This document shows, piece after piece, positions 1 through 64,000 of a stretch of DNA of 64,000 nt. The stretch spans positions 62,001-126,000 of the forward strand of contig CAMCVW010000005.1 of the NCBI GenBank assembly GCA_945881915.1, given 5' to 3'. Position numbers and translations under genes: made by a program. The notes under the pieces were generated by a model. It was not told where the DNA came from, ran no database searches, and worked only from the letters and a program-made list of their open reading frames with translations. The stretch comes from Thermoflexus hugenholtzii JAD2 (lineage in GTDB: Bacteria; Chloroflexota; Chloroflexia; Chloroflexales; Roseiflexaceae). Positions within the stretch are counted from its first letter, which is position 1, and each line of letters begins with the position of its first letter.

Positions 1-1
1 T

Positions 2-103
2 GAACAAGCACGTGACGCCATGCGCCACTACCTCATTGAACGTCTGCGGGCCCCTCGTGCGTTTGTCGCCGAAGGAGTACGCGCACATGCAGCACTCGTA
101 TGA
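2..103 (+). CDS. C-terminal end of a HipA-like protein (partial)
   Basis: The frame beginning at base 2 is open from the window edge to a TGA at 101-103 and encodes about 33 residues, including the stretch ERLRAPRAFV. It overlaps the start of the following DUF3037 gene by 17 bases, as expected of translationally coupled genes. In other bacteria a DUF3037 gene commonly follows a HipA-like kinase gene whose tail reads much like this one. The assignment rests on that neighbour and a short tail only, so the identity is tentative; that a coding frame runs in from the left is more secure. Confidence 0.45.
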   Translation, partial: EQARDAMRHYLIERLRAPRAFVAEGVRAHAALV

Positions 104-464
104 TTACGCAGTTATTCGTGTTATTCCGAATCTCGAACGCGGGGAATGCATCAATGCAGGGATTGTTCTCTACTGTCGTACGTTGCGGTACCTGGTGGCG
201 CTTGTCCACCTCGAAGAGACACGCATACGGTCACTCGACGCGCACGTAGATATCGCCAGTCTGAATGCGCAGCTGACCCTCTATGCAGACATCGCACAAG
301 CTGCACCGCACGCAGGACCAATCGCGCGACTTCCGCATGCCGAACGGTTCCATTGGTTGATCGCGCCACGCAGCACCATTCTCGCAGCGGGATCGGTGCA
401 CTGCGGATTGAGTGCAGATCCACACGCGCAGGCGCATATCCTATTTCGTAGACTGGTGACCTAA
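87..464 (+). CDS. DUF3037 family protein
   Basis: The 125-residue product matches the DUF3037 pattern: an N-terminal YDYAVIRVIPNLERGECIN block in which the protein describes itself as a 'new value' type fold, and a C-terminal RFHWLIAPRSTI block followed by a short helical tail. The ATG at 87 is chosen over an upstream in-frame ATG at 12 because GAAGGAG lies at 71-77 with nine bases of spacing and the family starts just before the YDYAVIRV block. No biochemical role is established for the family. It usually sits directly after a HipA-like gene, and here it overlaps the tail of one, so the two probably act together. A strong hairpin follows its stop codon. Confidence 0.85.
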   Translation: MQHSYDYAVIRVIPNLERGECINAGIVLYCRTLRYLVALVHLEETRIRSLDAHVDIASLNAQLTLYADIAQAAPHAGPIARLPHAERFHWLIAPRSTILAAGSVHCGLSADPHAQAHILFRRLVT

Positions 465-491
465 AACCCCCTGTGCAAGGCACAGGGGGTT
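465..491. terminator. bidirectional hairpin terminator
   Basis: A 12-bp perfect stem (465-476 pairing with 480-491) with a three-base AAG loop starts right after the DUF3037 stop and is followed by TCTTT. The A-rich left flank gives a T-run on the other strand, so it can serve both DUF3037 and the convergent kinase gene ending at 520. Confidence 0.8.
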
Positions 492-519
492 CTTTGCAGG
501 GTGGGCAGTGCATGTTGCC

Positions 520-2271
520 CTACGGTGTGCGGATTATCAGGCTAATTGAAGTGTCGTCTGTGACCAATGTACCAACGGGCGGCTCGGTACTGACGACAAC
601 GCCTGGGTCAATCGTGTCGCAGATCGTGCCCAGTATGTCGCATCCCTGGTAGACACTGGTGCCGACGGCGAGATTTGAACCACGGATAATCGCTTGTGCA
701 TCCGCCTCGGTCGCACCGGTCACGTCAGGGACTCGGCGATTCGCACCTATAGAGACGTATAGTCGTACGGTGTCACCAAGTTGTATGGGGGATCCCGCTA
801 CCGGGTCGGTACGGATGACGGCATCTTGGGGGATTGATGGGTTGCTCTCTTCGATAAGAATCGTACGTAACCCTTGGTTTTCGAGGGCACTGCGCACCTG
901 CTCGGATGGTTTGCCGTTGACATCTGCTGGTACAGATGGAGTCGCTCGACCGAGGCTCAGAACATAATATATCGTTTTGTCCGTGGGAATTTGGCTGTTG
1001 GCGACGGGTCGTTGCCGCATCACCCCTCCCGCTGGAATGTCATTTGAGTACTCTGGTGGATCTACTTTGACGATGATCCCCATGGTCGCAGCAACCGCAA
1101 ACACCGATGCCTCATCGTACCGCAAAAAATCCGGCACTGTTGTGGCTGAATCGCTTGGAACAGCCGGTCTGAGGGACAGCGTGCTGCCATCCGCGGGCGA
1201 TGATGCATCAGGTGCGCCCATCAACTCCTTCAGCGGTCCCATGAGTAACAAATACACCAGTGCCACTGCGAGCGTCAATAGCATCAACAAAATGATAAAT
1301 CCGCCAAATTCACGACCATTGCGTGTAGGCATTGGGGATGTAATCGTCGAGCGCTTGGGAGGCAAATTCCGCATATTGGCGTTCAATGGGCCTGTCTGTG
1401 TGTTCTGTCGGAGATTGCCCGTGCGCACTGATTGTGGTGCAGTGATACGCACTTCAGATTCTTCTTGCATGCGGAGCATGTTTGCGAATTCTCGTGCGGT
1501 AGCAGGTCTGTCGCTGGGATTTTTGGCAAGTGCACGCAAAATAAGCTGCTCCAGCGCAGGTGAAACATTCGGATTGTGCCGCCGAATCGGTGGCGGCTTT
1601 GAACTGACGTGTTGCAACGCGACCGCCACTGCACTGTCGCCAGTGAACGGCAACTGCCCGGTCAGTGATTCATAGAGCGTGACCGCCAACGCATAGATGT
1701 CAGATTGTGCAGTCGCCGGTTGCCCTTTGGCTTGTTCGGGTGATATGTAATCTGCGGTTCCAAAAGTAACCCCAGTTTCGGTCTGGGCTGTCGATAAGCC
1801 ACTTTTGGCAATACCGAAGTCGGTAATCTTGGCAGTACCATCGTGGGTAACTAAAATATTCTGCGGCTTTACATCACGATGAACCATGCCCAAGTTGTGC
1901 GCTGTATCGAGACCGTCTGCAATGGTGGCGCCAATTTGGAGTACCTGCTGAATCGGGATCTGACGCTTACGCAGGATGATGCCCTTCAAGTCATGCCCGT
2001 CGACGAATTCCATCACGATAAAATGCTGGCGATCTTCTTGACCGACATCGTAGATATCGACGATGCTAGGATGCCGCAGATTCGCTGCTGCTTGCGCTTC
2101 GTGACTAAATCGCTGGAGAAAATTGATGTCGTTCGCGTGGTGTGGATGCAATATTTTGATTGCAACGACACGATTGAGGCGCGTGTCACGACCGCGATAG
2201 ACTGTGGCCATGCCACCATCGCCGAGTTTTTCTTCTATTTCGTAACGTTGGTTGAGTATTTTTGGTTGCAT
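520..2271 (-). CDS. pknB: PknB-type serine/threonine kinase with PASTA domains
   Basis: This 583-residue membrane kinase senses cell-wall fragments. Residues 1 to about 270 form a Hanks-type kinase domain: glycine loop LGDGGMATVY, lysine 39 in VAIK, catalytic HRDVKPQN (Asp133) and DFG (Asp151). A basic linker leads to one transmembrane helix at about 318-340. Outside, three PASTA repeats (roughly 377-441, 443-508, 510-583) would bind peptidoglycan or lipid II. The architecture is that of PknB/PrkC/Stk1, which control cell division and wall synthesis. It follows the nuclease gene with a 13-base gap, so the two are probably co-transcribed from the promoter at 2836-2864. No PP2C phosphatase gene is adjacent, unlike many pknB loci. 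Confidence 0.95.
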   Translation of the reverse strand: MQPKILNQRYEIEEKLGDGGMATVYRGRDTRLNRVVAIKILHPHHANDINFLQRFSHEAQAAANLRHPSIVDIYDVGQEDRQHFIVMEFVDGHDLKGIILRKRQIPIQQVLQIGATIADGLDTAHNLGMVHRDVKPQNILVTHDGTAKITDFGIAKSGLSTAQTETGVTFGTADYISPEQAKGQPATAQSDIYALAVTLYESLTGQLPFTGDSAVAVALQHVSSKPPPIRRHNPNVSPALEQLILRALAKNPSDRPATAREFANMLRMQEESEVRITAPQSVRTGNLRQNTQTGPLNANMRNLPPKRSTITSPMPTRNGREFGGFIILLMLLTLAVALVYLLLMGPLKELMGAPDASSPADGSTLSLRPAVPSDSATTVPDFLRYDEASVFAVAATMGIIVKVDPPEYSNDIPAGGVMRQRPVANSQIPTDKTIYYVLSLGRATPSVPADVNGKPSEQVRSALENQGLRTILIEESNPSIPQDAVIRTDPVAGSPIQLGDTVRLYVSIGANRRVPDVTGATEADAQAIIRGSNLAVGTSVYQGCDILGTICDTIDPGVVVSTEPPVGTLVTDDTSISLIIRTP

Positions 2272-2284
2272 AGCGCGTGAGTGC

Positions 2285-2791
2285 TCAATCGAATTGTCGT
2301 CGCACAGAAGGGTTGACTGGTTCGGCAGGTATGATGCCCAGGTGCGCTTCGAGAAGATGAAGATTCATGACATCTTCTTGGTTGTACCGCAGCAGCATAT
2401 CAAGCGCGTTGCGATCATGGTTTGTCTCGTGGAGGTGCCAGAGGCGCGGGGCGTCGATCCCCGTGATGCCTGCCGTGCCACGACTGATACCCGTGTCGGA
2501 TTCGATTTTCTTCAACCCTCCCCGGAGCCCACGCTTACGGCATACGTACATCAGATCGCTATGTGCGAAATCTTGTAACAAGTCGATGCGCATGCGTTTT
2601 TTGATGTGTGGAAGGTCGAAGCCAGTTCCGTTGAAGGTTACAATGACCGTACACCCAACAAGTGCTTCATAGATCGCAACATCGTGAATGCCGCCATCGA
2701 TAAGCTGAATCGTTCCGATGTCGTGCCGATATATGCCAATGACACTTATCCGCTGATCGTTGGTGGTTTCGATGTCGAGATATGCACGCAT
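2285..2791 (-). CDS. YprB-type RNase H-like 3'-5' exonuclease
   Basis: The 168-residue product has the DEDD exonuclease layout of the RNase_H_2 (YprB) family. Asp6 and Glu8 lie in YLDIETT, an FDLPHI block carries the second aspartate, and a C-terminal YNQEDV block supplies the last acidic ligand. These ligands bind two metal ions for nucleic-acid hydrolysis. Start choice: ATG at 2791 or a TTG one codon upstream (2794); GGGG lies just ahead of both and cannot separate them. A consensus promoter lies upstream and pknB follows closely. Substrate is unknown; in other bacteria this domain may be a stand-alone protein or fused to a TPR or CRISPR Cas4-like domain, neither of which is seen here. Confidence 0.85.
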   Translation of the reverse strand: MRAYLDIETTNDQRISVIGIYRHDIGTIQLIDGGIHDVAIYEALVGCTVIVTFNGTGFDLPHIKKRMRIDLLQDFAHSDLMYVCRKRGLRGGLKKIESDTGISRGTAGITGIDAPRLWHLHETNHDRNALDMLLRYNQEDVMNLHLLEAHLGIIPAEPVNPSVRRQFD

Positions 2792-2835
2792 CAAAACCCC
2801 GTTCGAATGGTATCGACATGATGAAACTACTCATA

Positions 2836-2864
2836 AGTATGACATAGTGTAGTGGTACTGTCAA
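2836..2864 (-). promoter_or_regulatory. sigma-70-type promoter for nuclease-pknB
   Basis: On the minus strand a perfect TTGACA (2864-2859) is followed after 17 bases by CATACT (2841-2836, four of six consensus bases). The predicted start lies near 2829, about 38 bases ahead of the nuclease start. Confidence 0.7.
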
Positions 2865-2922
2865 AAGTTCCGAGTGTTGTGCGTCTGTTGTTTTTTACAT
2901 CGTTCTGTACGAAGGATCTTCT

Positions 2923-3951
2923 ATGACAATTCGTGTTTTGCTGGACACCGATCCGGGTATCGACGACGCACTCGCCATCCTCCTCGCAATCGCCTCCCCT
3001 GAGCTCGATCTGCGAGCTGTTACTGTAACTGGCGGCAACTGTCCCCTCGCTGCTGGAGTCGCCAATGCACGATCGGTGCTTGCGTTAGTGCAACAGCAGC
3101 GTATCCCTGTATGCGCTGGCGTCGCGTTGCCACTCATCCGCCCTGCCTTCACTGCCGCCGAAACGCATGGTGCTAGTGGACTTGGCTATGCGATATTGCC
3201 GCAGTCTGCGGCACCGTTCGCTTCCGAGCACGGCGTTGACTGTATCATCCGAGAACTACTGGATGCGCCAGGTCAGGTTAGTCTTGTACCCGTTGCACCG
3301 CTCACCAATATTGCTCTCGCGATTCGCAAAGAACCCTCAATTGTGGACGTGGTCAAAGAGGTTATCATCATGGGCGGGGCGGTTCGTGTCGACGGTAACA
3401 CGACATCGCTCGCGGAATTTAACTTTTTCGTCGATCCGCATGCGGCGCACATCGTCTTGACGAGTGGCATGCCGATGACACTCGTCCCTTGGGACATCAC
3501 GCGTGATGTCATGCTCTATCAGCACCACATCGATCGCCTGCTCGCCATAGACTCTCCGGTGACTGAATTTATTGCAGCTGCGACACGCTTTTACCTTGAT
3601 TTTCATCAAGCGAGCTTCGGTGTCGCCGGGTGCTCTATTAATGACCCAGTGGCTCTGGCCCTGACGTTGTGGCCCGAGCTTGCAACCACACAGTCTGTCC
3701 GTATCGACATCGAATACAGCAGCGAATTGACCATTGGGAAAACGGTTTTGAGTTACGTCGGTGACGCCACTCATCCCCCGCGGGACACCGACATGACGGG
3801 CTATGCTGCTGCCGAATGGCCGGCCACATGGCGTTCGAAGCAACGGCCAGCACACAACGTAAAACTCGTCACCCACTTCGATACCGAAACGTTCATTGAA
3901 CGCTTTGTCTCACGGATGGAAGCCCTTGCCCGTCTTTTCCCCCGTGACTAA
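2923..3951 (+). CDS. inosine-uridine preferring nucleoside hydrolase
   Basis: The 342-residue enzyme hydrolyses the N-glycosidic bond of ribonucleosides for base salvage. The calcium-binding aspartate cluster DTDPGIDDA (Asp8, Asp10, Asp14, Asp15) opens the protein, an IIMGGAV strand follows in the middle, and EFNFFVDPHAA supplies the Asn and Asp that contact the ribose. The gene starts at the ATG preceded by GAAGGA at 2911-2916. It appears monocistronic, with PspC 60 bases downstream. A second, clearly different nucleoside hydrolase is encoded at 44.2-45.2 kb (the aspartate cluster there reads DTDAGVDDA), so the cell probably splits substrates or conditions between two enzymes. Specificity (purine, pyrimidine or both) cannot be told from motifs alone. 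Confidence 0.93.
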   Translation: MTIRVLLDTDPGIDDALAILLAIASPELDLRAVTVTGGNCPLAAGVANARSVLALVQQQRIPVCAGVALPLIRPAFTAAETHGASGLGYAILPQSAAPFASEHGVDCIIRELLDAPGQVSLVPVAPLTNIALAIRKEPSIVDVVKEVIIMGGAVRVDGNTTSLAEFNFFVDPHAAHIVLTSGMPMTLVPWDITRDVMLYQHHIDRLLAIDSPVTEFIAAATRFYLDFHQASFGVAGCSINDPVALALTLWPELATTQSVRIDIEYSSELTIGKTVLSYVGDATHPPRDTDMTGYAAAEWPATWRSKQRPAHNVKLVTHFDTETFIERFVSRMEALARLFPRD

Positions 3952-4011
3952 TCGGGTATTGCAACCGAAGGTCGTACAACTGCGTCATACGCGCCAGAAG
4001 AGGAGGAACTC

Positions 4012-4431
4012 ATGAAACTTCAATCGTTTACACGTTCCAAAAGCGATCGCATAATTAGCGGTGTGTGCGGTGGAATTGCCCAGACGTATCGGTTCGATGC
4101 AGTCGTCGTGCGCGGTGTTTTTGTGGTGCTAAGCTTGGTCAATCCAGGGATAGCAGCAATCGTCTATGTGGCTGCAATATTCCTCATACCCGAAGAATTA
4201 CCGAGTGTCGAATCCGGTACGCAAAGACCAGGCTGGCGGTATGACCCTTGGACCGGAGAAAGCCTTGGTCATACCACTGCGGAAGCCGTCGTGGTCGATA
4301 CTGCGCCCAAATCGAATGTGACCGATGTCCTTGGAGAAAACACTGACCCCGTACGCAACGCAGACGATGGGGCGTCTACGCCCACCTTACGCGCTTCAAC
4401 GTCATCGCGCCCCACCGACGACGAGGTCTAG
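4012..4431 (+). CDS. PspC-domain membrane protein
   Basis: The 139-residue protein begins with a PspC domain: a basic, polar lead, then SGVCGGIAQTYRFD and a hydrophobic stretch (residues about 31-60) ending in FLIPEE, typical of envelope-stress PspC proteins. The remaining 80 residues are hydrophilic, low-complexity and probably cytoplasmic or extracytoplasmic tail. AGGAGG at 4001-4006 makes the ATG at 4012 certain. No PspA or PspB gene is near, so a phage-shock operon is not suggested. Its last 30 bases overlap the end of the opposing SUMF1-like gene, and its terminator lies inside that gene. Confidence 0.88.
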   Translation: MKLQSFTRSKSDRIISGVCGGIAQTYRFDAVVVRGVFVVLSLVNPGIAAIVYVAAIFLIPEELPSVESGTQRPGWRYDPWTGESLGHTTAEAVVVDTAPKSNVTDVLGENTDPVRNADDGASTPTLRASTSSRPTDDEV

Positions 4432-5208
4432 CCCAGAAGCCCGCAATGCCTCTTGCGCTGCGGGTTTTCTCACCAACCGAACACCCAAAAATGCATTGGT
4501 CATGCTTGGTTGCATTCTGAATCGACAGGCACACCGTGCGTAGCTGATTGGATTTACATAACAACCGCCACGAATGACGCGGCGCCCCGCGGCTGCAAGA
4601 TCATTACGACCGTCATCAGCGATGTACGGGTAGGGTGAATCAATGGATGTCGTCCATTCCCAGACGGTACCTGCCAAGTCGAGTACCCCCCACGGACTCA
4701 TACCCGATTGATATGAACCAACCGGTTGCAGCGGTAATCCCGTTTCGCGCGATGCGGCATGGTGCACCTCCCAAACATCTCCCCATGGAAATTGCCGTCC
4801 ATCCGTACCCCGTGCGGCACATTCCCATTCAGCCTCGGTGGGTAAGCGATACACTCTGCCCTCACAAACACTGCGCCATTCGGTGTACGCAATCGCCATG
4901 GGCAACGTAATATTGACGACCGGAAGGAGTGGATTACCTGCTTGTTGTATGTGCCACGATAACGGGGCGACGCCACCCGCTGACACGAATTCAGCATACG
5001 AAGCAACCGTAAGCGGTGTCTCTGCAATCTCGAATGCGTCTACCGCAACGATGTGCTGCGGCGATTCTTCGCGATACGATTCGCGCGTGCCTGTATATTG
5101 CTGTGCTAAACGAGATAAATCATCAACTGGCGTACCCATGAGAAAATTGGTCGCAGCAATGTGAATATACCGTTCCGGAATTACAAGACTCAGGACATCA
5201 CCTCCCAC
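4402..5208 (-). CDS. formylglycine-generating enzyme (SUMF1) family protein
   Basis: About 268 residues with the FGE-sulfatase/SUMF1 fold: an opening FLMGTP strand, RLPTEAEWECAARG in the middle, FPWGD, a GTVWEW box and RVIRGGC near the end. Family members oxidise cysteine to formylglycine, or use the fold for other radical or oxygen chemistry or for ligand binding. The two redox cysteines of true FGE are not placed canonically here, so substrate and even catalysis are open. The GTG at 5208 overlaps the end of sbcC by 19 bases and has no good ribosome site; a CTG at 5196-5194, seven bases after GGAGG, is a possible alternative. Translation is probably coupled to sbcC. No sulfatase gene is nearby. 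Confidence 0.82.
   Translation of the reverse strand: MGGDVLSLVIPERYIHIAATNFLMGTPVDDLSRLAQQYTGTRESYREESPQHIVAVDAFEIAETPLTVASYAEFVSAGGVAPLSWHIQQAGNPLLPVVNITLPMAIAYTEWRSVCEGRVYRLPTEAEWECAARGTDGRQFPWGDVWEVHHAASRETGLPLQPVGSYQSGMSPWGVLDLAGTVWEWTTSIDSPYPYIADDGRNDLAAAGRRVIRGGCYVNPISYARCACRFRMQPSMTNAFLGVRLVRKPAAQEALRASGLDLVVGGAR
4438..4468 (+). terminator. pspC terminator inside the opposing gene
   Basis: An 8-bp stem (4438-4445 with 4459-4466, one G-T pair) and a TTTTC tail lie seven bases after the pspC stop, entirely within the 3' coding end of the convergent SUMF1-like gene. Confidence 0.55.
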
Positions 5209-8114
5209 GAACTACCGTGTTCATCTCGTTTGATGTGGATTTGCACCGGGAATAAATCTCTGACTTCTTGGACGTGAGTAATGACGAGGATGGTGCGAAA
5301 ATCCGTGCTGATTGAATTGATGGCTTCGACGAGACGTTCCCGACCTTGGGCATCCTGGGTGCCGAACCCTTCATCGATGATGAGTGTCTCGAGGCGATGA
5401 CCGGCACGGTGCGCAAGTAACTTCGAAAGAGCGATGCGCAGCGCGAAGCTAATTCGGAACGCTTCACCGCCCGAAAACGCTTCGAGTGATCGCGTACCAA
5501 TTGCATCCGACACCACAAGTTCCAATGTCTCACGCTGGTTGCCTGCTTGGGTCACAAGATGGGTGTTGAAACTCAGGTACAGCTGATTGTCGGACATCCG
5601 ACTGAGTATTCGATTGGTTTCACGTTCGAGTGCCGGAATTGCAAAATCGCGGATGAGCATTGCCTGTATGCCTTTGCTCGCAAAGGCACGCTCTAAAATC
5701 TCATAACGATTCTGTTGCACGGTGACCTGTTGGAGTTGGAGGTGGAGAGCTTCTAGTCGTTCTTGCGATTGGTAGGCAGACTGGAGTTTGACACGGAGTT
5801 GACTCGCATAGTCAGTGCGGTTGTTCAGATCGACATCAGCGATAGCGACGAGTTGTGACGGTGCGGGTGTTATATCCTTCCCGCCGAGGAGGGGGAGCAA
5901 TTCTGCACAGCGGGTTTCGAGACGCTGCAGCTCGTGTTCTGCCTGGGCTTTCGTCACGTGTGCAAGCTGGAGCTGTTCTTGGGTGTCTGCGCATCGTTGG
6001 GTGAGTGCCGTTGCACGTTCAGCGAGCACTGCAATCTGGTTGAATTGTTCGCGAGCATCCTGCATCGCCTGAAGTTCGGTCCAGAGCGCGGTGGCAGCTG
6101 TGGGGTCATATGCAAGCGTGGCAATATGCTCGTCTAGTGTAACAATCCGACTCTGAGCATCGCTGTCAATGAGGTTGTGCGCAAGGTCGTGTTCGAACCC
6201 TGCAATGGTTCCATCGAGCGAAGTAACGCGGAGTTGTTGGCTGTCGTAGCGAGCAAGCTCAGCTTCAAGCTGAGTTGCCCGGCGTTGATTTGCCTGCAGT
6301 GTTGCTGCTTTTTCGGTCAAGGACTGGATGTCCTGCGTGAGTGCTTGGAGCGACTGTTGCGCTGACACGCGTGCTTGAGTCGGCTCCATTGTTTCGAGTG
6401 CACTTTTCTGACTCGCAAGCGCGCTGAGGGATGCTTCGAGGCGTTCTGCCTCGAGTTGCTTTGCAGTGTACTGTGCGATGCGCCGACGCAGTTCAGGTGC
6501 ACTCTCTGTCAGTTGTTCATAACTTTGTAGCTGGAATTCGAGGTCTTGGATCCGTTGCTGTGCCTCTTTGACGGCTGTCGATTGTGCACGGTGGGTTGCA
6601 CGCAGAGTATCAATTTCGCCACTGAGTGTCGAGTGTGCTGCCTCGTAGTGATCTTGGTCCATCAGTGTCTGACAGGTCGGGCAATGTTCATTGATGTTTA
6701 TTGCGTCGCGTTTGTGTTTGAGCGCAATCCCTGCGTCCGCAGTGGACTTCTGTTCCGCGACGAGTCGTGCATGGGTCGCAGAGACTTCTGAACGTTCACG
6801 TTGGAGATGTGACAGGGCAGAAGCCGCTGCATCACAGCGCATTAACTGTTCCTGGAGCTGCGGCATTTCGCCAATGCTTGCGGTCATTGTGGCATGTTGC
6901 AGTTGTGCATGCGCATATTCTTCGCTCAACGCGTGGAGGCGGTCGATTGCGCGTTCATATTCGCGAATGTTTTGACTGAGGGCGTCGCGCTGTGCACGCG
7001 CGGCAGCGAGTGCAGATTGATCTGCGGCTGCGGCGGCGATCGTCAGCGCAAGGGTATTGGCTTCTACCTGTGCGGCATCGGCGTGTTCGAGTGCCGTTCG
7101 TAGTTGATCGCGTTCGGCGGTTGCGCGGTCGAGTGTCCGTTCAATGAGGGCACGACGCTGGCTGATGGTCTGGTCTGCATGGTTTTTTTGGGTGACGAGG
7201 TCTTCGTATTGTTGGCGCACTGCATGCAATGCACCGTAGCGCAATTCAAGGGTTTCGTACCTTCGGAAGCGCTCTTCGACCTCTGGACGCGCTGCCAATA
7301 GCAGGTTTACGTTCTGAACTTCCGTCTCGATATCGGTCAGACGTTCGGTGTAGTGTGTCAACTGATGGCTGAGTTGCTGTGCTGCCTGACGGCGCGTCTG
7401 GCGCGCAACGGCAGTCGTGGCGTATTCCACAAATGCGCGTGCTTGGGCGACGCGTTGCTCGGCTTCCTGGAGCTGAGTACTCAGGCCAGATATGTTTGCG
7501 ACGTTTGCTTCGTCTACTGCCATTTGGCCATGGATGTGTGCAATACGGGTCGTGTGTTCGTCACGTTTCGTTTTTGCCCGCTCGCGGTACATGTTGTAGC
7601 GGTCTATCTCGAGCATTTGCGCGAGCAAATCACGGCGTTCCGTGGGCGGCAGTTTGGTGAACGCGTCTGCTTCGCCTTGGCGCAGGTACGCAGAGTTACT
7701 AAACACTGCATAGTTCATGCCGATGATGTCGGTGGTTATTTTTAGCTGCGTTTCACGCATGGTGCCAGCGGTGAGCGAATCCCAACGGGTGCGTGAATCA
7801 TCTGATGCTTGGTAGAGTTCGAGCCGGGTTCCGCCACGACTCGATTTTGTGTACGAGCGATTGATTCGGTAGATAATGTCGCCGACCGAAAAGACAAATT
7901 CGACGTACATCCGGTCGGAGCCGTGGTTGATTATTTCGGCTTCGCGTAAGCGAGCCTCGCCCCAGATGGCCCAATGTATCGCCTCGAGGAATGACGATTT
8001 CCCTGCGCCGTTGTCTCCTGAGAGACAGGCAATGTGGAACGTCGAAAAATCGAACACCGGGGTTTCGTTTTTGTAACTCAGAAAATTCTGCATTTTGAGC
8101 GAAAGAGGAATCAT
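5190..8114 (-). CDS. sbcC: SbcC/Rad50-type DNA repair ATPase
   Basis: This 974-residue SMC-like protein would form the ATPase and coiled-coil arm of the SbcCD (Mre11-Rad50) nuclease that processes DNA ends and hairpins. Walker A GDNGAGKS is at 33-40. Long coiled coils flank a zinc hook, CPTC at 478-481. The signature FSGGEAFR lies near 879 and Walker B LIIDEGFG near 912, followed by ITHVQE. The ATG at 8114 overlaps the stop of the CHAD gene (ATGA) and is preferred to an upstream frame extension that would start within that gene. The usual partner gene sbcD is not adjacent; the preceding gene is CYTH/CHAD and the following one SUMF1-like, an unusual setting. Confidence 0.95.
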   Translation of the reverse strand: MIPLSLKMQNFLSYKNETPVFDFSTFHIACLSGDNGAGKSSFLEAIHWAIWGEARLREAEIINHGSDRMYVEFVFSVGDIIYRINRSYTKSSRGGTRLELYQASDDSRTRWDSLTAGTMRETQLKITTDIIGMNYAVFSNSAYLRQGEADAFTKLPPTERRDLLAQMLEIDRYNMYRERAKTKRDEHTTRIAHIHGQMAVDEANVANISGLSTQLQEAEQRVAQARAFVEYATTAVARQTRRQAAQQLSHQLTHYTERLTDIETEVQNVNLLLAARPEVEERFRRYETLELRYGALHAVRQQYEDLVTQKNHADQTISQRRALIERTLDRATAERDQLRTALEHADAAQVEANTLALTIAAAAADQSALAAARAQRDALSQNIREYERAIDRLHALSEEYAHAQLQHATMTASIGEMPQLQEQLMRCDAAASALSHLQRERSEVSATHARLVAEQKSTADAGIALKHKRDAININEHCPTCQTLMDQDHYEAAHSTLSGEIDTLRATHRAQSTAVKEAQQRIQDLEFQLQSYEQLTESAPELRRRIAQYTAKQLEAERLEASLSALASQKSALETMEPTQARVSAQQSLQALTQDIQSLTEKAATLQANQRRATQLEAELARYDSQQLRVTSLDGTIAGFEHDLAHNLIDSDAQSRIVTLDEHIATLAYDPTAATALWTELQAMQDAREQFNQIAVLAERATALTQRCADTQEQLQLAHVTKAQAEHELQRLETRCAELLPLLGGKDITPAPSQLVAIADVDLNNRTDYASQLRVKLQSAYQSQERLEALHLQLQQVTVQQNRYEILERAFASKGIQAMLIRDFAIPALERETNRILSRMSDNQLYLSFNTHLVTQAGNQRETLELVVSDAIGTRSLEAFSGGEAFRISFALRIALSKLLAHRAGHRLETLIIDEGFGTQDAQGRERLVEAINSISTDFRTILVITHVQEVRDLFPVQIHIKRDEHGSSWEVMS

Positions 8115-9868
8115 GACTGGTTCCCTTCCTGGGCGAGCGCATACGAGATGGCAGTGAGCGTCTGCTGTGTGTCTTGGCTGGTGAACGCGCTCCACAGCGA
8201 TTCGAGTTGGGTGCGTTGATAATTGGCTTCGGCGCGCATCGTTGTCAATACGGTTTTTGCCTGTGAGTGCCCCGTGAGGTGTGTGGCGATGAGGAGCCGA
8301 TGCGCGGTGGCTGCATCTTGTATGATCCCCAAGCGATGCTGGAGTTTTTCGAGGAGTGCGACGAGTGGCGATGCGTGCGGCAGCAATACTTCTGGGAATG
8401 CTTCGATGACATAGCGAAGTTTCTTGGATTGAATGCGGATTTCATGCATGGTTTCGGTGTCGATTTTTGTGGCTGGGGTTCGCATCGGCAGCGTGAGGTC
8501 GTGCATCATCTGTGTGACGCGCGAGTGGAGGAATAGTGACGTCGAGAGTGCCGCCGGGGTAGGCACTTCGGTCGAACAGACGAACGTCGCAAAGCCGTCG
8601 AGGAACTGCTGATGTTTGTCTGTGCTGATGAAGAGTTCGAGCTCTGTGAGGGCTTTTTGGCGAATCTGCTGGAGTGGGTTGCGTATGTCATGGGGAACGG
8701 TGTTTGTCCCCAAAATACGCTTGACATGTTCTGCAAACGCATCGGCGTCACGCACTTCTCCGAGGAATCGTGCCATTCTGCGAAAACCACGCCGGTACTG
8801 GGCGATTCGTTCGTCTTCGTAGACGGCGACACCGCACTCGAGGAGCGAATTCAACTTCCGTAACGAAACTCTGATGCGGTGGACGTCTTCGGCATGGTAG
8901 CCTGTTTTGACTGCGGATTCGCGGAGTAATACGCGTCTGAATTGACCACGCAGTTTGGTCCGAAGCACATCAGCGAACGGCCATTCCCGCGTATCGAATG
9001 AACCGAACGGCACTGACCAGTGTGGTGCGGGCTGCGGGTGTGCCAATGCTGCGACGGTCGCACGCTGTTGGTCATCGAGAACCATCCAGAACGGGTCGGC
9101 TGCATAGGGATGCCCAGTCTGGTGTACGAGCGCAGCCGCCACAATCATGCGATTGGCGGGGGTGTCGTCGTTTGCGAGCGGGACCATCACTGATTCATCG
9201 GCATCGCGTCCGATTGCAGAAAAAGCATTCACCTGTGTTGCAAGGCCTGCATCCCCACTCGGCGGCACCGCGTCCGTCGTACAGAGCATGAGCAATGCTG
9301 CGCGGATATCTTGCACTGCGAGTGTGCAGGCAACGCGTGCTTCGATTGCTGATTGAATCTCTCGGCATGTCACTGTATCGCCGAAGTCTGTCGGCGTAAT
9401 CGTGATGTCACTCCACGGGCGTACGATGGAGCCTGCATTGATATGGCCGTGACTGAGTGTCATGGTCGCTACATGCACTCCCGCAGCAGTATTGACGTGG
9501 CGGATTTGTTGTTTTGTCTGCGCAACGGCGATTGGAATGAGCGTATGGATGGGAGCATGTAACTCTGCGAGGTAAGCATATAGGATTGCTGGCCACTGAC
9601 CGTCGTGGGACACAGCATACATTTTTGGTGGTTCGGAAGTTTTGTGTAAGCTGAGCGTTGCTTGATCACCTTCACGGGTACGCATTACGAGCTGCACGGC
9701 CGATTGCTGGAGTGTCCGGGTGGGTGTGTCGAGGACAAAGTCGAGTGCCATGACGCTCGGTTGTGCGACGAGACGAAACGTGCCGAGTACACGTTGATGC
9801 CAAACCTTGCGGGCAGCAACGACATCGAGTACGTACAGAGGAGCATGAAGTTCAGCGCGGTCGGACAT
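8111..9868 (-). CDS. CHAD-domain protein with divergent CYTH-like N-terminus
   Basis: The 585-residue protein ends in a helical CHAD domain (about 290-585) whose two repeats carry DVHRIRVSLRKL near 326 and MHEIRIQSKKLRYV near 471; these basic, His-containing helices bind polyphosphate in characterised members. The N-terminal 200 residues look like a strongly diverged CYTH (triphosphate tunnel) domain, with FVLDTPTRTL and VMRTREG as faint matches, so catalysis is doubtful. AAGGAA precedes the ATG at 9868. The stop overlaps the sbcC start, so the pair is translationally coupled. This suggests a link between polyphosphate binding and DNA-end processing, but that is inference from context only. 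Confidence 0.82.
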   Translation of the reverse strand: MSDRAELHAPLYVLDVVAARKVWHQRVLGTFRLVAQPSVMALDFVLDTPTRTLQQSAVQLVMRTREGDQATLSLHKTSEPPKMYAVSHDGQWPAILYAYLAELHAPIHTLIPIAVAQTKQQIRHVNTAAGVHVATMTLSHGHINAGSIVRPWSDITITPTDFGDTVTCREIQSAIEARVACTLAVQDIRAALLMLCTTDAVPPSGDAGLATQVNAFSAIGRDADESVMVPLANDDTPANRMIVAAALVHQTGHPYAADPFWMVLDDQQRATVAALAHPQPAPHWSVPFGSFDTREWPFADVLRTKLRGQFRRVLLRESAVKTGYHAEDVHRIRVSLRKLNSLLECGVAVYEDERIAQYRRGFRRMARFLGEVRDADAFAEHVKRILGTNTVPHDIRNPLQQIRQKALTELELFISTDKHQQFLDGFATFVCSTEVPTPAALSTSLFLHSRVTQMMHDLTLPMRTPATKIDTETMHEIRIQSKKLRYVIEAFPEVLLPHASPLVALLEKLQHRLGIIQDAATAHRLLIATHLTGHSQAKTVLTTMRAEANYQRTQLESLWSAFTSQDTQQTLTAISYALAQEGNQS

Positions 9869-9996
9869 TTCTGGTTCCTTTTCTGCTCTGCATAGTATAA
9901 ACGATGCTGCAGGGATGAACCATTATGTGCCATGCTGCAGAATGAAAACCGCCGTACATGGGCAAGGGATGCCGCACGGCAAGGGTCGTGACTTCA

Positions 9997-10005
9997 TGGT
10001 ATACT
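9997..10005 (+). promoter_or_regulatory. extended -10 promoter for tig-clpP
   Basis: TGGTATACT is an extended -10 element (TGn followed by a five-of-six -10 box). No convincing -35 lies 16-18 bases upstream, as is usual for extended -10 promoters. It sits 58 bases ahead of the trigger factor start. Confidence 0.5.
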
Positions 10006-10063
10006 ACGGCAGAATTTCATACATCGCGCGTACTCTTGCGCATTAACACATGGAGTTGTTTCG

Positions 10064-11482
10064 GTGAAGGTTACAAGTGAGCGCATGCCGCGCAGCATAC
10101 TGCAATTGACGATTGAAATCGACGAAGCCACGGTTGAAAAAGAACTCGACCGTGCTTCACGTGGCCTGTCACAAAAGGCCAAAGTACCCGGCTTCCGCCC
10201 GGGCAAAGCCCCGCGTGCGATTCTTGAGCGCTTCTATGGTCGTCAGGCGCTCCTCGAAGAAGCATCTGAAGGGATGATCAACGCCGGTTTCAAGTACGCC
10301 CTCGAAAGTGAAGGCATTGAACCGATTGCGCAAGCAAGCTTGGGCGATGTACAGTTCAACGTGATGCCGTACACGGTGGTCATCAATGTACCCGTCGAGC
10401 CAATCACCAAAATCGCTGACTATTCCGGCTACAAGCAAGTCTTTGCGGTTCCGGCGGTTACCGATGAGGTCATGAATCGTGCCATGGATGATATGCGTGA
10501 AAAGCATGTCGTGTTGCGCGAGCCTGAGGAATCACGTTCCGCACAGCAAGGCGATTTGATCACTGCTGAAGTGGACGTAGTACACAATGGCTTATCCATC
10601 AACGGGCGGATTGACGGGCAGCCCGGCCAGAGTACCGACCTCATCCTCGAGCCAGGCCGCTTGATTGGTGGCTTGATGGAAGGTGTCATCGGCATGTCAA
10701 TCGGCGAAAACAAAACCGTTGCTGCGACCATGCCGGAAGATTACACCGACGAAACACTGCGCGGTGAAGCGGTCACTTTTGATGTGACGGTGCGTCGCAT
10801 CCAGGAACGTATTCTGCCTGACTGGAATGAATTGCCCACCCTCGAAAACAAAGAGGGTACGCTGGCGGATCTCAAGCATGCGACGAGTGACGAACTCGCC
10901 AAGAACGCTCGTGAAAACGCCGAAAACCGACTGGTCAATGGGTTCATTGATTCATTGGTTGCTGGCGCAGTCTACGATTACCACGAAAGCATGATCGAAC
11001 TCGAAGCCGATCGGATTCTCCGTGGCCAAGAACAAGAATACGCCCGCTACGGCACAACCGCCGAAGCAGTCTATCGCCAGATGGGCCGCAAGCGCGAAGA
11101 TTTGGTTGCGCAGTACCTTCCACAGGGCGAAGAGCGACTCAAACGGAACCTGGCGATGCGTGAATTTGTCACTGCAGAAGGCATCCTGGTTGATGATAGT
11201 GACATTGATGTCGAAATAGACGCAATGCTCGAGAGCTACGAACCAGAACAGCGCGAGACCATGAAGGCACTGTTACGCGAGCAATTGGTCGCCTCGGTGG
11301 CCAATGCAGCCCTCGACAAGAAAATCCGTGCCCGCGTGATGGAATTGGTCGCTCAGTCCGGTCCAGATGCCGAACCAGCAGCCAAAAAGAAGAGCACCAA
11401 AAAGCCAGCTTCGACGGAAAACGACGACGACGCTCCTAGCGCCGCCGCCCCCAAGAAGAAAACCACCAAGAAAGCCGAATAA
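10064..11482 (+). CDS. tig: trigger factor chaperone/prolyl isomerase
   Basis: The 472-residue ribosome-associated chaperone folds nascent chains. The N-terminal ribosome-docking loop reads GFRPGKAPRAILERFYG (about 46-62), an FKBP-like isomerase domain follows at about 160-245, and a helical C-terminal chaperone region runs to about 430. The final 35 residues are a Lys/Ala/Asp-rich tail not needed by the family. The GTG at 10064 is used: GGAG at 10052-10055 is well spaced and the family begins with a KVT strand. tig-clpP-clpX is the classical proteostasis cluster; clpP follows after 38 bases and is probably co-transcribed. Confidence 0.96.
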   Translation: MKVTSERMPRSILQLTIEIDEATVEKELDRASRGLSQKAKVPGFRPGKAPRAILERFYGRQALLEEASEGMINAGFKYALESEGIEPIAQASLGDVQFNVMPYTVVINVPVEPITKIADYSGYKQVFAVPAVTDEVMNRAMDDMREKHVVLREPEESRSAQQGDLITAEVDVVHNGLSINGRIDGQPGQSTDLILEPGRLIGGLMEGVIGMSIGENKTVAATMPEDYTDETLRGEAVTFDVTVRRIQERILPDWNELPTLENKEGTLADLKHATSDELAKNARENAENRLVNGFIDSLVAGAVYDYHESMIELEADRILRGQEQEYARYGTTAEAVYRQMGRKREDLVAQYLPQGEERLKRNLAMREFVTAEGILVDDSDIDVEIDAMLESYEPEQRETMKALLREQLVASVANAALDKKIRARVMELVAQSGPDAEPAAKKKSTKKPASTENDDDAPSAAAPKKKTTKKAE

Positions 11483-11520
11483 TCGCTTTCAGGTGTGTCA
11501 GACACAACCGGGAGTAGACG

Positions 11521-12165
11521 ATGACTCAGCAACGTACGACCATTACCGGGCTTGCCCCGGCTGTAGAACAACTCATCCCGACCGTGGTCGAATCCACTGG
11601 TCGGGGCGAGTATCGCTCCGATATCTATTCTCGGCTGCTCAAGGAACGCATCATCATGCTCAGCAGTCCCATCGAAGACGGGATTGCAAACCTCATCGTA
11701 GCCCAACTCTTGTTCCTTGAACACGAAAACCCAGAGCGCGACATCATGCTGTATATCAACAGTCCTGGTGGATCGATTACTGCAGGTTTGGGCATCTACG
11801 ATACGATGCAGATGATTCGTCCCAAAGTCGCAACGGTGTGCGTTGGGATGGCCGGGAGCATGGCTACCATTCTGCTTGCAGGTGGTGCAAAAGGCAAACG
11901 CTATAGTCTGCCGCATTCGACCATCCACATGCACCCAGCGGGTGGCGGAGCCAGTGGGTATGCCCCCGATGTCGAAATCATGGCCCGCGAACTCCTGCGC
12001 GAACAACAAATCATCCGTGAATTGTTGGCGAGCGACAGCGGACAAACCATCGAACGAATCGCCAACGACTTCGATCGTGATTTGTTCATGGATCCCGAAA
12101 AAGCCAAGAGCTACGGCATCATCGACGAAGTCTTGACGCGCGACGCACTCAACCAACAAAGCTAG
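11521..12165 (+). CDS. clpP: ATP-dependent Clp protease proteolytic subunit
   Basis: The 214-residue serine protease forms the barrel that degrades substrates unfolded by ClpX or ClpA/C. The triad is complete: Ser113 in GMAGSMA, His138 in the HMH block, and Asp187 in the DRD block. The sequence after His138 reads [13 protein letters not shown] where most ClpP have QPLGGAQGQ, a gapless but clear local variant. The N-terminus is about 15-20 residues longer than the mature family form and probably is a processed propeptide. A GGGAG box precedes the ATG. A terminator-like hairpin lies before clpX. Confidence 0.97.
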
Positions 12166-12181
12166 GTGTGTCGCTTCAGAG

Positions 12182-12234
12182 CGCTCGTTGTCTATGCCAC
12201 TTTGTGTAAGCGGCAGGTCAACGAGCGATTTTTT
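12182..12234 (+). terminator. terminator-like hairpin between clpP and clpX
   Basis: A 9-bp perfect stem (12182-12190 with 12219-12227) encloses a smaller TGCC/GGCA stem and is followed by ATTTTTT. It could end or attenuate the tig-clpP transcript and set clpX levels separately. Confidence 0.6.
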
Positions 12235-12253
12235 CACGAATGACGAGGGTGTA

Positions 12254-13519
12254 ATGACCACAAATGGACGTGGTGTCTATCAATGCTCGTTTTGCGGACG
12301 TAGCCAAGACGAGGTACAGCGACTGATTGCTGGACCGCCACCGATTTTTATCTGTGATGAATGTGTTGCGATCTGCAACCAGGTCATTTCTGATGAACGG
12401 CAAAAGGTCGAACCCACCAAACCCACAATCCCTGTGCTCGATAAACTGCCTGTCCCGCGTGATATGCGTCATCGACTCGATGAGTACGTGATTGGCCAGG
12501 ACCGAGCCAAAGTTCTCCTCGCAGTGGCGGTTTACAATCACTATAAACGCATCCGGGCAAGCAAAAATCCGGATGAAACAGTCGAAATAGGGAAGAGCAA
12601 TATCTTGCTCATCGGCCCCACAGGAAGCGGCAAAACGCTGCTTGCGCAGACACTGGCGCGTGCCCTCGATGTGCCTTTCGCTATTGCAGATGCAACAGCG
12701 TTGACCGAAGCAGGGTACGTCGGCGAAGACGTCGAAACGATTCTTCTTCGGCTCATCCAGGCTGCAGACGGCGATATCGAACGTGCCAAGACCGGTATCT
12801 TGTACATCGACGAAATCGATAAAATTGCCCGCAAGTCAGACAACCCATCAATTACTCGCGATGTATCGGGCGAAGGCGTCCAACAAGCCCTGCTCAAAAT
12901 CCTCGAGGGGTCTGTTGCCCATGTCCCTCCGGTTCCCGGGCGGAAGCATCCACAACAGGAATACATCCCTTTTGACACGACGCAGGTATTGTTTATTTGT
13001 GGCGGTGCCTTTGAAGGAATCGACAAAATCATTGGCGCTCGTGTCGGTGAAAAACGCTCGATCGGATTTGGCGCAAATCCAGCCAATCCCACGACCACAC
13101 CCGAGTACCTGCTTGACCAGGTGACACCTGATGATTTGTTGAAGTATGGATTCATACCAGAGTTTATCGGTCGTATTCCAATGGTTGCACCACTCCGTCC
13201 ACTTGATCGTGAAGCAATGCGGCGCATCCTTGTGGAGCCAAAAAACGCTGTGCTTAAACAGTACACCCAACTGCTCAAAATGGATGACGTCACGCTCGAG
13301 TTTACCGATGAAGCAATCGATGCTGTTGCCGAAGCTGCGCTCAAAACCGGGACAGGTGCTCGAGCGTTGCGAAGTATCCTCGAGGGAGTGCTTCTCGATG
13401 TGATGTACGATGCACCGTCGCAACCTGGTCAAAAACGGTGTATAATCGACGCAGACGTGATACTGAAACAAACACCTCCGTTACTGGAATCTCTCGCGGG
13501 CATGCCATCTGACGTGTAG
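12254..13519 (+). CDS. clpX: Clp protease ATP-binding subunit ClpX
   Basis: The 421-residue AAA+ unfoldase recognises tagged substrates and feeds ClpP. It starts with a C4 zinc-binding domain (CSFCG and CDECVAIC), followed by Walker A GPTGSGKT, Walker [11 protein letters not shown], the pore-loop region after AGYVGEDVE, and the C-terminal D2 domain beginning near FIPEFIGR. The start is ATG 12254, with GAGG at 12245-12248; an upstream ATG at 12188 would add residues encoded by the hairpin and is rejected. All catalytic motifs are intact. A T-rich terminator follows the stop. Confidence 0.97.
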
Positions 13520-13532
13520 TCCAGGTGATGCC

Positions 13533-13560
13533 AAAAATAAGCCTGTTGGTTTATTTTTTT
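13533..13560 (+). terminator. intrinsic terminator of clpX
   Basis: An A/T-rich stem (core 13535-13543 with 13548-13556, one G-T pair, extendable outward through A-T pairs) with a TGTT loop runs into a T-run, 14 bases after the clpX stop. Confidence 0.72.
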
Positions 13561-13592
13561 GATTGTTCGTTACTACAAAAGGTGGTACACCG

Positions 13593-14411
13593 ATGAAGTT
13601 GACACGGCGAATCTCCGATCGAAGCGAACAACTCACGCAACGACGAATTCTCTTTGCAGACGACGATCCATCGATTGCTACGCTTATCCAGGTGACGTTC
13701 AGTGGTCCACGTTTTGAAGTCATAGTCGTCAAAAATGGTCTCGAAGCACTCAAAGCGTTTAACGACGGCACGTATGATATCGTCATTCTCGATGTGATGA
13801 TGCCATACGTCGATGGATTCGAAACATGCAAACGAATCCGTGAACGATCCGATGTGCCAATCATCATGTTGACGGCACGCGATGGCACAGACGACGTCGT
13901 TCAGGGATTTGAGTTGGGAAGTGACGATTACATCACCAAACCATTCAAACCGGCCGAATTAATCGCCCGTGTCGATGCGATTTTGCGCCGTGTCGATGGA
14001 ATGAAAAACCGCCAGGCCCCGACTGTCGTGCGCTGCGGCGACATCGAAATCGATGCGCCGCGCCATCGAGTTTCTCTCAAGGGGATTGAAATAAATCTCA
14101 CCCCGATGGAATTTGAGTTGTTGTACTTCTTGGCAGCGAACTCCGGTGATGTGTTTGACCGCGAAACGTTGTTCCAAGAAGTGTGGGGGTATGACTACGT
14201 CGGTGAAACAAATTTGGTTGATGTCTGTGTCCGGCGTCTACGCGAAAAAATCGAAGAAGAGCCATCAAAGCCAGCTCGGATTCTGACAGTGCGCGGTATT
14301 GGATACAAAATGGCTGAACATGCTGTGGTGATCAATAATTCTGCGGTGACGACAGACCTTCCACCCACTGAGCCTCTTGCCGAATACCAAAAGAAAATGA
14401 ATCGCGACTGA
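13593..14411 (+). CDS. OmpR/PhoB-family response regulator
   Basis: The 272-residue regulator has a receiver domain with acidic pocket DDD at 23-25, phospho-acceptor Asp67 in VILDVMMP, and Lys116 in YITKPFKP. A winged-helix DNA-binding domain follows (about 150-245), with the recognition helix near ETNLVDVCVRRLREKIE and the hairpin ILTVRGIGYKM. The last 25 residues form an unstructured tail. AGGTGG at 13580-13585 selects the ATG at 13593 over one ten codons upstream. No histidine kinase gene is adjacent on either side, so it is an orphan here; its position between clpX and gyrA gives no hint of the signal. Confidence 0.95.
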   Translation: MKLTRRISDRSEQLTQRRILFADDDPSIATLIQVTFSGPRFEVIVVKNGLEALKAFNDGTYDIVILDVMMPYVDGFETCKRIRERSDVPIIMLTARDGTDDVVQGFELGSDDYITKPFKPAELIARVDAILRRVDGMKNRQAPTVVRCGDIEIDAPRHRVSLKGIEINLTPMEFELLYFLAANSGDVFDRETLFQEVWGYDYVGETNLVDVCVRRLREKIEEEPSKPARILTVRGIGYKMAEHAVVINNSAVTTDLPPTEPLAEYQKKMNRD

Positions 14412-14422
14412 CTCCTCTTCTC

Positions 14423-14458
14423 CGAAAGCCCCTGCATCGCAAGATGCAGGGGCTTTCG
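14423..14458. terminator. bidirectional terminator between regulator and gyrA
   Basis: A 15-bp perfect stem (14423-14437 with 14444-14458) with a six-base loop separates two convergent genes. Confidence 0.8.
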
Positions 14459-14486
14459 TGAACATGCGGAAGAGGTAGACAGGTGG

Positions 14487-17042
14487 TTAATCTGCCGTTT
14501 CGGCATCGTCCGAAGCAGTTTCGTCGCCGTCTTCTTCGGCGAGTTCGAGCATATCGACACCGATCATGTCGCCAAGATCAAGTATACGCTTCTGCTTTTC
14601 GGTGTCATCCTCAGGTTCGTCAGCAGCCATTGCAACCACGGTATCGTTCTCGTCCAATTCCACGACCTTGACGCCTTGCGCGCTTCGGCCGCATACGCGG
14701 AGTTGACTTGCTTCGGTACGCAGGATGATGCCGTTCGATGTAATGATGGTCAAAACCATGTCGTGATAAATCACCCGTGCGAGTGCAACGGTGTCATCAT
14801 CCGTGAGTGACATGGTAATCACGCCATAGGTGGCTCGTCCTTTGCGTGTATACAGCTTGAGCGGTGTCCGTTTGCCCTTGCCATTCTTGCCAATGGTAAT
14901 CAATTGCGCAGTGTCCATGTGCTCGGGAGTGACGGTATTCATGCTGATGACTTCGTCACCGAAGCGGAGACCAATTCCACGCACCCCGCTCGCGGGTCGC
15001 CCCATCGAGCGTACTTGCGCTTGATCGAAGCGGAGTGTTTTGCCCATACGGGTAGTCAACACAACGTCTTCGTCGCCCATGGTTGTGGTAACCCAACCCA
15101 GTTCATCTCCGGCTTCGAGTCCAATTGCAATCAAGCCATTGCTGCGAACCGAACTATATTCTTCGAGCAACGTGCGTTTGATTTTGCCACGACGTGTCGC
15201 CATCAAGAGGTACTTGGCTTGGTCGTAATCGGGAACCGAAAGCATAGACGTCACATGCTCATTCGGTTGCAAATCTATCAGATTCACCAGTGGTAAGCCT
15301 TTGGCGGTACGGCTCGAATCAGGCACTTCGTGGGCTTTGAGCTTGTAGACGCGACCATTATTGGTGAAGAACAGCAGGTCGTGCATGCTGTTGCACGTCA
15401 ATATGTGGCTCATCACGTCTTCTTCGCGGATAGCAGCGCCCTTCTTGCCACGGCCACCACGTCGTTGTGTCCGGAACACCTCTGGTAATTGGCTTTTTAT
15501 ATAGCCACGGTCAGACATGGTAATTAGGAGTTTTGTGTCAGGGATGAGGTCTTCGTCGCTGACTTCGCCGTTCACCCCGTAGACAATCTGGGTCCGGCGA
15601 GCATCGCCGTATTTTTCTTCGAGGTATTTGAGGTCAGCCTTGATGAGGCTGTTCAATTTGGCGGTGTTGGCTAGGATTTCTTCGAGTTCGAGGATGGTTT
15701 TCACCAATTCAGCGAGTTCGTCCTCGATGCGTTTGCGTTCGAGAGCCGCAAGCCGCCCCAATTGCATATCGAGGATGGCATTTGCTTGTGCTTCTGAGAA
15801 GCTATAATCGCGCATCAAATTTGTTCGTGCTGATTCGCGTGACCGTGATTCGCGGATGGTACGAATGACTTCATCGAGGATATCGATGGCACGTTTGAGA
15901 CCCTCCAAAATGTGTGCGCGCGCACGGGCCTTTTCGAGGTCGAACTCTGTACGACGTCGGATGACCACACGGCGGTGGTCGACATACTCTTGGAGCATTC
16001 GTTTGAGGGGCAGTAATCGTGGTTGGCGGCCATCCTCAATCAGCGACAGCATGTTTATCCCAAACGACGTCTGCATCTGGGTGTGTTTGTAGAGCGCATT
16101 GAGAACTTTGCGTGGTTGAGCATCTTGTTTGAGCATGATGACCACACGCATTCCATTGCGGTCTGATTCGTCACGGAGGTCACGGATGCCTTCGATTTTC
16201 TTTTCTCGGACTAACTCTGCAATACGCTCTTGGAGGCGGGCTTTGTTTACCTGGAACGGGAGTTCTGTGACGATAATCTGATGGCTATTTCGTGCGCCTT
16301 CTTCGACATGTGCTTTGGCGCGGATGGTGACCTGACCACGACCCGTGGCATACGCAGCATTGACCCCTTCATTGCCGAGAATTAATCCACCGGTGGGGAA
16401 GTCCGGTCCAGGGACAAATCGAATCAAATCTTCGACGCTGCAATCTTCGTGGTCAATCAAGTAGACGATCGCTTGGCATATTTCACTTAAGTTATGCGGC
16501 GGGATGTTCGTCGCCATACCGACAGCGATTCCATTTGCGCCGTTGAGGAGCAAATTTGGCAACCGCGCAGGAAGGACCGTCGGTTCTCGGAATGTTCCAT
16601 CGAAGTTGTCGCGGAAGTCGACCGTGTTTTTTTCGATGTCGAACAGCATCTCTTCGGCGATGGCCGACAGACGTGCTTCGGTGTATCGCATGGCTGCGGG
16701 AGGGTCACCGTCAATGCTCCCGAAGTTCCCTTGGCCATCGACGAGAGGGTAGCGCATGTTCCACGGCTGGGCTAGACGTGCAAGCGCATCGTAAACCGAC
16801 GAGTCACCGTGCGGGTGCATTTTACCCAACACATCACCCACAATACGTGCACATTTTTTGTAGGGGGTATTTGCTCGCATACCCATATCCCACATGCCAA
16901 ACAGAATGCGTGTCTGTACTGGTTTGAGTCCATCGCGAGTATCTGGCAATGCTCGCGACACAATCACACTCATGGCATAGTCAAGATATGCAGTACGCAT
17001 CTCTTCAGTGATACTGCGATTCTGAATTGCACCGACATCCAT
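14487..17042 (-). CDS. gyrA: DNA gyrase subunit A
   Basis: The 851-residue subunit cuts and rejoins DNA in negative supercoiling. Catalytic Tyr120 lies in [10 protein letters not shown]. The quinolone-determining region [11 protein letters not shown] keeps Ser81 and Asp85, the residues found in drug-sensitive enzymes. The GyrA box QRRGGRG near the start of the C-terminal beta-pinwheel separates it from ParC. An acidic tail ends the protein. The gene starts at the ATG at 17042 with an AGGGG/GCAGG leader and a TATAAT box 45 bases upstream. gyrB is not in the window, so the gyrase genes are not paired here. Confidence 0.97.
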
Positions 17043-17086
17043 CCTGCACCCCTGTCAATCACAATAGATTACATTTTGATGAGTTA

Positions 17087-17092
17087 ATTATA
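17087..17092 (-). promoter_or_regulatory. -10 box of the gyrA promoter
   Basis: A perfect TATAAT on the minus strand lies 44 bases upstream of the gyrA ATG. The best -35 at 17-18 bases spacing (AAAACA) is weak. A TTGACA closer to the start codon is too near to act as a promoter for gyrA. Confidence 0.5.
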
Positions 17093-17148
17093 ACACAGAG
17101 GGGTATTATCTGTTTTGTACCCTAGGGCAAACAGATGATTCTGAAGCG

Positions 17149-17853
17149 TTACAGGGGCAATCCACGGACGCCTACCGGGGTGAACTCGAGGTAGTCGCAG
17201 GCTGTCAACTGATACGTTGTGCCATTCATAAGTACCTGTGTTGCGTTGTTCCAATCGTCTGGTCTATGGAGATGCCCATACAGGCACGTCGTCACATGAT
17301 ATTGTTCAAAAAGGCGAACAAATTCTGTGGGTTTTTTGTCGATAAAAGGAGGAAAGTGAATCATGGCAACGATTGGGCGGCCTTCGGAGATTTTGTGAGC
17401 AACCTGGAGTGAGCGTTCCATGCGGAGTAGTTCTCGCGCATAGATACGCTGATCTGCTACCGCATCAAAGCCTGGCATCCCGGGAGCAGTCCAGCCGCGG
17501 GAACCACACAGGACAATTGGACCGGCAACAATAGCATCGCCCTCGATGAGGGTGATACTCTGCGGCATTTTTGTGCGAATCGGTCCAGCACGGTCCCACC
17601 AATAGTCGTGGTTGCCCTTAATACAATATTTGTGGCCGGGGAGCACATCGATCCAGCGCAGGTCGACTAATGCATCGTCGATGTGCATAGCCCACGATAT
17701 ATCGCCGGCGATACACACCAAATCGTCGGGTTTGACCACACGTATCCATGCGGCAGCGATGCGCTCCGCATGATTGCGCCAACGATTCCCAAAGATATCC
17801 ATAGGTTTGGGATGTACACCCGAGAGATGTAAATCCGAGATTGTCCAGATCAT
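17149..17853 (-). CDS. calcineurin-like metallophosphoesterase
   Basis: The 234-residue protein carries the five metallophosphoesterase blocks in order: SDLHLSG, AGDISWA, GNHDYWWD, MIHFPPF and YGHLHRP. Together they bind two metals and hydrolyse phosphate esters. It belongs with small soluble bacterial phosphoesterases of unknown substrate. A GTG at 17880 is in frame but lies within the upstream hairpin terminator, so the ATG at 17853 directly before the first beta strand is used. The family block order is complete and nothing is missing. A second, different phosphoesterase of the YfcE-like type is encoded at 52 kb. Confidence 0.83.
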   Translation of the reverse strand: MIWTISDLHLSGVHPKPMDIFGNRWRNHAERIAAAWIRVVKPDDLVCIAGDISWAMHIDDALVDLRWIDVLPGHKYCIKGNHDYWWDRAGPIRTKMPQSITLIEGDAIVAGPIVLCGSRGWTAPGMPGFDAVADQRIYARELLRMERSLQVAHKISEGRPIVAMIHFPPFIDKKPTEFVRLFEQYHVTTCLYGHLHRPDDWNNATQVLMNGTTYQLTACDYLEFTPVGVRGLPL

Positions 17854-17860
17854 ATGTGCA

Positions 17861-17884
17861 TAAAAGAAGGGCGTCTGCACGCCC
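17861..17884 (-). terminator. terminator of the pseudouridine synthase gene
   Basis: On the minus strand a 6-bp GC-rich stem GGGCGT/ACGCCC (17884-17879 with 17874-17869) is followed by TTCTTTTA, ten bases after the synthase stop. Confidence 0.68.
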
Positions 17885-17893
17885 GATACAAAT

Positions 17894-18856
17894 TTATTCT
17901 GAATCTATAGTATCAGATGCGAGTATGCCTGCCAAATCAGCTTGGCACCAACGTGGTATCGGAGCCGTAATGAGGAGTGGTGATTCATGAATCGGATGAG
18001 GCAACTGTAACGACCACGCGTGGAGGTGATGCGCATCAATTCCCAAACGACCACTGCCGTAACTCGCATCACCGATGATAGGATGACCAAGGCCGTGGAC
18101 ATGCAAACGGATTTGATGCGTTCTGCCGGTACGCGGCCAAGCGAGAACGGTGCTGGAACCATCAGCGTGGCGACCGGCGACGACAAACCGTGTTTCCATT
18201 GATTTGATGACATTCCCTCCAGGGAGCGGGTTGCCGACGTCTTCCGCTGGATAGACACGGAAGCGGCCACGCTCACTGCGGCCGTGACCGGTTTGCATAA
18301 CGATTTCATCCCATGTTGGCCACCCCTCGACGTGCGAGATATAGCATTTCCGTGCTTTTTGTTGCACAAACGCCCGTTGCAGTGCCCCATTAGCGTGGCT
18401 GTGCCGTGAAAAAAGCAGCACACCGGTAGTATCGCGGTCGAGTCGATGCGCCGGATGAAGGTGAAGGAGTTCACCGGTACGACCATACCAATGATTGAGC
18501 AGTGCGTTGCGAAGATGATTTTCGGCATCCCAAGGAGTGGCATCGACGTACGTTCCCGCCGGTTTGTTGAGTGCAATGAGCCAGCGATCTGCATAGATGA
18601 CGGCATCATCAGTCAGCATACAGGGGTGTGCGTGCGCTGGCGGGGTATGTACTGCCACCAACATCCCGGGGAGCAAACCTGCGGTGGCGATGCGTACCCG
18701 TGCATGGTTAATCCATGCACCACCGCGAGCGATGATGGCACGAGCATCTTCGTGGGGAGCAAGGATGCGTTGGACTGCGTCAAGTAACGGCTCTGCGTAG
18801 GGAGCTACGAATGAGCGCGGGCCTTCGGTGGCAAGAGGGAGAAGGCTGTCTGGCAT
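17894..18856 (-). CDS. RluA-family pseudouridine synthase
   Basis: The 320-residue enzyme isomerises uridine in rRNA or tRNA. The catalytic motif HRLDRDTTG with its aspartate is intact, with KCYISHVEG and the RTGRTHQIRLH signature downstream. The N-terminal 90 residues hold an S4-like region with GGAWINHARV. The ATG at 18856 is chosen; the longer frame reaching 18925 would begin inside the hairpin terminator of rfbB. Target position in RNA cannot be read from sequence; RluD/RluC-like 23S rRNA sites are likely. The gene stands between two terminators, so it must carry its own promoter, which is not obvious. Confidence 0.9.
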   Translation of the reverse strand: MPDSLLPLATEGPRSFVAPYAEPLLDAVQRILAPHEDARAIIARGGAWINHARVRIATAGLLPGMLVAVHTPPAHAHPCMLTDDAVIYADRWLIALNKPAGTYVDATPWDAENHLRNALLNHWYGRTGELLHLHPAHRLDRDTTGVLLFSRHSHANGALQRAFVQQKARKCYISHVEGWPTWDEIVMQTGHGRSERGRFRVYPAEDVGNPLPGGNVIKSMETRFVVAGRHADGSSTVLAWPRTGRTHQIRLHVHGLGHPIIGDASYGSGRLGIDAHHLHAWSLQLPHPIHESPLLITAPIPRWCQADLAGILASDTIDSE

Positions 18857-18890
18857 TGATAATCGACTTTCACACGGGAGTTCAGGATAC

Positions 18891-18922
18891 AAAAAAACGA
18901 CATGGGCGGGAGCCCATGTCGT
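18891..18922 (-). terminator. intrinsic terminator of rfbB
   Basis: An 11-bp perfect stem (18922-18912 with 18907-18897, loop TCCC) followed by seven T on the minus strand, 14 bases after the rfbB stop. Confidence 0.87.
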
Positions 18923-18936
18923 CACTGACTGCGGGG

Positions 18937-19953
18937 TTATTTGCTCTGGCGTTCTGCGTATTGTTTGTAGTAGTAGTCACGATATTCACCATTTTTGATG
19001 GGCCGCCACCATGACGGATTATCGATGTACCACTGAACGGTCTTTTCGAGTGCCTGATCAAAGGTGTGACGACTCGTCCACCCCAAAGCCCGCAATTTGT
19101 CGGTGTTGAGTGCATACCGCCGATCATGGCCGGCACGGTCTTTGACATACTCGATCAAGCTGTGCGGTTTGCCAAGCAGGTCCAAGATTTTGTGCGCCAT
19201 GTCGATATTGCGTGTCTCGACGCTCGTACCCACATTGTATGCTTCGCCCGCGACGCCTTTGTGGAGCACGACATCAATCCCTTCACAGTGATCTGTGACG
19301 TACTGATAATCACGCATCTGCATACCATCGCCATAAATCGGAATGGGGATGTTGTCGAGGGCGTTGGTTGTAAAAAGCGGAACTGCTTTTTCGGGGTAGT
19401 GGAATGGACCGATGTTGTTCGAACCGCGCGAAATAGTCGTGTACATTCCATAGGTCGTGTGATACGCGTAGACGATATGTTCTGCACCTGCTTTGCTCGC
19501 AGAATACGGGCTACGTGGCTCAAACGGATCGCCTTCGCTTGATCGCAGGGGCTCGGGAATCTGGCCATACACTTCATCGGTGCTGATTTGATGGAATCGG
19601 GGTAACCCGAGCTCACGGGCTACTTCGAGTAATGCCCATGTGCCGTTGATGTTGGCTTTGATGACGGCATCGGGTTGCATAATTGAGCGGTCGACGTGCG
19701 TTTCGGCGGCGAAGTTAATGATGGTGTCGATCTTGTGGGTTTTGACCGCGCTTCGGACTGCATCTATATCGCAGATATCGCCCTTGAGAAACGCGTACTT
19801 TGGGTTACCTTCCGCTGCAGCCAGGTTTTCGAGGCGACCTGCATAGGTCAGTGCATCATAGACAACGATGTCGTACGAGTAGCGCGCCAACATATGGTGA
19901 ACGAAGTTACTCCCGATAAATCCGGCTCCACCGGTGACCAAGATACGCTGCAT
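18937..19953 (-). CDS. rfbB: dTDP-glucose 4,6-dehydratase
   Basis: The 338-residue short-chain dehydrogenase makes dTDP-4-keto-6-deoxyglucose, the branch point to rhamnose and other deoxysugars. The NAD-binding TGGAGFIGS (Gly8, Gly11, Gly14), the STDEVYG box and the YSASKAGAEH catalytic Tyr/Lys pair are all present. GAAGGG before the ATG at 19953 picks that start over one ten codons upstream. The other rml genes (rfbA, rfbC, rfbD) are not adjacent, so the pathway is scattered. It lies 31 bases downstream of a broken gene and ends at a strong terminator. Confidence 0.95.
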   Translation of the reverse strand: MQRILVTGGAGFIGSNFVHHMLARYSYDIVVYDALTYAGRLENLAAAEGNPKYAFLKGDICDIDAVRSAVKTHKIDTIINFAAETHVDRSIMQPDAVIKANINGTWALLEVARELGLPRFHQISTDEVYGQIPEPLRSSEGDPFEPRSPYSASKAGAEHIVYAYHTTYGMYTTISRGSNNIGPFHYPEKAVPLFTTNALDNIPIPIYGDGMQMRDYQYVTDHCEGIDVVLHKGVAGEAYNVGTSVETRNIDMAHKILDLLGKPHSLIEYVKDRAGHDRRYALNTDKLRALGWTSRHTFDQALEKTVQWYIDNPSWWRPIKNGEYRDYYYKQYAERQSK

Positions 19954-19984
19954 ATCAGTCCCTTCTTTCTTGCTTGGTACCATC

Positions 19985-21054
19985 TCATGTTGATTGGTGT
20001 GCAGTCACATGAGTGGGTGAATATGAGTATATTGTAATCGTTTTTGCACCGCTTGTGAGGGTCTTTGCGGTGGGAGTGCGGGTTTGGGTGGCATAGAATG
20101 TGGGAATGGGGTATCCGCCACCACTATTCTTGGGTACCGCAGTTGCGACTCGGGTGTTGGTCCGTGCCTTCTGTGTTGCAGTGCGGGCAGGCCGTGTTGC
20201 AGTCCATGTGCGTGTCTGCGATGGCGTTCGTGTCTCGGATGGAGTCAACGTGTCAGTGGCTGGTCCCGGGGTGTCCGTTGGCCCAGTCGACGTAGGTGTG
20301 GACGAGGCAACGGCAGTCGCTGTCGCTGTTTTCGTTCGTGTTTTGGTCGGAGTGGCACCGCCGTCACCGACGACAATCGTGACCTGATTGAGGAAACATG
20401 CATTGTTTTCTGGAGCTTTGGAAACCGAACAATTAAGGAAGTTGGGGTACCCCGCGTAGTCACGAATAAGGCCAAATACACTGTGTATATTCCGGCTTTG
20501 GTAAATCGTGCACGTCTAGTCACGGTCCGTGTCCCGGATGATGCTAATGACGATTCACCAATGCCCCACCGCCATGGGTAATCGATGGTGACAATTGAAC
20601 CTCTGCTTACCGAGGAACAGTTGGCACTGAGCGTCGGGTGTGCTTTGTCCCATCCCGTGTACCCAGCCATGACTCGGTAATTATCCGATTGCTTAGGGTA
20701 CAAAAATGACACGGAACCGGTTTTGCGCTTCGCCCAGCGTTCATCTTGGTTAAACGTGATGTCTGAATCGGTAGGTCTAAACGGATAGCTCTTGATTGCG
20801 CCTTTTTGTAGTTTTTCACCGTGAAGGTAATGATGAGTACATCGTTTACTGCGAGTCGTGTTCGATTCACCGTTGCGCTGACACAACGAGAGGTACGGAC
20901 TGTTCTTTTGTTTTCATTCTGCATATTCAGCAAGGGTTGCTGTAGCTGCCCGTTGCGTCTTGCTGGTGCGCGCTGCGCTGGGTAATTATGGCACGCCGAT
21001 AATCGTGCATACGAAGGCAATAAATACTACTGACCGTAGCGTTAATTGATACAT
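19985..21054 (-). pseudogene. broken paralogue of the amidase-associated module with Thr-rich tail
   Basis: Three frames must be joined to read this gene. An ATG at 21054 with a GAGG site opens a signal-peptide-like 22 residues that stop at a TAA (20986-20988). A second frame carries VNDVLIITFTVKN and breaks at an A5 run (minus strand, 20803-20807). The next frame reads RVMAGYTGWD, YPWRWGIG and FTKAGIYTV and breaks near 20484. The last continues FGLIRDYAGYPNF into a Thr-rich tail ending at 19985. These blocks match, in order, a region of the neighbouring amidase (RVMAGVNDWD, HPWRWSIG, FTKPGTYTV, FGVMKDWIGYP). Each break fits a one-base indel. It was probably a secreted protein arising by duplication; sequencing error in runs is a lesser possibility. 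Confidence 0.75.
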
Positions 21055-21187
21055 GTGCCGCCTCGCTCCGTCTTTTCGCACAGTGTGGCAAGCCAACCCC
21101 GTGCTGCAATCACTACATAGCGTAGTAAATGCAAAGATGCGCCGTTATGATAGTGTGCCCGCAGCGAGACCGTTGCTATATGCACCC

Positions 21188-24100
21188 TCAGCGCGGCCAT
21201 GCTATGGACGCGTTGCTGATGTTGATTCCATCTGTCCAAATGAGCGTCCCTGGAAAAACCGCAACGCCGCGAATGGCCAGTCTATTCACTCGTGGCAGGT
21301 TTGCGGTGGCGCGTATCTCGAATCGTGATCCGATTGGTTGCAATACGCTGAGGGTGCCAGCAGTGCTTCGTATACGCAGCACGAATGACGCATGGTGGGC
21401 GGGGCAGCGCATCAAATACGCCCCTGCAGTGGTGCTTGCCGGTCCCGACAAGATATTCGTGTTGAGGTTATGCGTATAGGACCGAATAGTGGTATCGTCA
21501 GCACCTGCGATAAGCGCAACCGGCACCACCCCACGAAATTGCCAACTCCGGCATAAGGAAGCAAATGCTTGGCTCGTGGTTATCCGACTCCCAGATTGAG
21601 TGGTACCATCGGCCTGGTACGTGACGGGTAGAATGAACCCATTCTGCAGGGGAAGTGTACCGGCAGCGACAACGAGCCTGCCGACTCCATCGCTATTGAT
21701 AAGCGATGTGACGAATCCCGGAACTGCAAGACGCGGTGCTCCCTCACGAAACAAGTTTTTGGTATCGATGCGAACGAGCTGGTGTATTCTCCGTGCGGTA
21801 TCGTGGATGGCAAGTGTGACATTTGTCCCGCTTGCGAGCACACTGGTCGGTACCCCAGTTTGTGCGGTCAGCCAATACCCTGTCTCGCGCAGAGTGCCAT
21901 TGACGAGTCGAAAACGTTGCAGAAAGATATAGTTCGGTGTGTAATTCCCTGCCACATAGACGGTGTCTGGCAGTTGGTCATCGACTGTGAGTACGAGTCC
22001 CGACGTACCTCGTATCAGGATTCCCTGAATCCGTTTGAGGAGTACTGCATCATAGAGGGCGACCTGAGCAGGGCTCCCTGCTTCGAGAACAACGAGCGTA
22101 GTCCCTAGTGCCGCGATGTCTAGGACCGGATTGATGGCTTTTTGCGTACGGATTGAGCTGGTTTTGACAAAAGAAATTGCTACAGGACTACGCGTTGGTG
22201 TGCGCGTCATCGTTGGCGTGTGTGCACCTGTAGTTGCTACCACGGTCTGCCGCGCAGCACTGGTCTGGGTAGCACCTGCATAGCGTTGTGCGGTTTGCTG
22301 GATGGGAATCGCACTTGCGGTGGTGGTTGAGGTTGGGGTAGCACTCGCAGTGTAGGTCGGTTTTCCCGCGGCTGATGCTGCAGTTGCAGTCAATTCACCC
22401 AGTATCGCAGTCTGTGTCAGGCGTGTTTTCGCTGTGGCTGCGATGGCAGTAGCGGCACCTGCGGTCGTGGTCATATGAGCAATCTGTGTCTTTAGCGCAG
22501 GGGGAAGCGTCGGTATTGGGGTTTGCCGCGTGCGGACGGTAATTGTCTTGGGGAAGAGTACACAGGCCGCATACGTTGGACTAGTGCTACATGCATTATC
22601 CGGATACCCAATCCAATCCTTCATGACTCCGAACGAGACCGTATACGTCCCCGGTTTTGTGAAGCTGACACCTCCGCTGATGACACGGGTCTGTCCGGCA
22701 GCCAAAGGGGTCGCACCAATGCTCCATCGCCATGGATGATTTTCGGTGCTACTGACTGGACAGGCAACAGGCTGATTGGCGTATTGTGTGTCCCAATCGT
22801 TCACACCAGCCATCACACGGAAGCGCCCATAGCGATTGCTACTCACACTCGCTTTGGGGAACAACGGAGTCCCGCCTGCGTTTTGCTTCGCCCAGCATTC
22901 ATTCAATTGGTAGACATAACTGTTGTCGCTTACGGGGAACGCAAATGCACCGCCGCTAATCGGTGCATCTGCATATGCATTACGTACGAACATGCGAAAA
23001 ACCACCGGGTCACCGACCATCACTTCGGTATTGGTCACGGTTACCCCTGTGAGCCACTGTTGTGCAGGGGCGGTTCCGACCGCGGCCCGAGCTTTCAGCC
23101 GGATACTCGGCAACAGCGCATACAACGTATCCCCTGGGCAGGCAGTCCCACGGCCAGGAAGCTGCGCATCTCGATGACCAACAAGAGTGTTGAGTGTCAT
23201 CCGTTGATGGGCATAGAAGGCTGTGGCATTGGGTTGGATGCGATGGCGTGTCATCAGATACGCTATCAGGTTGTCGAGTGCAGCCTGGGACTGCTTTGTC
23301 GGAGCCACGCTTTCGAACGTCCCCAACATGGCAATACCGACGGTCCCACGATTAAATCGATAACTATGCGCACCATCAATCACGGTTCCATCAGCCCGTA
23401 ATCCTTGATAGCGTCCTTCGTAAATGACGCCGTTGGGATCGATGAGGAAGTGATATCCGATGTCGCCCCAGTTGTTGCTTTGGGGAAGTGTGTGGTAGCG
23501 CCAGATTTGACGGACGCGTTCTGGCCAGTTACTGCCTGGCCCAGCGTTGGGAGTTGCGGTGTGATGGATGATGAGGTGCGTCGGTTTGGCAATCTCGGCA
23601 TCGGTGGGCATCCAGGTTGCTTCAGTGCTGAGCCCTGCTGAACCGTTAGCATCCCAGCGTTTGACCGTTGTGTCGCCCCACGTAGCGCGTGCAACGATGG
23701 CTGGTTTGGCACCAGCAGAAAGCGGTTCAGTTGCGGCGGGAAGTTCACTCCGGGCTTCGGTTTGATCACGGGTGTCCATGGTCGTGACACGGATAGAGGT
23801 GACGGTCGCGAGGGCTGTGTCGGGCGTAGAGATGCGAATTTGCCATGCTTGGGCGATTGGTTCAACGGTGTAGATGGTGCTGGTTTGGGTCCCTGCAGGG
23901 GCGTCATCCAACAGAAATTCATCTTCATGGGGCACTTCCATCCATTCGCCCCATACTCCATCCTGCTGTGTGATGAGTTCGAGACGCAAAAGGTTTGGAT
24001 CGCCAACCACAGTCCAAGTCAGCTGGATTCCGTTGAAAGCGTGTTCTGGGGACTCTGGGCCAAGCACTATAGGATCTGTGTTGGTTGCTGCGCGACCTGA

Positions 24101-24244
24101 ACTCGTGACATCAATGATGTATGTTTGGGAGCTAATAGGAGGTATTTCTGACGCAGCGACGACTGGAGCATCTGATGCACCAGTCAACCAAGCAGCGAGG
24201 CAGAACAATATTGTGCGTAGCAACGTCAACACGAACGGTTTCAT
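21188..24244 (-). CDS. secreted PGRP/amidase_2 N-acetylmuramoyl-L-alanine amidase, multidomain
   Basis: This 1018-residue exported protein would cleave or bind peptidoglycan. A signal peptide (about 1-30) precedes a beta-rich domain, then a zinc amidase domain at about 195-375: IIHHTATPN, WGDIGYHFLID, GHRDAQLPGRG and the TACPG cysteine ligand are all present. Residues about 395-575 form an uncharacterised module with NECWAK, HPWRWSIG and KPGTYTVSFG, also found in the broken gene next door. An Ala/Thr-rich linker (about 590-690) and a repetitive beta region, possibly a propeller, finish the protein. GAGGG before ATG 24244 sets the start. Function of the last two parts is unknown; sugar or protein binding outside the cell is a guess. 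Confidence 0.93.
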   Translation of the reverse strand: MKPFVLTLLRTILFCLAAWLTGASDAPVVAASEIPPISSQTYIIDVTSSGRAATNTDPIVLGPESPEHAFNGIQLTWTVVGDPNLLRLELITQQDGVWGEWMEVPHEDEFLLDDAPAGTQTSTIYTVEPIAQAWQIRISTPDTALATVTSIRVTTMDTRDQTEARSELPAATEPLSAGAKPAIVARATWGDTTVKRWDANGSAGLSTEATWMPTDAEIAKPTHLIIHHTATPNAGPGSNWPERVRQIWRYHTLPQSNNWGDIGYHFLIDPNGVIYEGRYQGLRADGTVIDGAHSYRFNRGTVGIAMLGTFESVAPTKQSQAALDNLIAYLMTRHRIQPNATAFYAHQRMTLNTLVGHRDAQLPGRGTACPGDTLYALLPSIRLKARAAVGTAPAQQWLTGVTVTNTEVMVGDPVVFRMFVRNAYADAPISGGAFAFPVSDNSYVYQLNECWAKQNAGGTPLFPKASVSSNRYGRFRVMAGVNDWDTQYANQPVACPVSSTENHPWRWSIGATPLAAGQTRVISGGVSFTKPGTYTVSFGVMKDWIGYPDNACSTSPTYAACVLFPKTITVRTRQTPIPTLPPALKTQIAHMTTTAGAATAIAATAKTRLTQTAILGELTATAASAAGKPTYTASATPTSTTTASAIPIQQTAQRYAGATQTSAARQTVVATTGAHTPTMTRTPTRSPVAISFVKTSSIRTQKAINPVLDIAALGTTLVVLEAGSPAQVALYDAVLLKRIQGILIRGTSGLVLTVDDQLPDTVYVAGNYTPNYIFLQRFRLVNGTLRETGYWLTAQTGVPTSVLASGTNVTLAIHDTARRIHQLVRIDTKNLFREGAPRLAVPGFVTSLINSDGVGRLVVAAGTLPLQNGFILPVTYQADGTTQSGSRITTSQAFASLCRSWQFRGVVPVALIAGADDTTIRSYTHNLNTNILSGPASTTAGAYLMRCPAHHASFVLRIRSTAGTLSVLQPIGSRFEIRATANLPRVNRLAIRGVAVFPGTLIWTDGINISNASIAWPR

Positions 24245-24295
24245 CACGAGTCCCTCTGGGTAATAGACGCGCACCATGGACGTGATGTTCCTCGT

Positions 24296-24303
24296 ATTAT
24301 ACT
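24296..24303. promoter_or_regulatory. overlapping divergent -10 boxes, amidase and tsaD
   Basis: The plus strand has TATACT at 24298-24303 facing tsaD, and the minus strand has a perfect TATAAT at 24301-24296 facing the amidase. Both -35 regions are weak. The overlap means the two genes may compete for polymerase. Confidence 0.45.
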
Positions 24304-24349
24304 AGAGAGTGTCGTAGATATGCATACTTCCTGTGATAAGAGGACTATT

Positions 24350-25366
24350 GTGTCATCTCCCTTTAAAACTATTTTGGCGATAGAAACATCGTGTGACGAA
24401 ACAGCCGCCGCGGTCGTCAGCGATGGACGTCACCTGGTAGCAAACATCGTGGCATCACAGATAGATATTCATCGTCGTTATGGCGGTGTCGTTCCCGAGG
24501 TCGCATCGAGACAACATATTTTGGCTATAGAGTCTGTGGTACGCGAAGCAATCGCCCAAACCCCGGGCGGATGGGACACCATAGATGCAATAGCAGCGAC
24601 ATATGGACCCGGTTTATCTGGTGCATTGCTGACCGGCCTCAACACTGCGAAAACACTCGCATGGTCACGTGGGCTCCCGTTTTTGCAGGTGAATCATGTC
24701 GAAGCACATCTGTATGCGACATGGATTGGTGGAGAGGTTGTACCGCAGTTCCCCGCAGTTGCACTGGTGGTTTCGGGCGGGCATACCCTTTTGGCGCTCC
24801 TGCGCGATCATGCAGATGCGGAGCGACTCGGCGGCACACTGGATGATGCTGCGGGTGAAGCATTCGATAAAGTGGCGCGACTGCTTGTGCTCGGGTATCC
24901 GGGCGGTCCTGCAATCCAAAACAACGCAGTTGCACCTGCGAGTTCACAACGATTGCCACGAGCGTGGTTGCACGGGACGTATGATTTTTCATTTAGTGGG
25001 TTGAAAACGGCAGTCGGTACTGATCCAACTCTGGTAGCCGCAGGTGTCGCAGGCAATCAGGATGACCTGATGCGGCGACGATGTGAACTCGCCTATTTGT
25101 TCCAAGAGTCAGTCGTTGATATCTTGGTGCGCAAGACACAAGCTGCAGTAGCTGCGAGCGGGGCGTGCTCGGTCATTGTCGCAGGGGGAGTAGCAGCAAA
25201 TGCCCGGCTTCGCGAGGTGCTTCGAACCAAGTTGCGTGTACCGCTGCACATTCCGCCGCTTGATTTGTGTACCGACAACGCAGCAATGATTGCTGCCTGC
25301 GCATATTGGCACCCAGTGAACGGAGACCTTGCCGTGGCGGTTGACCCAAATCTGCCGTTTGCGTAG
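24350..25366 (+). CDS. tsaD: tRNA N6-threonylcarbamoyltransferase
   Basis: The 338-residue enzyme transfers threonylcarbamoyl to A37 of ANN-decoding tRNAs with TsaB and TsaE. The start of the ASKHA fold, ILAIETSCDET, the metal ligands in HVEAHLYA, the VSGGHT loop, DDAAGEAFDK and VAGGVAANARLR are all intact, ending in CTDNAAMIA. GTG 24350 is preferred because AAGAGG at 24338-24343 is six bases ahead and it gives the usual family length; an ATG at 24320 would add ten residues. tsaB, tsaE and rimI are not adjacent. The stop lies ten bases from the convergent TauE gene, with no clear terminator between. Confidence 0.96.
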   Translation: MSSPFKTILAIETSCDETAAAVVSDGRHLVANIVASQIDIHRRYGGVVPEVASRQHILAIESVVREAIAQTPGGWDTIDAIAATYGPGLSGALLTGLNTAKTLAWSRGLPFLQVNHVEAHLYATWIGGEVVPQFPAVALVVSGGHTLLALLRDHADAERLGGTLDDAAGEAFDKVARLLVLGYPGGPAIQNNAVAPASSQRLPRAWLHGTYDFSFSGLKTAVGTDPTLVAAGVAGNQDDLMRRRCELAYLFQESVVDILVRKTQAAVAASGACSVIVAGGVAANARLREVLRTKLRVPLHIPPLDLCTDNAAMIAACAYWHPVNGDLAVAVDPNLPFA

Positions 25367-25376
25367 GGTTGGATTG

Positions 25377-26129
25377 TCATAAACGCAGGAGCGATTCATA
25401 CAGCATGAGGAGTGCCACCAACGTCACAAAGATGGCGAACCCACGGCGCAGCTTGTGCTGATCAATTGCGCCTCCGAATTTGTTTGCAATAGTCATAGCG
25501 GGTATTGCACCGGCCAGCAACATAACGATTAGCATCCAATCGAATGCGGTATCGAGATGTCCCATCAGGCTCGACAGACTGTTTATCGTGATCACCAACA
25601 ATGAAGTCCCCACAGCGCGTCGCATGGGCATACCGACCAACAATACCATTGCTGGCACAATGACAAATCCACCACCGACGCCGAGAATCCCCGTGACGAG
25701 GCCGACCAAAGCTCCCACGACCACAATCTGCCAGCGCGGTTTTGCCAGCGTGACCGGCTCGTCGGCGGTGTGCATCGTGCCACGATACATAAAGAACGCT
25801 ATCGTCAATAAGAGCAGACTAAATGCCACAAGCAGATACTGACCGGGAATCTGCTTCGATACGAGGGCTCCACCATACGCGGTCAACATTCCAGATGCGC
25901 CGAATACGAACGCAGTGGTAACATCCGCACGGCCGTCCTTCCACGCCAATCCCCCACCAATTGCAGCATTGACCGCGACGATTATCAATGCAGTCGCCAG
26001 AGCCACATGCTCATCTGCATGCAAGATATACACCATTGCAGGCACAATCATGATTGCACCACCACCACCAAGAAAACCCAGCAAGAGACCGACAACAGCG
26101 CCGATGAAAATAGGCACGATGAATGTCAT
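25377..26129 (-). CDS. TauE/SafE-family sulfite/organosulfur exporter
   Basis: The 250-residue membrane protein has about eight helices in two inverted halves, each opening with the glycine-rich family motif (VVGLLLGFLGGGGAIMIVP and LVGLVTGILGVGGGFVIVP). Such proteins export sulfite, sulfoacetate or related anions, with no ATP domain. Its ATG overlaps the stop of the upstream DUF2007-like gene (ATGA), so the two are translationally coupled. A second, less similar TauE/SafE protein lies at 38.8 kb. Substrate is not inferable here. Confidence 0.9.
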   Translation of the reverse strand: MTFIVPIFIGAVVGLLLGFLGGGGAIMIVPAMVYILHADEHVALATALIIVAVNAAIGGGLAWKDGRADVTTAFVFGASGMLTAYGGALVSKQIPGQYLLVAFSLLLLTIAFFMYRGTMHTADEPVTLAKPRWQIVVVGALVGLVTGILGVGGGFVIVPAMVLLVGMPMRRAVGTSLLVITINSLSSLMGHLDTAFDWMLIVMLLAGAIPAMTIANKFGGAIDQHKLRRGFAIFVTLVALLMLYESLLRL

Positions 26130-26497
26130 ATGCCTCTGGTTCCCTGATCATGAGGAGGATTAGAAGGTTCCTGCGTCGATTCGGTTTCGATTTGGTCAGC
26201 TTCTTCTGCCGTGATTGCCATATCGGTACTCAGATCAAATTCGGCGATGAGTTCACGGGCTTCATCGGCGAAGGCTGCAGGCACAACGATGCGCACCTCT
26301 GCAAGCATGCCCGATTGCATACCGAAGACTGCAGCACTATCTGCCCCAATGGTGGCTGCGGGTATGCCGGAATCATGGAGTTGCGAGATGAGCATGTTTG
26401 CCTCGATCGGCCCATTGCAGGTTGCTACAACGACAGGGTCGTTTGTGGATGAATCGTGCTGAGTACTCTGGAACAGACGTTTGAATGCTGACCACAT
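26126..26497 (-). CDS. DUF2007-like putative signal-transducing protein
   Basis: The 123-residue product has the DUF2007 pattern: VVVATCNGPIEANML, then SQLHDSGIPA and a second strand VRIVVPAAFADEARELI. It is a small ferredoxin-like fold thought to bind a ligand. A hydrophilic acidic tail of about 30 residues follows. GAGG is seven bases before the ATG at 26497; the longer frame would start inside the upstream terminator. It is coupled to the TauE/SafE gene by an ATGA overlap, suggesting it might tune the transporter. The role is inferred only from this pairing. Confidence 0.68.
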   Translation of the reverse strand: MWSAFKRLFQSTQHDSSTNDPVVVATCNGPIEANMLISQLHDSGIPAATIGADSAAVFGMQSGMLAEVRIVVPAAFADEARELIAEFDLSTDMAITAEEADQIETESTQEPSNPPHDQGTRGI

Positions 26498-26523
26498 ACG
26501 CGTACCTCTTTTCTCCAAGAAAC

Positions 26524-26557
26524 AAAAAGCGCTCCCCAACAAACGTTGGGGAGCGCT
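26524..26557 (-). terminator. terminator of secDF
   Basis: A 13-bp perfect stem (26557-26545 with 26540-26528) with a GTTT loop and TTTTTG tail on the minus strand, 11 bases after the secF stop. Confidence 0.87.
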
Positions 26558-26568
26558 GTTCTATCGAA

Positions 26569-27519
26569 TTAGGCGGCTTGCTTCCGGAACCAGGTGCGCC
26601 ATTCGCGGTTTTCCCACACGACCAACAACTGTGCGGCGTTGAAGATCGACGAGAACGTACCGCTCATCAAACCAATCAACAAGATGACGACCAGGTTGCG
26701 AATCGTCGCGCCACCGAACAGCAACAGTGCCGTGAGCGAAAAAATGCTCGTCAGCTGCGTGTTGATGGAGCGTGGTAGCGTCTGGACGATGCTGTGGTTG
26801 ACGATGTCTTCGAATGCTTCGCCAGACCGTCGGTGGGCAATGTTTTCGCGGATGCGGTCGAACACGACAATCGTGTCATGAACCGAAAAGCTAATAACGG
26901 TGAGCAGTGCGGTCAAGAAGTACGCATCGATTTCGAGCCCGATTGCAAATCCCAAGATAGCAGCCATGCCCAACACCACTAACACGTCATGCAACATGGC
27001 GAGCAGTGCACACACGCCATACCGAATTGGATTTGGCGCGTTACGGAAGGCAATCGTCAAGTAGATCAAAATGGCGAGACACGCACCCAACACCGCAATT
27101 GCGGCAGAACGAGTTGCTTCTGCACTCACCGTGGGTCCGACGCTCTGCAGTGCTTCACGTTCGACGGTGCCGTAAATGGCCGTCAAACCCTCGACCACGT
27201 TCCGTTGCTGATCTTCTGGGTTGACAGCGCTGAGTTCTTTGGTTCGAACCACAGCTGAGGCGATGTCAACACCGTTGACTTTGACGGTCGACAGCTGTAC
27301 CTGTGCACCCTCGAATCCGTTTTTGGCGAACACTTCATTGATTGTTTCGGTGTTCAGCTGACTCGTGGTCTGGGTTGGGAAGTGCAAGTCCCACAAAGCG
27401 CCACCGGCAAAGTCGATGCCGGTTTTCAGTCCATACATCGCGTAGAAAATGGCACCGGGAACAATAATCAAGAGCGATATCGCAAACCAGAGATAGCGCA
27501 AGCGAACAATGTTTTTCAT
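26569..27519 (-). CDS. secF: protein translocase subunit SecF
   Basis: The 316-residue subunit works with SecD to pull proteins across the membrane using the proton gradient. After one N-terminal helix, a periplasmic domain opens with GIDFAGGALWDL; five more helices include FSVHDTIVVFDRIREN, the family signature with its conserved Asp and Arg. The ATG at 27519 is used because GGAG lies ten bases ahead and the first helix begins soon after; the longer frame overlaps secD. secD lies upstream with 16 bases between the two coding regions. Confidence 0.96.
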   Translation of the reverse strand: MKNIVRLRYLWFAISLLIIVPGAIFYAMYGLKTGIDFAGGALWDLHFPTQTTSQLNTETINEVFAKNGFEGAQVQLSTVKVNGVDIASAVVRTKELSAVNPEDQQRNVVEGLTAIYGTVEREALQSVGPTVSAEATRSAAIAVLGACLAILIYLTIAFRNAPNPIRYGVCALLAMLHDVLVVLGMAAILGFAIGLEIDAYFLTALLTVISFSVHDTIVVFDRIRENIAHRRSGEAFEDIVNHSIVQTLPRSINTQLTSIFSLTALLLFGGATIRNLVVILLIGLMSGTFSSIFNAAQLLVVWENREWRTWFRKQAA

Positions 27520-27535
27520 GCGGGAGAGCTCCGTA

Positions 27536-28969
27536 TTAGGCCGTACGCTGCTCACGCAGGTCGGTGTCAGAATCGATTTCGTAGAACCAGAGTGATTGGG
27601 CAGCCTTTACACGGACGACCAAACGGAGGAACGTCCGAGTCACCACCACCGCAGTGAACAAGTTCAACAAGATACCCAGCGCGAGGGTCAAGGCAAAGCC
27701 CTTAATGAGACTCACGCCGAAGCTGTTGCCGAAGACAAACAGAATTGCGCTGGTGATCAAGGTTGACGCACTCGAGTCACGGATAGCTGGCCATGCTTCT
27801 TCGAAGCCAGCCTCGACCGCACGCGCGAGTGAGCGTTTGTTGCGCAGCTCTTCTTTGAGTCGAGCAAAAATGAGCACATTTGCGTCTACTGCGAGACCGA
27901 TGGACAAGATAAAACCGGCGATTCCGGATAACGTCAACGTAATCGGTACCAATTTATGCACAGCGAAGATAATAACGGTATAGATCACGAGTGCAAGCGT
28001 GGCCAAAACACCAGGTAAACGGTAGTACAACATCATAAACAAACCGACGACGATGAGACCTACCATACCAGCGACAATGCTCGCAGCGACGGAATTGGCG
28101 CCGAGCGTGGCAGATACCGTGCGGCTTGACTCAATCGTCAGCGTGACCGGTAGGGAACCGTATTTGAGCTGATTGAGGATTTGTTCGGCTTCTTCACGAG
28201 TGGCACTGGTGATTTCACCGCTGCCACCCACCAGAGCTGATTGAATCACTGGGCAGCTGACGATAACATTGTCGAGCGCAATACACATTGGCTTCTGGAT
28301 GTTTGCAGCCGAAAAAGTCCCAAGCCGCGTGCCAGAATCACCCAAAAAGGCAAATGAGACCGCAGGTTTGGAATTTACCGCGTCAGTTGCAACACGCAAT
28401 GCGACTTGCTTGGTATCGAGGTCGCTGCCATTGGTGATGCTCTCGTAGATGGTGTTGTCTACTTGAGGAGCAGGATTTGCAGGGTCAACGGGTGCGTTGG
28501 GATCAATCACAGGCATGGCTGGATTTGGGTTGCCGGTTGTTTTGACCGTCGTACCCTCAGCCAAGAATGCACCCTTGGTGTCAATGAATTCCAGCCGACC
28601 CGTGCCACGCAGGGTTTCGATTGCTTGTTCGGGATTTTTAACACCTGGTAATTCCACAATGATCCTGTTGTCACCAGACAGTTGGACAATTGCTTCACTC
28701 ACGCCGAGTCCGTTGACACGACGTTCAATGACGGTCGCTGCGGTCTTCATCAACTCTTTGTCGTTGGTTCCATCAGCCTTCATCAGTACCTGGGTACCGC
28801 CTTGCAGGTCAAGCCCAAGGCGAATACTGACATCACGACCCAGCCATGTGTCGCCTGGAGCAAACACTATCCAGGAACACAATGCGGTCAGCAAAACGAT
28901 AAAGAGCATTGGGGCTACTTCGCGATTACGCACGATATTTTTGCCTCCGTGTCGGGGCGGCCGACTCAT
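27536..28969 (-). CDS. secD: protein translocase subunit SecD
   Basis: The 477-residue subunit has an N-terminal helix, the RLGLDLQGGTQVLM motif, a large periplasmic P1 region and a C-terminal block of five helices containing VDANVLIFARLKEELR. It drives late steps of Sec export. The periplasmic domain holds a Pro/Asn/Asp-rich insert (about 165-185) that is probably a flexible loop. A strong promoter lies 22 bases upstream. yajC, often upstream, is not adjacent. Confidence 0.96.
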   Translation of the reverse strand: MSRPPRHGGKNIVRNREVAPMLFIVLLTALCSWIVFAPGDTWLGRDVSIRLGLDLQGGTQVLMKADGTNDKELMKTAATVIERRVNGLGVSEAIVQLSGDNRIIVELPGVKNPEQAIETLRGTGRLEFIDTKGAFLAEGTTVKTTGNPNPAMPVIDPNAPVDPANPAPQVDNTIYESITNGSDLDTKQVALRVATDAVNSKPAVSFAFLGDSGTRLGTFSAANIQKPMCIALDNVIVSCPVIQSALVGGSGEITSATREEAEQILNQLKYGSLPVTLTIESSRTVSATLGANSVAASIVAGMVGLIVVGLFMMLYYRLPGVLATLALVIYTVIIFAVHKLVPITLTLSGIAGFILSIGLAVDANVLIFARLKEELRNKRSLARAVEAGFEEAWPAIRDSSASTLITSAILFVFGNSFGVSLIKGFALTLALGILLNLFTAVVVTRTFLRLVVRVKAAQSLWFYEIDSDTDLREQRTA

Positions 28970-28991
28970 CTGAACGCTATACTAAACACTG

Positions 28992-29021
28992 AGTATAACG
29001 GCGAACTAGCCTGTATGTCAA
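28992..29021 (-). promoter_or_regulatory. sigma-70-type promoter for secDF
   Basis: On the minus strand TTGACA (29021-29016), an 18-base spacer and TATACT (28997-28992) form a near-consensus promoter. The expected start near 28985 leaves a leader of about 16 bases to the secD ATG. Confidence 0.75.
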
Positions 29022-29033
29022 TTCTGACATACA

Positions 29034-29071
29034 CAATAAAACAGGCATACTGCACTCAGATGCAGTATGCC
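29034..29071 (-). terminator. terminator of the DsbA-like gene
   Basis: An 11-bp perfect stem (29071-29061 with 29054-29044, six-base loop) is followed on the minus strand by TGTTTTATT, just after the stop at 29083 and before the secD promoter. Confidence 0.82.
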
Positions 29072-29082
29072 GCTGTGGCAGA

Positions 29083-29847
29083 TTAGTTACCGAGCGCAGC
29101 CGTGATTGCGGCGCGGACGAGCGCATCAATGTCATCGACACTCTTTGCGCTGCTCGCGTCAACGATTTCTCCCTGGACGGCAAATGAAGGAGTGCCCGGA
29201 AGTCCAAGCGCATTAGATTTCTTTTGGAAGTCGCGCACGGTTCGTTCACTTTCGGGAAGGTCTATACATGCTGCAAATGCTGTGCTCTCGAGTCCGAGCT
29301 GTGCTGCATACGCGATGGTTTGCTGTTTGAATGTGTCTGTGTCGAAGTCTTTCCACTGACTCTGATTCGTGAACAACACTGTGTTGTATTGCCAAAACGC
29401 CCCCATGCTTTGCTCACCGGCACAGCGTGCGGATACTGCTGCGTGTACGGCATTGTTATGCATTCCTAATGGGAAGTCTTGGAAGATAAGGCGAACTTTG
29501 CCGGTGGCAATGAAATCTTTTTCAAACGCTGCTGAAAGCGAGTTTGAATAGAACGCGCATCCAGGACACTGATAATCTGCATACTCGACAACGGTCACCG
29601 CTGCATCTGCGTTCCCTAGGAAAAAGCGGCCGTCGTCGGTTTTGCCCATGGCGATGTCTGCACTTCGCGGTGCAGGGATGGTCGCAGCGACCGTTGCGGT
29701 GGGCTCTGTTTGGTTGCCGTAGATACTATAGACCACCCCAATAACAACCAACACAGCAATGACAGCAAAGGCGATGTAGAACGTTCGAAGGCGTGCAACT
29801 GGTGCGGATGATTGGACGACGCGTCCACGTGGTTTGGGATTTCGCAT
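29083..29847 (-). CDS. membrane-anchored DsbA-like thiol-disulfide oxidoreductase
   Basis: The 254-residue protein has one N-terminal helix (about 22-44) and an extracytoplasmic thioredoxin fold of the DsbA/Thioredoxin_4 type. The redox motif is CPGC in YADYQCPGCAFYS, and GTPSF provides the cis-proline loop. It likely introduces or shuffles disulfides in exported proteins, which fits its place next to secDF, although it has its own terminator. AAGGA precedes the ATG at 29847. A VKOR or DsbB partner is not seen in the window. Confidence 0.92.
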   Translation of the reverse strand: MRNPKPRGRVVQSSAPVARLRTFYIAFAVIAVLVVIGVVYSIYGNQTEPTATVAATIPAPRSADIAMGKTDDGRFFLGNADAAVTVVEYADYQCPGCAFYSNSLSAAFEKDFIATGKVRLIFQDFPLGMHNNAVHAAVSARCAGEQSMGAFWQYNTVLFTNQSQWKDFDTDTFKQQTIAYAAQLGLESTAFAACIDLPESERTVRDFQKKSNALGLPGTPSFAVQGEIVDASSAKSVDDIDALVRAAITAALGN

Positions 29848-29878
29848 AGATAATCCTTATATTGAGCATTTCTACCCT

Positions 29879-29884
29879 ATTATA
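29879..29884 (-). promoter_or_regulatory. -10 box of the DsbA-like gene
   Basis: A perfect TATAAT on the minus strand lies 32 bases upstream of the ATG. The -35 at 18 bases (CGTACA) matches half the consensus. Confidence 0.48.
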
Positions 29885-30005
29885 GTATGTTGGATGGGCA
29901 TTTGTACGATTTGCTGGTCGCGTGTATCGCGGTGCAGGGGTTTTCATCGTATTCTCACGAATGATTGTGTGAATTGCTGTACCTCCTGTACGCGCTACAG
30001 AATGG

Positions 30006-31232
30006 ATGGATATGCACAGCGAACTCTCTCTCGTGCAGGTTCGACGATTAATGATACGGGCTCAAGGGCTTGATCTTCAGCGGCCCGTCCGTACTGCGAC
30101 TGCGTTGCTCCGCAGCATCGAACGGATGGGTGTTTTACAAATCGACACATTGTCTGTTGTCAATCGGAGCCACTACTTCGTCCTCTGGAGCCGCCATGGC
30201 GGATACCCCAGCGAATGGCTCGATGGATTGTTAGCGCAGCAGGAAATCTTCGAGTGTTGGACGCATGAAGCATGTTTTGCGCCAAACGATTGGTTCCCCT
30301 ACCATCGACGTCTGATAGCAGATCAACGCGGCTCAACCAAAACACGTTGGGCATCCTCTTTTTTGTCGCAACATCGCGTGGCAGCGGATGCAATGAAGCG
30401 TACCATTGCGTTACAGGGAAGTGTGCGGGCAAATGACTTCTCACGGCCGGTGGGAACACGCAAAGAATGGTGGGATTGGACTCACGAAAAACAGTTGCTC
30501 GAGGCACTCTTTGCCTGTGGCGAAGTAATGATTGCTCGCCGGGAAGGATTTCACCGTGTCTATGGGCTGACTGAATCTCTCCGCCCGGATTGGAGCGAAG
30601 CACAGCTCCCATCGGCCGTCGACACCGCAACATACCAAATCCTGGCTACGGTTCGGAACCTCGGCGTCGTACATCAGCGTTGGCTCGGAGATTATTATCG
30701 GATGAAGACTACTCTGCATGCACATCTGCAGCGCGTTTTGGATGCTGGGTTGCTTGTGCAGGTGCAGATCGAGGGGATGGTTGGGCCAGCCTACGTATTG
30801 CCCGAGACGTACGCCAAACGTACCACGGCAAGTCGCAAAACGACGCACGCAACCCTCCTCTCGCCGTTTGATCCGCTTGTCTGGGATCGCAAAAGAGCAC
30901 TCGATGTTTTTGGATTTGACTATCGGATTGAATGCTACACTCCCGCGCATAAACGTGTATACGGCTACTTCACGCTGCCAATGCTGCTGGACGACGCACT
31001 CATCGGACGGGTGGATTGCAAGGTCGATCGCAAGGCAGCTGTATTTGCCATACGCGCGTTACACTTCGAAGCAGGGTACGTGTTGACACCTGCTGATGCG
31101 ATGCGTATGGCAGCCACATTCCAAGAGTGCGCAACCTGGCACGGGGCACATACACTTGATCTCGTGGGAATTGGGGACGATGACAACGGCAAATGTATGC
31201 GTATGGCCCTTTTGGCACTGTTGCCCAGTTGA
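30006..31232 (+). CDS. YcaQ-like winged-helix DNA glycosylase
   Basis: The 408-residue protein belongs to the HTH_42 (YcaQ/AlkZ) family of tandem winged-helix DNA glycosylases, which unhook crosslinks or remove alkylated bases. QID at 45-47, in LQIDTLSVVNRSHYFVLW, matches the QxD catalytic motif of the YcaQ/AlkX branch rather than QxQ of the AlkZ branch. THEACFAPNDWFPYHRR and the C-terminal beta-barrel region FDPLVWDRKR with FGFDYRIECYTP are also typical. No other DNA repair gene is adjacent. The start could be either of two ATGs, 30006 or 30012; neither has a strong ribosome site. The following operon promoter overlaps its last codons. Confidence 0.88.
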   Translation: MDMHSELSLVQVRRLMIRAQGLDLQRPVRTATALLRSIERMGVLQIDTLSVVNRSHYFVLWSRHGGYPSEWLDGLLAQQEIFECWTHEACFAPNDWFPYHRRLIADQRGSTKTRWASSFLSQHRVAADAMKRTIALQGSVRANDFSRPVGTRKEWWDWTHEKQLLEALFACGEVMIARREGFHRVYGLTESLRPDWSEAQLPSAVDTATYQILATVRNLGVVHQRWLGDYYRMKTTLHAHLQRVLDAGLLVQVQIEGMVGPAYVLPETYAKRTTASRKTTHATLLSPFDPLVWDRKRALDVFGFDYRIECYTPAHKRVYGYFTLPMLLDDALIGRVDCKVDRKAAVFAIRALHFEAGYVLTPADAMRMAATFQECATWHGAHTLDLVGIGDDDNGKCMRMALLALLPS

Positions 31233-31249
31233 ATGGGATAGATTACAAT
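31221..31249 (+). promoter_or_regulatory. promoter for the fmdB-cysE-cysS operon
   Basis: TTGCCC (31221-31226), a 17-base spacer and TACAAT (31244-31249). The -35 lies in the last codons of the glycosylase gene. Four and five of six bases match consensus. Confidence 0.5.
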
Positions 31250-31301
31250 GACGGCAACGCCATCTATGTGCGTTATTTCAGTTCAAAAGTAGGGGATCGG
31301 C

Positions 31302-31634
31302 ATGCCAACCTATGTATACGCGTGTGACACCTGTCAGGTGCAGTTCGAAAAATTTCAATCGTTCAATGACGAACCGCTGCGCACCTGTCCAACCTGTCAA
31401 AACGCAGTGCGGCGTGTCATCCAGGCTACCGGAGTAGTCTTTAAGGGCAGTGGCTGGCATATCAATGATTACCGTGCCAACAAAGGCGGTGAAGCTGCTG
31501 CGGAAACCAGCGTCACCCCACCGGTGACGACCGCTGCACCAGCCGACGGCGACGCAACGACACCTGCACCTGCAGCGACGCCCGCACCATCTGCACCTGC
31601 TCCGAGTACATCGAGCAGCGCGACGGATGCCTGA
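31302..31634 (+). CDS. FmdB-type zinc-ribbon protein
   Basis: The 110-residue protein opens with a single zinc ribbon of the FmdB family: [11 protein letters not shown] and [12 protein letters not shown] supply two CxxC pairs, then [14 protein letters not shown] closes the module. The second half is a Pro/Ala/Thr-rich low-complexity tail. Function in bacteria is unsettled; FmdB was named as a regulator of methylamide genes. AGGGG precedes the ATG. Its stop TGA overlaps the cysE start (TGATG), so the two are coupled. Confidence 0.87.
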
Positions 31635-32419
31635 TGGGTCAATTTATTGCTATGCTTCGCGCTGACATTGCGGCGATTTTTCGCAATGATCCTGCCGCAA
31701 CTAATTTTGCAGAAGTGTTATTGTATCCAGGTTTACATGCAATCGTGAATCACCGGATTGCACACTCGCTGTGGCGTCTCGGAATTCCTGTTGTCCCTCG
31801 GGTGATTTCGCAATGGTCTCGTTTTGTAACGGGTATCGAAATCCACCCCGGAGCGACGATTGGTAGCGGATTTTTCATCGACCATGGGATGGGTACGGTG
31901 ATTGGCGAGACTGCCGAAATTGGCGACAATGTGATGCTCTACCAAGGCGTTACATTGGGCGGTACCGGCAAACAACTCGGGAAGCGTCACCCGACATTGC
32001 ACGATGGAGTCATTGTTGGCGTGGGTGCGAGTGTGCTTGGGGCAATCAGTATCGGGTGTGGCGCACGTATTGGTGGTGGGGCGGTAGTTGTCAAAGACGT
32101 CCCACCATTCAGCACTGCCATCGGCATTCCGGCTCGTATCGTTGCCACCCGCGACCCTATTACCGGTGAATCGCGCCGCGTCGAAGAACTCCCCGACCCC
32201 GAAGGCGATATGCTCCGCGATTTGCGTGATCGCCTGCTCGAAATCGAGCAACGTTTCGATGAATTGGTAGAGCAGACTAGCTCTCATACGCACCACCACC
32301 ACCACAGCCCAGATACACTGCACTCGGACGTCTGGAAGCAGCTCGAGCACCCCGACGATGCCGCTCCCGATGATCCTGATAAGAGAAAGGATCGCTCCTA
32401 TGACAATTCGTCTCTATAA
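31634..32419 (+). CDS. cysE: serine O-acetyltransferase with His-rich tail
   Basis: The 261-residue enzyme makes O-acetylserine, the acceptor for sulfide in cysteine synthesis. The N-terminal helices are shorter than in E. coli. Hexapeptide repeats form a left-handed beta-helix: [39 protein letters not shown] and [18 protein letters not shown], with His residues at active-site positions. After about residue 210 there is an extra coiled tail holding a six-His cluster (HTHHHHH), then acidic residues; this is not part of the usual fold. It overlaps cysS by 20 bases. cysK is not in the window. Confidence 0.95.
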
Positions 32420-33818
32420 CACAATGACCCGCAAAACCGACGCACTCACCCCCATAACTCCCGGGCTGGTTCGCATGTATGTGTGTGGTGTGACGGTCTA
32501 TGATCGCGCCCACATTGGTCACGCGATGTCGGCTATGGTTTTTGATGTGTTGCGTCGCTACCTCGAGTTCCGCGGGTTGCAGGTCATGCACGTGGTCAAT
32601 TTCACCGATGTTGATGACAAAATCATCAATCGGGCGAATGCACTTGGCCGTGACCCAGTCGAATTAGCCACGAGCTACGTGAATGAGTTCCGTGAGGACC
32701 TCGAATCACTCCATATCATGCCGGCAACAGTCTACCCGCGCGTGACGGAATCGATGCCGCAGATTATCGCGTTTATCGAAAACCTCATCACCAAGGGCTA
32801 TGCATATGCAGCACAGGGTGACGTGTACTTCCGTGTCGCCAAAGACGCGGACTATGGTCGCTTGTCCGGCCGTAATTTGACCGAAATGGTCTCGGGCACG
32901 CGATTCGAAGTGGATGTCCGCAAAGAACACCCCGGTGACTTTGCCCTCTGGAAGGGTGCAAAGCCCGGGGAACCTGCATGGCAAAGTCCATGGGGTGGTG
33001 GACGTCCTGGCTGGCACATTGAGTGTTCGGCAATGTCACTCGACCATCTCGGCGAAGAAATAGACATCCACGGCGGCGGCAACGACCTCGTATTCCCGCA
33101 CCACGAAAACGAGATTGCGCAGAGTGAGAGCTTGACCGGCAAGACGTTCGCCCGTCATTGGATCCATAACGGCATGCTTCAAATTCAGACGAAGCTCGAC
33201 GATGGTACCTACAAGCTCGAAAAGATGTCCAAATCGTTGGGTAACGTCGTCACGATTCGTGAGTTTCTGGACGAACATCCTGCAGATGCGCTTCGTCTCG
33301 TTGTCCTGTCAAGCTACTATCGTAACCCGCTGGCCTACGGCATCGATATCGTCGCCGACCAGGAGCGCAAACTCGACCGGATCCGTGGTGCGTTCGCCGC
33401 TGCCAATGGAACAGTGACAAGCGGTGACGTGGTCGACCGACTGAACGCAGCCGTTGCCGCAGCACGTCCGGCATTCAGCGCCGCCATGGACGATGATTTG
33501 AACACCTCTGTCGCATTGGCGACGATTTTTGAATTGACCCGAGCCATAAATGTTGCCCGCGATGCAGGGGTGTGCGGTGTTGATTTTGGCGCTGCCCAAG
33601 CAGAACTGCGTGCACTCTGTGGGGTCCTCGGCTTGACCCTCGAAGACGGGCCGAGTGCTGTCGCCGAGGCCGCTCCGTTCATCGAATTGCTCATCGAATT
33701 GCGTGCAGAATTACGCAAAGCGAAGCAATATCAACTCTCTGACCTGGTCCGCAATCGGTTAGCAGACCTTGGTGTCACACTTGAAGATAATGCGCAGGGT
33801 ACGCGCTGGAAGGTTTAA
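32400..33818 (+). CDS. cysS: cysteinyl-tRNA synthetase
   Basis: The 472-residue class I synthetase has the HIGH-type motif (HIGH in DRAHIGHAM), the KMSKS loop, and zinc ligands in [17 protein letters not shown] and [15 protein letters not shown]. The anticodon-binding helical domain is complete to the end. ATG 32400, overlapping the cysE tail, is chosen because the family begins with LYNTM; AAGGA lies about 11 bases ahead. Pairing of cysE with cysS couples cysteine supply to charging. prmA follows three bases after the stop. Confidence 0.97.
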
Positions 33819-33821
33819 CTC

Positions 33822-34796
33822 ATGGCATGGCTAGAATGTAGCGTCGAAGTCGAGGCAGAAGCCGTCGAATCAGTCAGTGAACTCATGGCCTCCTACGGCT
33901 ACAACAACGGGGTTGCAGTAGATCAACCCGTCATTCATGGCGCAGATGGTCCAGACTATCGCTACGACACCGAGAGACCGGTCATCGTTCGCACCTGGAT
34001 ACCCGTTGATCACAAGAGTGAAGATGCCCGCGCCAAGCTCGAGCAAGCCCTCTGGCACCTCAGTCTGTTGCGCAAAGTCGGTGCACTCAAAGTCAGTCAT
34101 CTCGAAGAACAACTCTGGGCCGATGCCTGGAAGAAGCATTACACCGTGCAGCGTATCGGTAAGCGCTCGGTCATCGTGCCGTCGTGGCTCGAGTACAATC
34201 CTCAACCGAATGACATCATCCTTAAGCTCGACCCTGGCATGGCATTTGGGACAGGATTGCACCCCACCACCCGTATGTGTACACAGCTCCTCGAAGAATA
34301 CATGCCGACCGGTACGCGCGTCATGGATCTCGGCTGCGGTTCGGGTATCTTGGCAATTGTTGCGGCACATCTAGGCGCGAAAGAAATCCTCGCTATCGAT
34401 ACCGATCCGATTGCAGTCGAAGCAACCATTGCCAATGCGGCCATCAACGGAGTCGCCGAGAATATGAAAATATTTGAAGGCAGCTTGGGTATTGGCAATT
34501 CACTCGGCCATTGGCTCAGTTGGGAAGCACCTGACGTCCCGAGCGGCACCGCAGTTCATCCAGAATCATTGCAATGCGATGTCATTGCAGCGAATCTCAT
34601 CGCCAAGGTATTGGTCTTTTTGGCGGACGACATGTACGCCGCACTCAAGCCCGGTGGCTTGTTGATTAGTTCTGGCATCATTGCCGACCGAGAGGACGAA
34701 GTCGCTTTGGCGTTCACTGCAGCCGGTTTTGAGCGTCTCGATCGACGCAGTGAAGGGGACTGGGTTGCCCTCTATCATCGGCGCCCGGTCGCATAG
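33822..34796 (+). CDS. prmA: ribosomal protein L11 methyltransferase
   Basis: The 324-residue SAM-dependent enzyme methylates ribosomal protein L11. The N-terminal recognition domain leads to the GTGLHPTTRMC motif, then motif I MDLGCGSGILAI, AIDTDPIAVEAT and the CDVIAANLIAKV loop. Residues about 225-250 form an insert within the methyltransferase domain not common in short members. ATG 33822 lies three bases after the cysS stop, with AAGG in the last codons of cysS. Part of a plus-strand run of cysteine and RNA/ribosome modification genes. Confidence 0.95.
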   Translation: MAWLECSVEVEAEAVESVSELMASYGYNNGVAVDQPVIHGADGPDYRYDTERPVIVRTWIPVDHKSEDARAKLEQALWHLSLLRKVGALKVSHLEEQLWADAWKKHYTVQRIGKRSVIVPSWLEYNPQPNDIILKLDPGMAFGTGLHPTTRMCTQLLEEYMPTGTRVMDLGCGSGILAIVAAHLGAKEILAIDTDPIAVEATIANAAINGVAENMKIFEGSLGIGNSLGHWLSWEAPDVPSGTAVHPESLQCDVIAANLIAKVLVFLADDMYAALKPGGLLISSGIIADREDEVALAFTAAGFERLDRRSEGDWVALYHRRPVA

Positions 34797-34813
34797 TCAT
34801 CGGGAGTATTCCC

Positions 34814-35575
34814 ATGCAACCAACGTCGCGACTGAGTAACACGCTTCGCTTTTTTGTTGACCCTGCAAACATTGCCGCGGGGTCAACTTCTGATGCTGAT
34901 TTGTTGCACCAGTGGCAACGGGTGTTGCGTCTGCGGGTCGGTGCTGAGCTGTTGTTGCTCGACGGTGCGGGTATGGCCTCGCATGTCGTATTGACGCTGC
35001 TCGACAATAAAAAAGTCAACTGGGAAATCCTATCAACGCTCCCTGCCAGTGGGGAACCGATACAACACCTCACGATCTGTGCGGCGTTGATTCGACCTGA
35101 ACGGTTTGAATGGCTGTTGCAAAAGAGCGTCGAAATCGGCGTATCGCGCATCATTCCAATCGTCTGTGAACGAACACGTGCGGAATCTTCGTCCACGTTG
35201 AACAAATTTGCGCGTTGGCAACGCATTGTGACTGAGGCTGCCGAGCAAGCATGCCGGGGCAAAATCCCCGAACTCACGACTGCGCTCGCGCTGAAAGAAA
35301 TTCGAACTCCTTCATCTGATCAGGTTTTCTGGCTCCACGAAGGAACGGGAACCCTTCCGCTCCGCCAATCACTCCCCACACAGCCCGCACCCGTGTGGGT
35401 GATTTCGGGTCCAGAAGGTGGTTTTAGCCCCGACGAACAACACTGGTTGGGTAGCCAATCAGGCTGGCATGCAACTGGCTTAGGTTCCCGAATTCTGCGC
35501 GCCGAGACTGCTCCCATTGTTGCCGCGACGATGATTCTGGCTACCCGTGGTGCATACGACGAGGGTGCCGCATGA
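34814..35575 (+). CDS. rsmE: 16S rRNA m3U1498 methyltransferase
   Basis: The 253-residue SPOUT enzyme methylates N3 of U1498 in 16S rRNA. The N-terminal PUA-like part is followed by the knotted domain: KSVEIGVSRIIPI, WVISGPEGGFSPDE and the LGSRILRAETAP knot motif are intact. GGGAG precedes the ATG. The stop overlaps the next gene (ATGA at 35572-35575). Pairing of prmA with rsmE is common in many phyla. Confidence 0.95.
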   Translation: MQPTSRLSNTLRFFVDPANIAAGSTSDADLLHQWQRVLRLRVGAELLLLDGAGMASHVVLTLLDNKKVNWEILSTLPASGEPIQHLTICAALIRPERFEWLLQKSVEIGVSRIIPIVCERTRAESSSTLNKFARWQRIVTEAAEQACRGKIPELTTALALKEIRTPSSDQVFWLHEGTGTLPLRQSLPTQPAPVWVISGPEGGFSPDEQHWLGSQSGWHATGLGSRILRAETAPIVAATMILATRGAYDEGAA

Positions 35576-36840
35576 AACGTATCATTCCCGTAGTCGTTGC
35601 ATTTTTGCTTGGTTGGTTAGTTGCTATGCTGCTCGCTGGGACGCCCTATGCAGGTGACATCCAGCGCGCAATCGGTCCTGGGACCATTGCCCAACTCCAG
35701 ACGCCGTGGGGCATGCGAGCTGCGTTTGCGCCTTTTTGGGAGAGTTGGCAACTCGTCGATGCAATTTTCTACGATCGTGTTCGGATTGACCATTCGCGGA
35801 TGATTCGCGGTGCAGTCGATGGCATGCTGGCCACGCTCGATGACAAGTATACGTTTTATCAAGAACCCGATAAGGCAGCACAAACCACTGATGATATGTC
35901 GGGGCGAACTGCAGGCATTGGGATTTTCCTCCGCATAACCGACGGGCATGCATATGTCTGGAAGCCCATCCCCAATGCACCAGCGCAACAGAACGGGATT
36001 CTGCACAACGATGAAATCTTGGCGGTTGACGAGAAGGACGTCGCATCGCTCATCGTCGGCAAATCGGTTGATGATGCAGCGACCACCCTCGGTGCACTGA
36101 TACGCGGCAAGAAAGGGACGATTGTCACGTTGGTTGTGCAAACTGGACAACAAGCACTCCGAACAGTCGTCATCACTCGGGACGACATCATCCTGCCAAG
36201 CGTCGACTGGCAGCTGCTCGATGGTGACATTGCATATATCCATATCAGCGAGTTCAAACGCAATACTCCTGATGTCCTTGCAGACGGAATGCGAGAATTC
36301 CGTCAGGCTCCGCTCAGGGGGTATATTCTTGATCTGCGACAAAATCCAGGTGGTTTGCTGGATAGCGCACAGCGCGTGTTGGGTTTTTTCTATGATGGGA
36401 CTGCGCTATGGGAGCAACGTCAAGCGGGTGCTCTCATCGAGCTGAAAACCACCCCAATGAACCTCGATACACCGCTCGTACAAGCGCCGTTGTATATTCT
36501 TGTCGATGAACGATCCGCCAGCGCGAGTGAAGTTGTCGCTGGTGCACTACGGGACCGATACCCAGGGACAATCCTGGTCGGTCAAAAAACGTTCGGCAAA
36601 GGAATTGTGCAAAACATCTATCCATTGAGTAATGGTGGCACGATTCGGCTGACCATCAGTCAATGGCTGACGCCCAATAAAACGCTGATCCACGGCATCG
36701 GATTGCAGCCCGATTACACAGTCCCCGACGATCCGAAAGCGCCTGCCGAGAGTCCGTGTGTGGCAAATCGTCAACCCGAAAAAGGCTTCGTGTTGTGTCG
36801 CGATCCCCAGCTCAAGACGGTTTTGGGTATGATTCGTTAA
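35572..36840 (+). CDS. S41-family C-terminal processing protease
   Basis: The 422-residue exported protease of the CtpA/Prc family has an N-terminal signal anchor (about 1-22), a PDZ domain at about 100-190 (GIGIFLRI, ILHNDEILAVDEKDV), and the tail-specific protease core. The catalytic serine lies in the ERSASASE box and the lysine in TFGKGIVQ; YILDLRQNPGG is conserved. It is translationally coupled to rsmE. It would process or degrade membrane or secreted proteins. About 385 bases without a gene follow. Confidence 0.94.
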   Translation: MKRIIPVVVAFLLGWLVAMLLAGTPYAGDIQRAIGPGTIAQLQTPWGMRAAFAPFWESWQLVDAIFYDRVRIDHSRMIRGAVDGMLATLDDKYTFYQEPDKAAQTTDDMSGRTAGIGIFLRITDGHAYVWKPIPNAPAQQNGILHNDEILAVDEKDVASLIVGKSVDDAATTLGALIRGKKGTIVTLVVQTGQQALRTVVITRDDIILPSVDWQLLDGDIAYIHISEFKRNTPDVLADGMREFRQAPLRGYILDLRQNPGGLLDSAQRVLGFFYDGTALWEQRQAGALIELKTTPMNLDTPLVQAPLYILVDERSASASEVVAGALRDRYPGTILVGQKTFGKGIVQNIYPLSNGGTIRLTISQWLTPNKTLIHGIGLQPDYTVPDDPKAPAESPCVANRQPEKGFVLCRDPQLKTVLGMIR

Positions 36841-37225
36841 CGAGTTGCTACGTCCGCGCGAACACACATGGTTTTTCTGCTCCTGAATATGTGGCGATTT
36901 GGAAAACGCGTTCATCAGTCAGCATACATGCTCCTGATTTGTTGAATGTGCCGTCACAGCATGCAGAAGAAAACTATCCCTGTAAAAATCAGACGCCGCC
37001 TGTGGCAAAATCAACATACGCACGGTGTATATTCCGTTCAGAGCCCTTCGATCCTTCGGTGAAAAACCGTTGCGGAGTGTGTCTACGTACCCATGGTTGA
37101 CGCGAGATTTCCAGCCGAAATCCCCGCACAGCGCACATTCTCTGACGGGGCCATTGTCTCTCGGGTGACGGCGAGGGCGGATTTTGCGGTATGCTACGTA
37201 GACTATAGCGCTGAGAGGTACAGTT
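36841..37225 (+). other. non-coding gap after the protease gene
   Basis: No frame on either strand here has a recognisable start, ribosome site and family match. A TATGCT box near 37191 might be the -10 of the carotenoid gene, but its -35 is poor. No clear terminator follows the protease stop. Confidence 0.4.
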
Positions 37226-38713
37226 ATGGGTCGCTCTGGACGCGTCGTCGTCGTTGGTGCCGGTGTGGGCGGGCTTGCAAGTGCAATTCGGTGTGCAGTG
37301 GCTGGTCGACCAACGACGCTGCTCGAGGCACGTTCTCAGGCGGGGGGCAAACTCAGCATCTTGCAGGACGCCGGCTTTACGTGGGATACAGGGCCGTCAC
37401 TCTTGACCATGCCGTGGGTACTGGATGAACTCTTACAGGCTACGGGAAGTTCACTCGCTGAGGAACTGGATGTCGTTCCACTGCCTTCTGCATGCCGCTA
37501 TCTGTGGCAAGACGGCACGGTGTTTGATGCACATGCATCACTTCCTGCCCTCCTCGAGAGCATCCGTCGTTTTTCGCCTGCGGATACACACGCATTTATA
37601 CAATTTCTTTCATATGCAGGGAACATCTGGGACTTGACTGCTGATCCGTTCTTGTACAAACCGTTTGATGGTCTCAAGAGTATGAATAATGGCAATATCC
37701 TCAAACGGACTTGGCAACTCGATGGCATCAGGACAATGGATCAAGCAGTGCGTTCCTATTTTACACATCCCTACATGCAGCAGGTCATGAATCGATTTGC
37801 GACATACAATGGTTCCTCTCCGTATCGGACACCTGCGACATTCAATACCATTGCATGGGCCGAGTTCGCATTGGGTGCATTTTATCCGCGTGGTGGCATG
37901 CATGGAATCACCGAAATGCTCGAACGTACCGCTCGCCGTGTCGGGGTCGAAATTATTTTTGATGCCCCAGTTCGCGAGATTTCTCACCAGAATGGTGCGG
38001 TGCGAGGTGTATGCACAACGACGGGTGCATACTACGAAGCATCAGATGTCATCTGTAATGTGGATCCACAAATTGCCTATGAGCATTTTATTCCTGGTGC
38101 GCGCGCACGGGCGGAGCGCCTCAAGAAGCGCGAATTATCGATGAGCGGAATGGCAATTTTGTGGGGCATCAATCGTGCATATGACCATCTCGACCATCAC
38201 ACGGTCTGCTTTTCGCCCGATTATCGCGCAGAATTCGCGGATATCGACGCTGGCCGGCTTCACGACATGCCCACGGTCTATCTCAATCACACGACACATA
38301 CCGACCCTGCACACGCGCCGGTGGGCGGTCAAAACATCTTTGCGCTGGTGAATGTGCCTGCCCAACGGGGAGAGATGGATTGGGAGAGCCTGGCGCCGAT
38401 GTACATCGAACGTGTCATTGATCGGCTCGCAGCCTTTGGGATGCATGATCTGCGTGATCGAATTGTCGTGCAGCATGTCTACACTCCCAACGACTTTGCA
38501 CGACTCTACAACGCGCCAGGTGGTGCGATCTACGGATTGGCGTCGAACGCTCGCATGAGTGCATTCCTCAGACCCCTGCAGCGTGATCGGCAGCTATCCG
38601 GATTGGTATTCTGCGGCACGGGCACCCATCCCGGTGGCGGCGTACCACTCGCAGTGCTTTCTGGAAAGCATGCCGCAGCATATGTCCTCGCGAAGGAAAA
38701 TAAAAACATGTAA
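37226..38713 (+). CDS. phytoene desaturase/CrtI-family oxidoreductase
   Basis: The 495-residue FAD enzyme starts with the Rossmann motif VVVVGAGVGGLASAIRCA, then ARSQAGGKL and WDTGPSLLTMP, and ends with GTGTHPGGGVPLAVLSGKHAA, the C-terminal FAD signature of the CrtI/CrtN/CrtP group. It would desaturate or oxidise a carotenoid backbone. Which step cannot be read from the motifs; desaturase, isomerase and diapocarotenoid oxygenase forms share them. crtB, crtE and other pathway genes are not adjacent, so the pathway is split. GAGAGG at 37212-37217 precedes the ATG. Confidence 0.88.
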   Translation: MGRSGRVVVVGAGVGGLASAIRCAVAGRPTTLLEARSQAGGKLSILQDAGFTWDTGPSLLTMPWVLDELLQATGSSLAEELDVVPLPSACRYLWQDGTVFDAHASLPALLESIRRFSPADTHAFIQFLSYAGNIWDLTADPFLYKPFDGLKSMNNGNILKRTWQLDGIRTMDQAVRSYFTHPYMQQVMNRFATYNGSSPYRTPATFNTIAWAEFALGAFYPRGGMHGITEMLERTARRVGVEIIFDAPVREISHQNGAVRGVCTTTGAYYEASDVICNVDPQIAYEHFIPGARARAERLKKRELSMSGMAILWGINRAYDHLDHHTVCFSPDYRAEFADIDAGRLHDMPTVYLNHTTHTDPAHAPVGGQNIFALVNVPAQRGEMDWESLAPMYIERVIDRLAAFGMHDLRDRIVVQHVYTPNDFARLYNAPGGAIYGLASNARMSAFLRPLQRDRQLSGLVFCGTGTHPGGGVPLAVLSGKHAAAYVLAKENKNM

Positions 38714-38718
38714 TCGTG

Positions 38719-38727
38719 TGTTATACT
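38719..38727 (+). promoter_or_regulatory. extended -10 promoter of the TauE/SafE gene
   Basis: TGTTATACT (TGn plus a five-of-six -10 box) lies 35 bases ahead of the ATG, directly after the carotenoid gene stop. No good -35 was found. Confidence 0.5.
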
Positions 38728-38762
38728 AAACCACTAGATTTGATAGAAGTGGTAGGGTATAC

Positions 38763-39620
38763 ATGAAGGTAGCAATTCCACGAAGACGCATGGTGGTTGC
38801 ACTGGGTACCGCGTTAGTCATGGTGGCGCTGTATGTCACATTCGTGCGCTGGCAAGATGCCGGGTACGTGGTGAACACCGATGCGCTCTTGGCAGGTTTT
38901 TTGGTGGGTATGCTGGCACAGTTTGTCGACGGCGCATTAGGGATGGCATATGGTGTGACCGCTTCGACGTTTCTCTTATCGACAGGGGCGTCGCCTGCGG
39001 TGGCAACTGCAGCGGTTCACATGGCCGAAATCTTTACGACGGGTGCATCTGGGTTGAGTCACTGGCGGTTCGGCAATATCGATCGCCACCTTTTTCGCCG
39101 TTTGGTAATCCCTGGGATCATCGGGGCGATTGTCGGCGTATACATCGTGACCGGCCTCGATGGTGCGCTGGTCAAACCCTATATCGGTACATACTTGGCA
39201 ATCATGGGCTTGTATCTCATCGTACGAGCCGCTTGGCGCGTGCACGTCAATGTAAACATGAAGTGGGGCACTCCAATTGTGGGCTTCGTTGGAGCGTTCG
39301 TCGATACGATTGGCGGCGGTGGCTGGGGACCAGTGGTCACTACCACATTGTTGGGAACGGGGCATGAACCAAAAGAGGTCATCGGTTCGGTCAGTGCGGC
39401 GGAATTTTTCATCACCGTCGTGAGTGGGGTTGCGTTGGCATTTTTGGTGACGGTTGAGGCATGGGAAACTGTCGCCGGCTTGATAGCGGGCGGGATGGTG
39501 ATGGCACCATTCGCAGCGTTCATTGCGGGGAAACTTCCCAAACGGATCTTGATGGCAGTGGTAGGTTGCCTCATCATTGGGCTCAACTACGGCAACATCC
39601 GCAACGTCATTGGATTCTAA
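38763..39620 (+). CDS. TauE/SafE-family membrane protein (second copy)
   Basis: The 285-residue protein has a basic N-terminus, one extra leading helix, and two family halves (FLVGMLAQFVDGALGMAYGV and FVGAFVDTIGGGGWGPVVTT). It is longer and quite different from the protein at 25.4 kb, with Asp and Trp in the motifs where that one has glycine. Both are probable anion or organosulfur exporters. GTAGGG precedes the ATG. It has its own promoter and a strong terminator, so it is monocistronic. Confidence 0.86.
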   Translation: MKVAIPRRRMVVALGTALVMVALYVTFVRWQDAGYVVNTDALLAGFLVGMLAQFVDGALGMAYGVTASTFLLSTGASPAVATAAVHMAEIFTTGASGLSHWRFGNIDRHLFRRLVIPGIIGAIVGVYIVTGLDGALVKPYIGTYLAIMGLYLIVRAAWRVHVNVNMKWGTPIVGFVGAFVDTIGGGGWGPVVTTTLLGTGHEPKEVIGSVSAAEFFITVVSGVALAFLVTVEAWETVAGLIAGGMVMAPFAAFIAGKLPKRILMAVVGCLIIGLNYGNIRNVIGF

Positions 39621-39639
39621 TCGTTCGATGGTATAGAGT

Positions 39640-39675
39640 GACGCGCCCGCTGCTGCTGCAGCGGGCGCGTCTTTT
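39640..39675. terminator. GC-rich bidirectional terminator
   Basis: A 14-bp perfect stem (39640-39653 with 39658-39671, loop TGCT) followed by TTTT, between the TauE/SafE gene and the convergent isomerase gene. The plus-strand T-run favours the transporter; the other strand has no T-run. Confidence 0.85.
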
Positions 39676-39676
39676 G

Positions 39677-40483
39677 CTAGGCAAATAACTCTCGTATCCG
39701 TTGATGCTGCCACTCGATGATATCTGCGAGCGGATGGTAGGGCTCGTTGGTAATGGGGTCGACCGCCTGATAGGGAGGTGGTCCGTATTCTGCGGTGACC
39801 GTGAGTGTCGACTCGCTGCGTGCCTGGGTTGCCAGGTAAATCATCCTCCACCAGTGCTCATGGGCGCTTACTTCCTGCGCATAGCGAGGCATTCGAGGGT
39901 CAATCACTTGCGGACCCTGACTATGGCCGACGCGTGCGTGCAGATGGATTGTGCGCGCAGCCACTTGTGCAATGATTTCTTCACAATCTGCCAAAAGCCG
40001 TTCTGCGACGCAGGCCCAGTGGCTTAAATCTGCGCAGATGTGCATGTCGGGATAGCGGCTCAGGTAGGCTGCAGTGGTCCACGGGTTGAATAATAAACGC
40101 CCACGATGCGTCTCGTGACCGCAACGAATGTTGTAGGATTGCTCGAGTTTGAGCACGCCCTCTATGAATCGACAGCCATCATCAAAATGGGAGCTGTCGC
40201 GCCAACCATGCAGTGTTATCTGTCGTGCACCGCATTCCAGTGCACCTTCGATCTGCATACGGACGCTATCAAGGTGCTCACTGACAGATTCGCCTTGCGA
40301 GAAAACCATGGCAACGTAGTCCAGGCGGTGTTGCTCAAGGAGCATCCTGAGTGCTCGTTGCTCTGTACCGTCGAGCAAAGCGCCGACTTCAATGCCCCGA
40401 TACCCTTGGGCTGCGAACACAGGCAATACCACATCCATCGGGGCGTCGACGCCCCACAGACTCCGAAACATCTCTACACGCAT
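39677..40483 (-). CDS. sugar phosphate isomerase/epimerase-like TIM-barrel protein
   Basis: The 268-residue protein has the xylose-isomerase-like/AP-endonuclease-2 TIM-barrel fold. Metal or substrate residues are visible in GYRGIEVGAL, ITLHGWRDS, GHETHRGRLLFNPW, ICADLSHW, TIHLHARVGHSQ and VTAEYGPPPY. Family members isomerise, epimerise or dehydrate sugars and inositols. GAGGAG is about nine bases before the ATG at 40483; the longer frame (GTG 40489) is too close to that site. A GH4 glycosidase gene is encoded 2 kb away on the same strand, so sugar use is a reasonable guess. Substrate unknown. Confidence 0.86.
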   Translation of the reverse strand: MRVEMFRSLWGVDAPMDVVLPVFAAQGYRGIEVGALLDGTEQRALRMLLEQHRLDYVAMVFSQGESVSEHLDSVRMQIEGALECGARQITLHGWRDSSHFDDGCRFIEGVLKLEQSYNIRCGHETHRGRLLFNPWTTAAYLSRYPDMHICADLSHWACVAERLLADCEEIIAQVAARTIHLHARVGHSQGPQVIDPRMPRYAQEVSAHEHWWRMIYLATQARSESTLTVTAEYGPPPYQAVDPITNEPYHPLADIIEWQHQRIRELFA

Positions 40484-40541
40484 AATCACACTCCTCTGTG
40501 CGGCTGCTGGGATTATACCCCATTGCGTATGTGACTCACGG

Positions 40542-41409
40542 TCATCGCAGCGAACGGCGATATCCTTCCCGAAGTGCGTCTTGTTCTGTCACAAAGCAGC
40601 GCACCGAAGTGTGTGTCGTCGCATAATACACCCCGGTAGGTACATGATAGATGAGCGAGCGTACGTTCCCCTTGATTTGACCGACGATGCAAGGGGCAGA
40701 TGCTGCAGTGATTATTCCCGAAACAGTCGCGGTAGGGGAAGCAGACAGCAGCGTGCGCGTCGATGTGGCAGTCCGTGTGACCGACGCGGTGCGCGTCGCA
40801 CTGGCAGTCCGTGTCACTGTCGCGGTGCGCACTGCAGTCCTCGCATGGGTAGTCACTACTCCGTTGCAGGTATTGGGTGACCACAATCCGCGCTAGGCAG
40901 CGCGTGCTTCGGTCTGTGCCGCGCGAAATGATGATTGGTATAGATAGGGAACTCTATACGTGTATTCAAATGCATACCCATCGATGATCATTTGTTGATT
41001 GATGTTCGTGCCATCCGAAAGCCACACAAACCGCAGCGACCGTCCATATTTGTCGACGTCACCTTGACTCGAATCTGCTTCGAGATAAATAGGTTTGGCA
41101 TCGACGAGGTTGTGCATATGTGCGCTCGCCTCGCGCCTGTAGCACTGCACGGGTTTACGCGGATCGACGACTTCTGGTGTGTCGATACCAATGAGGCGGA
41201 CTATCATGATGGTCGTCCCGATGCGAACGTGCAGCGTGTCGCCGTCGACCACCTTGGTGACGACTCCCTGCTGGAGCCCACCGGGAGTGTTGCAGCAGCG
41301 GTAACCGGAGTCATAGGTCGCGATGCCGCCGCATGCCATAGAAAAACGAAAATAGCGCGAGAAGGATCCGGACGCGGCGTGTCGGACGAGTATGTGTGAC
41401 GTTGCTCAT
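40542..41409 (-). pseudogene. broken secreted staphylococcal-nuclease-like gene
   Basis: The ATG at 41409 overlaps the stop of the intact paralogue (ATGA) and opens a basic, hydrophobic leader RVRILLALFSFF. One surplus base near 41340 shifts the frame; without it the leader would run straight into ACGG, a lipoprotein-like cleavage site. The nuclease domain follows (VVDGDTLHVRIG, IGIDTPEVVDPRKPVQCY, KYGRSLRFVWL). An in-frame TAG at 40893-40895 then interrupts RGLWSPNTCNG, which the paralogue also has. After a Thr/Arg repeat the frame ends in IKGN and YHVPTGVYY, a small module also seen fused to such nucleases. Two separate lesions, one a nonsense codon, make real decay more likely than sequencing error. 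Confidence 0.8.
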
Positions 41410-42404
41410 GGTGTTGGAGTGACCGGGCTGGCCACACCATTACAGCTGGTGGGTGACCAGAGACCGCGAGCTGCGTTTCGGGCATCATTTTCGGCTGCTT
41501 TGAAGGCGTCTTGATATTGGTATGGAATGCGATAGGTATATTCGAACGCGTAACCCTCCTGGATGATGAGTTGATTGAATAATGTGCCATCAGGGAGCCA
41601 AATATACAGCAATAATCGATCGTATCTGTCACGTTTGTCTTGCGTTGGGTCAAACGAAATCAGCACATCTTTGCCGAGCAACGTTTTTTTCGTGAATGCA
41701 CTCGCCTCTGCTCCGTAGCACTGAACCGGCTTCCGAGGATCCTTTACTTCGGGGGTGTCGATGCCAATCATGCGGATGGATTGGACTTTGCCCTCGAAAT
41801 CAAGTTTGACCGTGTCACCGTCGACGACATTTGAGATGCGTGCGGGAATCTTCCCTTCCGCGGACTCCGCAGGAGCAGCGATCGGTGCCGTTGGAATCGC
41901 GGTGACACTCGGAGCCTCAGGAGCGGTTGTCGGCACAACAGCAGGTGCCGTCGTAGGTTGCACAAGTGGTTCGGTCACCGTAGGGGGAATAGGAATCGTG
42001 GGCGACGTAGAAGCAGTTGCGGAGGCAAGGACAGATGGCGTACGTTGAACCAATGCAGTCTGACTCGGCTGAAGGACTGGAGTCGCCGTTGCAATGAGAT
42101 TTGGCTGCTGTGGAGTAGTGGGTGCGGCAATGAACAGCACAAGCCCTACCAAAAACATCATGCCCGTAACGACGAGCAAGAGAGGGCGCCAGATTCCGCC
42201 GCGTCGCCACAAGTACTCAAAGAGCAAGAACGGCGCGGCAATCGCATAGAAGAGCCCGATAAAGACGTACTTGAGTATCCAATAGAATCCGATAAACAGA
42301 TATTTGAGGACATACCACGCCGCAGCAAAAAATGCCACTATTATGCCCAATAGACAACACCCCGAGGCGTTCATGGGACGGGAGCCTAGGGAGTGATTAT
42401 TCAT
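41406..42404 (-). CDS. membrane-anchored thermonuclease (SNase) family protein
   Basis: The 332-residue protein starts with two or three hydrophobic segments (about 15-65 and 74-94), then a Pro/Thr/Ala-rich stalk to about 185, then a staphylococcal-nuclease OB-fold domain: VVDGDTVKLDF, RMIGIDTPEVKDPRK and KRDRYDRLLLYIW carry the Asp, Arg and Glu used for catalysis. The domain would face outside and degrade nucleic acid. ATG 42404 with GAGG seven bases ahead is used. The last codon region overlaps a broken second copy, showing tandem duplication. Confidence 0.9.
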   Translation of the reverse strand: MNNHSLGSRPMNASGCCLLGIIVAFFAAAWYVLKYLFIGFYWILKYVFIGLFYAIAAPFLLFEYLWRRGGIWRPLLLVVTGMMFLVGLVLFIAAPTTPQQPNLIATATPVLQPSQTALVQRTPSVLASATASTSPTIPIPPTVTEPLVQPTTAPAVVPTTAPEAPSVTAIPTAPIAAPAESAEGKIPARISNVVDGDTVKLDFEGKVQSIRMIGIDTPEVKDPRKPVQCYGAEASAFTKKTLLGKDVLISFDPTQDKRDRYDRLLLYIWLPDGTLFNQLIIQEGYAFEYTYRIPYQYQDAFKAAENDARNAARGLWSPTSCNGVASPVTPTP

Positions 42405-42432
42405 ACAAACCTCGTATGTGAGCTTCATTTTC

Positions 42433-42438
42433 ATTATA
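42433..42438 (-). promoter_or_regulatory. -10 box of the nuclease gene
   Basis: A perfect TATAAT on the minus strand, 29 bases before the ATG; no good -35 at the usual spacing because the GH4 hairpin occupies that place. Confidence 0.45.
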
Positions 42439-42446
42439 ACGAATCA

Positions 42447-42468
42447 GGGCACCACATTTGTGGTGCCC
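42447..42468 (-). terminator. hairpin after the GH4 gene
   Basis: A 9-bp perfect stem (42468-42460 with 42455-42447) and four-base loop, 29 bases after the GH4 stop. The tail is only weakly T-rich (TGATTCGTT), so efficiency is uncertain. Confidence 0.5.
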
Positions 42469-42496
42469 AGCTGCAGAAAATGTTGGGGAAAGATAT

Positions 42497-43807
42497 CTAT
42501 TTGAACTGCGGCAGGTACGGAGCTGATTGAGCGAACATTTCGTCGACCATCGAGCGAATTTCACGCAGTGACAGACGTGCGGCAGTCAGTGGATCGTGAT
42601 AGCAGGCAAGATAGATTGGTTCGCGATCGCCCGTTATACACCCGGTTATTGCTAATTCTTCAATTTGACTACTCAAATTGGTCAGTAGTTGCACCGCTGT
42701 GGGTAAGGCTCCGACGGCGTGTGGATGCAAACCCGATGCATCTGCGAGGATGGGTACTTCGACACATGCCCCGTGCGGCAAATTGGTGATGTAGCCGACA
42801 TTGCGTACGTTGCCATTGAAGGTGAATGCATCACCGCCAGATAACGCATTGATGATGGATGCAGCATATTCGTTACTGGGTGTGAGATCTATGGGTTGCG
42901 GCTGTGTACGTTCCCGTTGTGCTTCGTCACGCCATTCGTGCATGTGCTTTTGATACCAGTTCACTGCTGCATGACTCGCGCCTGGGTTCCACCCTGTCCC
43001 TGGAGTGCAGAATTCCGCGATGAGTTCGGGTCGCTTCCTGAACCACCAGTTGTACTCTGAATGATGCCCACTTGATTCGGTTGTATACAATCCAAGTGCA
43101 AGAAAGAGTTCGTTCCGTACGATTTCTTCACGGTAGGTTGCTTCTTGAGCGACTGCATCGTGAATGCGTGGGTAGGCATCAATCCCTTTGTGAGTCAACG
43201 TCAAATACCAGGCCATGTGATTAATCCCTGCGCAGGTGTATTGCAGTTCTGCAAAAGGGACGTTCATCCAACGGGCCAGCATTTCGGCGGTGCCTTGCAC
43301 ACTGTGACACAATCCGACCACCGGGACTGTTGTGTCTCGACTGAGAGCACCGCAGAGCATCGCCATTGGATTGGTATAGTTCAGAAGCACCGCTTTGGGT
43401 GCGAGCTGTTCCATCTTCCGTGCGATGTGTTGCATTGCGGGGTAGGTTCGTAAAAACCGAAAAATACCGGATGGGCCACGGGTGTCACCGATATTGATGT
43501 CTACACCATACTTCGCAGGGATTTCTGTGTCGTGACGCCATTGATCGAATGATCCGGAAATCGTACAGATGACATAATCAGCACCTGCGAGTGCGACATC
43601 GATGACTGTGGTGGCTAAAATCTGGGCAGCATAATGGCCTGCATCAACAATCCGTTTGACGCTAAAGTGCACATGATCGAGACGTTCTTGATCGATGTCA
43701 TACAAGACAATAGTGGCATCTGACATACGTGCAAAACTGAGCACGTCGCGGACTAAACGGCGTGTAAATATATGGCTTCCTGCGCCGACGAATACAATTC
43801 TTGTCAT
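42497..43807 (-). CDS. GH4-family NAD-dependent alpha-glycosidase
   Basis: The 436-residue enzyme belongs to glycoside hydrolase family 4, which splits alpha- or beta-glycosides by NAD- and metal-dependent oxidation-elimination. The Rossmann start IVFVGAGSHIFTRRLVRD, NYTNPMAM, the metal-ligand loop GLCHSVQGT with its Cys and His, and CAGINHMAWYL are intact. CHSV is the form seen in alpha-galactosidase and galacturonidase members, whereas others have CHN or CDS. GAGAGG precedes the ATG. No sugar transporter or PTS gene is adjacent, so the source of substrate is unclear. Confidence 0.93.
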   Translation of the reverse strand: MTRIVFVGAGSHIFTRRLVRDVLSFARMSDATIVLYDIDQERLDHVHFSVKRIVDAGHYAAQILATTVIDVALAGADYVICTISGSFDQWRHDTEIPAKYGVDINIGDTRGPSGIFRFLRTYPAMQHIARKMEQLAPKAVLLNYTNPMAMLCGALSRDTTVPVVGLCHSVQGTAEMLARWMNVPFAELQYTCAGINHMAWYLTLTHKGIDAYPRIHDAVAQEATYREEIVRNELFLALGLYTTESSGHHSEYNWWFRKRPELIAEFCTPGTGWNPGASHAAVNWYQKHMHEWRDEAQRERTQPQPIDLTPSNEYAASIINALSGGDAFTFNGNVRNVGYITNLPHGACVEVPILADASGLHPHAVGALPTAVQLLTNLSSQIEELAITGCITGDREPIYLACYHDPLTAARLSLREIRSMVDEMFAQSAPYLPQFK

Positions 43808-43936
43808 TATTGCACCTCTCTGTGCTGCTTCGAAGTCACTGACCGAGATTCACACAACATGCTAGGAGTGAAAAAAACGGCGTATTCCGTCCCTCTGAAG
43901 TAATCCAGCGCGCCATGTAATTTATGGTACTGCACG

Positions 43937-44249
43937 GTGTTCGACGCACTGAGCGCAATTCGTAGTGATGGCCCGGTCATGGTTGCGCTTGCCGAACACC
44001 AGCGATCACGCACGATTTTTTGTATGGTCTGTGCTTCCCGCAGAGGAACTCCACGACGAGCGTCAGTTTTCGGCTGTCGCTCCTGCAGTGGAACGCATCT
44101 GTGCAGATATCCACACACCACTCGATCGTGCACGTGCCAACAGGCCAACGCTGCAGAGGCCAGTCCTCGCCAGACAAAATGTCAACATGCGTGACCCGTT
44201 AGGTCATGTCTGGATTCTGCGACAGGCGACGCTGAGCGGTGCATCCTAG
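43937..44249 (+). pseudogene. possible remnant of a VOC/glyoxalase-like gene
   Basis: The gap between GH4 and the nucleoside hydrolase holds, in the plus frame ending at 44249, the stretch NMRDPLGHVWILRQ, which resembles the C-terminal strand of PhnB/glyoxalase-like VOC proteins (DPFGHVW). In another frame, SDGPVMVALAEH could be a preceding strand. No complete VOC domain or start site is found. The evidence is short and this may be chance; otherwise the roughly 440-base gap (43808-44245) shows nothing else. Confidence 0.3.
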
Positions 44250-45184
44250 AATGCGCAGGGCAGGGCAGTCGCCGTCGTGATGAGGGCGATGACCCGATCG
44301 AGGTCGAGCTGCGTCGTGACGTAGGCGTTTGCAGGTTTTCCTGCGAATCCGCGTGGGTCAACGGCGGTCATCCCACGGCCGACACCGGTCCCGCAATCGA
44401 CCGACATGTAGACATGTTGCACGGTTGCGCACGACGGATCAAGTGCGACCGCCATTGCTTTGGGATCTGCCATAATCATGCCGATGCGATTACGTTCTTT
44501 GCCCCAATTCATCAAATTGGTACACATCGGTCGCACAAAACGCTTGCCCATGTCGCCGGCGTCGAGGAGTGCTTCCCAGCGATCCCACAGAATGACGTGG
44601 TCAATGGCGTTTTCCCATGTTATCCACGTGGATTGTAGATTGCCACGCTGCAACACCAATTCGGCGGCTTCTGGGTCGACATAAATATTGAATTCAGCAG
44701 TCGCGGTGATGTTCCCGGATGCTTTTGGCGCCCCGCCCATCACATAGGTGTGCGAGATATACGTGCCTAAATCAGGTTCGAGGGACAATGCAATGGCCAG
44801 ATTCGTCAACGGGCCGAGGGTCACGAGCGTACAGCCAGGGTTTGCTTTGGCGAGGTCGATGATTGCTTGAGCACCGTGTGTCGATTCTAGTGGCCGCGGC
44901 GATCGGAAGCCCGCATCGCCCAGACCGTCTGTACCGTGCACATTGGATGCGTCAGGCGCATCCACGAGCAATGGACGTCCTGCGCCACGATAGATGGGGA
45001 TGTGTCCTGCGCCATAGGCGTTCAAAATGGTACCGACATTCCGCTCAACATTGGCTAACGAGACATTGCCGTTGAGCGTTGTTATGCCTACTATTTTGAC
45101 CGTAGGATCTGCCAACGCCATCAAAATCGCAAGTGCGTCGTCGACACCTGCATCGGTGTCAATAATCATTGGTCGCGGTTGCAT
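44246..45184 (-). CDS. nucleoside hydrolase (second copy)
   Basis: The 312-residue member of the IUNH family has the calcium site DTDAGVDDA (Asp9, Asp11, Asp15, Asp16), TYVMGGAPKASGN and EFNIYVDPEAA. It would release bases from nucleosides. The ATG at 45184 fits the family start, though the AAAGAA site before it is weak; a frame extension to 45235 lies across the promoter. Compared with the enzyme at 2.9 kb it has a more distinct C-terminal half with MADPKAMAVALDP and CGTGVGRG, as in pyrimidine- or ADP-ribose-leaning branches, but that is uncertain. Its 3' end overlaps the possible VOC remnant by four bases. Confidence 0.92.
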   Translation of the reverse strand: MQPRPMIIDTDAGVDDALAILMALADPTVKIVGITTLNGNVSLANVERNVGTILNAYGAGHIPIYRGAGRPLLVDAPDASNVHGTDGLGDAGFRSPRPLESTHGAQAIIDLAKANPGCTLVTLGPLTNLAIALSLEPDLGTYISHTYVMGGAPKASGNITATAEFNIYVDPEAAELVLQRGNLQSTWITWENAIDHVILWDRWEALLDAGDMGKRFVRPMCTNLMNWGKERNRIGMIMADPKAMAVALDPSCATVQHVYMSVDCGTGVGRGMTAVDPRGFAGKPANAYVTTQLDLDRVIALITTATALPCAF

Positions 45185-45224
45185 AGCGTATTCTTTCGTG
45201 TTGCAGCAAAGAGTATTCACCGCT

Positions 45225-45230
45225 ATTATA
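45225..45230 (-). promoter_or_regulatory. -10 box of the second nucleoside hydrolase
   Basis: A perfect TATAAT on the minus strand lies 41 bases upstream of the ATG; the -35 region is weak. Confidence 0.45.
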
Positions 45231-45312
45231 CCCACAGTACCGTGACCGATTCGGCACGGACAAGCGTTTCAAATATACCCTTTTTTCGTATATTGTTGAC
45301 GAGAGTATCGCT

Positions 45313-47436
45313 ATGACGCTGCTGCGCCGCTTTGTTTCATATACCCAACACCCACGCAGGTGGCGTTGGTTTTTTTGCCACTGTCGTATACTCTTTTGTT
45401 GATTCCGTTTTTCTCGGCGACGTTCGCTCAGTGGAGTTCGGCAATTGCGACCCGATGTGTCGAGCGGTGTGACACCGGCTGGCAGAACGTCTGGTCCCTC
45501 GCCTGGGTTGCACAGAGTATCAGTCAGGGGCAACTGCCAACACACACCAATCAGTTATTCTACCCGGGCGGCGTTGATCTCTTCTGGCAGACATTGATGC
45601 TCGCAAACGGACTGTTGATGCTGCCTGTGACCCTGCTGTTCGGAGCCATTGTCGCCTTCAACACACTCACATACGTGACGTTCGTCGGAGCAGCATGGAG
45701 TGCGGCTGTACGTGCAGAGTCCATCACAAAACACCGCTGTGCAGCCTGGATTGCAGGGGTGCTCTACTCATTTGCGCCCTTTCATATCTGGTTGTCGTAC
45801 GCGGGGTTTGTGGAACGTGTCTCGATACAACACTTCCCAATGCTTTTGCTTGCATTTTGCCACATGATCAAATCGGCCAATTGGCGGCCAGTCGTGTTGG
45901 GTTTGTCGGTGTGTTAAGAGCGTTTTTTTCGAGTCTCTACTATGGCTTGTTTTCGATGACGTATGTCGCTGTGTGGGCAACCGTGATGACTGTTACGCTG
46001 CGACACAAAAGGCACTGCTGCGCCAGACATGGATGCGGCTCGTCGTCATAGCATGCGCCGTTGCAGCGCCGGTACTCCCATTTGCGCTACAGATACTCGC
46101 ACCGGGCAAGCTGCCTCCGAGTGCTACCAGTGGTGGTGTGGCGCTGGCCGATTATCTCGAGCGTCAAGTCGATTTTTCGTCTTCGATACTCACTTTTTTG
46201 ACCCCGAGTCTCGTCCATCCTGTATGGGGGAGAAGCGGTCGTACAGTGGTATCGTGACTATTCACCGACACATTGGCCCGTATCGATCGGCTTCGGAGTG
46301 GTGATTTTGGCATTCGTGGCATGGTTTCGTGCGCGCCAAAGAATCCCGGTATGATGGTGGGTAATGACTGCGATAGTGTTGATTTTTTCGATGGGTCCGC
46401 GTATCGTCTGGCCCACGTCTGACACCGGTATTCCACTGCCATATGACATTCTCAATCGGATTCCACTGGTCAAATTGGGACAGCGCCCCAACCATTTTCT
46501 CTTTCTTGCACTCGCACATCTTGTCGTCTTGGCCGCTGTAGGAATTCGCGTACTGGCAGAACGTGTACACCAGCCCGTACGATGGGCTATCCTGCTGCCG
46601 GTGTTCCTTGCGTGCGAGCTCTGGCCATTGCCGTTGCAGTCCTTCCAACCAACGCAGAGTGTTGTCTATGATACCATTCGGGCTGGTTTGCCAGGTGCGG
46701 TGTTGACGCTGCCATATGACCTCGACGATGGCAACACCATGTATGCGCAGTGGTACAATCAGCGTCCGGCAGTGACCGGGTATTTGCCACGTCTCAATCC
46801 AGAGCTCGTCAATTCTGGTTTGCTTTCCAAAACAGACGGTGTCGTCCAGTTTACCCAACCTATCACCACCATGACGGTGCTCAATCGTGATCCAGCCGAG
46901 GTGCTCGCGCTGATGATGCAGCGGCTCGATATTCCATACCTCGTGGTTGACAGTCGCTTTGCGGTCGTGACGCACCCGAACGTCCTACACAAGCGCTGGC
47001 GAGAAGTCGCAGACGAGGTACTGACGCTCTACCAACAGCCTGATACATCCCAAGCGGGTGTCTGGCCCGTGCTCAACACTGGGTGTTCCCCATCGAATCT
47101 ACACTTGATGGCAATGCTTGGCAGTGGAGCGAACGTGATGGAAGTTTTTGGCTCTATCAACGCCCGGATGCTGTCCGTGATCTGATTGTCACTGCGCGTT
47201 TTTCGGTGCCTATACCGATGGACGTGCGTCTTGATGGTGTTGATATGCCCGTTCCCCTGCGCTTCCGTGTCAATCAGGCTGCGCAGATCCGCCGGTATCG
47301 TATCCTCGTCCCGAGCCGTTCGCCGACGAGCGAAAACTGGTGGCATGTCAAGGCGCTCTACGAGACCGCAGATCGGGCGGTCGGCATTGCGTTGGCTGGC
47401 TTGTCCGCACAACAAACAACCATGCGTGCGCGGTAA
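45313..47436 (+). pseudogene. broken polytopic membrane glycosyltransferase-like gene
   Basis: An ATG at 45313 opens a reading that must change frame at least five times: at a T7 run (45370-45376), about 45900, about 45990, a G5 run (46226-46230) and about 47080; an in-frame TGA also sits at 46352-46354. Joined, the parts give a consistent protein: TGWQNVWSLAWV, LFYPGGVDLFWQTL and FAPFHIWLSY, then many helices, IPLPYDILNRIPLVKLGQRP, AVLTLPYDL and a soluble C-terminal part ending at 47436. This is the pattern of large GT-C/YfhO-like polytopic proteins common in Chloroflexota. No single frame covers more than about a third, so the gene is dead unless the sequence is wrong. Confidence 0.82.
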
Positions 47437-47602
47437 CAAAACAGATGTTTCGTGAAAAAGCGAGTTTTTGGAAGATTTCTCTGAGAGCTGCACCGTTGTA
47501 CGCAATCGCACCATGCGGGTGATGAAACCTCGTGCAACGCGTGTTGTCTCGGCACTGCTTGAACGAGATTCGCTTTTGGTAGGGCATCAACACGATGCGC
47601 TC

Positions 47603-48544
47603 TTAGCTGGCGATGAGTTGCTGGATTTGTTCGGGAGTTCCTGCGGAGATGACTGTTGCATCAGGAGCGATACGGCGAATCAATCCAGCCAGCACGGTCC
47701 CTGGTCCCACCTCGATGAAGGTATCTACGCCGTGTTCGACCATGTAGGTTATCGTGCTGACCCAGCGAACGGCAGACGTAACCTGTGCCGGTAATTCTGC
47801 ACTCACTGCAGTGACATCGGGCAACGGTTTCGCGCTGATGTTCCCAATGACCGGGACTTTTGGCATATTGATGGTCGTTTGTGCGACGACATGTGCCAGT
47901 TCGCGGGCTGCGTCGCGCATCAATGGGGAATGGAAGGCGGCACTCACATTGAGCGGCAAAACACGCTTCGCGCCTGCTTCTTTGAGCAGGATGGACGCTG
48001 TCTCGAGGGCTTCTGTATGGCCTGAAATAACCGTTTGACCAGGTGAATTGTAGTTGGCCACTACCACTGCATGATGAGTTGTACTTGCGATAGCGCATAT
48101 CTCGTCGATACGCGCGTCATCGAGGCCGATGACCGCAGCCATGCCGCCAGCATTCGCTGCTGCCATGAGGAGGCCGCGTGTGCGCACGAGGGAGATTGCG
48201 TCTTCGATAGACAAGCAGCCTGCAGCTGCGAGGGCACTGTATTCGCCCAGACTATGTCCAGCGAGGGCAACTGCGTGGGCTGTGGTGTACGAGACAATGC
48301 GGTCTGCCCCGCCCGCCAGTGCAGCCAGGATTGCCAGTTCGGTGGTCACAAGTGCGGGTTGAGTGTGTTCCGTCGCAGACAACGTAGATTCTGGCCCAGC
48401 AAAACAGATATCACTGATGGAGTATCCTAAGGTCCGATCTGCACGGGCGTAGACATCGGCAGCTGCGGGGAATTGCTGGGCAATTGCATGACCCATGCCG
48501 ACAATCTGAGCGCCTTGGCCAGGGAAGACGAATGCGCGGGTCAT
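47603..48544 (-). CDS. fabD: malonyl-CoA:ACP transacylase
   Basis: The 313-residue enzyme loads malonyl onto acyl carrier protein for fatty-acid synthesis. PGQGAQIVGM opens the fold, catalytic Ser lies in AGHSLGEYSAL, and the His in VSAAFHSPLM; VPVIGNISA is typical. The ATG at 48544 overlaps the fabH stop (ATGA), with AAAGGAG seven bases ahead; the longer frame starts inside fabH. It ends the DUF177-rpmF-fabH-fabD operon. fabG and acpP are not in the window. Confidence 0.96.
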   Translation of the reverse strand: MTRAFVFPGQGAQIVGMGHAIAQQFPAAADVYARADRTLGYSISDICFAGPESTLSATEHTQPALVTTELAILAALAGGADRIVSYTTAHAVALAGHSLGEYSALAAAGCLSIEDAISLVRTRGLLMAAANAGGMAAVIGLDDARIDEICAIASTTHHAVVVANYNSPGQTVISGHTEALETASILLKEAGAKRVLPLNVSAAFHSPLMRDAARELAHVVAQTTINMPKVPVIGNISAKPLPDVTAVSAELPAQVTSAVRWVSTITYMVEHGVDTFIEVGPGTVLAGLIRRIAPDATVISAGTPEQIQQLIAS

Positions 48545-49584
48545 TCTGCGCTCCTTTCGGTTTTCGCTTGACCATGCACTGGCAACCGTTGCACCGGAAC
48601 TCCCCAGCGCACCACCGCCGATGCCCACGTGAGGCCGCCGCCAAACGCAGTCAACAAAATATTCGTATCGTGTTGAATGACACCTTCGGCGGCAGCCTCG
48701 GTCAATGCCATCGGAATCGTCGCTGCAGAGGTATTCCCATAGCGCTCGACATTGATATAAAACTGCTGGATGGGCACTGCCATACGTTCTGCGATTGCTT
48801 CGATGATGCGGCGATTCGCTTGATGCGGGACAACCACAGCGATGTCAGCTAACGAAAGATTCGCTTTTTGGAGGGCGGCCAACGATGATACTTCCATAGC
48901 ACGTACTGCAAGTTTGAAGATTTCGCGGCCATTCATGGTCAAAAAGCGCTTGTCCGTTGCAAGGACATCGGGGGTCAGTGGCAGGCAGGTGCCACCGGCT
49001 TCGACCATCAATAATTCCTCGCGGTCGCCAGCGGCACCCAAATCAGACGACAGGAGTCCGTACGGTTGATCCGTCGCTTCGAGAATGACCGCACCGGCGC
49101 CGTCACCGAACAACACACAGGTGTTCCGATCGGTCCAGTTGACAAAGTGGCTCACGACATCGGTGGCACAAAACAAAATGCGTTTGGCAGCGCCTGTTTG
49201 GATCAGACTGGTAGCAACCGTCAACCCATACACAAACCCACTGCATGCAGCTGCGATGTCGAACGCCGCTGCATTCGTTATGCCCAATGCCGCCTGGACA
49301 CGACAGGCCGTGGCTGGAAGCGGACGGTCAGGGGTAAACGTCGCCACAATGACCATATCGATATCAGCTGCGGTGACACCTGCCATCGCCATAGCATCGC
49401 GGCTCGCTGCGACGGCCAACGTCGACGTCGACTCACCGTTCGAAATGATATGACGTTCTCTAATGCCTGTGCGCGATTGTATCCACTCATCAGAGGTGTC
49501 GACAAGCGTGCTCAATTCAGCATTGGTGACGACTCGGGTTGGGACTGACATACCCCAGCCGACGATGGCAGCGTATAGAGCCAT
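48541..49584 (-). CDS. fabH: 3-oxoacyl-ACP synthase III
   Basis: The 347-residue condensing enzyme starts fatty-acid chains from acyl-CoA and malonyl-ACP. The catalytic Cys is in DIAAACSGFVYGL, His in VVPHQANRRI and Asn in ERYGNTSAAT; DTSDEWIQSRTGIRER is the family N-terminal motif. The 82-base gap from rpmF is where plsX is often found, but no gene is there. C-terminal residues extend about 15 beyond the usual end into the fabD overlap. Same operon as rpmF and fabD. Confidence 0.96.
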   Translation of the reverse strand: MALYAAIVGWGMSVPTRVVTNAELSTLVDTSDEWIQSRTGIRERHIISNGESTSTLAVAASRDAMAMAGVTAADIDMVIVATFTPDRPLPATACRVQAALGITNAAAFDIAAACSGFVYGLTVATSLIQTGAAKRILFCATDVVSHFVNWTDRNTCVLFGDGAGAVILEATDQPYGLLSSDLGAAGDREELLMVEAGGTCLPLTPDVLATDKRFLTMNGREIFKLAVRAMEVSSLAALQKANLSLADIAVVVPHQANRRIIEAIAERMAVPIQQFYINVERYGNTSAATIPMALTEAAAEGVIQHDTNILLTAFGGGLTWASAVVRWGVPVQRLPVHGQAKTERSAE

Positions 49585-49666
49585 TGCGTTCCGTGCTTTC
49601 TAAGACAAACCGGTGTTCAGTAGCATACGCCACGAACACCGGGTGTACAGTCTGTCCCGACGATGC

Positions 49667-49864
49667 CTAGGCTTCGGCGTTTTTGGCAACCATGACCACG
49701 ACTTGGCGCTGACGGTAGTATCCACATGACTTGCATGTGTGATGCGCGCGCATGAGCAAACCACAATGGCTGCACAGCACCAACGTAGGTGCGGTCAAGC
49801 GTTGATTCTGGCGGCGATTGCCACGACGATGTCGGGATACCTTAGTTTTCGGTGCTGCTCCCAT
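49667..49864 (-). CDS. rpmF: ribosomal protein L32
   Basis: The 65-residue protein has the L32 layout: basic N-terminus KTKVSRHRRGNRRQN, then CSHC and CKSC zinc ligands and YYRQRQV. It is part of the 50S subunit. GGAG lies about ten bases before the ATG. Sits between DUF177 and fabH, the classical coupling of ribosome and lipid genes. Confidence 0.94.
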   Translation of the reverse strand: MGAAPKTKVSRHRRGNRRQNQRLTAPTLVLCSHCGLLMRAHHTCKSCGYYRQRQVVVMVAKNAEA

Positions 49865-49885
49865 GGGTAGACTCCATTCTCTTGA

Positions 49886-50446
49886 TTACTGCTGTGGCTT
49901 CTTGTCAAGCAATGCTTGTAGCGCTGCAAAACGATCATCCACAGGAGCTTCACTACAACGACAAGACTCAAGGTTGAGATCGACACCGCAACCGACACAC
50001 AAACCGAGACAACTCGACTTGCAGAGTGGGCGCATCGGCATCTCGAGGATTGCATACTCGCGCAATGCCATTCCGATATCCAAGAAGTGATGGTCGTCTA
50101 TGAGAAACGCATCATCGTCTTCTTCAACATCGGCAGCAATATTCGTACCCGTGGATACATCCACTGTGGCGCGATATTGCTCGGCGAACGTTACATCTAC
50201 TGCAACCAACGCCGGCTGGAGACAGCGCATACATGTGGTCGACACGATTCCAGATGCTGTTACGTTGGCATAGATTCCCGATTCCGTTCGGGTAAATCGC
50301 GCATCACCTGCGATATCACGTAATGCTTCGCCCTCGTGCAGTGGCAACGATGACTCGGTAAATGCATGGTCTCGCCGTGAACCGGATTCTTCACGTAACA
50401 ACTGCGACACATTGTAGGTGAGGGGAGAGTGTTTTTGTGTCGCCAT
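49886..50446 (-). CDS. DUF177/YceD-family protein
   Basis: The 186-residue protein shows the YceD pattern: SGIVSTTCMRCLQPA with a CxxC pair, acidic middle, and CLGLCVGCGVDLN with another CxxC, then C-terminal RFAALQALLD. Proteins of this family are encoded before rpmF and are linked to 23S rRNA accumulation. ATG 50446 with AGGTG ahead is used; the ORF could begin earlier but upstream lies the promoter. First gene of the fatty-acid operon. Confidence 0.9.
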   Translation of the reverse strand: MATQKHSPLTYNVSQLLREESGSRRDHAFTESSLPLHEGEALRDIAGDARFTRTESGIYANVTASGIVSTTCMRCLQPALVAVDVTFAEQYRATVDVSTGTNIAADVEEDDDAFLIDDHHFLDIGMALREYAILEMPMRPLCKSSCLGLCVGCGVDLNLESCRCSEAPVDDRFAALQALLDKKPQQ

Positions 50447-50477
50447 CAAGCACCTATGTGAAGCGTTCCGAATGTGT

Positions 50478-50506
50478 ATTATAGGACATGCGCGTTGGAT
50501 TGTCAA
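50478..50506 (-). promoter_or_regulatory. consensus promoter of DUF177-rpmF-fabH-fabD
   Basis: A perfect TTGACA (50506-50501), exactly 17 bases, and a perfect TATAAT (50483-50478) on the minus strand. It is the strongest promoter in the window, 31 bases ahead of the DUF177 ATG. Confidence 0.9.
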
Positions 50507-50525
50507 AAATTCACTGCTAGAGGAG

Positions 50526-50918
50526 TTAGCGATTGAGTTCGTCTAAACCACTGTTTACGCTGCCCAGTAATCGTTCGAGGCGACCTTGTACATCATGCAG
50601 GACTGCTCTGGCGTAATTGTCCGCGTTCGCGCGAATCTCGTCAGCGTCTTGGCGGGCAATGCGAACAATGCTGTCGTATTCTGGGGTGCCCGAATCATCC
50701 TTCGTGACTGAAGGCTGTGCAATGTAGGATGTTGCGGGTGTCTGGAATATCGCCGCTACCTGCATGTTTTCGGCACTGCCCATCACTACCATTTCGCGGA
50801 TTCGGTCGATGTACTCAAACAGCTTCGATTCTTCGATGACGACGAGCTTTGTCATCGGAATATGCTGAGAAGCAGTTATGAAGTCTTCGAGCTCGTAGAG
50901 TAAATCGTCTGCGTTCAT
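50526..50918 (-). CDS. small helical protein, coaD-linked
   Basis: The 130-residue protein is predicted mostly helical. Its N-terminal half, LLYELEDFITASQHIPMTKL, then SKLFEYIDRIREM, resembles small proteins encoded beside coaD in several phyla and often annotated as DivIVA-like or ATP-synthase-subunit-like. The C-terminal part (RIARQDADEIRANADNYARAV) is a coiled coil. No function is established. It begins four bases after the coaD stop, so it belongs to the same operon, and ends just ahead of the consensus promoter for DUF177. Confidence 0.7.
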   Translation of the reverse strand: MNADDLLYELEDFITASQHIPMTKLVVIEESKLFEYIDRIREMVVMGSAENMQVAAIFQTPATSYIAQPSVTKDDSGTPEYDSIVRIARQDADEIRANADNYARAVLHDVQGRLERLLGSVNSGLDELNR

Positions 50919-50922
50919 CTAC

Positions 50923-51417
50923 CTATCCTCCATGCCGTCGGTCTGCATAGACGCGCTGGAGCGCTGTCGCGACATGTGCAGGAACCAACCACGAGACATC
51001 CGCTCCCAACGATGCTAACTCGCGTACGCGGGTCGAGCTGTAATATGTGTATTCGTGACTCGCCATGAAGTACACCAAGTCAACATCCGGTGCGAGCCGT
51101 TGGTTCACCTGCGCCATCTGAAATTCAGATTCGAAGTCATTGGCAGCACGTAATCCACGCACGACGACTTTTGCACCGACCGAGCGTGCATACTCTACGG
51201 TCAAGGAACTGTAGGTTTCAACTTTTATCTGTGGCATGTGGGCGGTTGCTTTCTGCAAAAAAGCGACGCGGTCTGCGGTAGGGAACAACAAGCGTTTGTC
51301 TGGCCTGTCGAATACCGCCATGATAATCGTATCGAAGATGTGGGCGGCACGCTCTGCAATGTCGAGGTGGCCATTCGTAACGGGATCGAAACTGCCCGGA
51401 TATACTGCAATACTCAC
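50923..51417 (-). CDS. coaD: phosphopantetheine adenylyltransferase
   Basis: The 164-residue enzyme makes dephospho-CoA from ATP and phosphopantetheine. GSFDPVTNGHLDI holds the TxGH nucleotidyl motif, and YYSSTRVREL is the second signature. Length matches the family. The ATG overlaps the rsmD stop (ATGA). rsmD-coaD adjacency is one of the most conserved in bacteria. Confidence 0.97.
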   Translation of the reverse strand: MSIAVYPGSFDPVTNGHLDIAERAAHIFDTIIMAVFDRPDKRLLFPTADRVAFLQKATAHMPQIKVETYSSLTVEYARSVGAKVVVRGLRAANDFESEFQMAQVNQRLAPDVDLVYFMASHEYTYYSSTRVRELASLGADVSWLVPAHVATALQRVYADRRHGG

Positions 51418-51983
51418 GCATCAGCTCCTTCGCGCGGACGCTCGTACAGCGTCACACATGATCCCCCAAAACGACGAAATTCGATGCGCTGAAGTGGACC
51501 ACACGTCTCGTTGAATTCGACATGAATCTCGTGCCCAATGATGAATATTCCACCAGGCAATAGCAAATCAGCATTTGCAACCAAGCTCTGTATGTCATGA
51601 ATGGCCGGGTCTGCATAGGGAGGATCCATCATGATGAGTGCATATTGTGCACTGCCACGCTGTTGGGTGACAAATCTGCTCACCGGCTGCTGGTAGATTT
51701 TGGCTTTGGATGCGAGTTTGGTATGTGCCAGGTTATCACGTATAACGTCGCACACGGCTGCTTTTTGTTCAACAAAGTCACACCAGGAAGCACCTCGTGA
51801 TAACGCCTCGATGCCTATCGAACCAGTACCCGCATACAAATCGAGCATCCGTCCATAGATAGCGCCATAGCCGTTCAAAACCGAAAAAAGCGACTCCTTC
51901 ACGCTGTCCAACATCGGTCGTGTACCGGAACCTTTTGGACCCTTCAAATGGTGGCCTTTGGCAGTACCGGTGATTACACGCAT
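51414..51983 (-). CDS. rsmD: 16S rRNA (guanine966-N2)-methyltransferase
   Basis: The 189-residue SAM enzyme methylates G966 of 16S rRNA. MRVITGTAKGHHL and RPMLDSVKESLFSVL open it; motif I is LDLYAGTGSIGIEAL and the catalytic block MMDPPY. Its start lies four bases after the phosphoesterase stop, and its stop overlaps coaD. Confidence 0.96.
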   Translation of the reverse strand: MRVITGTAKGHHLKGPKGSGTRPMLDSVKESLFSVLNGYGAIYGRMLDLYAGTGSIGIEALSRGASWCDFVEQKAAVCDVIRDNLAHTKLASKAKIYQQPVSRFVTQQRGSAQYALIMMDPPYADPAIHDIQSLVANADLLLPGGIFIIGHEIHVEFNETCGPLQRIEFRRFGGSCVTLYERPREGADA

Positions 51984-51987
51984 TGCT

Positions 51988-52734
51988 TCACCGTCCGTAC
52001 TGCAGCCGGCGTACCAGCATTTCGGGCAGGCGATGTTCCTGCATTTGCCGTTGGGTCATGGTGATGTCATACTTCACGCGGCAGAATTCTATATGCTGAT
52101 TGTCGGTGTCGAGGATGGCATACGCTGCTCGTGCATCGCCATCACGTGGCTGTCCGACGCTCCCCGGATTAATAAAGTAGCGCTCCCCAGGGAGTATCTG
52201 CAGCGGTTCGCCGCGTGTCGGGACCAGTGGACCGTCGATCGATTTATTCTGTGTTTGTCGTATAAAAATCTGCACATGCGAGTGCCCAATGAAGCAAATT
52301 TGCTGCTGAATCGCTTGCCAGTTCACATATGCCTGCTGCGGTGCCAACAAATATTCCCAAACGGGATCGAGTGGGCTTCCATGCACGATATAGTGGCTGT
52401 CAGGATTAATGGGGATGGCGATGGGCAAGGTATCCAAAAATGTCAAATAGTGGGGTTCCAGTTGTTTCCCATTCCATATGTTTGCGGTGCGGGCATCTTG
52501 ATTGAATTCGTTGATATCGACTTTTTTGCTGCCGATACACGCGAGATCGTGATTGCCAGCAATCCATTCGGTGCTGATGCGTTGCATCGTCACCATGCAT
52601 TCGTTCGGACGTGGCCCATACCCGATGGTATCACCCAAATTCCACACCGCATCGTACGCTCCCGCAGCTTCCGCGAGGACCGCATCGAGGGCGATTATAT
52701 TGGAGTGAATATCCGATACTACGAGTACCCGCAT
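51988..52734 (-). CDS. YfcE-like metallophosphoesterase
   Basis: The 248-residue protein has phosphoesterase blocks VVSDIHSN, NLGDTIGYG, AGNHDLA, YIVHGSPLD and FIGHSHVQ, and a late FINPGSVGQPRDG loop typical of the YfcE/MJ0936 group. It hydrolyses a phosphodiester of unknown identity. ATG 52734 opens directly with the first beta strand; the longer frame lies across the divergent promoter. It heads the operon with rsmD, coaD and the small helical protein. Confidence 0.9.
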   Translation of the reverse strand: MRVLVVSDIHSNIIALDAVLAEAAGAYDAVWNLGDTIGYGPRPNECMVTMQRISTEWIAGNHDLACIGSKKVDINEFNQDARTANIWNGKQLEPHYLTFLDTLPIAIPINPDSHYIVHGSPLDPVWEYLLAPQQAYVNWQAIQQQICFIGHSHVQIFIRQTQNKSIDGPLVPTRGEPLQILPGERYFINPGSVGQPRDGDARAAYAILDTDNQHIEFCRVKYDITMTQRQMQEHRLPEMLVRRLQYGR

Positions 52735-52759
52735 GATTCCACTTTCATTGTTCCGACTC

Positions 52760-52791
52760 TTGCGAAAAAGATGTACTATAGAGTATAGTAC
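52760..52791. promoter_or_regulatory. divergent promoter region with palindrome
   Basis: GTACTATA-GAG-TATAGTAC (52773-52791) is a perfect 8-bp inverted repeat. Its right arm holds a plus-strand TATAGT (52784-52789), with TTGCGA 18 bases upstream, and its left arm a minus-strand TATAGT (52780-52775). It sits between the phosphoesterase operon and the GerMN gene and could be both a double promoter and a binding site for a dimeric regulator. Confidence 0.5.
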
Positions 52792-52826
52792 GTATAACTG
52801 TGCTGCATCATTGACAGGAGCTCCGT

Positions 52827-54356
52827 ATGACGGAAGTTGCCACGCACTGTCCATACATTGGTCTCAAACAGAACCGTGCGATTCGATTCTCAACTGCCAC
52901 TGCAGAACATCGTTGCTATATCAGTGGTGATGCGATGGATATCCCGGTCGATCAGGCGAGTTATTGCCTGACACAGTTTCACACACAATGTCCATTATAC
53001 ATGGGAAGTGTTGCAGCGCACAACCGAGGGACTGCAATTCCTGCCGCACCGCGCAAGCCAGCGTCACGTGAACGCGACTCCGCAATCGCAATGGCACAGC
53101 CCGATGCATATGCATCAAGCCCAGACGTCTACGAAGAAGATTGGGCATCGGCGCAGCGTGCAGCACGACGTGCCGCGGCGCCTTCGCCACGCCGCCAAAG
53201 CGGGATTCCCACGTCGGTATATGGCTTAGTGATCGGTTTGCTAGTGGTAGGTGTGTTCATCTATTTCTACGCTGGCACGTTGTTAGGCCCAGGAAGTCCC
53301 ACAAATACGAGTGCTATTGTGGCCACACAAGCAGCGTTTGAACCGTTACCGACCGAGGTACCGACGCTTGCTGCTGTCGTTCCTGCAGTCATTGATACGC
53401 CTGTTCCAAGCGCCCAAGAGAGCACAGCGACGCCTGAATCAGCTGCCATCCCACCTGTTGCGAGTCCTACCGTTCCGCCTCGTGCGACAACAGCGGCCCA
53501 ACCGGCAAATGCAACCGAAACTGCCGTCGCAGCAGTTGTACCGACTGCCGCATCAAAAAACATGAATGTGAAGCTCTACTACGCTGACGAATCGGGACAA
53601 TTCTTGATTCCCGTGATGCGTTCGATCGATGTTCCAGGCAAAAAAATTGCTACCGCAGCACTGGTGGCATTGTTCACCGACCCACGCAATGGGCTGACAC
53701 GGATCGTGTTGCCCGACGTTCAACTGCTATCTATTGCCATTCTCGATGGCACTGCGGTACTCGACTTTAATAAACGACCAACGGGACCTGGCGATGTACG
53801 GGGATTAGCAGCCATTGCTTTGACGATGTATCAGTTTGATACCATTAGCAAAGTCAAATTTCTGATAAATGGCACGGAATTGCCCACCGAAAACGGAATC
53901 CCGTATGTCAAAACAGCGACGTTGAATACATGGAATCCTGCAAACTTGACGCCCGCAGGCAGCACCGCTGTAACCGTCTCGTTTGTCGCGCGGAATGGCA
54001 AGCACGACGTCGCACTCACCAAACTGGTGGACAAAACTGCAAATGTTGCCGAGGCATCTGCGCGTGCCCTTCTGGATGGCCCAGGCCAATATGCAACGGT
54101 GCTCAAACGAGTCATCCCCGAAGGAACACAGTTGCGCGGAATTCGCATCGAAAAAGGCATCGTCACCGTCGACTTCACGCAACCGTTTGTGAATGCAACC
54201 GACAAAAATGCGGCAGTTCGAACGGTTGCGAGCACCCTGACATCCATTAATGGCATCAAAGCAGTCCAAATTTTGGTCGAGGGCGCTTCGCTCGCAGGTG
54301 TGTGGGGGAATGACTATAACCGTACCTTCGAACGACCACCGCTCAGCGCTGAATAA
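52827..54356 (+). CDS. membrane-anchored GerMN protein with cysteine-rich N-terminal module
   Basis: The 509-residue protein starts with a cytoplasmic module containing CPYIGL, HRCYISG, YCLTQFHTQ and CPLYMG; this four-cysteine pattern recurs at the N-terminus of Chloroflexota membrane proteins and probably binds metal. A linker leads to one transmembrane helix (about 131-150), a Pro/Thr/Ala-rich stalk, and two GerMN domains (about 247-345 and 385-490), here recognised by VTVDFTQPFVNAT-type strands. GerMN domains occur in spore-germination and cell-envelope proteins. GGAG precedes the ATG. Its role is unknown; an envelope sensor that signals inward to the cysteine module is one possibility. 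Confidence 0.9.
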   Translation: MTEVATHCPYIGLKQNRAIRFSTATAEHRCYISGDAMDIPVDQASYCLTQFHTQCPLYMGSVAAHNRGTAIPAAPRKPASRERDSAIAMAQPDAYASSPDVYEEDWASAQRAARRAAAPSPRRQSGIPTSVYGLVIGLLVVGVFIYFYAGTLLGPGSPTNTSAIVATQAAFEPLPTEVPTLAAVVPAVIDTPVPSAQESTATPESAAIPPVASPTVPPRATTAAQPANATETAVAAVVPTAASKNMNVKLYYADESGQFLIPVMRSIDVPGKKIATAALVALFTDPRNGLTRIVLPDVQLLSIAILDGTAVLDFNKRPTGPGDVRGLAAIALTMYQFDTISKVKFLINGTELPTENGIPYVKTATLNTWNPANLTPAGSTAVTVSFVARNGKHDVALTKLVDKTANVAEASARALLDGPGQYATVLKRVIPEGTQLRGIRIEKGIVTVDFTQPFVNATDKNAAVRTVASTLTSINGIKAVQILVEGASLAGVWGNDYNRTFERPPLSAE

Positions 54357-54371
54357 GTGCAATATGCAAGG

Positions 54372-54403
54372 AACCGCCCCATGGCGTAAGCCACGGGGCG
54401 GTT
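54372..54403. terminator. bidirectional terminator after the GerMN gene
   Basis: A 14-bp stem with one mismatch (54372-54385 with 54390-54403, loop GTAA), followed by AATTTAT, between two convergent genes. Confidence 0.75.
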
Positions 54404-54417
54404 AATTTATGTACCGA

Positions 54418-54762
54418 TTAGCCGCGTAATCGTGCGATTGCTGCGGTGAGGTCGGCGTGGGATGGTGCAAAGTCTGGGGTATCGGCAAACATCAACATGT
54501 CCAGGACGTTTTCAATCAGAGCATCGCCGGCATCAAAATCATCGAGATCATCGGTTTCGTCTCCGTTGCTGTCTGTGTCAGGATCTTCAGGCTGTTCGAT
54601 GATGTCTTGATCATCACTGTTCAATGAATGAAAAGCTTTGAGTGCCCAGGCTGACAGTGCCTCGATGGTGACTGTGCCGTTCAGATGTGCTTCTATCGCT
54701 TGAACGATAAACGATTTTTGTTCGATGATATCTCGATCGAGCAAGGATGCAGGAGGAAGCAT
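54418..54762 (-). CDS. small acidic protein of unknown function
   Basis: About 114 residues if it begins at ATG 54762; a longer frame to 54849 would overlap the end of rseP. The N-terminal half is helical (IIEQKSFIVQAIEAHLNG, IEALSAWALKAF), the middle very acidic (DTDSNGDETDDLDD), and the end helical (DLTAAIARLRG). No domain is recognised. It follows rseP by 40 bases and probably ends the rpsB-rseP transcript. It may be a real small cytoplasmic protein; its N-terminal start is the weakest part. Confidence 0.52.
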   Translation of the reverse strand: MLPPASLLDRDIIEQKSFIVQAIEAHLNGTVTIEALSAWALKAFHSLNSDDQDIIEQPEDPDTDSNGDETDDLDDFDAGDALIENVLDMLMFADTPDFAPSHADLTAAIARLRG

Positions 54763-54802
54763 GAGGGTTCCGTTCTGTATAACTCCGTCTGCCAGCGACG
54801 CG

Positions 54803-55906
54803 CTACTTACCGAATATTGAGGTGCCCGAAATCCATCCCTGTACATCACTCACCGTGACGACGACCATGAGCAGCATCAGCAGCGCAAAGCCGGCAAAGT
54901 GAACTCTTGCCTCGTATTCAAGTGGGATGCGCTTGCGGCGAACGAATTCGATGATGGCAAATAAGATGTGACTACCGTCCAGTGCAGGAATAGGCAATAG
55001 ATTGAACACCGCCAAATTCAAACTGATGATTGCCATCCAATTGAAGTACCCGATCCAACCATCGCGTTCGATGATTTCACCAGTACCACGAGCCATCCCT
55101 ACGATGCCAGTCATACTTGCATTATCGATTTTGGGGGATAAGCCTAAAAGGCTTTTCAGCCAACTAAACAGACCATCCACCATCGAGACTGCAACCAGAT
55201 AGGTGGTTTTTGCACCATGGACTACCGCGGTTGTGAGTGTGGCATCTTCGATGTGTGAATTGCTCATATACCCAAAACCAAATCCCGCGGTACTCGACGA
55301 TTCTTGGTACGACCATGGACCGGGAGTAATTGTCAGAGTCTGCTCGGTACCTTTTCGGAGGATGATCATGGGTATGGCAGTACCCACGTTTGTCTCTGCA
55401 ACCGGACCAATTTTGACATCGCGTGTGATAACACCACTTTCTCCGATTTGGAGCACGATGTCGTCGGTGAGGAGTCCTGCGCGTGCAGCTGGTGAATCAG
55501 GGAACACCTGATTGACAACGAGGCCGTTATCATAGACTGGTATACCGACGCTCAATGCAATCCCGGTATAGAGGATTGCTGCGACTGCGATATTCATTAT
55601 CGGACCCGCCGCGAGAATCAAAATGCGTTGGTAGATGGGTGCTTCGCGGAGGCTTCCTATTCCGTAACTCGCGTTGTCTCCGCTGTTACTGCTAAACTTC
55701 ACAAAGCCACCGATGGGGAGCCAATTGAGGGTGTATGCTACTCCATTGCGCGTCGCTAATACCTTGGCACGTGGAGGAAAGCCAATGCCAAACTCATCTA
55801 CGGGAATACGAAAAAAGCGAGCGGTTAAAAAATGCCCAAGTTCGTGTGCGATTACCAATATTCCGAGCAAAACAAAAAATCCGAGCAGCGAAACCAAAGC
55901 GCTCAT
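54803..55906 (-). CDS. rseP: site-2 intramembrane metalloprotease
   Basis: The 367-residue protease has zinc motif HELGH in the first helix (IAHELGHFLTARFF), GGFVKF, one PDZ domain (about 115-185: AARAGLLTDDIVLQIGES), and the second metal block NLLPIPALDGSHIL. It cuts anti-sigma factors or signal-peptide remnants inside the membrane. The usual dxr gene between cdsA and rseP is missing; a 78-base gap holds only the leader. An acidic small protein follows. Confidence 0.96.
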   Translation of the reverse strand: MSALVSLLGFFVLLGILVIAHELGHFLTARFFRIPVDEFGIGFPPRAKVLATRNGVAYTLNWLPIGGFVKFSSNSGDNASYGIGSLREAPIYQRILILAAGPIMNIAVAAILYTGIALSVGIPVYDNGLVVNQVFPDSPAARAGLLTDDIVLQIGESGVITRDVKIGPVAETNVGTAIPMIILRKGTEQTLTITPGPWSYQESSSTAGFGFGYMSNSHIEDATLTTAVVHGAKTTYLVAVSMVDGLFSWLKSLLGLSPKIDNASMTGIVGMARGTGEIIERDGWIGYFNWMAIISLNLAVFNLLPIPALDGSHILFAIIEFVRRKRIPLEYEARVHFAGFALLMLLMVVVTVSDVQGWISGTSIFGK

Positions 55907-55984
55907 GTGAACCTCTTCTATGACTACATCTTTAGTGTACTGGTGTGCACGACGAATTGTGTGAAAAGAACATGAGGGTATGTT

Positions 55985-56869
55985 TCAGAGTGCGTATGTG
56001 ATGATGTAGTACATGACGGGAACCGTGAACAGTATCGAATCAATACGGTCCAGCATGCCGCCATGTCCGGGGAGAATCGATCCAGCGTCTTTGACACCGA
56101 GCTGACGTTTTATGTGTGATTCAGCCAAATCACCAATCGGACCGAGAATCCCGGCGACTGCTCCTAAGCCGATCGTTGTGAGGAGCGAAATGGGCAGGCC
56201 GAATAATGACGCGACTCCAATTGCGGTGAGAATCGCACCCACAAATCCACCAATGCTCCCTTCCCATGTTTTTTTGGGGCTGAGTCGTGGGGCGAGTGGT
56301 GTTTTGCCAAAGCTGCGACCGGTGAAAAACGCAAAGGTGTCTGCTAACCAAGTGGTTGCGAGGGTGAACACAATCCACGCAAACCCGGAGCTTACCTGCA
56401 TGCTCAGCGGCGCAGGAAGAAGCGGGGTATCGACCGTGCGCATCAGTATGAGATGTGACAACAGAAGTGGAATGTAGCACATCGTGGCGAGGCTGAGTGC
56501 CCACGAATAGAGTGGCTGGTCTTCTTCTGAGCGTAGAACTGCTATGCAGAGCGACAAAACCGTGCCGATGACCATAACAGGTGTCAACATCACGACCGAA
56601 TTCGGTGAGCGGAGGGCCGCCCCAATCAACGCACCCGCAAAAATATACCAGAATGGAATGTAAGGTCGCAGATTTCGCTCGGCCATGCTCGAAAACACTT
56701 CGGCCAAACATATGAAAGCGGCGATGAACACCACCACAGCGACACTGGTGACAGACCACCAGAGGAGTGCGATGAGCACAGGCAGTAACGGAACGACCGT
56801 TATTATGCGTTGCAAAACGGGGTTAGGCTTTCGAGCCAATTCCCCCGTACCTGCGGTCTCGTTTGCCAT
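55985..56869 (-). CDS. cdsA: phosphatidate cytidylyltransferase
   Basis: The 294-residue membrane enzyme makes CDP-diacylglycerol for phospholipid synthesis. It has about eight helices and the C-terminal signature: GDLAESHIKR and GSILPGHGGMLDRIDS. The start at ATG 56869 lies inside uppS, an overlap of 47 bases, with no clear ribosome site; a later TTG could be the true start, but the frame is certain. Operon with uppS upstream and rseP downstream. Confidence 0.94.
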   Translation of the reverse strand: MANETAGTGELARKPNPVLQRIITVVPLLPVLIALLWWSVTSVAVVVFIAAFICLAEVFSSMAERNLRPYIPFWYIFAGALIGAALRSPNSVVMLTPVMVIGTVLSLCIAVLRSEEDQPLYSWALSLATMCYIPLLLSHLILMRTVDTPLLPAPLSMQVSSGFAWIVFTLATTWLADTFAFFTGRSFGKTPLAPRLSPKKTWEGSIGGFVGAILTAIGVASLFGLPISLLTTIGLGAVAGILGPIGDLAESHIKRQLGVKDAGSILPGHGGMLDRIDSILFTVPVMYYIITYAL

Positions 56870-57551
56870 AATCGTCTATCGCTTGCTGTAACAATTGCGG
56901 TGTGAAGTCCGGCCAGTAGACCTGGGTCGGCCAATACTCGCTGTAGGCTGCTTCCCAGATCATGAAATTCGAAAGACGCCATTCGCCACTGGTGCGAATA
57001 ATCAAATCGAGATCCGGAACTCCTTGACTCGAAAGATGCGCACTCACGAGTTGTTCGGTCACTCCTTCGGCTGAGACACCACTGTTGATAATGGATTTGA
57101 CCGCATTCACGATGTCTTGACGACCGCTGTAATTGAATGCAACACACAACGTGATGCGGTCGCAATGGGCAGTGCGTGCCACAGAGTAGCGAATTTTTTC
57201 AGCAAGTTGTGGAGCAATGCCATCTAACGAGCCCAGGTGTTGGATGCGGACGTTCTCTTTGATGAGGGTGTCCACTTCGCGGTCGAGGAATTCCCCCAAG
57301 AGAAGCATCAATCCTTGCACTTCGAGGGAAGGACGACGCCAGTTTTCAGTCGAAAAAGCATAGAGCGAGAGATACTTGATTCCCATATCAGCTGCGGCGC
57401 GGATGATCGGTTGGATGTTTTCGACTCCGGCACGGTGCCCTGCATGGCGAGAACGTCCTTTTTGGGCAGCCCAACGTCCATTGCCATCCATAATGATGCC
57501 AATGTGCAGAGGGATGCGTTGATGTGCAGAGGAGGGCGTTTCAGCTGTCAT
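56823..57551 (-). CDS. uppS: isoprenyl (undecaprenyl) diphosphate synthase
   Basis: The 242-residue cis-prenyltransferase builds the lipid carrier for cell-wall and glycan units. Asp in IGIIMDGNGRWA is catalytic; YAFSTENWRRP and the C-terminal LIIRTSGEWRLSNFMIW are conserved. AGGT is seven bases before the ATG at 57551; the longer frame overlaps frr. Confidence 0.96.
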   Translation of the reverse strand: MTAETPSSAHQRIPLHIGIIMDGNGRWAAQKGRSRHAGHRAGVENIQPIIRAAADMGIKYLSLYAFSTENWRRPSLEVQGLMLLLGEFLDREVDTLIKENVRIQHLGSLDGIAPQLAEKIRYSVARTAHCDRITLCVAFNYSGRQDIVNAVKSIINSGVSAEGVTEQLVSAHLSSQGVPDLDLIIRTSGEWRLSNFMIWEAAYSEYWPTQVYWPDFTPQLLQQAIDDYGKRDRRYGGIGSKA

Positions 57552-57558
57552 GGTGTAC

Positions 57559-58116
57559 CTAGATTTCCAGCACTTCTGCCTCTTTGTGGGCACCGATGAG
57601 CTCGAGCTCTTTGGTCGCTTTATCGACGAGTTCTTGGACTTTTTCGCCACCGCGACGTTGTTCGTCTTCCGAAATCATTTTTTCGGATTCGAGTTCCTTC
57701 AACGATTCCAATCCTTCACGGCGGACGTTGCGGAGCGCGACTTTACTCTCTTCGAGACGGGATTTGACTTGCTTGACGAGCTCACGACGGCGATCTTCGG
57801 TGAGCGGTGGCAGGTTTAACCGAATGAGGCGTCCATCGTTGTTGGGGTTCAAGCCGAGTTCGGAGATTTTGATTGCCTTCTCGATGGACTTGATCATACT
57901 TGCGTCGAATGGTTGGATGACGATCATACGCGGGTCGGGAGTGGTAATTGATGCCATTTGATTAAGCGGCATCATATCGCCGTACGCTTCGACCTGAAGG
58001 TGTTCCACTAAGGAAGGAGTGGCACGGCCGGTGCGTATGCTGACGAGGGAATGACGCAATGCTTCTGCGGTCTTCTTGAGGCGCACATCTGTGTCTTTGA
58101 GCACTTCGTTAATCAT
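57559..58116 (-). CDS. frr: ribosome recycling factor
   Basis: The 185-residue factor splits post-termination ribosomes with [22 protein letters not shown] and [17 protein letters not shown] mark the two-domain, three-helix family. AAAGG precedes the ATG, six bases after the pyrH stop. Confidence 0.97.
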
Positions 58117-58122
58117 TCAGAA

Positions 58123-58851
58123 TTACCTTTCGTTGCTCACGAGTGTACCGACGTGATCACCCATCAGAATGCGACGAATGGTGCCGGGTTCGTTGGGATT
58201 GAAGACGACAATCGGGATGTGATTATCCATACAAAACGTCAACGCAGTGCTGTCCATTACGGTGAGCCCTTGTTGAATGGCGTCCATATAGGTCAACTTG
58301 TCGTACTTGGTGGCATCGGGATTGCGGCGGGGGTCTGCAGTATAGACGCCATCGACGCCATTCTTGGCCATCAAGACGACTTCGCAGTGCATTTCGGCGG
58401 CGCGCAACGCGGCTGCGGAATCGGTGCTGAAGTACGGATTACCCGTACCTGCTGCGAGAATAACCACACGACGCTTCTCGAGGTGACGCGCAGCACGGCG
58501 GCGTAAGTACGGTTCAGTGACTTCGTCCATTTTGATGGCAGTCATGGTGCGTGTATGCATTCCGTGTCGCTCGAGAGCGTCCTGGAGTGCGAGGGCATTG
58601 ATGATGGTTGCCAACATCCCCATGTAGTGGGACTGGGCTGGGTCCATACCGAGAGCAATCGCTTTTTGACCACCACGCCAGATATTCCCGCCACCGACGA
58701 CGACAGCTATTTCGACCCCGAGTTCATAGACAGCACGTATTTCACGTGCATAGAATTCGAGGACACTCTGGTCGATAGTCTGCTCCTGCGTACCGGCGAG
58801 TGCCTCGCCGCTGAGCTTCAGGAGGATGCGTTTGTACTTCGCGGTAGTCAT
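58123..58851 (-). CDS. pyrH: UMP kinase
   Basis: The 242-residue amino-acid-kinase-fold enzyme phosphorylates UMP. KRILLKLSGEAL, VVGGGNIWRG and LAAGTGNPYFSTDSAA are the ATP/UMP motifs; VVLMAKNGVDGVY is typical. A 15-bp hairpin lies between tsf and this gene, and GGATG precedes the ATG. Confidence 0.97.
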   Translation of the reverse strand: MTTAKYKRILLKLSGEALAGTQEQTIDQSVLEFYAREIRAVYELGVEIAVVVGGGNIWRGGQKAIALGMDPAQSHYMGMLATIINALALQDALERHGMHTRTMTAIKMDEVTEPYLRRRAARHLEKRRVVILAAGTGNPYFSTDSAAALRAAEMHCEVVLMAKNGVDGVYTADPRRNPDATKYDKLTYMDAIQQGLTVMDSTALTFCMDNHIPIVVFNPNEPGTIRRILMGDHVGTLVSNER

Positions 58852-58865
58852 GATTCATCCAATCA

Positions 58866-58899
58866 ATGAACAGCGGAGGCCATCGCCTCCGCTGTTCAT
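58866..58899 (-). terminator. hairpin between tsf and pyrH
   Basis: A 15-bp perfect stem (58899-58885 with 58880-58866, loop GATG) begins six bases after the tsf stop. No T-run follows, so it is more likely an RNA-processing or mRNA-stability element or partial attenuator than a full terminator. Confidence 0.5.
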
Positions 58900-58904
58900 G
58901 TGGT

Positions 58905-59435
58905 TTAGTTGCCGATTTCGTAGCGGGTGAATCGTCGAACGACGACGTTTTCACGCAGTTTGGCGACTGCAGCTTGAATCATTTCTTCGATGGTTTGGGA
59001 TGGGTTGCGGACGTATGGTTGCTTGAGCAGGACGACTTCTTCGTAGTACTTTGCTGCGGTCAAGCCACTGGCTGCAATTTCTGCTTCGCTGACTTGATCG
59101 ATGCTGACGTATTTGGGGTTGACTGCAGCGACATGCATTGCGATATTTTTGCAGAGTTCCAAATAGTCAGGGGTGCGAGCCACAAAGTCGGTTTCGCAGT
59201 TGATCTCGACCATGGCGGCCATTTTGGCACCGTTGTGGATGTATGTTTCGATGCGACCTTCGTTGGCATCGCGGTCTTTGACTTTGTCGCTGACCTTGAG
59301 GCCACGTTCGCGCAACAATTCGATTGCTTTGTCCATGTTGCCGTCGGTCTGATTCAGAATGTCTTTGCATTCCTTGACGCCGGCGCCTGTTCGTTCGCGC
59401 AGCTCTTTGACCATTTGTGCGGATACTTCTGCCAC
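58905..59435 (-). CDS. tsf: elongation factor Ts (short form)
   Basis: At 176 residues this is the short form of EF-Ts, which recharges EF-Tu with GTP. RERTGAGVKECKDIL is the N-terminal UBA-like part; the core has AAMVEINCETDFVART and NIAMHVAAVNPKYV. The second half of the long E. coli form is missing, as in several phyla. It is downstream of rpsB across a hairpin. Confidence 0.97.
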   Translation of the reverse strand: MAEVSAQMVKELRERTGAGVKECKDILNQTDGNMDKAIELLRERGLKVSDKVKDRDANEGRIETYIHNGAKMAAMVEINCETDFVARTPDYLELCKNIAMHVAAVNPKYVSIDQVSEAEIAASGLTAAKYYEEVVLLKQPYVRNPSQTIEEMIQAAVAKLRENVVVRRFTRYEIGN

Positions 59436-59463
59436 AGTGAGCTCCTTTGTCGGTGTTGAGAAG

Positions 59464-59494
59464 ACGGGGAATGGCTATAGTGCACATTCCCCGT
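59464..59494 (-). terminator. hairpin between rpsB and tsf
   Basis: A 10-bp perfect stem (59494-59485 with 59473-59464) with an 11-base loop, ten bases after the rpsB stop. No clear T-run follows, so it may give partial termination or RNA processing that sets the ratio of S2 to EF-Ts. Confidence 0.5.
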
Positions 59495-59503
59495 GACGAA
59501 ATA

Positions 59504-60280
59504 CTATTCTTTGTCGGCGACTTCTGCGCTGGCATTCATCATGGCAGCCTGGGTTTGTCCATGATCTCCACGGGCGGATTCGCGACGGGTCATGCCTTCG
59601 ATGGCTGCATCGGCGATACGCGAGGTCACCAGGCGAATGCTGCGGATGGCGTCGTCGTTGCTTGGGATGATGTAATCAATATTGTCGGGATCACAATTGG
59701 TGTCGACCATGGCGACGACCGGGATGCCGACTTTGATGGCTTCTGCCAATGCCAGTGTTTCTTTGTGGGGATCGACGATGAAAATCGCACCTGGGATGCG
59801 GTCCATGGTCTTGATACCGCTGAACACCTTGTACAACTTTTCGATTTCTTCGATGCGTTTGCCGGCTTCGGCCTTGGTTAAACGAGTGAAGTCACCACGA
59901 TCGCGCTGTGCTTCGAGGTCGGCCAAGTAGCGCAAGCGTCGGCGAATAGTCGAGAAGTTCGTCATGGTGCCGCCCAACCAGCGCTGGGTGATGTAATGCT
60001 GCCCGGCACGGGTGGCTTCTTCTTGGATGGTCTCTTGGGCTTGCTTCTTGGTGCCCACAAACAACACTTTGCCGCCCGCAGCGACCATGTCGGTGATGTA
60101 GTTGTACGCGCCGTTCAATCCGTCGACCGTCTGTTGCAGGTCGAGGACATGGATACCGTTACGCGCTCCGAAAATGAACGGCTTCATTTTGGGATTCCAA
60201 CGGCGGGTCTGGTGACCAAAGTGTGCGCCTGCTTCGAGCAGTGCACGCAATGATGCAATTCGGCTGTTGCCTTCTGTCAT
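59504..60280 (-). CDS. rpsB: ribosomal protein S2
   Basis: The 258-residue protein of the 30S subunit has [35 protein letters not shown] and [23 protein letters not shown], the two S2 signatures. A 20-30 residue acidic tail ends it. TAAGGAG is well placed before the ATG. It heads the long minus-strand operon and has a leader of about 105 bases. Confidence 0.97.
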
Positions 60281-60402
60281 GGGGATTCTCCTTAAAACTT
60301 ACTTGCGTAACCGCCACCCCCGTCAGCCCGGATGAGACGCGAGAAGCGCAGGATTCATCGGTCGGGAGGTGTGTGAATTAGAACACCGCATAAATTATAG
60401 CA
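60281..60402 (-). promoter_or_regulatory. promoter and leader of the rpsB operon
   Basis: On the minus strand TGCTATAAT (60402-60394) is an extended -10 with a perfect core. The start expected near 60387 leaves a leader of about 105 bases with a small GGTGT/ACACC stem near its 5' end. Long rpsB leaders bind S2 for feedback control in other bacteria; that has not been shown here. Confidence 0.6.
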
Positions 60403-60425
60403 TATTTGGAAGGATTTTGCGTCTA

Positions 60426-60917
60426 TCACTCCGCCGAGTTTGACCGTCTTTGATAGCGGAAATCGCAGTGTGTGGCACCTTCCATAATGGTCTGTGTGCG
60501 CGTGAGCTGGATATCGGCAGAAAAACCTTCTATCAACGCTGCATCGCGATTACACGAAAAAACTGCTCCAAATTCTTCCATCCCCAACTCACGATAGAGC
60601 TCAGCGTAACGGCAACGGGTGACATTGAACCCGAAGTTTTGGGCATCTTTGGCAACGACCTCGATGACCAGTGCATCATCCTTGGTCCAGAGTTTGAGCG
60701 AGTCCGCAAAGTTTTCGAGCGTTGCCTCACCGTACACTCGGGCCATTTCGGCGCCTTGGGTGCGGGCTATCTGAGCAATGGTGTCGCGTACGGTCGCAAT
60801 TACTTGTGCACGGTCGGTTGTTTGGGCAAATGCGTCGATGAGCGGACCGAGGAGTCGTGCTTCGACTTCGCGGCGTGTCAAAACGCCAATGGAATTGAGC
60901 GCATCTGGTTTGGTCAT
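60426..60917 (-). CDS. L-2-amino-thiazoline-4-carboxylic acid hydrolase-like protein
   Basis: The 163-residue protein matches the ATC hydrolase family: [39 protein letters not shown], the [12 protein letters not shown] block with cysteine, and [16 protein letters not shown]. Characterised members open a thiazoline ring on the way to cysteine; most are uncharacterised. AGGAGG just before the ATG makes the start certain. It is divergent from the udp pair. Its stop lies only a few bases before the rpsB promoter. Confidence 0.8.
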
Positions 60918-60940
60918 TGATTCCTCCTGCTTGGTTTTCG

Positions 60941-60958
60941 GCTATACTGCGCGCAGTA
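60941..60958. promoter_or_regulatory. divergent -10 boxes with 14-bp palindrome
   Basis: TATACT (60943-60948, plus) and TATAGC (60946-60941, minus) overlap, and TACTGCGCGCAGTA (60945-60958) is a perfect 14-bp palindrome covering the plus -10 and start region. This layout fits a repressor site controlling both the ATC-hydrolase-like gene and the udp pair. Confidence 0.45.
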
Positions 60959-60979
60959 CTCACTACAGCGAGGTTCGCT

Positions 60980-61192
60980 ATGGCAACGACCACCCCTGAA
61001 CAACGTGCGCGGCGCGGTTGTCACTTCATTATCCTGCTTTTTGCAGTGTTATCCGTTCTCAATTTCTTGGATGGTGGTTCAGCGAGTTTGGCGTTTCGTA
61101 TTTTTGCCGGTTGTTTGATTTTGGCGGTTATTGCCCGCCTTATTGTCGCAACGGACCGACAGCAAGTCGACACACCGGAGGCAAAGCAATGA
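60980..61192 (+). CDS. small two-helix membrane protein
   Basis: The 70-residue product has a basic start (TPEQRARRGCH), two hydrophobic helices (about 15-30 and 36-53) and a polar tail. No family is recognised. GCGAGG precedes the ATG, and its stop overlaps the udp start (ATGA), so it is very likely translated and coupled to udp. An anchor or partner for the phosphorylase is possible but unsupported. Confidence 0.62.
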   Translation: MATTTPEQRARRGCHFIILLFAVLSVLNFLDGGSASLAFRIFAGCLILAVIARLIVATDRQQVDTPEAKQ

Positions 61193-61968
61193 CCACGGAA
61201 CGTTTCTATCACATTGGGTATGGGCGTGGGGATTTTGGGGTGACCCAACCGACTATGGCGTTGCTGTCAGGTGATCCCGAACGGGCAGCGCTCATTGCCC
61301 GCACGTACCTGACCGACGTGACCATTTTGTCTGATCATCGTGGCTTGCATAGTTCGTTGGGGTATTTGCCCAACGGTACCGCTGTGATATCGGCGACGAG
61401 TGGGATGGGCGCGCCGTCATTGAGTATTGTGGTGAACGAATTGGTGCAAGTCGGGATACGTTCTATCATCCGGGTGGGGACCTGTGGGTCTATACAGCCG
61501 CATGTATTGCCTGGGCACGTCGTGGTATCGCAGGCTGCCTTGTGCCGTCAGGGTGCTGCGAGTGACATTGCTCCGCTCGAGTACCCCGCAGCTGCAGACC
61601 CATACATCACCATTGCATTGATGGAAGCAGCCAAAGCGCAGCTGATTCCCGCACACATGGGGGTGACCGCCTCTGTCGATACGTTCTATGAAGGGCAGGA
61701 ACGGCACGCGTCGGCCAACCCTCATCTGCTGCGGAGTCATATAGGCGCGACCGCAGAATACCAGCACCTCAACGTGTTGAACTACGAGATGGAAGCAGGG
61801 ACGTTGTTCAAAATGGGACTGGTGTATGGTTTTGCAGCGGGGTGTGTGTGTGCCGCAGTGGCACAGCGAACCACCGCCGAGACGATTGTCCTCGACCAAA
61901 AAGCCGAAGGCGTTGATCGTGCCATTCGGACGGCGATCGGTGCACTGACAAGCCTGTCTCAGCGCTAG
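61189..61968 (+). CDS. udp: uridine phosphorylase-type nucleoside phosphorylase
   Basis: The 259-residue enzyme uses phosphate to split uridine or a related nucleoside. LLSGDPERAALIA is the phosphate-binding motif, IRVGTCGSIQPHV the core, and NYEMEAGTLFKMG the ribose-binding Glu-Met-Glu. GGAGG is seven bases before the ATG at 61189; longer frames pass through the small membrane gene. Its stop TAG shares the palindromic CTAG with the stop of the opposing lipoprotein gene. With two nucleoside hydrolases in the window, nucleoside salvage is well covered. Confidence 0.9.
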   Translation: MTTERFYHIGYGRGDFGVTQPTMALLSGDPERAALIARTYLTDVTILSDHRGLHSSLGYLPNGTAVISATSGMGAPSLSIVVNELVQVGIRSIIRVGTCGSIQPHVLPGHVVVSQAALCRQGAASDIAPLEYPAAADPYITIALMEAAKAQLIPAHMGVTASVDTFYEGQERHASANPHLLRSHIGATAEYQHLNVLNYEMEAGTLFKMGLVYGFAAGCVCAAVAQRTTAETIVLDQKAEGVDRAIRTAIGALTSLSQR

Positions 61969-63218
61969 GGCAGATCACGCGCCAACATGCCGAGGTACGC
62001 AGCAATGTTGACCACGTCGGCGTTTTCGTAGTTGCTCAGAACGACCACGGTGATATCGGGGTCAGGGAAGTTGCCCAAAAACGTGCGCATCCCGCTGGCC
62101 ATTCCGTCATGATGAACCGATTCCATCCCTGCGAGCGGATTGCGCATGACGCCTAGTGCGTAGTTCTTGATTTGTGTGGTCCGCATGAGGGCGAGTGTCT
62201 CGGGCTTCAGGACCTGGCCATCGTGGAGTGCTCGGTCCCAGCGGTAGAGGTCATCGATGGTCGAGTAGAGCCCCCCTGCAGAATTGAGCGTCGAGGCATC
62301 GATGGCGTCAGCGGGTATCCCCATACCATAGAGCCCGAGCGCCAGGGACGGATCATTCCCCGCGACGCTATGGTCATAGTCGGTGTCGTTCAATCCCAGC
62401 GGGATGCACAGTTCGTTTTTAATGAGGTCAGCATAGGGCATGCCGGTGATATATTCGAGCATTTGACCGAGCAAAATATAGCCCGAATTTGAATATTTGT
62501 ACATACGGCCAGGGGTAAAAATGAGGGGCTCATTGCGAAAACGCGCGATGAGCTCTTCGCGTGTGGTGGGCGTTGCCTGACGGGCGTCGAAATCACCAAA
62601 ATCAGTGTAATCGGGAATCCCCGAACTATGGGACAGGATCTGCCGAATGGTAATCGGTTGCCATTGCGTGGGGCAAAATTCGAGATAACTACAAATCCGG
62701 TCGTCGATGTTGAGCTTCCCTTGCTCATGGAGCCGCAGAATCAGCACTGCAGTGAATTGTTTGGTAATAGAGGCGATGCGGAATTTGGTGGTTGCCGTGT
62801 TGCGGGTCGTCCGATTGGCCATGCCGTAGCCGTGACGCAGGAGTATTTCGCCGCGACGAGCAATCAGGATGCTCCCGCTATACAGACCCGCTGCTTCGAG
62901 GGTGCGCATGTGCTGACCAAGGACGTTGTCGGCACCGACGGAACCGACTTCGATGGGGTCGAGATTCATGGGGATCGGCGCGATGGTTGGTTCTGCGCCT
63001 ATGGGAGTGGCCTTCGGGTCGTTATCCTGGTTTGGCGAAAAGGGAACCGTCGTGGCGTTGAGTTGTGCTGCCGCGACAGTTGGTACGGTGACCAATCCAC
63101 CTTCGACGGTCACGGTGGGCAGCGTGGGGAGTGTGGGTTGTGCGTTGAAACTCCCAATCGCGGTTCCGCATGCGTTCAACAGCACCATGCAGAGCATGGC
63201 AAAAATCAGCAGGCGCAT
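61965..63218 (-). CDS. lipoprotein serine hydrolase (beta-lactamase/DD-peptidase family)
   Basis: The 417-residue protein starts with a lipoprotein signal ending in LLNACG, then a Thr/Pro-rich linker of about 80 residues, and a class C beta-lactamase-like domain: catalytic Ser and Lys in RIASITKQF, the tyrosine motif YKYSNSGYILLG, and HHDGMASG as the third box. Most such proteins are D-aminopeptidases, esterases or carboxypeptidases, not drug resistance enzymes. ATG 63218 overlaps the end of the glycosyltransferase by 13 bases. It ends tail to tail with udp, sharing four bases. Confidence 0.9.
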   Translation of the reverse strand: MRLLIFAMLCMVLLNACGTAIGSFNAQPTLPTLPTVTVEGGLVTVPTVAAAQLNATTVPFSPNQDNDPKATPIGAEPTIAPIPMNLDPIEVGSVGADNVLGQHMRTLEAAGLYSGSILIARRGEILLRHGYGMANRTTRNTATTKFRIASITKQFTAVLILRLHEQGKLNIDDRICSYLEFCPTQWQPITIRQILSHSSGIPDYTDFGDFDARQATPTTREELIARFRNEPLIFTPGRMYKYSNSGYILLGQMLEYITGMPYADLIKNELCIPLGLNDTDYDHSVAGNDPSLALGLYGMGIPADAIDASTLNSAGGLYSTIDDLYRWDRALHDGQVLKPETLALMRTTQIKNYALGVMRNPLAGMESVHHDGMASGMRTFLGNFPDPDITVVVLSNYENADVVNIAAYLGMLARDLP

Positions 63219-64000
63219 GCGTGTGCATTCGTAGCAGTGCGAATCAAAGAGCGATAGACATCCAATACGTCGCAGCCGATGTTGCTCCATCCGTAGCGCT
63301 CGGCACGTGCACGGGCAGCTACCCCCATTTGGTGGGCAACGTGGGGATCGTTGAGCACGCGAGCCAAATTGTCAGCGAGTTGGCTGGCATCGTCGGGTGC
63401 GGTCAACAGTCCATCGACGCCGTGCGTGATGATGGTGGCGGGTCCGCCAGCATTGGTAGCAATGACCGGCCTGCCGCTGGCGAGCGCTTCGAGGGCTGCC
63501 ATGCCAAAAGATTCGTAATGCGAAGGCATCGTCACCACGTCACACGCAGCGTGGTAGAGCGAGAGTTGGCTCTGCGGCCGGGCGCCGACAAAACGGATGG
63601 CGTGACTGATGCCAAGCTCCGTGCGCAGAGCGTCGAGGCGAATTTGTTCGTTGTTCCAGAGGTGTGGCTGCTCGTCACTTGCTCCACCCACAATGATTGC
63701 CTCGAGCGCAGCGAGCGTCGGAGTACTCGTACGCAACTGGGCTACGGCACGGATCAAGGCATCGATCCCCTTGAGTGGTTCGATGCGCCCGATGAGCAGT
63801 GCCAGTGGGGTTGGTTGGGCGGGCAGACCGAGCTGGCAGCGTGCGTCGGCCATATCGGCCGGATGAAAACGCTGCAGATCGACGCCGCAGGGAATCACAC
63901 GAATATGCTCGGGATTGGCATCATAGTGCCACACCATCTGACTCAAGTCGACGGTGGTGGCAGCCACGATGGCATCGGCAGAACGCAAAATGTGGCCTTC
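63206..64000 (-). CDS. GT4-family glycosyltransferase (5' end outside window)
   Basis: The frame is open to the window edge; only the last 264 residues are seen. They hold the C-terminal half of a GT-B GT4 enzyme: VIPCGVDLQRFHP, LIGRIEPLKGIDALI, VRFVG-type strand IRFVGARPQSQL, and the sugar-nucleotide motif PSHYESFGMAALEALASG with GGPATIITHGVDGLL. It is close to mannosyl, inositol or sucrose-phosphate synthase-like enzymes, which transfer sugar to a soluble or lipid acceptor. The acceptor-binding N-terminal domain is outside the window. Confidence 0.92.
   Translation of the reverse strand, partial: EGHILRSADAIVAATTVDLSQMVWHYDANPEHIRVIPCGVDLQRFHPADMADARCQLGLPAQPTPLALLIGRIEPLKGIDALIRAVAQLRTSTPTLAALEAIIVGGASDEQPHLWNNEQIRLDALRTELGISHAIRFVGARPQSQLSLYHAACDVVTMPSHYESFGMAALEALASGRPVIATNAGGPATIITHGVDGLLTAPDDASQLADNLARVLNDPHVAHQMGVAARARAERYGWSNIGCDVLDVYRSLIRTATNAHACAC

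Follow-up and report, generated by a model that had tools for sequence, protein, structure and literature searches.

A probable young pseudogene of a solo Ig-like domain protein beside its source amidase in a Roseiflexaceae genome

The 64-kb window, i.e., the whole stretch of 64,000 nucleotides analysed here, carries, next to an intact secreted cell-wall amidase that is the only one of its type in this freshwater bacterium, a broken gene that appears to be the remnant of a real stand-alone gene. Taken as a whole, the evidence makes it highly probable that tandem duplication of an amidase domain gave rise to a solo gene, and that this gene was recently broken to a pseudogene. The broken gene begins with an ATG at 21054 and ends with a stop codon at 19985-19987 of the minus strand, and it reads across three minus-strand frames through a leader, a domain of about 175 aa and a Thr-rich tail. 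Frameshift-aware alignment to an intact ortholog was continuous from window position 21036 to 20012. The features of the locus are as follows.

19985..21054, minus strand: probable pseudogene, whose intact counterparts encode a predicted secreted protein with the domain on its own (frameshift-aware alignment to the intact orthologs of congeners G004 and G008; syntenic intact ORFs)
20989..21054, minus strand: leader, ATG and hydrophobic signal-like stretch MYQLTLRSVVFIAFVCTIIGVP (start position equal to the ortholog starts)
20986..20988, minus strand: lesion 1, in-frame stop TAA (frameshift-aware alignment)
20925..20930, approximate, minus strand: lesion 2, frame change (+1) near 20927 (same at two penalty settings)
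20803..20810, approximate, minus strand: lesion 3, frame change (-1) near 20808 (same at two penalty settings)
20474..20484, approximate, minus strand: lesion 4, frame change (-1) near 20476 (same at two penalty settings)
20360..20897, edges approximate, minus strand: remnant of the Ig-like domain (RTSRCVSATV...TIVVGDG) with the PWRW motif (ortholog identity and tree)
19988..20359, minus strand: Thr-rich tail, 30% Thr (aligned with ortholog tails)
21188..24244, minus strand: secreted amidase, intact and 1018 residues long with the ATG at 24244 as its start (PF01510, E 1e-19, 71.6 bits, cut-off 26)
22535..23056, minus strand: source domain within the amidase, residues 397-570 (alignment with the solo copy)

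The sequence-only reading had described this region as a duplicate of an amidase module lying beside its source, and our searches agree with it. When the amidase was compared with the 64-kb window by tblastn, the only meaningful score besides the amidase itself fell on the broken gene (33% identity over 115 aa, E 1.5e-13), and a search of its own genome with the amidase domain returned, at E<=10, only the domain itself and the broken gene (E 3.9e-14). The domain of the broken gene is 33-40% identical to residues 397-570 of the adjacent Amidase_2 protein; these edges, defined by the solo copy, lie close to the residues of about 395-575 given earlier. The Amidase_2 (PF01510) catalytic domain was absent from the frames of the broken gene and from the intact solo ortholog. 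The signal-like leader and the Thr-rich tail, which had also been pointed out before, match those of the intact orthologs, with a mean leader hydropathy of 2.75 over 15 residues as compared to 2.6-2.7 in the orthologs.

The duplicate was thought to have once stood alone, and it still does so in sister species: comparison with close genomes revealed an intact, single-frame solo ortholog of 358-367 aa in four of ten congeners (G001, G004, G006 and G008). The congener contigs come from metagenome-assembled genomes of freshwater Roseiflexaceae or Chloroflexi, and where they reach, their gene order is that of the window (tsaD, amidase, solo gene, rfbB, rluA-like gene, phosphoesterase gene and gyrA). 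The solo orthologs, such as those of QWQY01000093.1, CANHPK010000014.1 and CAIZHO010000482.1, share neighbours, leader, domain and Thr-rich tail with the window copy, but unlike it they are intact in one frame. Over the domain they are 66-69% identical to the window copy, and the amidase domains of the genus are 38-43% identical to it. At the solo site between amidase and rfbB, G002 and G010 carry a long gene of 893-896 codons, which in G002 encodes the domain and two Laminin_G_3 stretches, and G005 shows the start of a long gene at which the contig ends. The amidase directly adjoins rfbB in G003, and the contig of G009 ends after the amidase. The domain had been called mobile or duplicated; beyond tandem duplication and one second locus, mobility finds no support here, as the solo and long paralogs occupy one conserved amidase/rfbB site, bar one extra copy elsewhere in one congener. 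A second locus of G005 (G005:C333, L036:2-5740, plus strand) holds a further domain copy in a 1913-codon frame, which combines TSP3, a HYDIN-type Ig domain (just below cut-off), the domain, CARDB and Laminin_G_3. Upstream of the solo gene, the window (21090-21130, TACTAC...GTAGT) and all four intact congeners (L028-L032, TACTA...TAGTA) show an imperfect inverted repeat; it is possibly an operator, or else a product of chance.

The reading frame is indeed broken, as had been read from the letters, yet by four lesions (one stop and three frame changes) and not by three. The break placed at 20986 is a stop codon (TAA, 20986-20988), and the frame change lies about 60 bases further on, near 20927. 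Two conserved residues differ as well: Cys stands in place of a Trp that the intact members of the solo clade conserve (SRW to SRC), and Arg in place of the DECW Cys, which is invariant in all other aligned (intact) rows. One could argue that the living organism has an unbroken gene and that the four lesions are sequencing or assembly errors, as the draft genome consists of 63 contigs and the frames between the lesions are well conserved. We regard this as quite unlikely, because one lesion is a stop codon without any indel, the indel sites have no long homopolymers (at most five T), and the conserved Trp and Cys were changed too. Moreover, no break was seen in the seven flanking genes, which span about 10 kb from gyrA to the gene that follows tsaD, and the chance of all four lesions falling in the broken gene is about 8e-5, assuming one uniform error rate across flanks and gene. 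A fifth congener, G007, carries a far more decayed solo copy at the same site, with at least nine frame changes and five stops; its lesions and those of the window fall on the same codon at two sites under some settings only (stop at 23; frame change at 194, where the sizes differ), too uncertain an agreement to be read as common ancestry of the lesions. Given the intact syntenic orthologs, the unbroken flanks and the further decay in G007, it is most likely that the window copy is no sequencing artefact but a genuine stand-alone gene turned pseudogene in the recent past. The persistence of the start codon and of long fragments (139, 222 and 176 codons between stops) might also suggest that the fragments are still expressed and functional, e.g., through programmed frameshifting or as a regulatory RNA; this is very improbable, since three frame changes and a stop would all require recoding and every intact relative uses a single frame.

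The origin of the copy was traced in a domain tree, in which all 20 copies of the genus formed one clade (support 100/100), with sub-clades of solo genes (100/98), long genes (100/99) and genus amidases (98/93). As the solo, long and genus amidase domains share one fully supported clade, the duplication is genus-specific, and as solo and long genes in a single clade were not rejected (p-AU 0.208), a single event at the genus base is enough to explain them. Judged from the identity of 33-40% and the split at the genus base, the duplication is old and the breakage alone recent. The idea that a fragment of the amidase domain was copied recently and never formed its own gene draws on the position of the copy directly downstream of the amidase, but it has next to no probability and is refuted by the intact orthologs that relatives carry at this site, by an identity to the window's own amidase domain of only 33-40%, by the grouping of the window copy with the intact solo genes of sister species (100/98), and by a leader and tail that align with those of the solo genes. 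Over the domain and within its segments, the window copy gave dN values of 0.21-0.24 with dS saturated, which suggests that selection acted on it until lately; the amidase domain between the same genomes gave 0.12-0.14. The branch estimate of w was 0.154 for the window copy as compared to 0.107 for G008, and because dS is saturated, these values point weakly to relaxed selection on the window branch.

The genome of the window has a single Amidase_2 match, as against five to seven or more in five others of its order. The region of the amidase after the domain (window 21188-22530) showed dN values of 0.56-0.58 and about 41% identity to congeners, and the catalytic part, with dN of about 0.1 and about 80% identity, changes far more slowly. 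In G007 the post-domain region of the amidase is lost and the protein stops just after the domain.

The domain was detected in 55 of 60 related genomes (E<=0.01), almost all of which have a single copy, in an open frame of about 600-1130 codons, and it is present in nearly all sampled Chloroflexales genomes, mostly in one amidase each. Profile iteration found it once per order-level amidase examined. It is preceded by Amidase_2 in the scanned amidases of Chloroflexales and other Chloroflexota, and a profile of 18 diverse members found relatives in 73 of 301 Chloroflexota genomes, in amidases as well as in lipoprotein-like proteins with FlgD-type Ig domains. Distant relatives are thereby spread over the whole phylum. 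Chloroflexota amidases (PF01510) bear a homologous domain with a PWRW/PYRW motif after Amidase_2, fused to the enzyme, whereas the window copy is without any catalytic domain. A 505-codon frame of the same genome, which bears FlgD-type Ig domains, also ends in a distant relative of the domain (G000:C59:213-602; L087:171-1685, minus strand), and frames of 403-450 codons resembling it recur across the order.

The protein-family search proposed earlier did not place the domain: no Pfam or NCBIfam model covers it, and the scans gave only sub-threshold PKD, BatD and DUF11-type scores, PKD reaching 15.9 of the curated Pfam cut-off of 23.5 and BatD 14.7 of 24.1. The Pfam scans gave no CARDB match to the domain, PDB sequence searches with the domain gave nothing useful, and a literature search on it found no paper. 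An AlphaFold2 model built from nine sequences is a beta sandwich of medium confidence (mean pLDDT 67.6, pTM 0.68), and its best solved structural match was the CARDB domain of Pyrococcus PF1109 (3idu, E 1.5e-3, TM 0.60 by target length). We infer from this model a CARDB/DUF11-like Ig sandwich. The predicted beta sandwich would be common to the domain and to the CARDB (PF07705), DUF11 and BatD-like Ig domains, and BatD and PKD give weak sequence scores, but CARDB does not match at the sequence level, and all Pfam scores lie below the curated cut-offs. The role of the domain is suggested to be accessory, probably envelope-binding, because it steadily follows Amidase_2, a view that draws on domain company and the medium-confidence model.

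Together, these comparisons suggest a simple course of events. In the ancestor of the genus, the Ig-like domain after the catalytic part of the amidase would have undergone tandem duplication into the interval between amidase and rfbB. From one copy a separate secreted gene would have arisen, with signal leader, domain and then a Thr-rich tail, and in a second branch the same site would have come to encode a longer protein with the domain and LamG-type lectin domains. In the window species, purifying selection probably maintained the solo gene over most of its past, and the stop and the frame changes would then have broken it recently. The intact solo protein is predicted to be exported and may bind a glycan or a protein of the envelope, like the accessory domain of the amidase, for which binding is presumed; its loss may be tolerated because the amidase keeps its own domain copy. 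A more specific proposal, which we hold as doubtful, is that the solo protein in its intact form acts in trans as a partner of the only Amidase_2 enzyme. It would then be a liberated targeting domain that either competes for the enzyme's binding sites or extends them, and these freshwater lineages, with their small genomes, would lose it repeatedly as their envelope becomes simpler. What the locus records is a gene duplication of the ordinary kind and, more recently, the loss of the gene. It offers a case in which a domain separated from its enzyme to form an independent gene, which some species of one genus then lost, and it draws attention to an Ig-like domain that is widespread in Chloroflexota amidases and is without a model in the copies of Pfam and NCBIfam searched.
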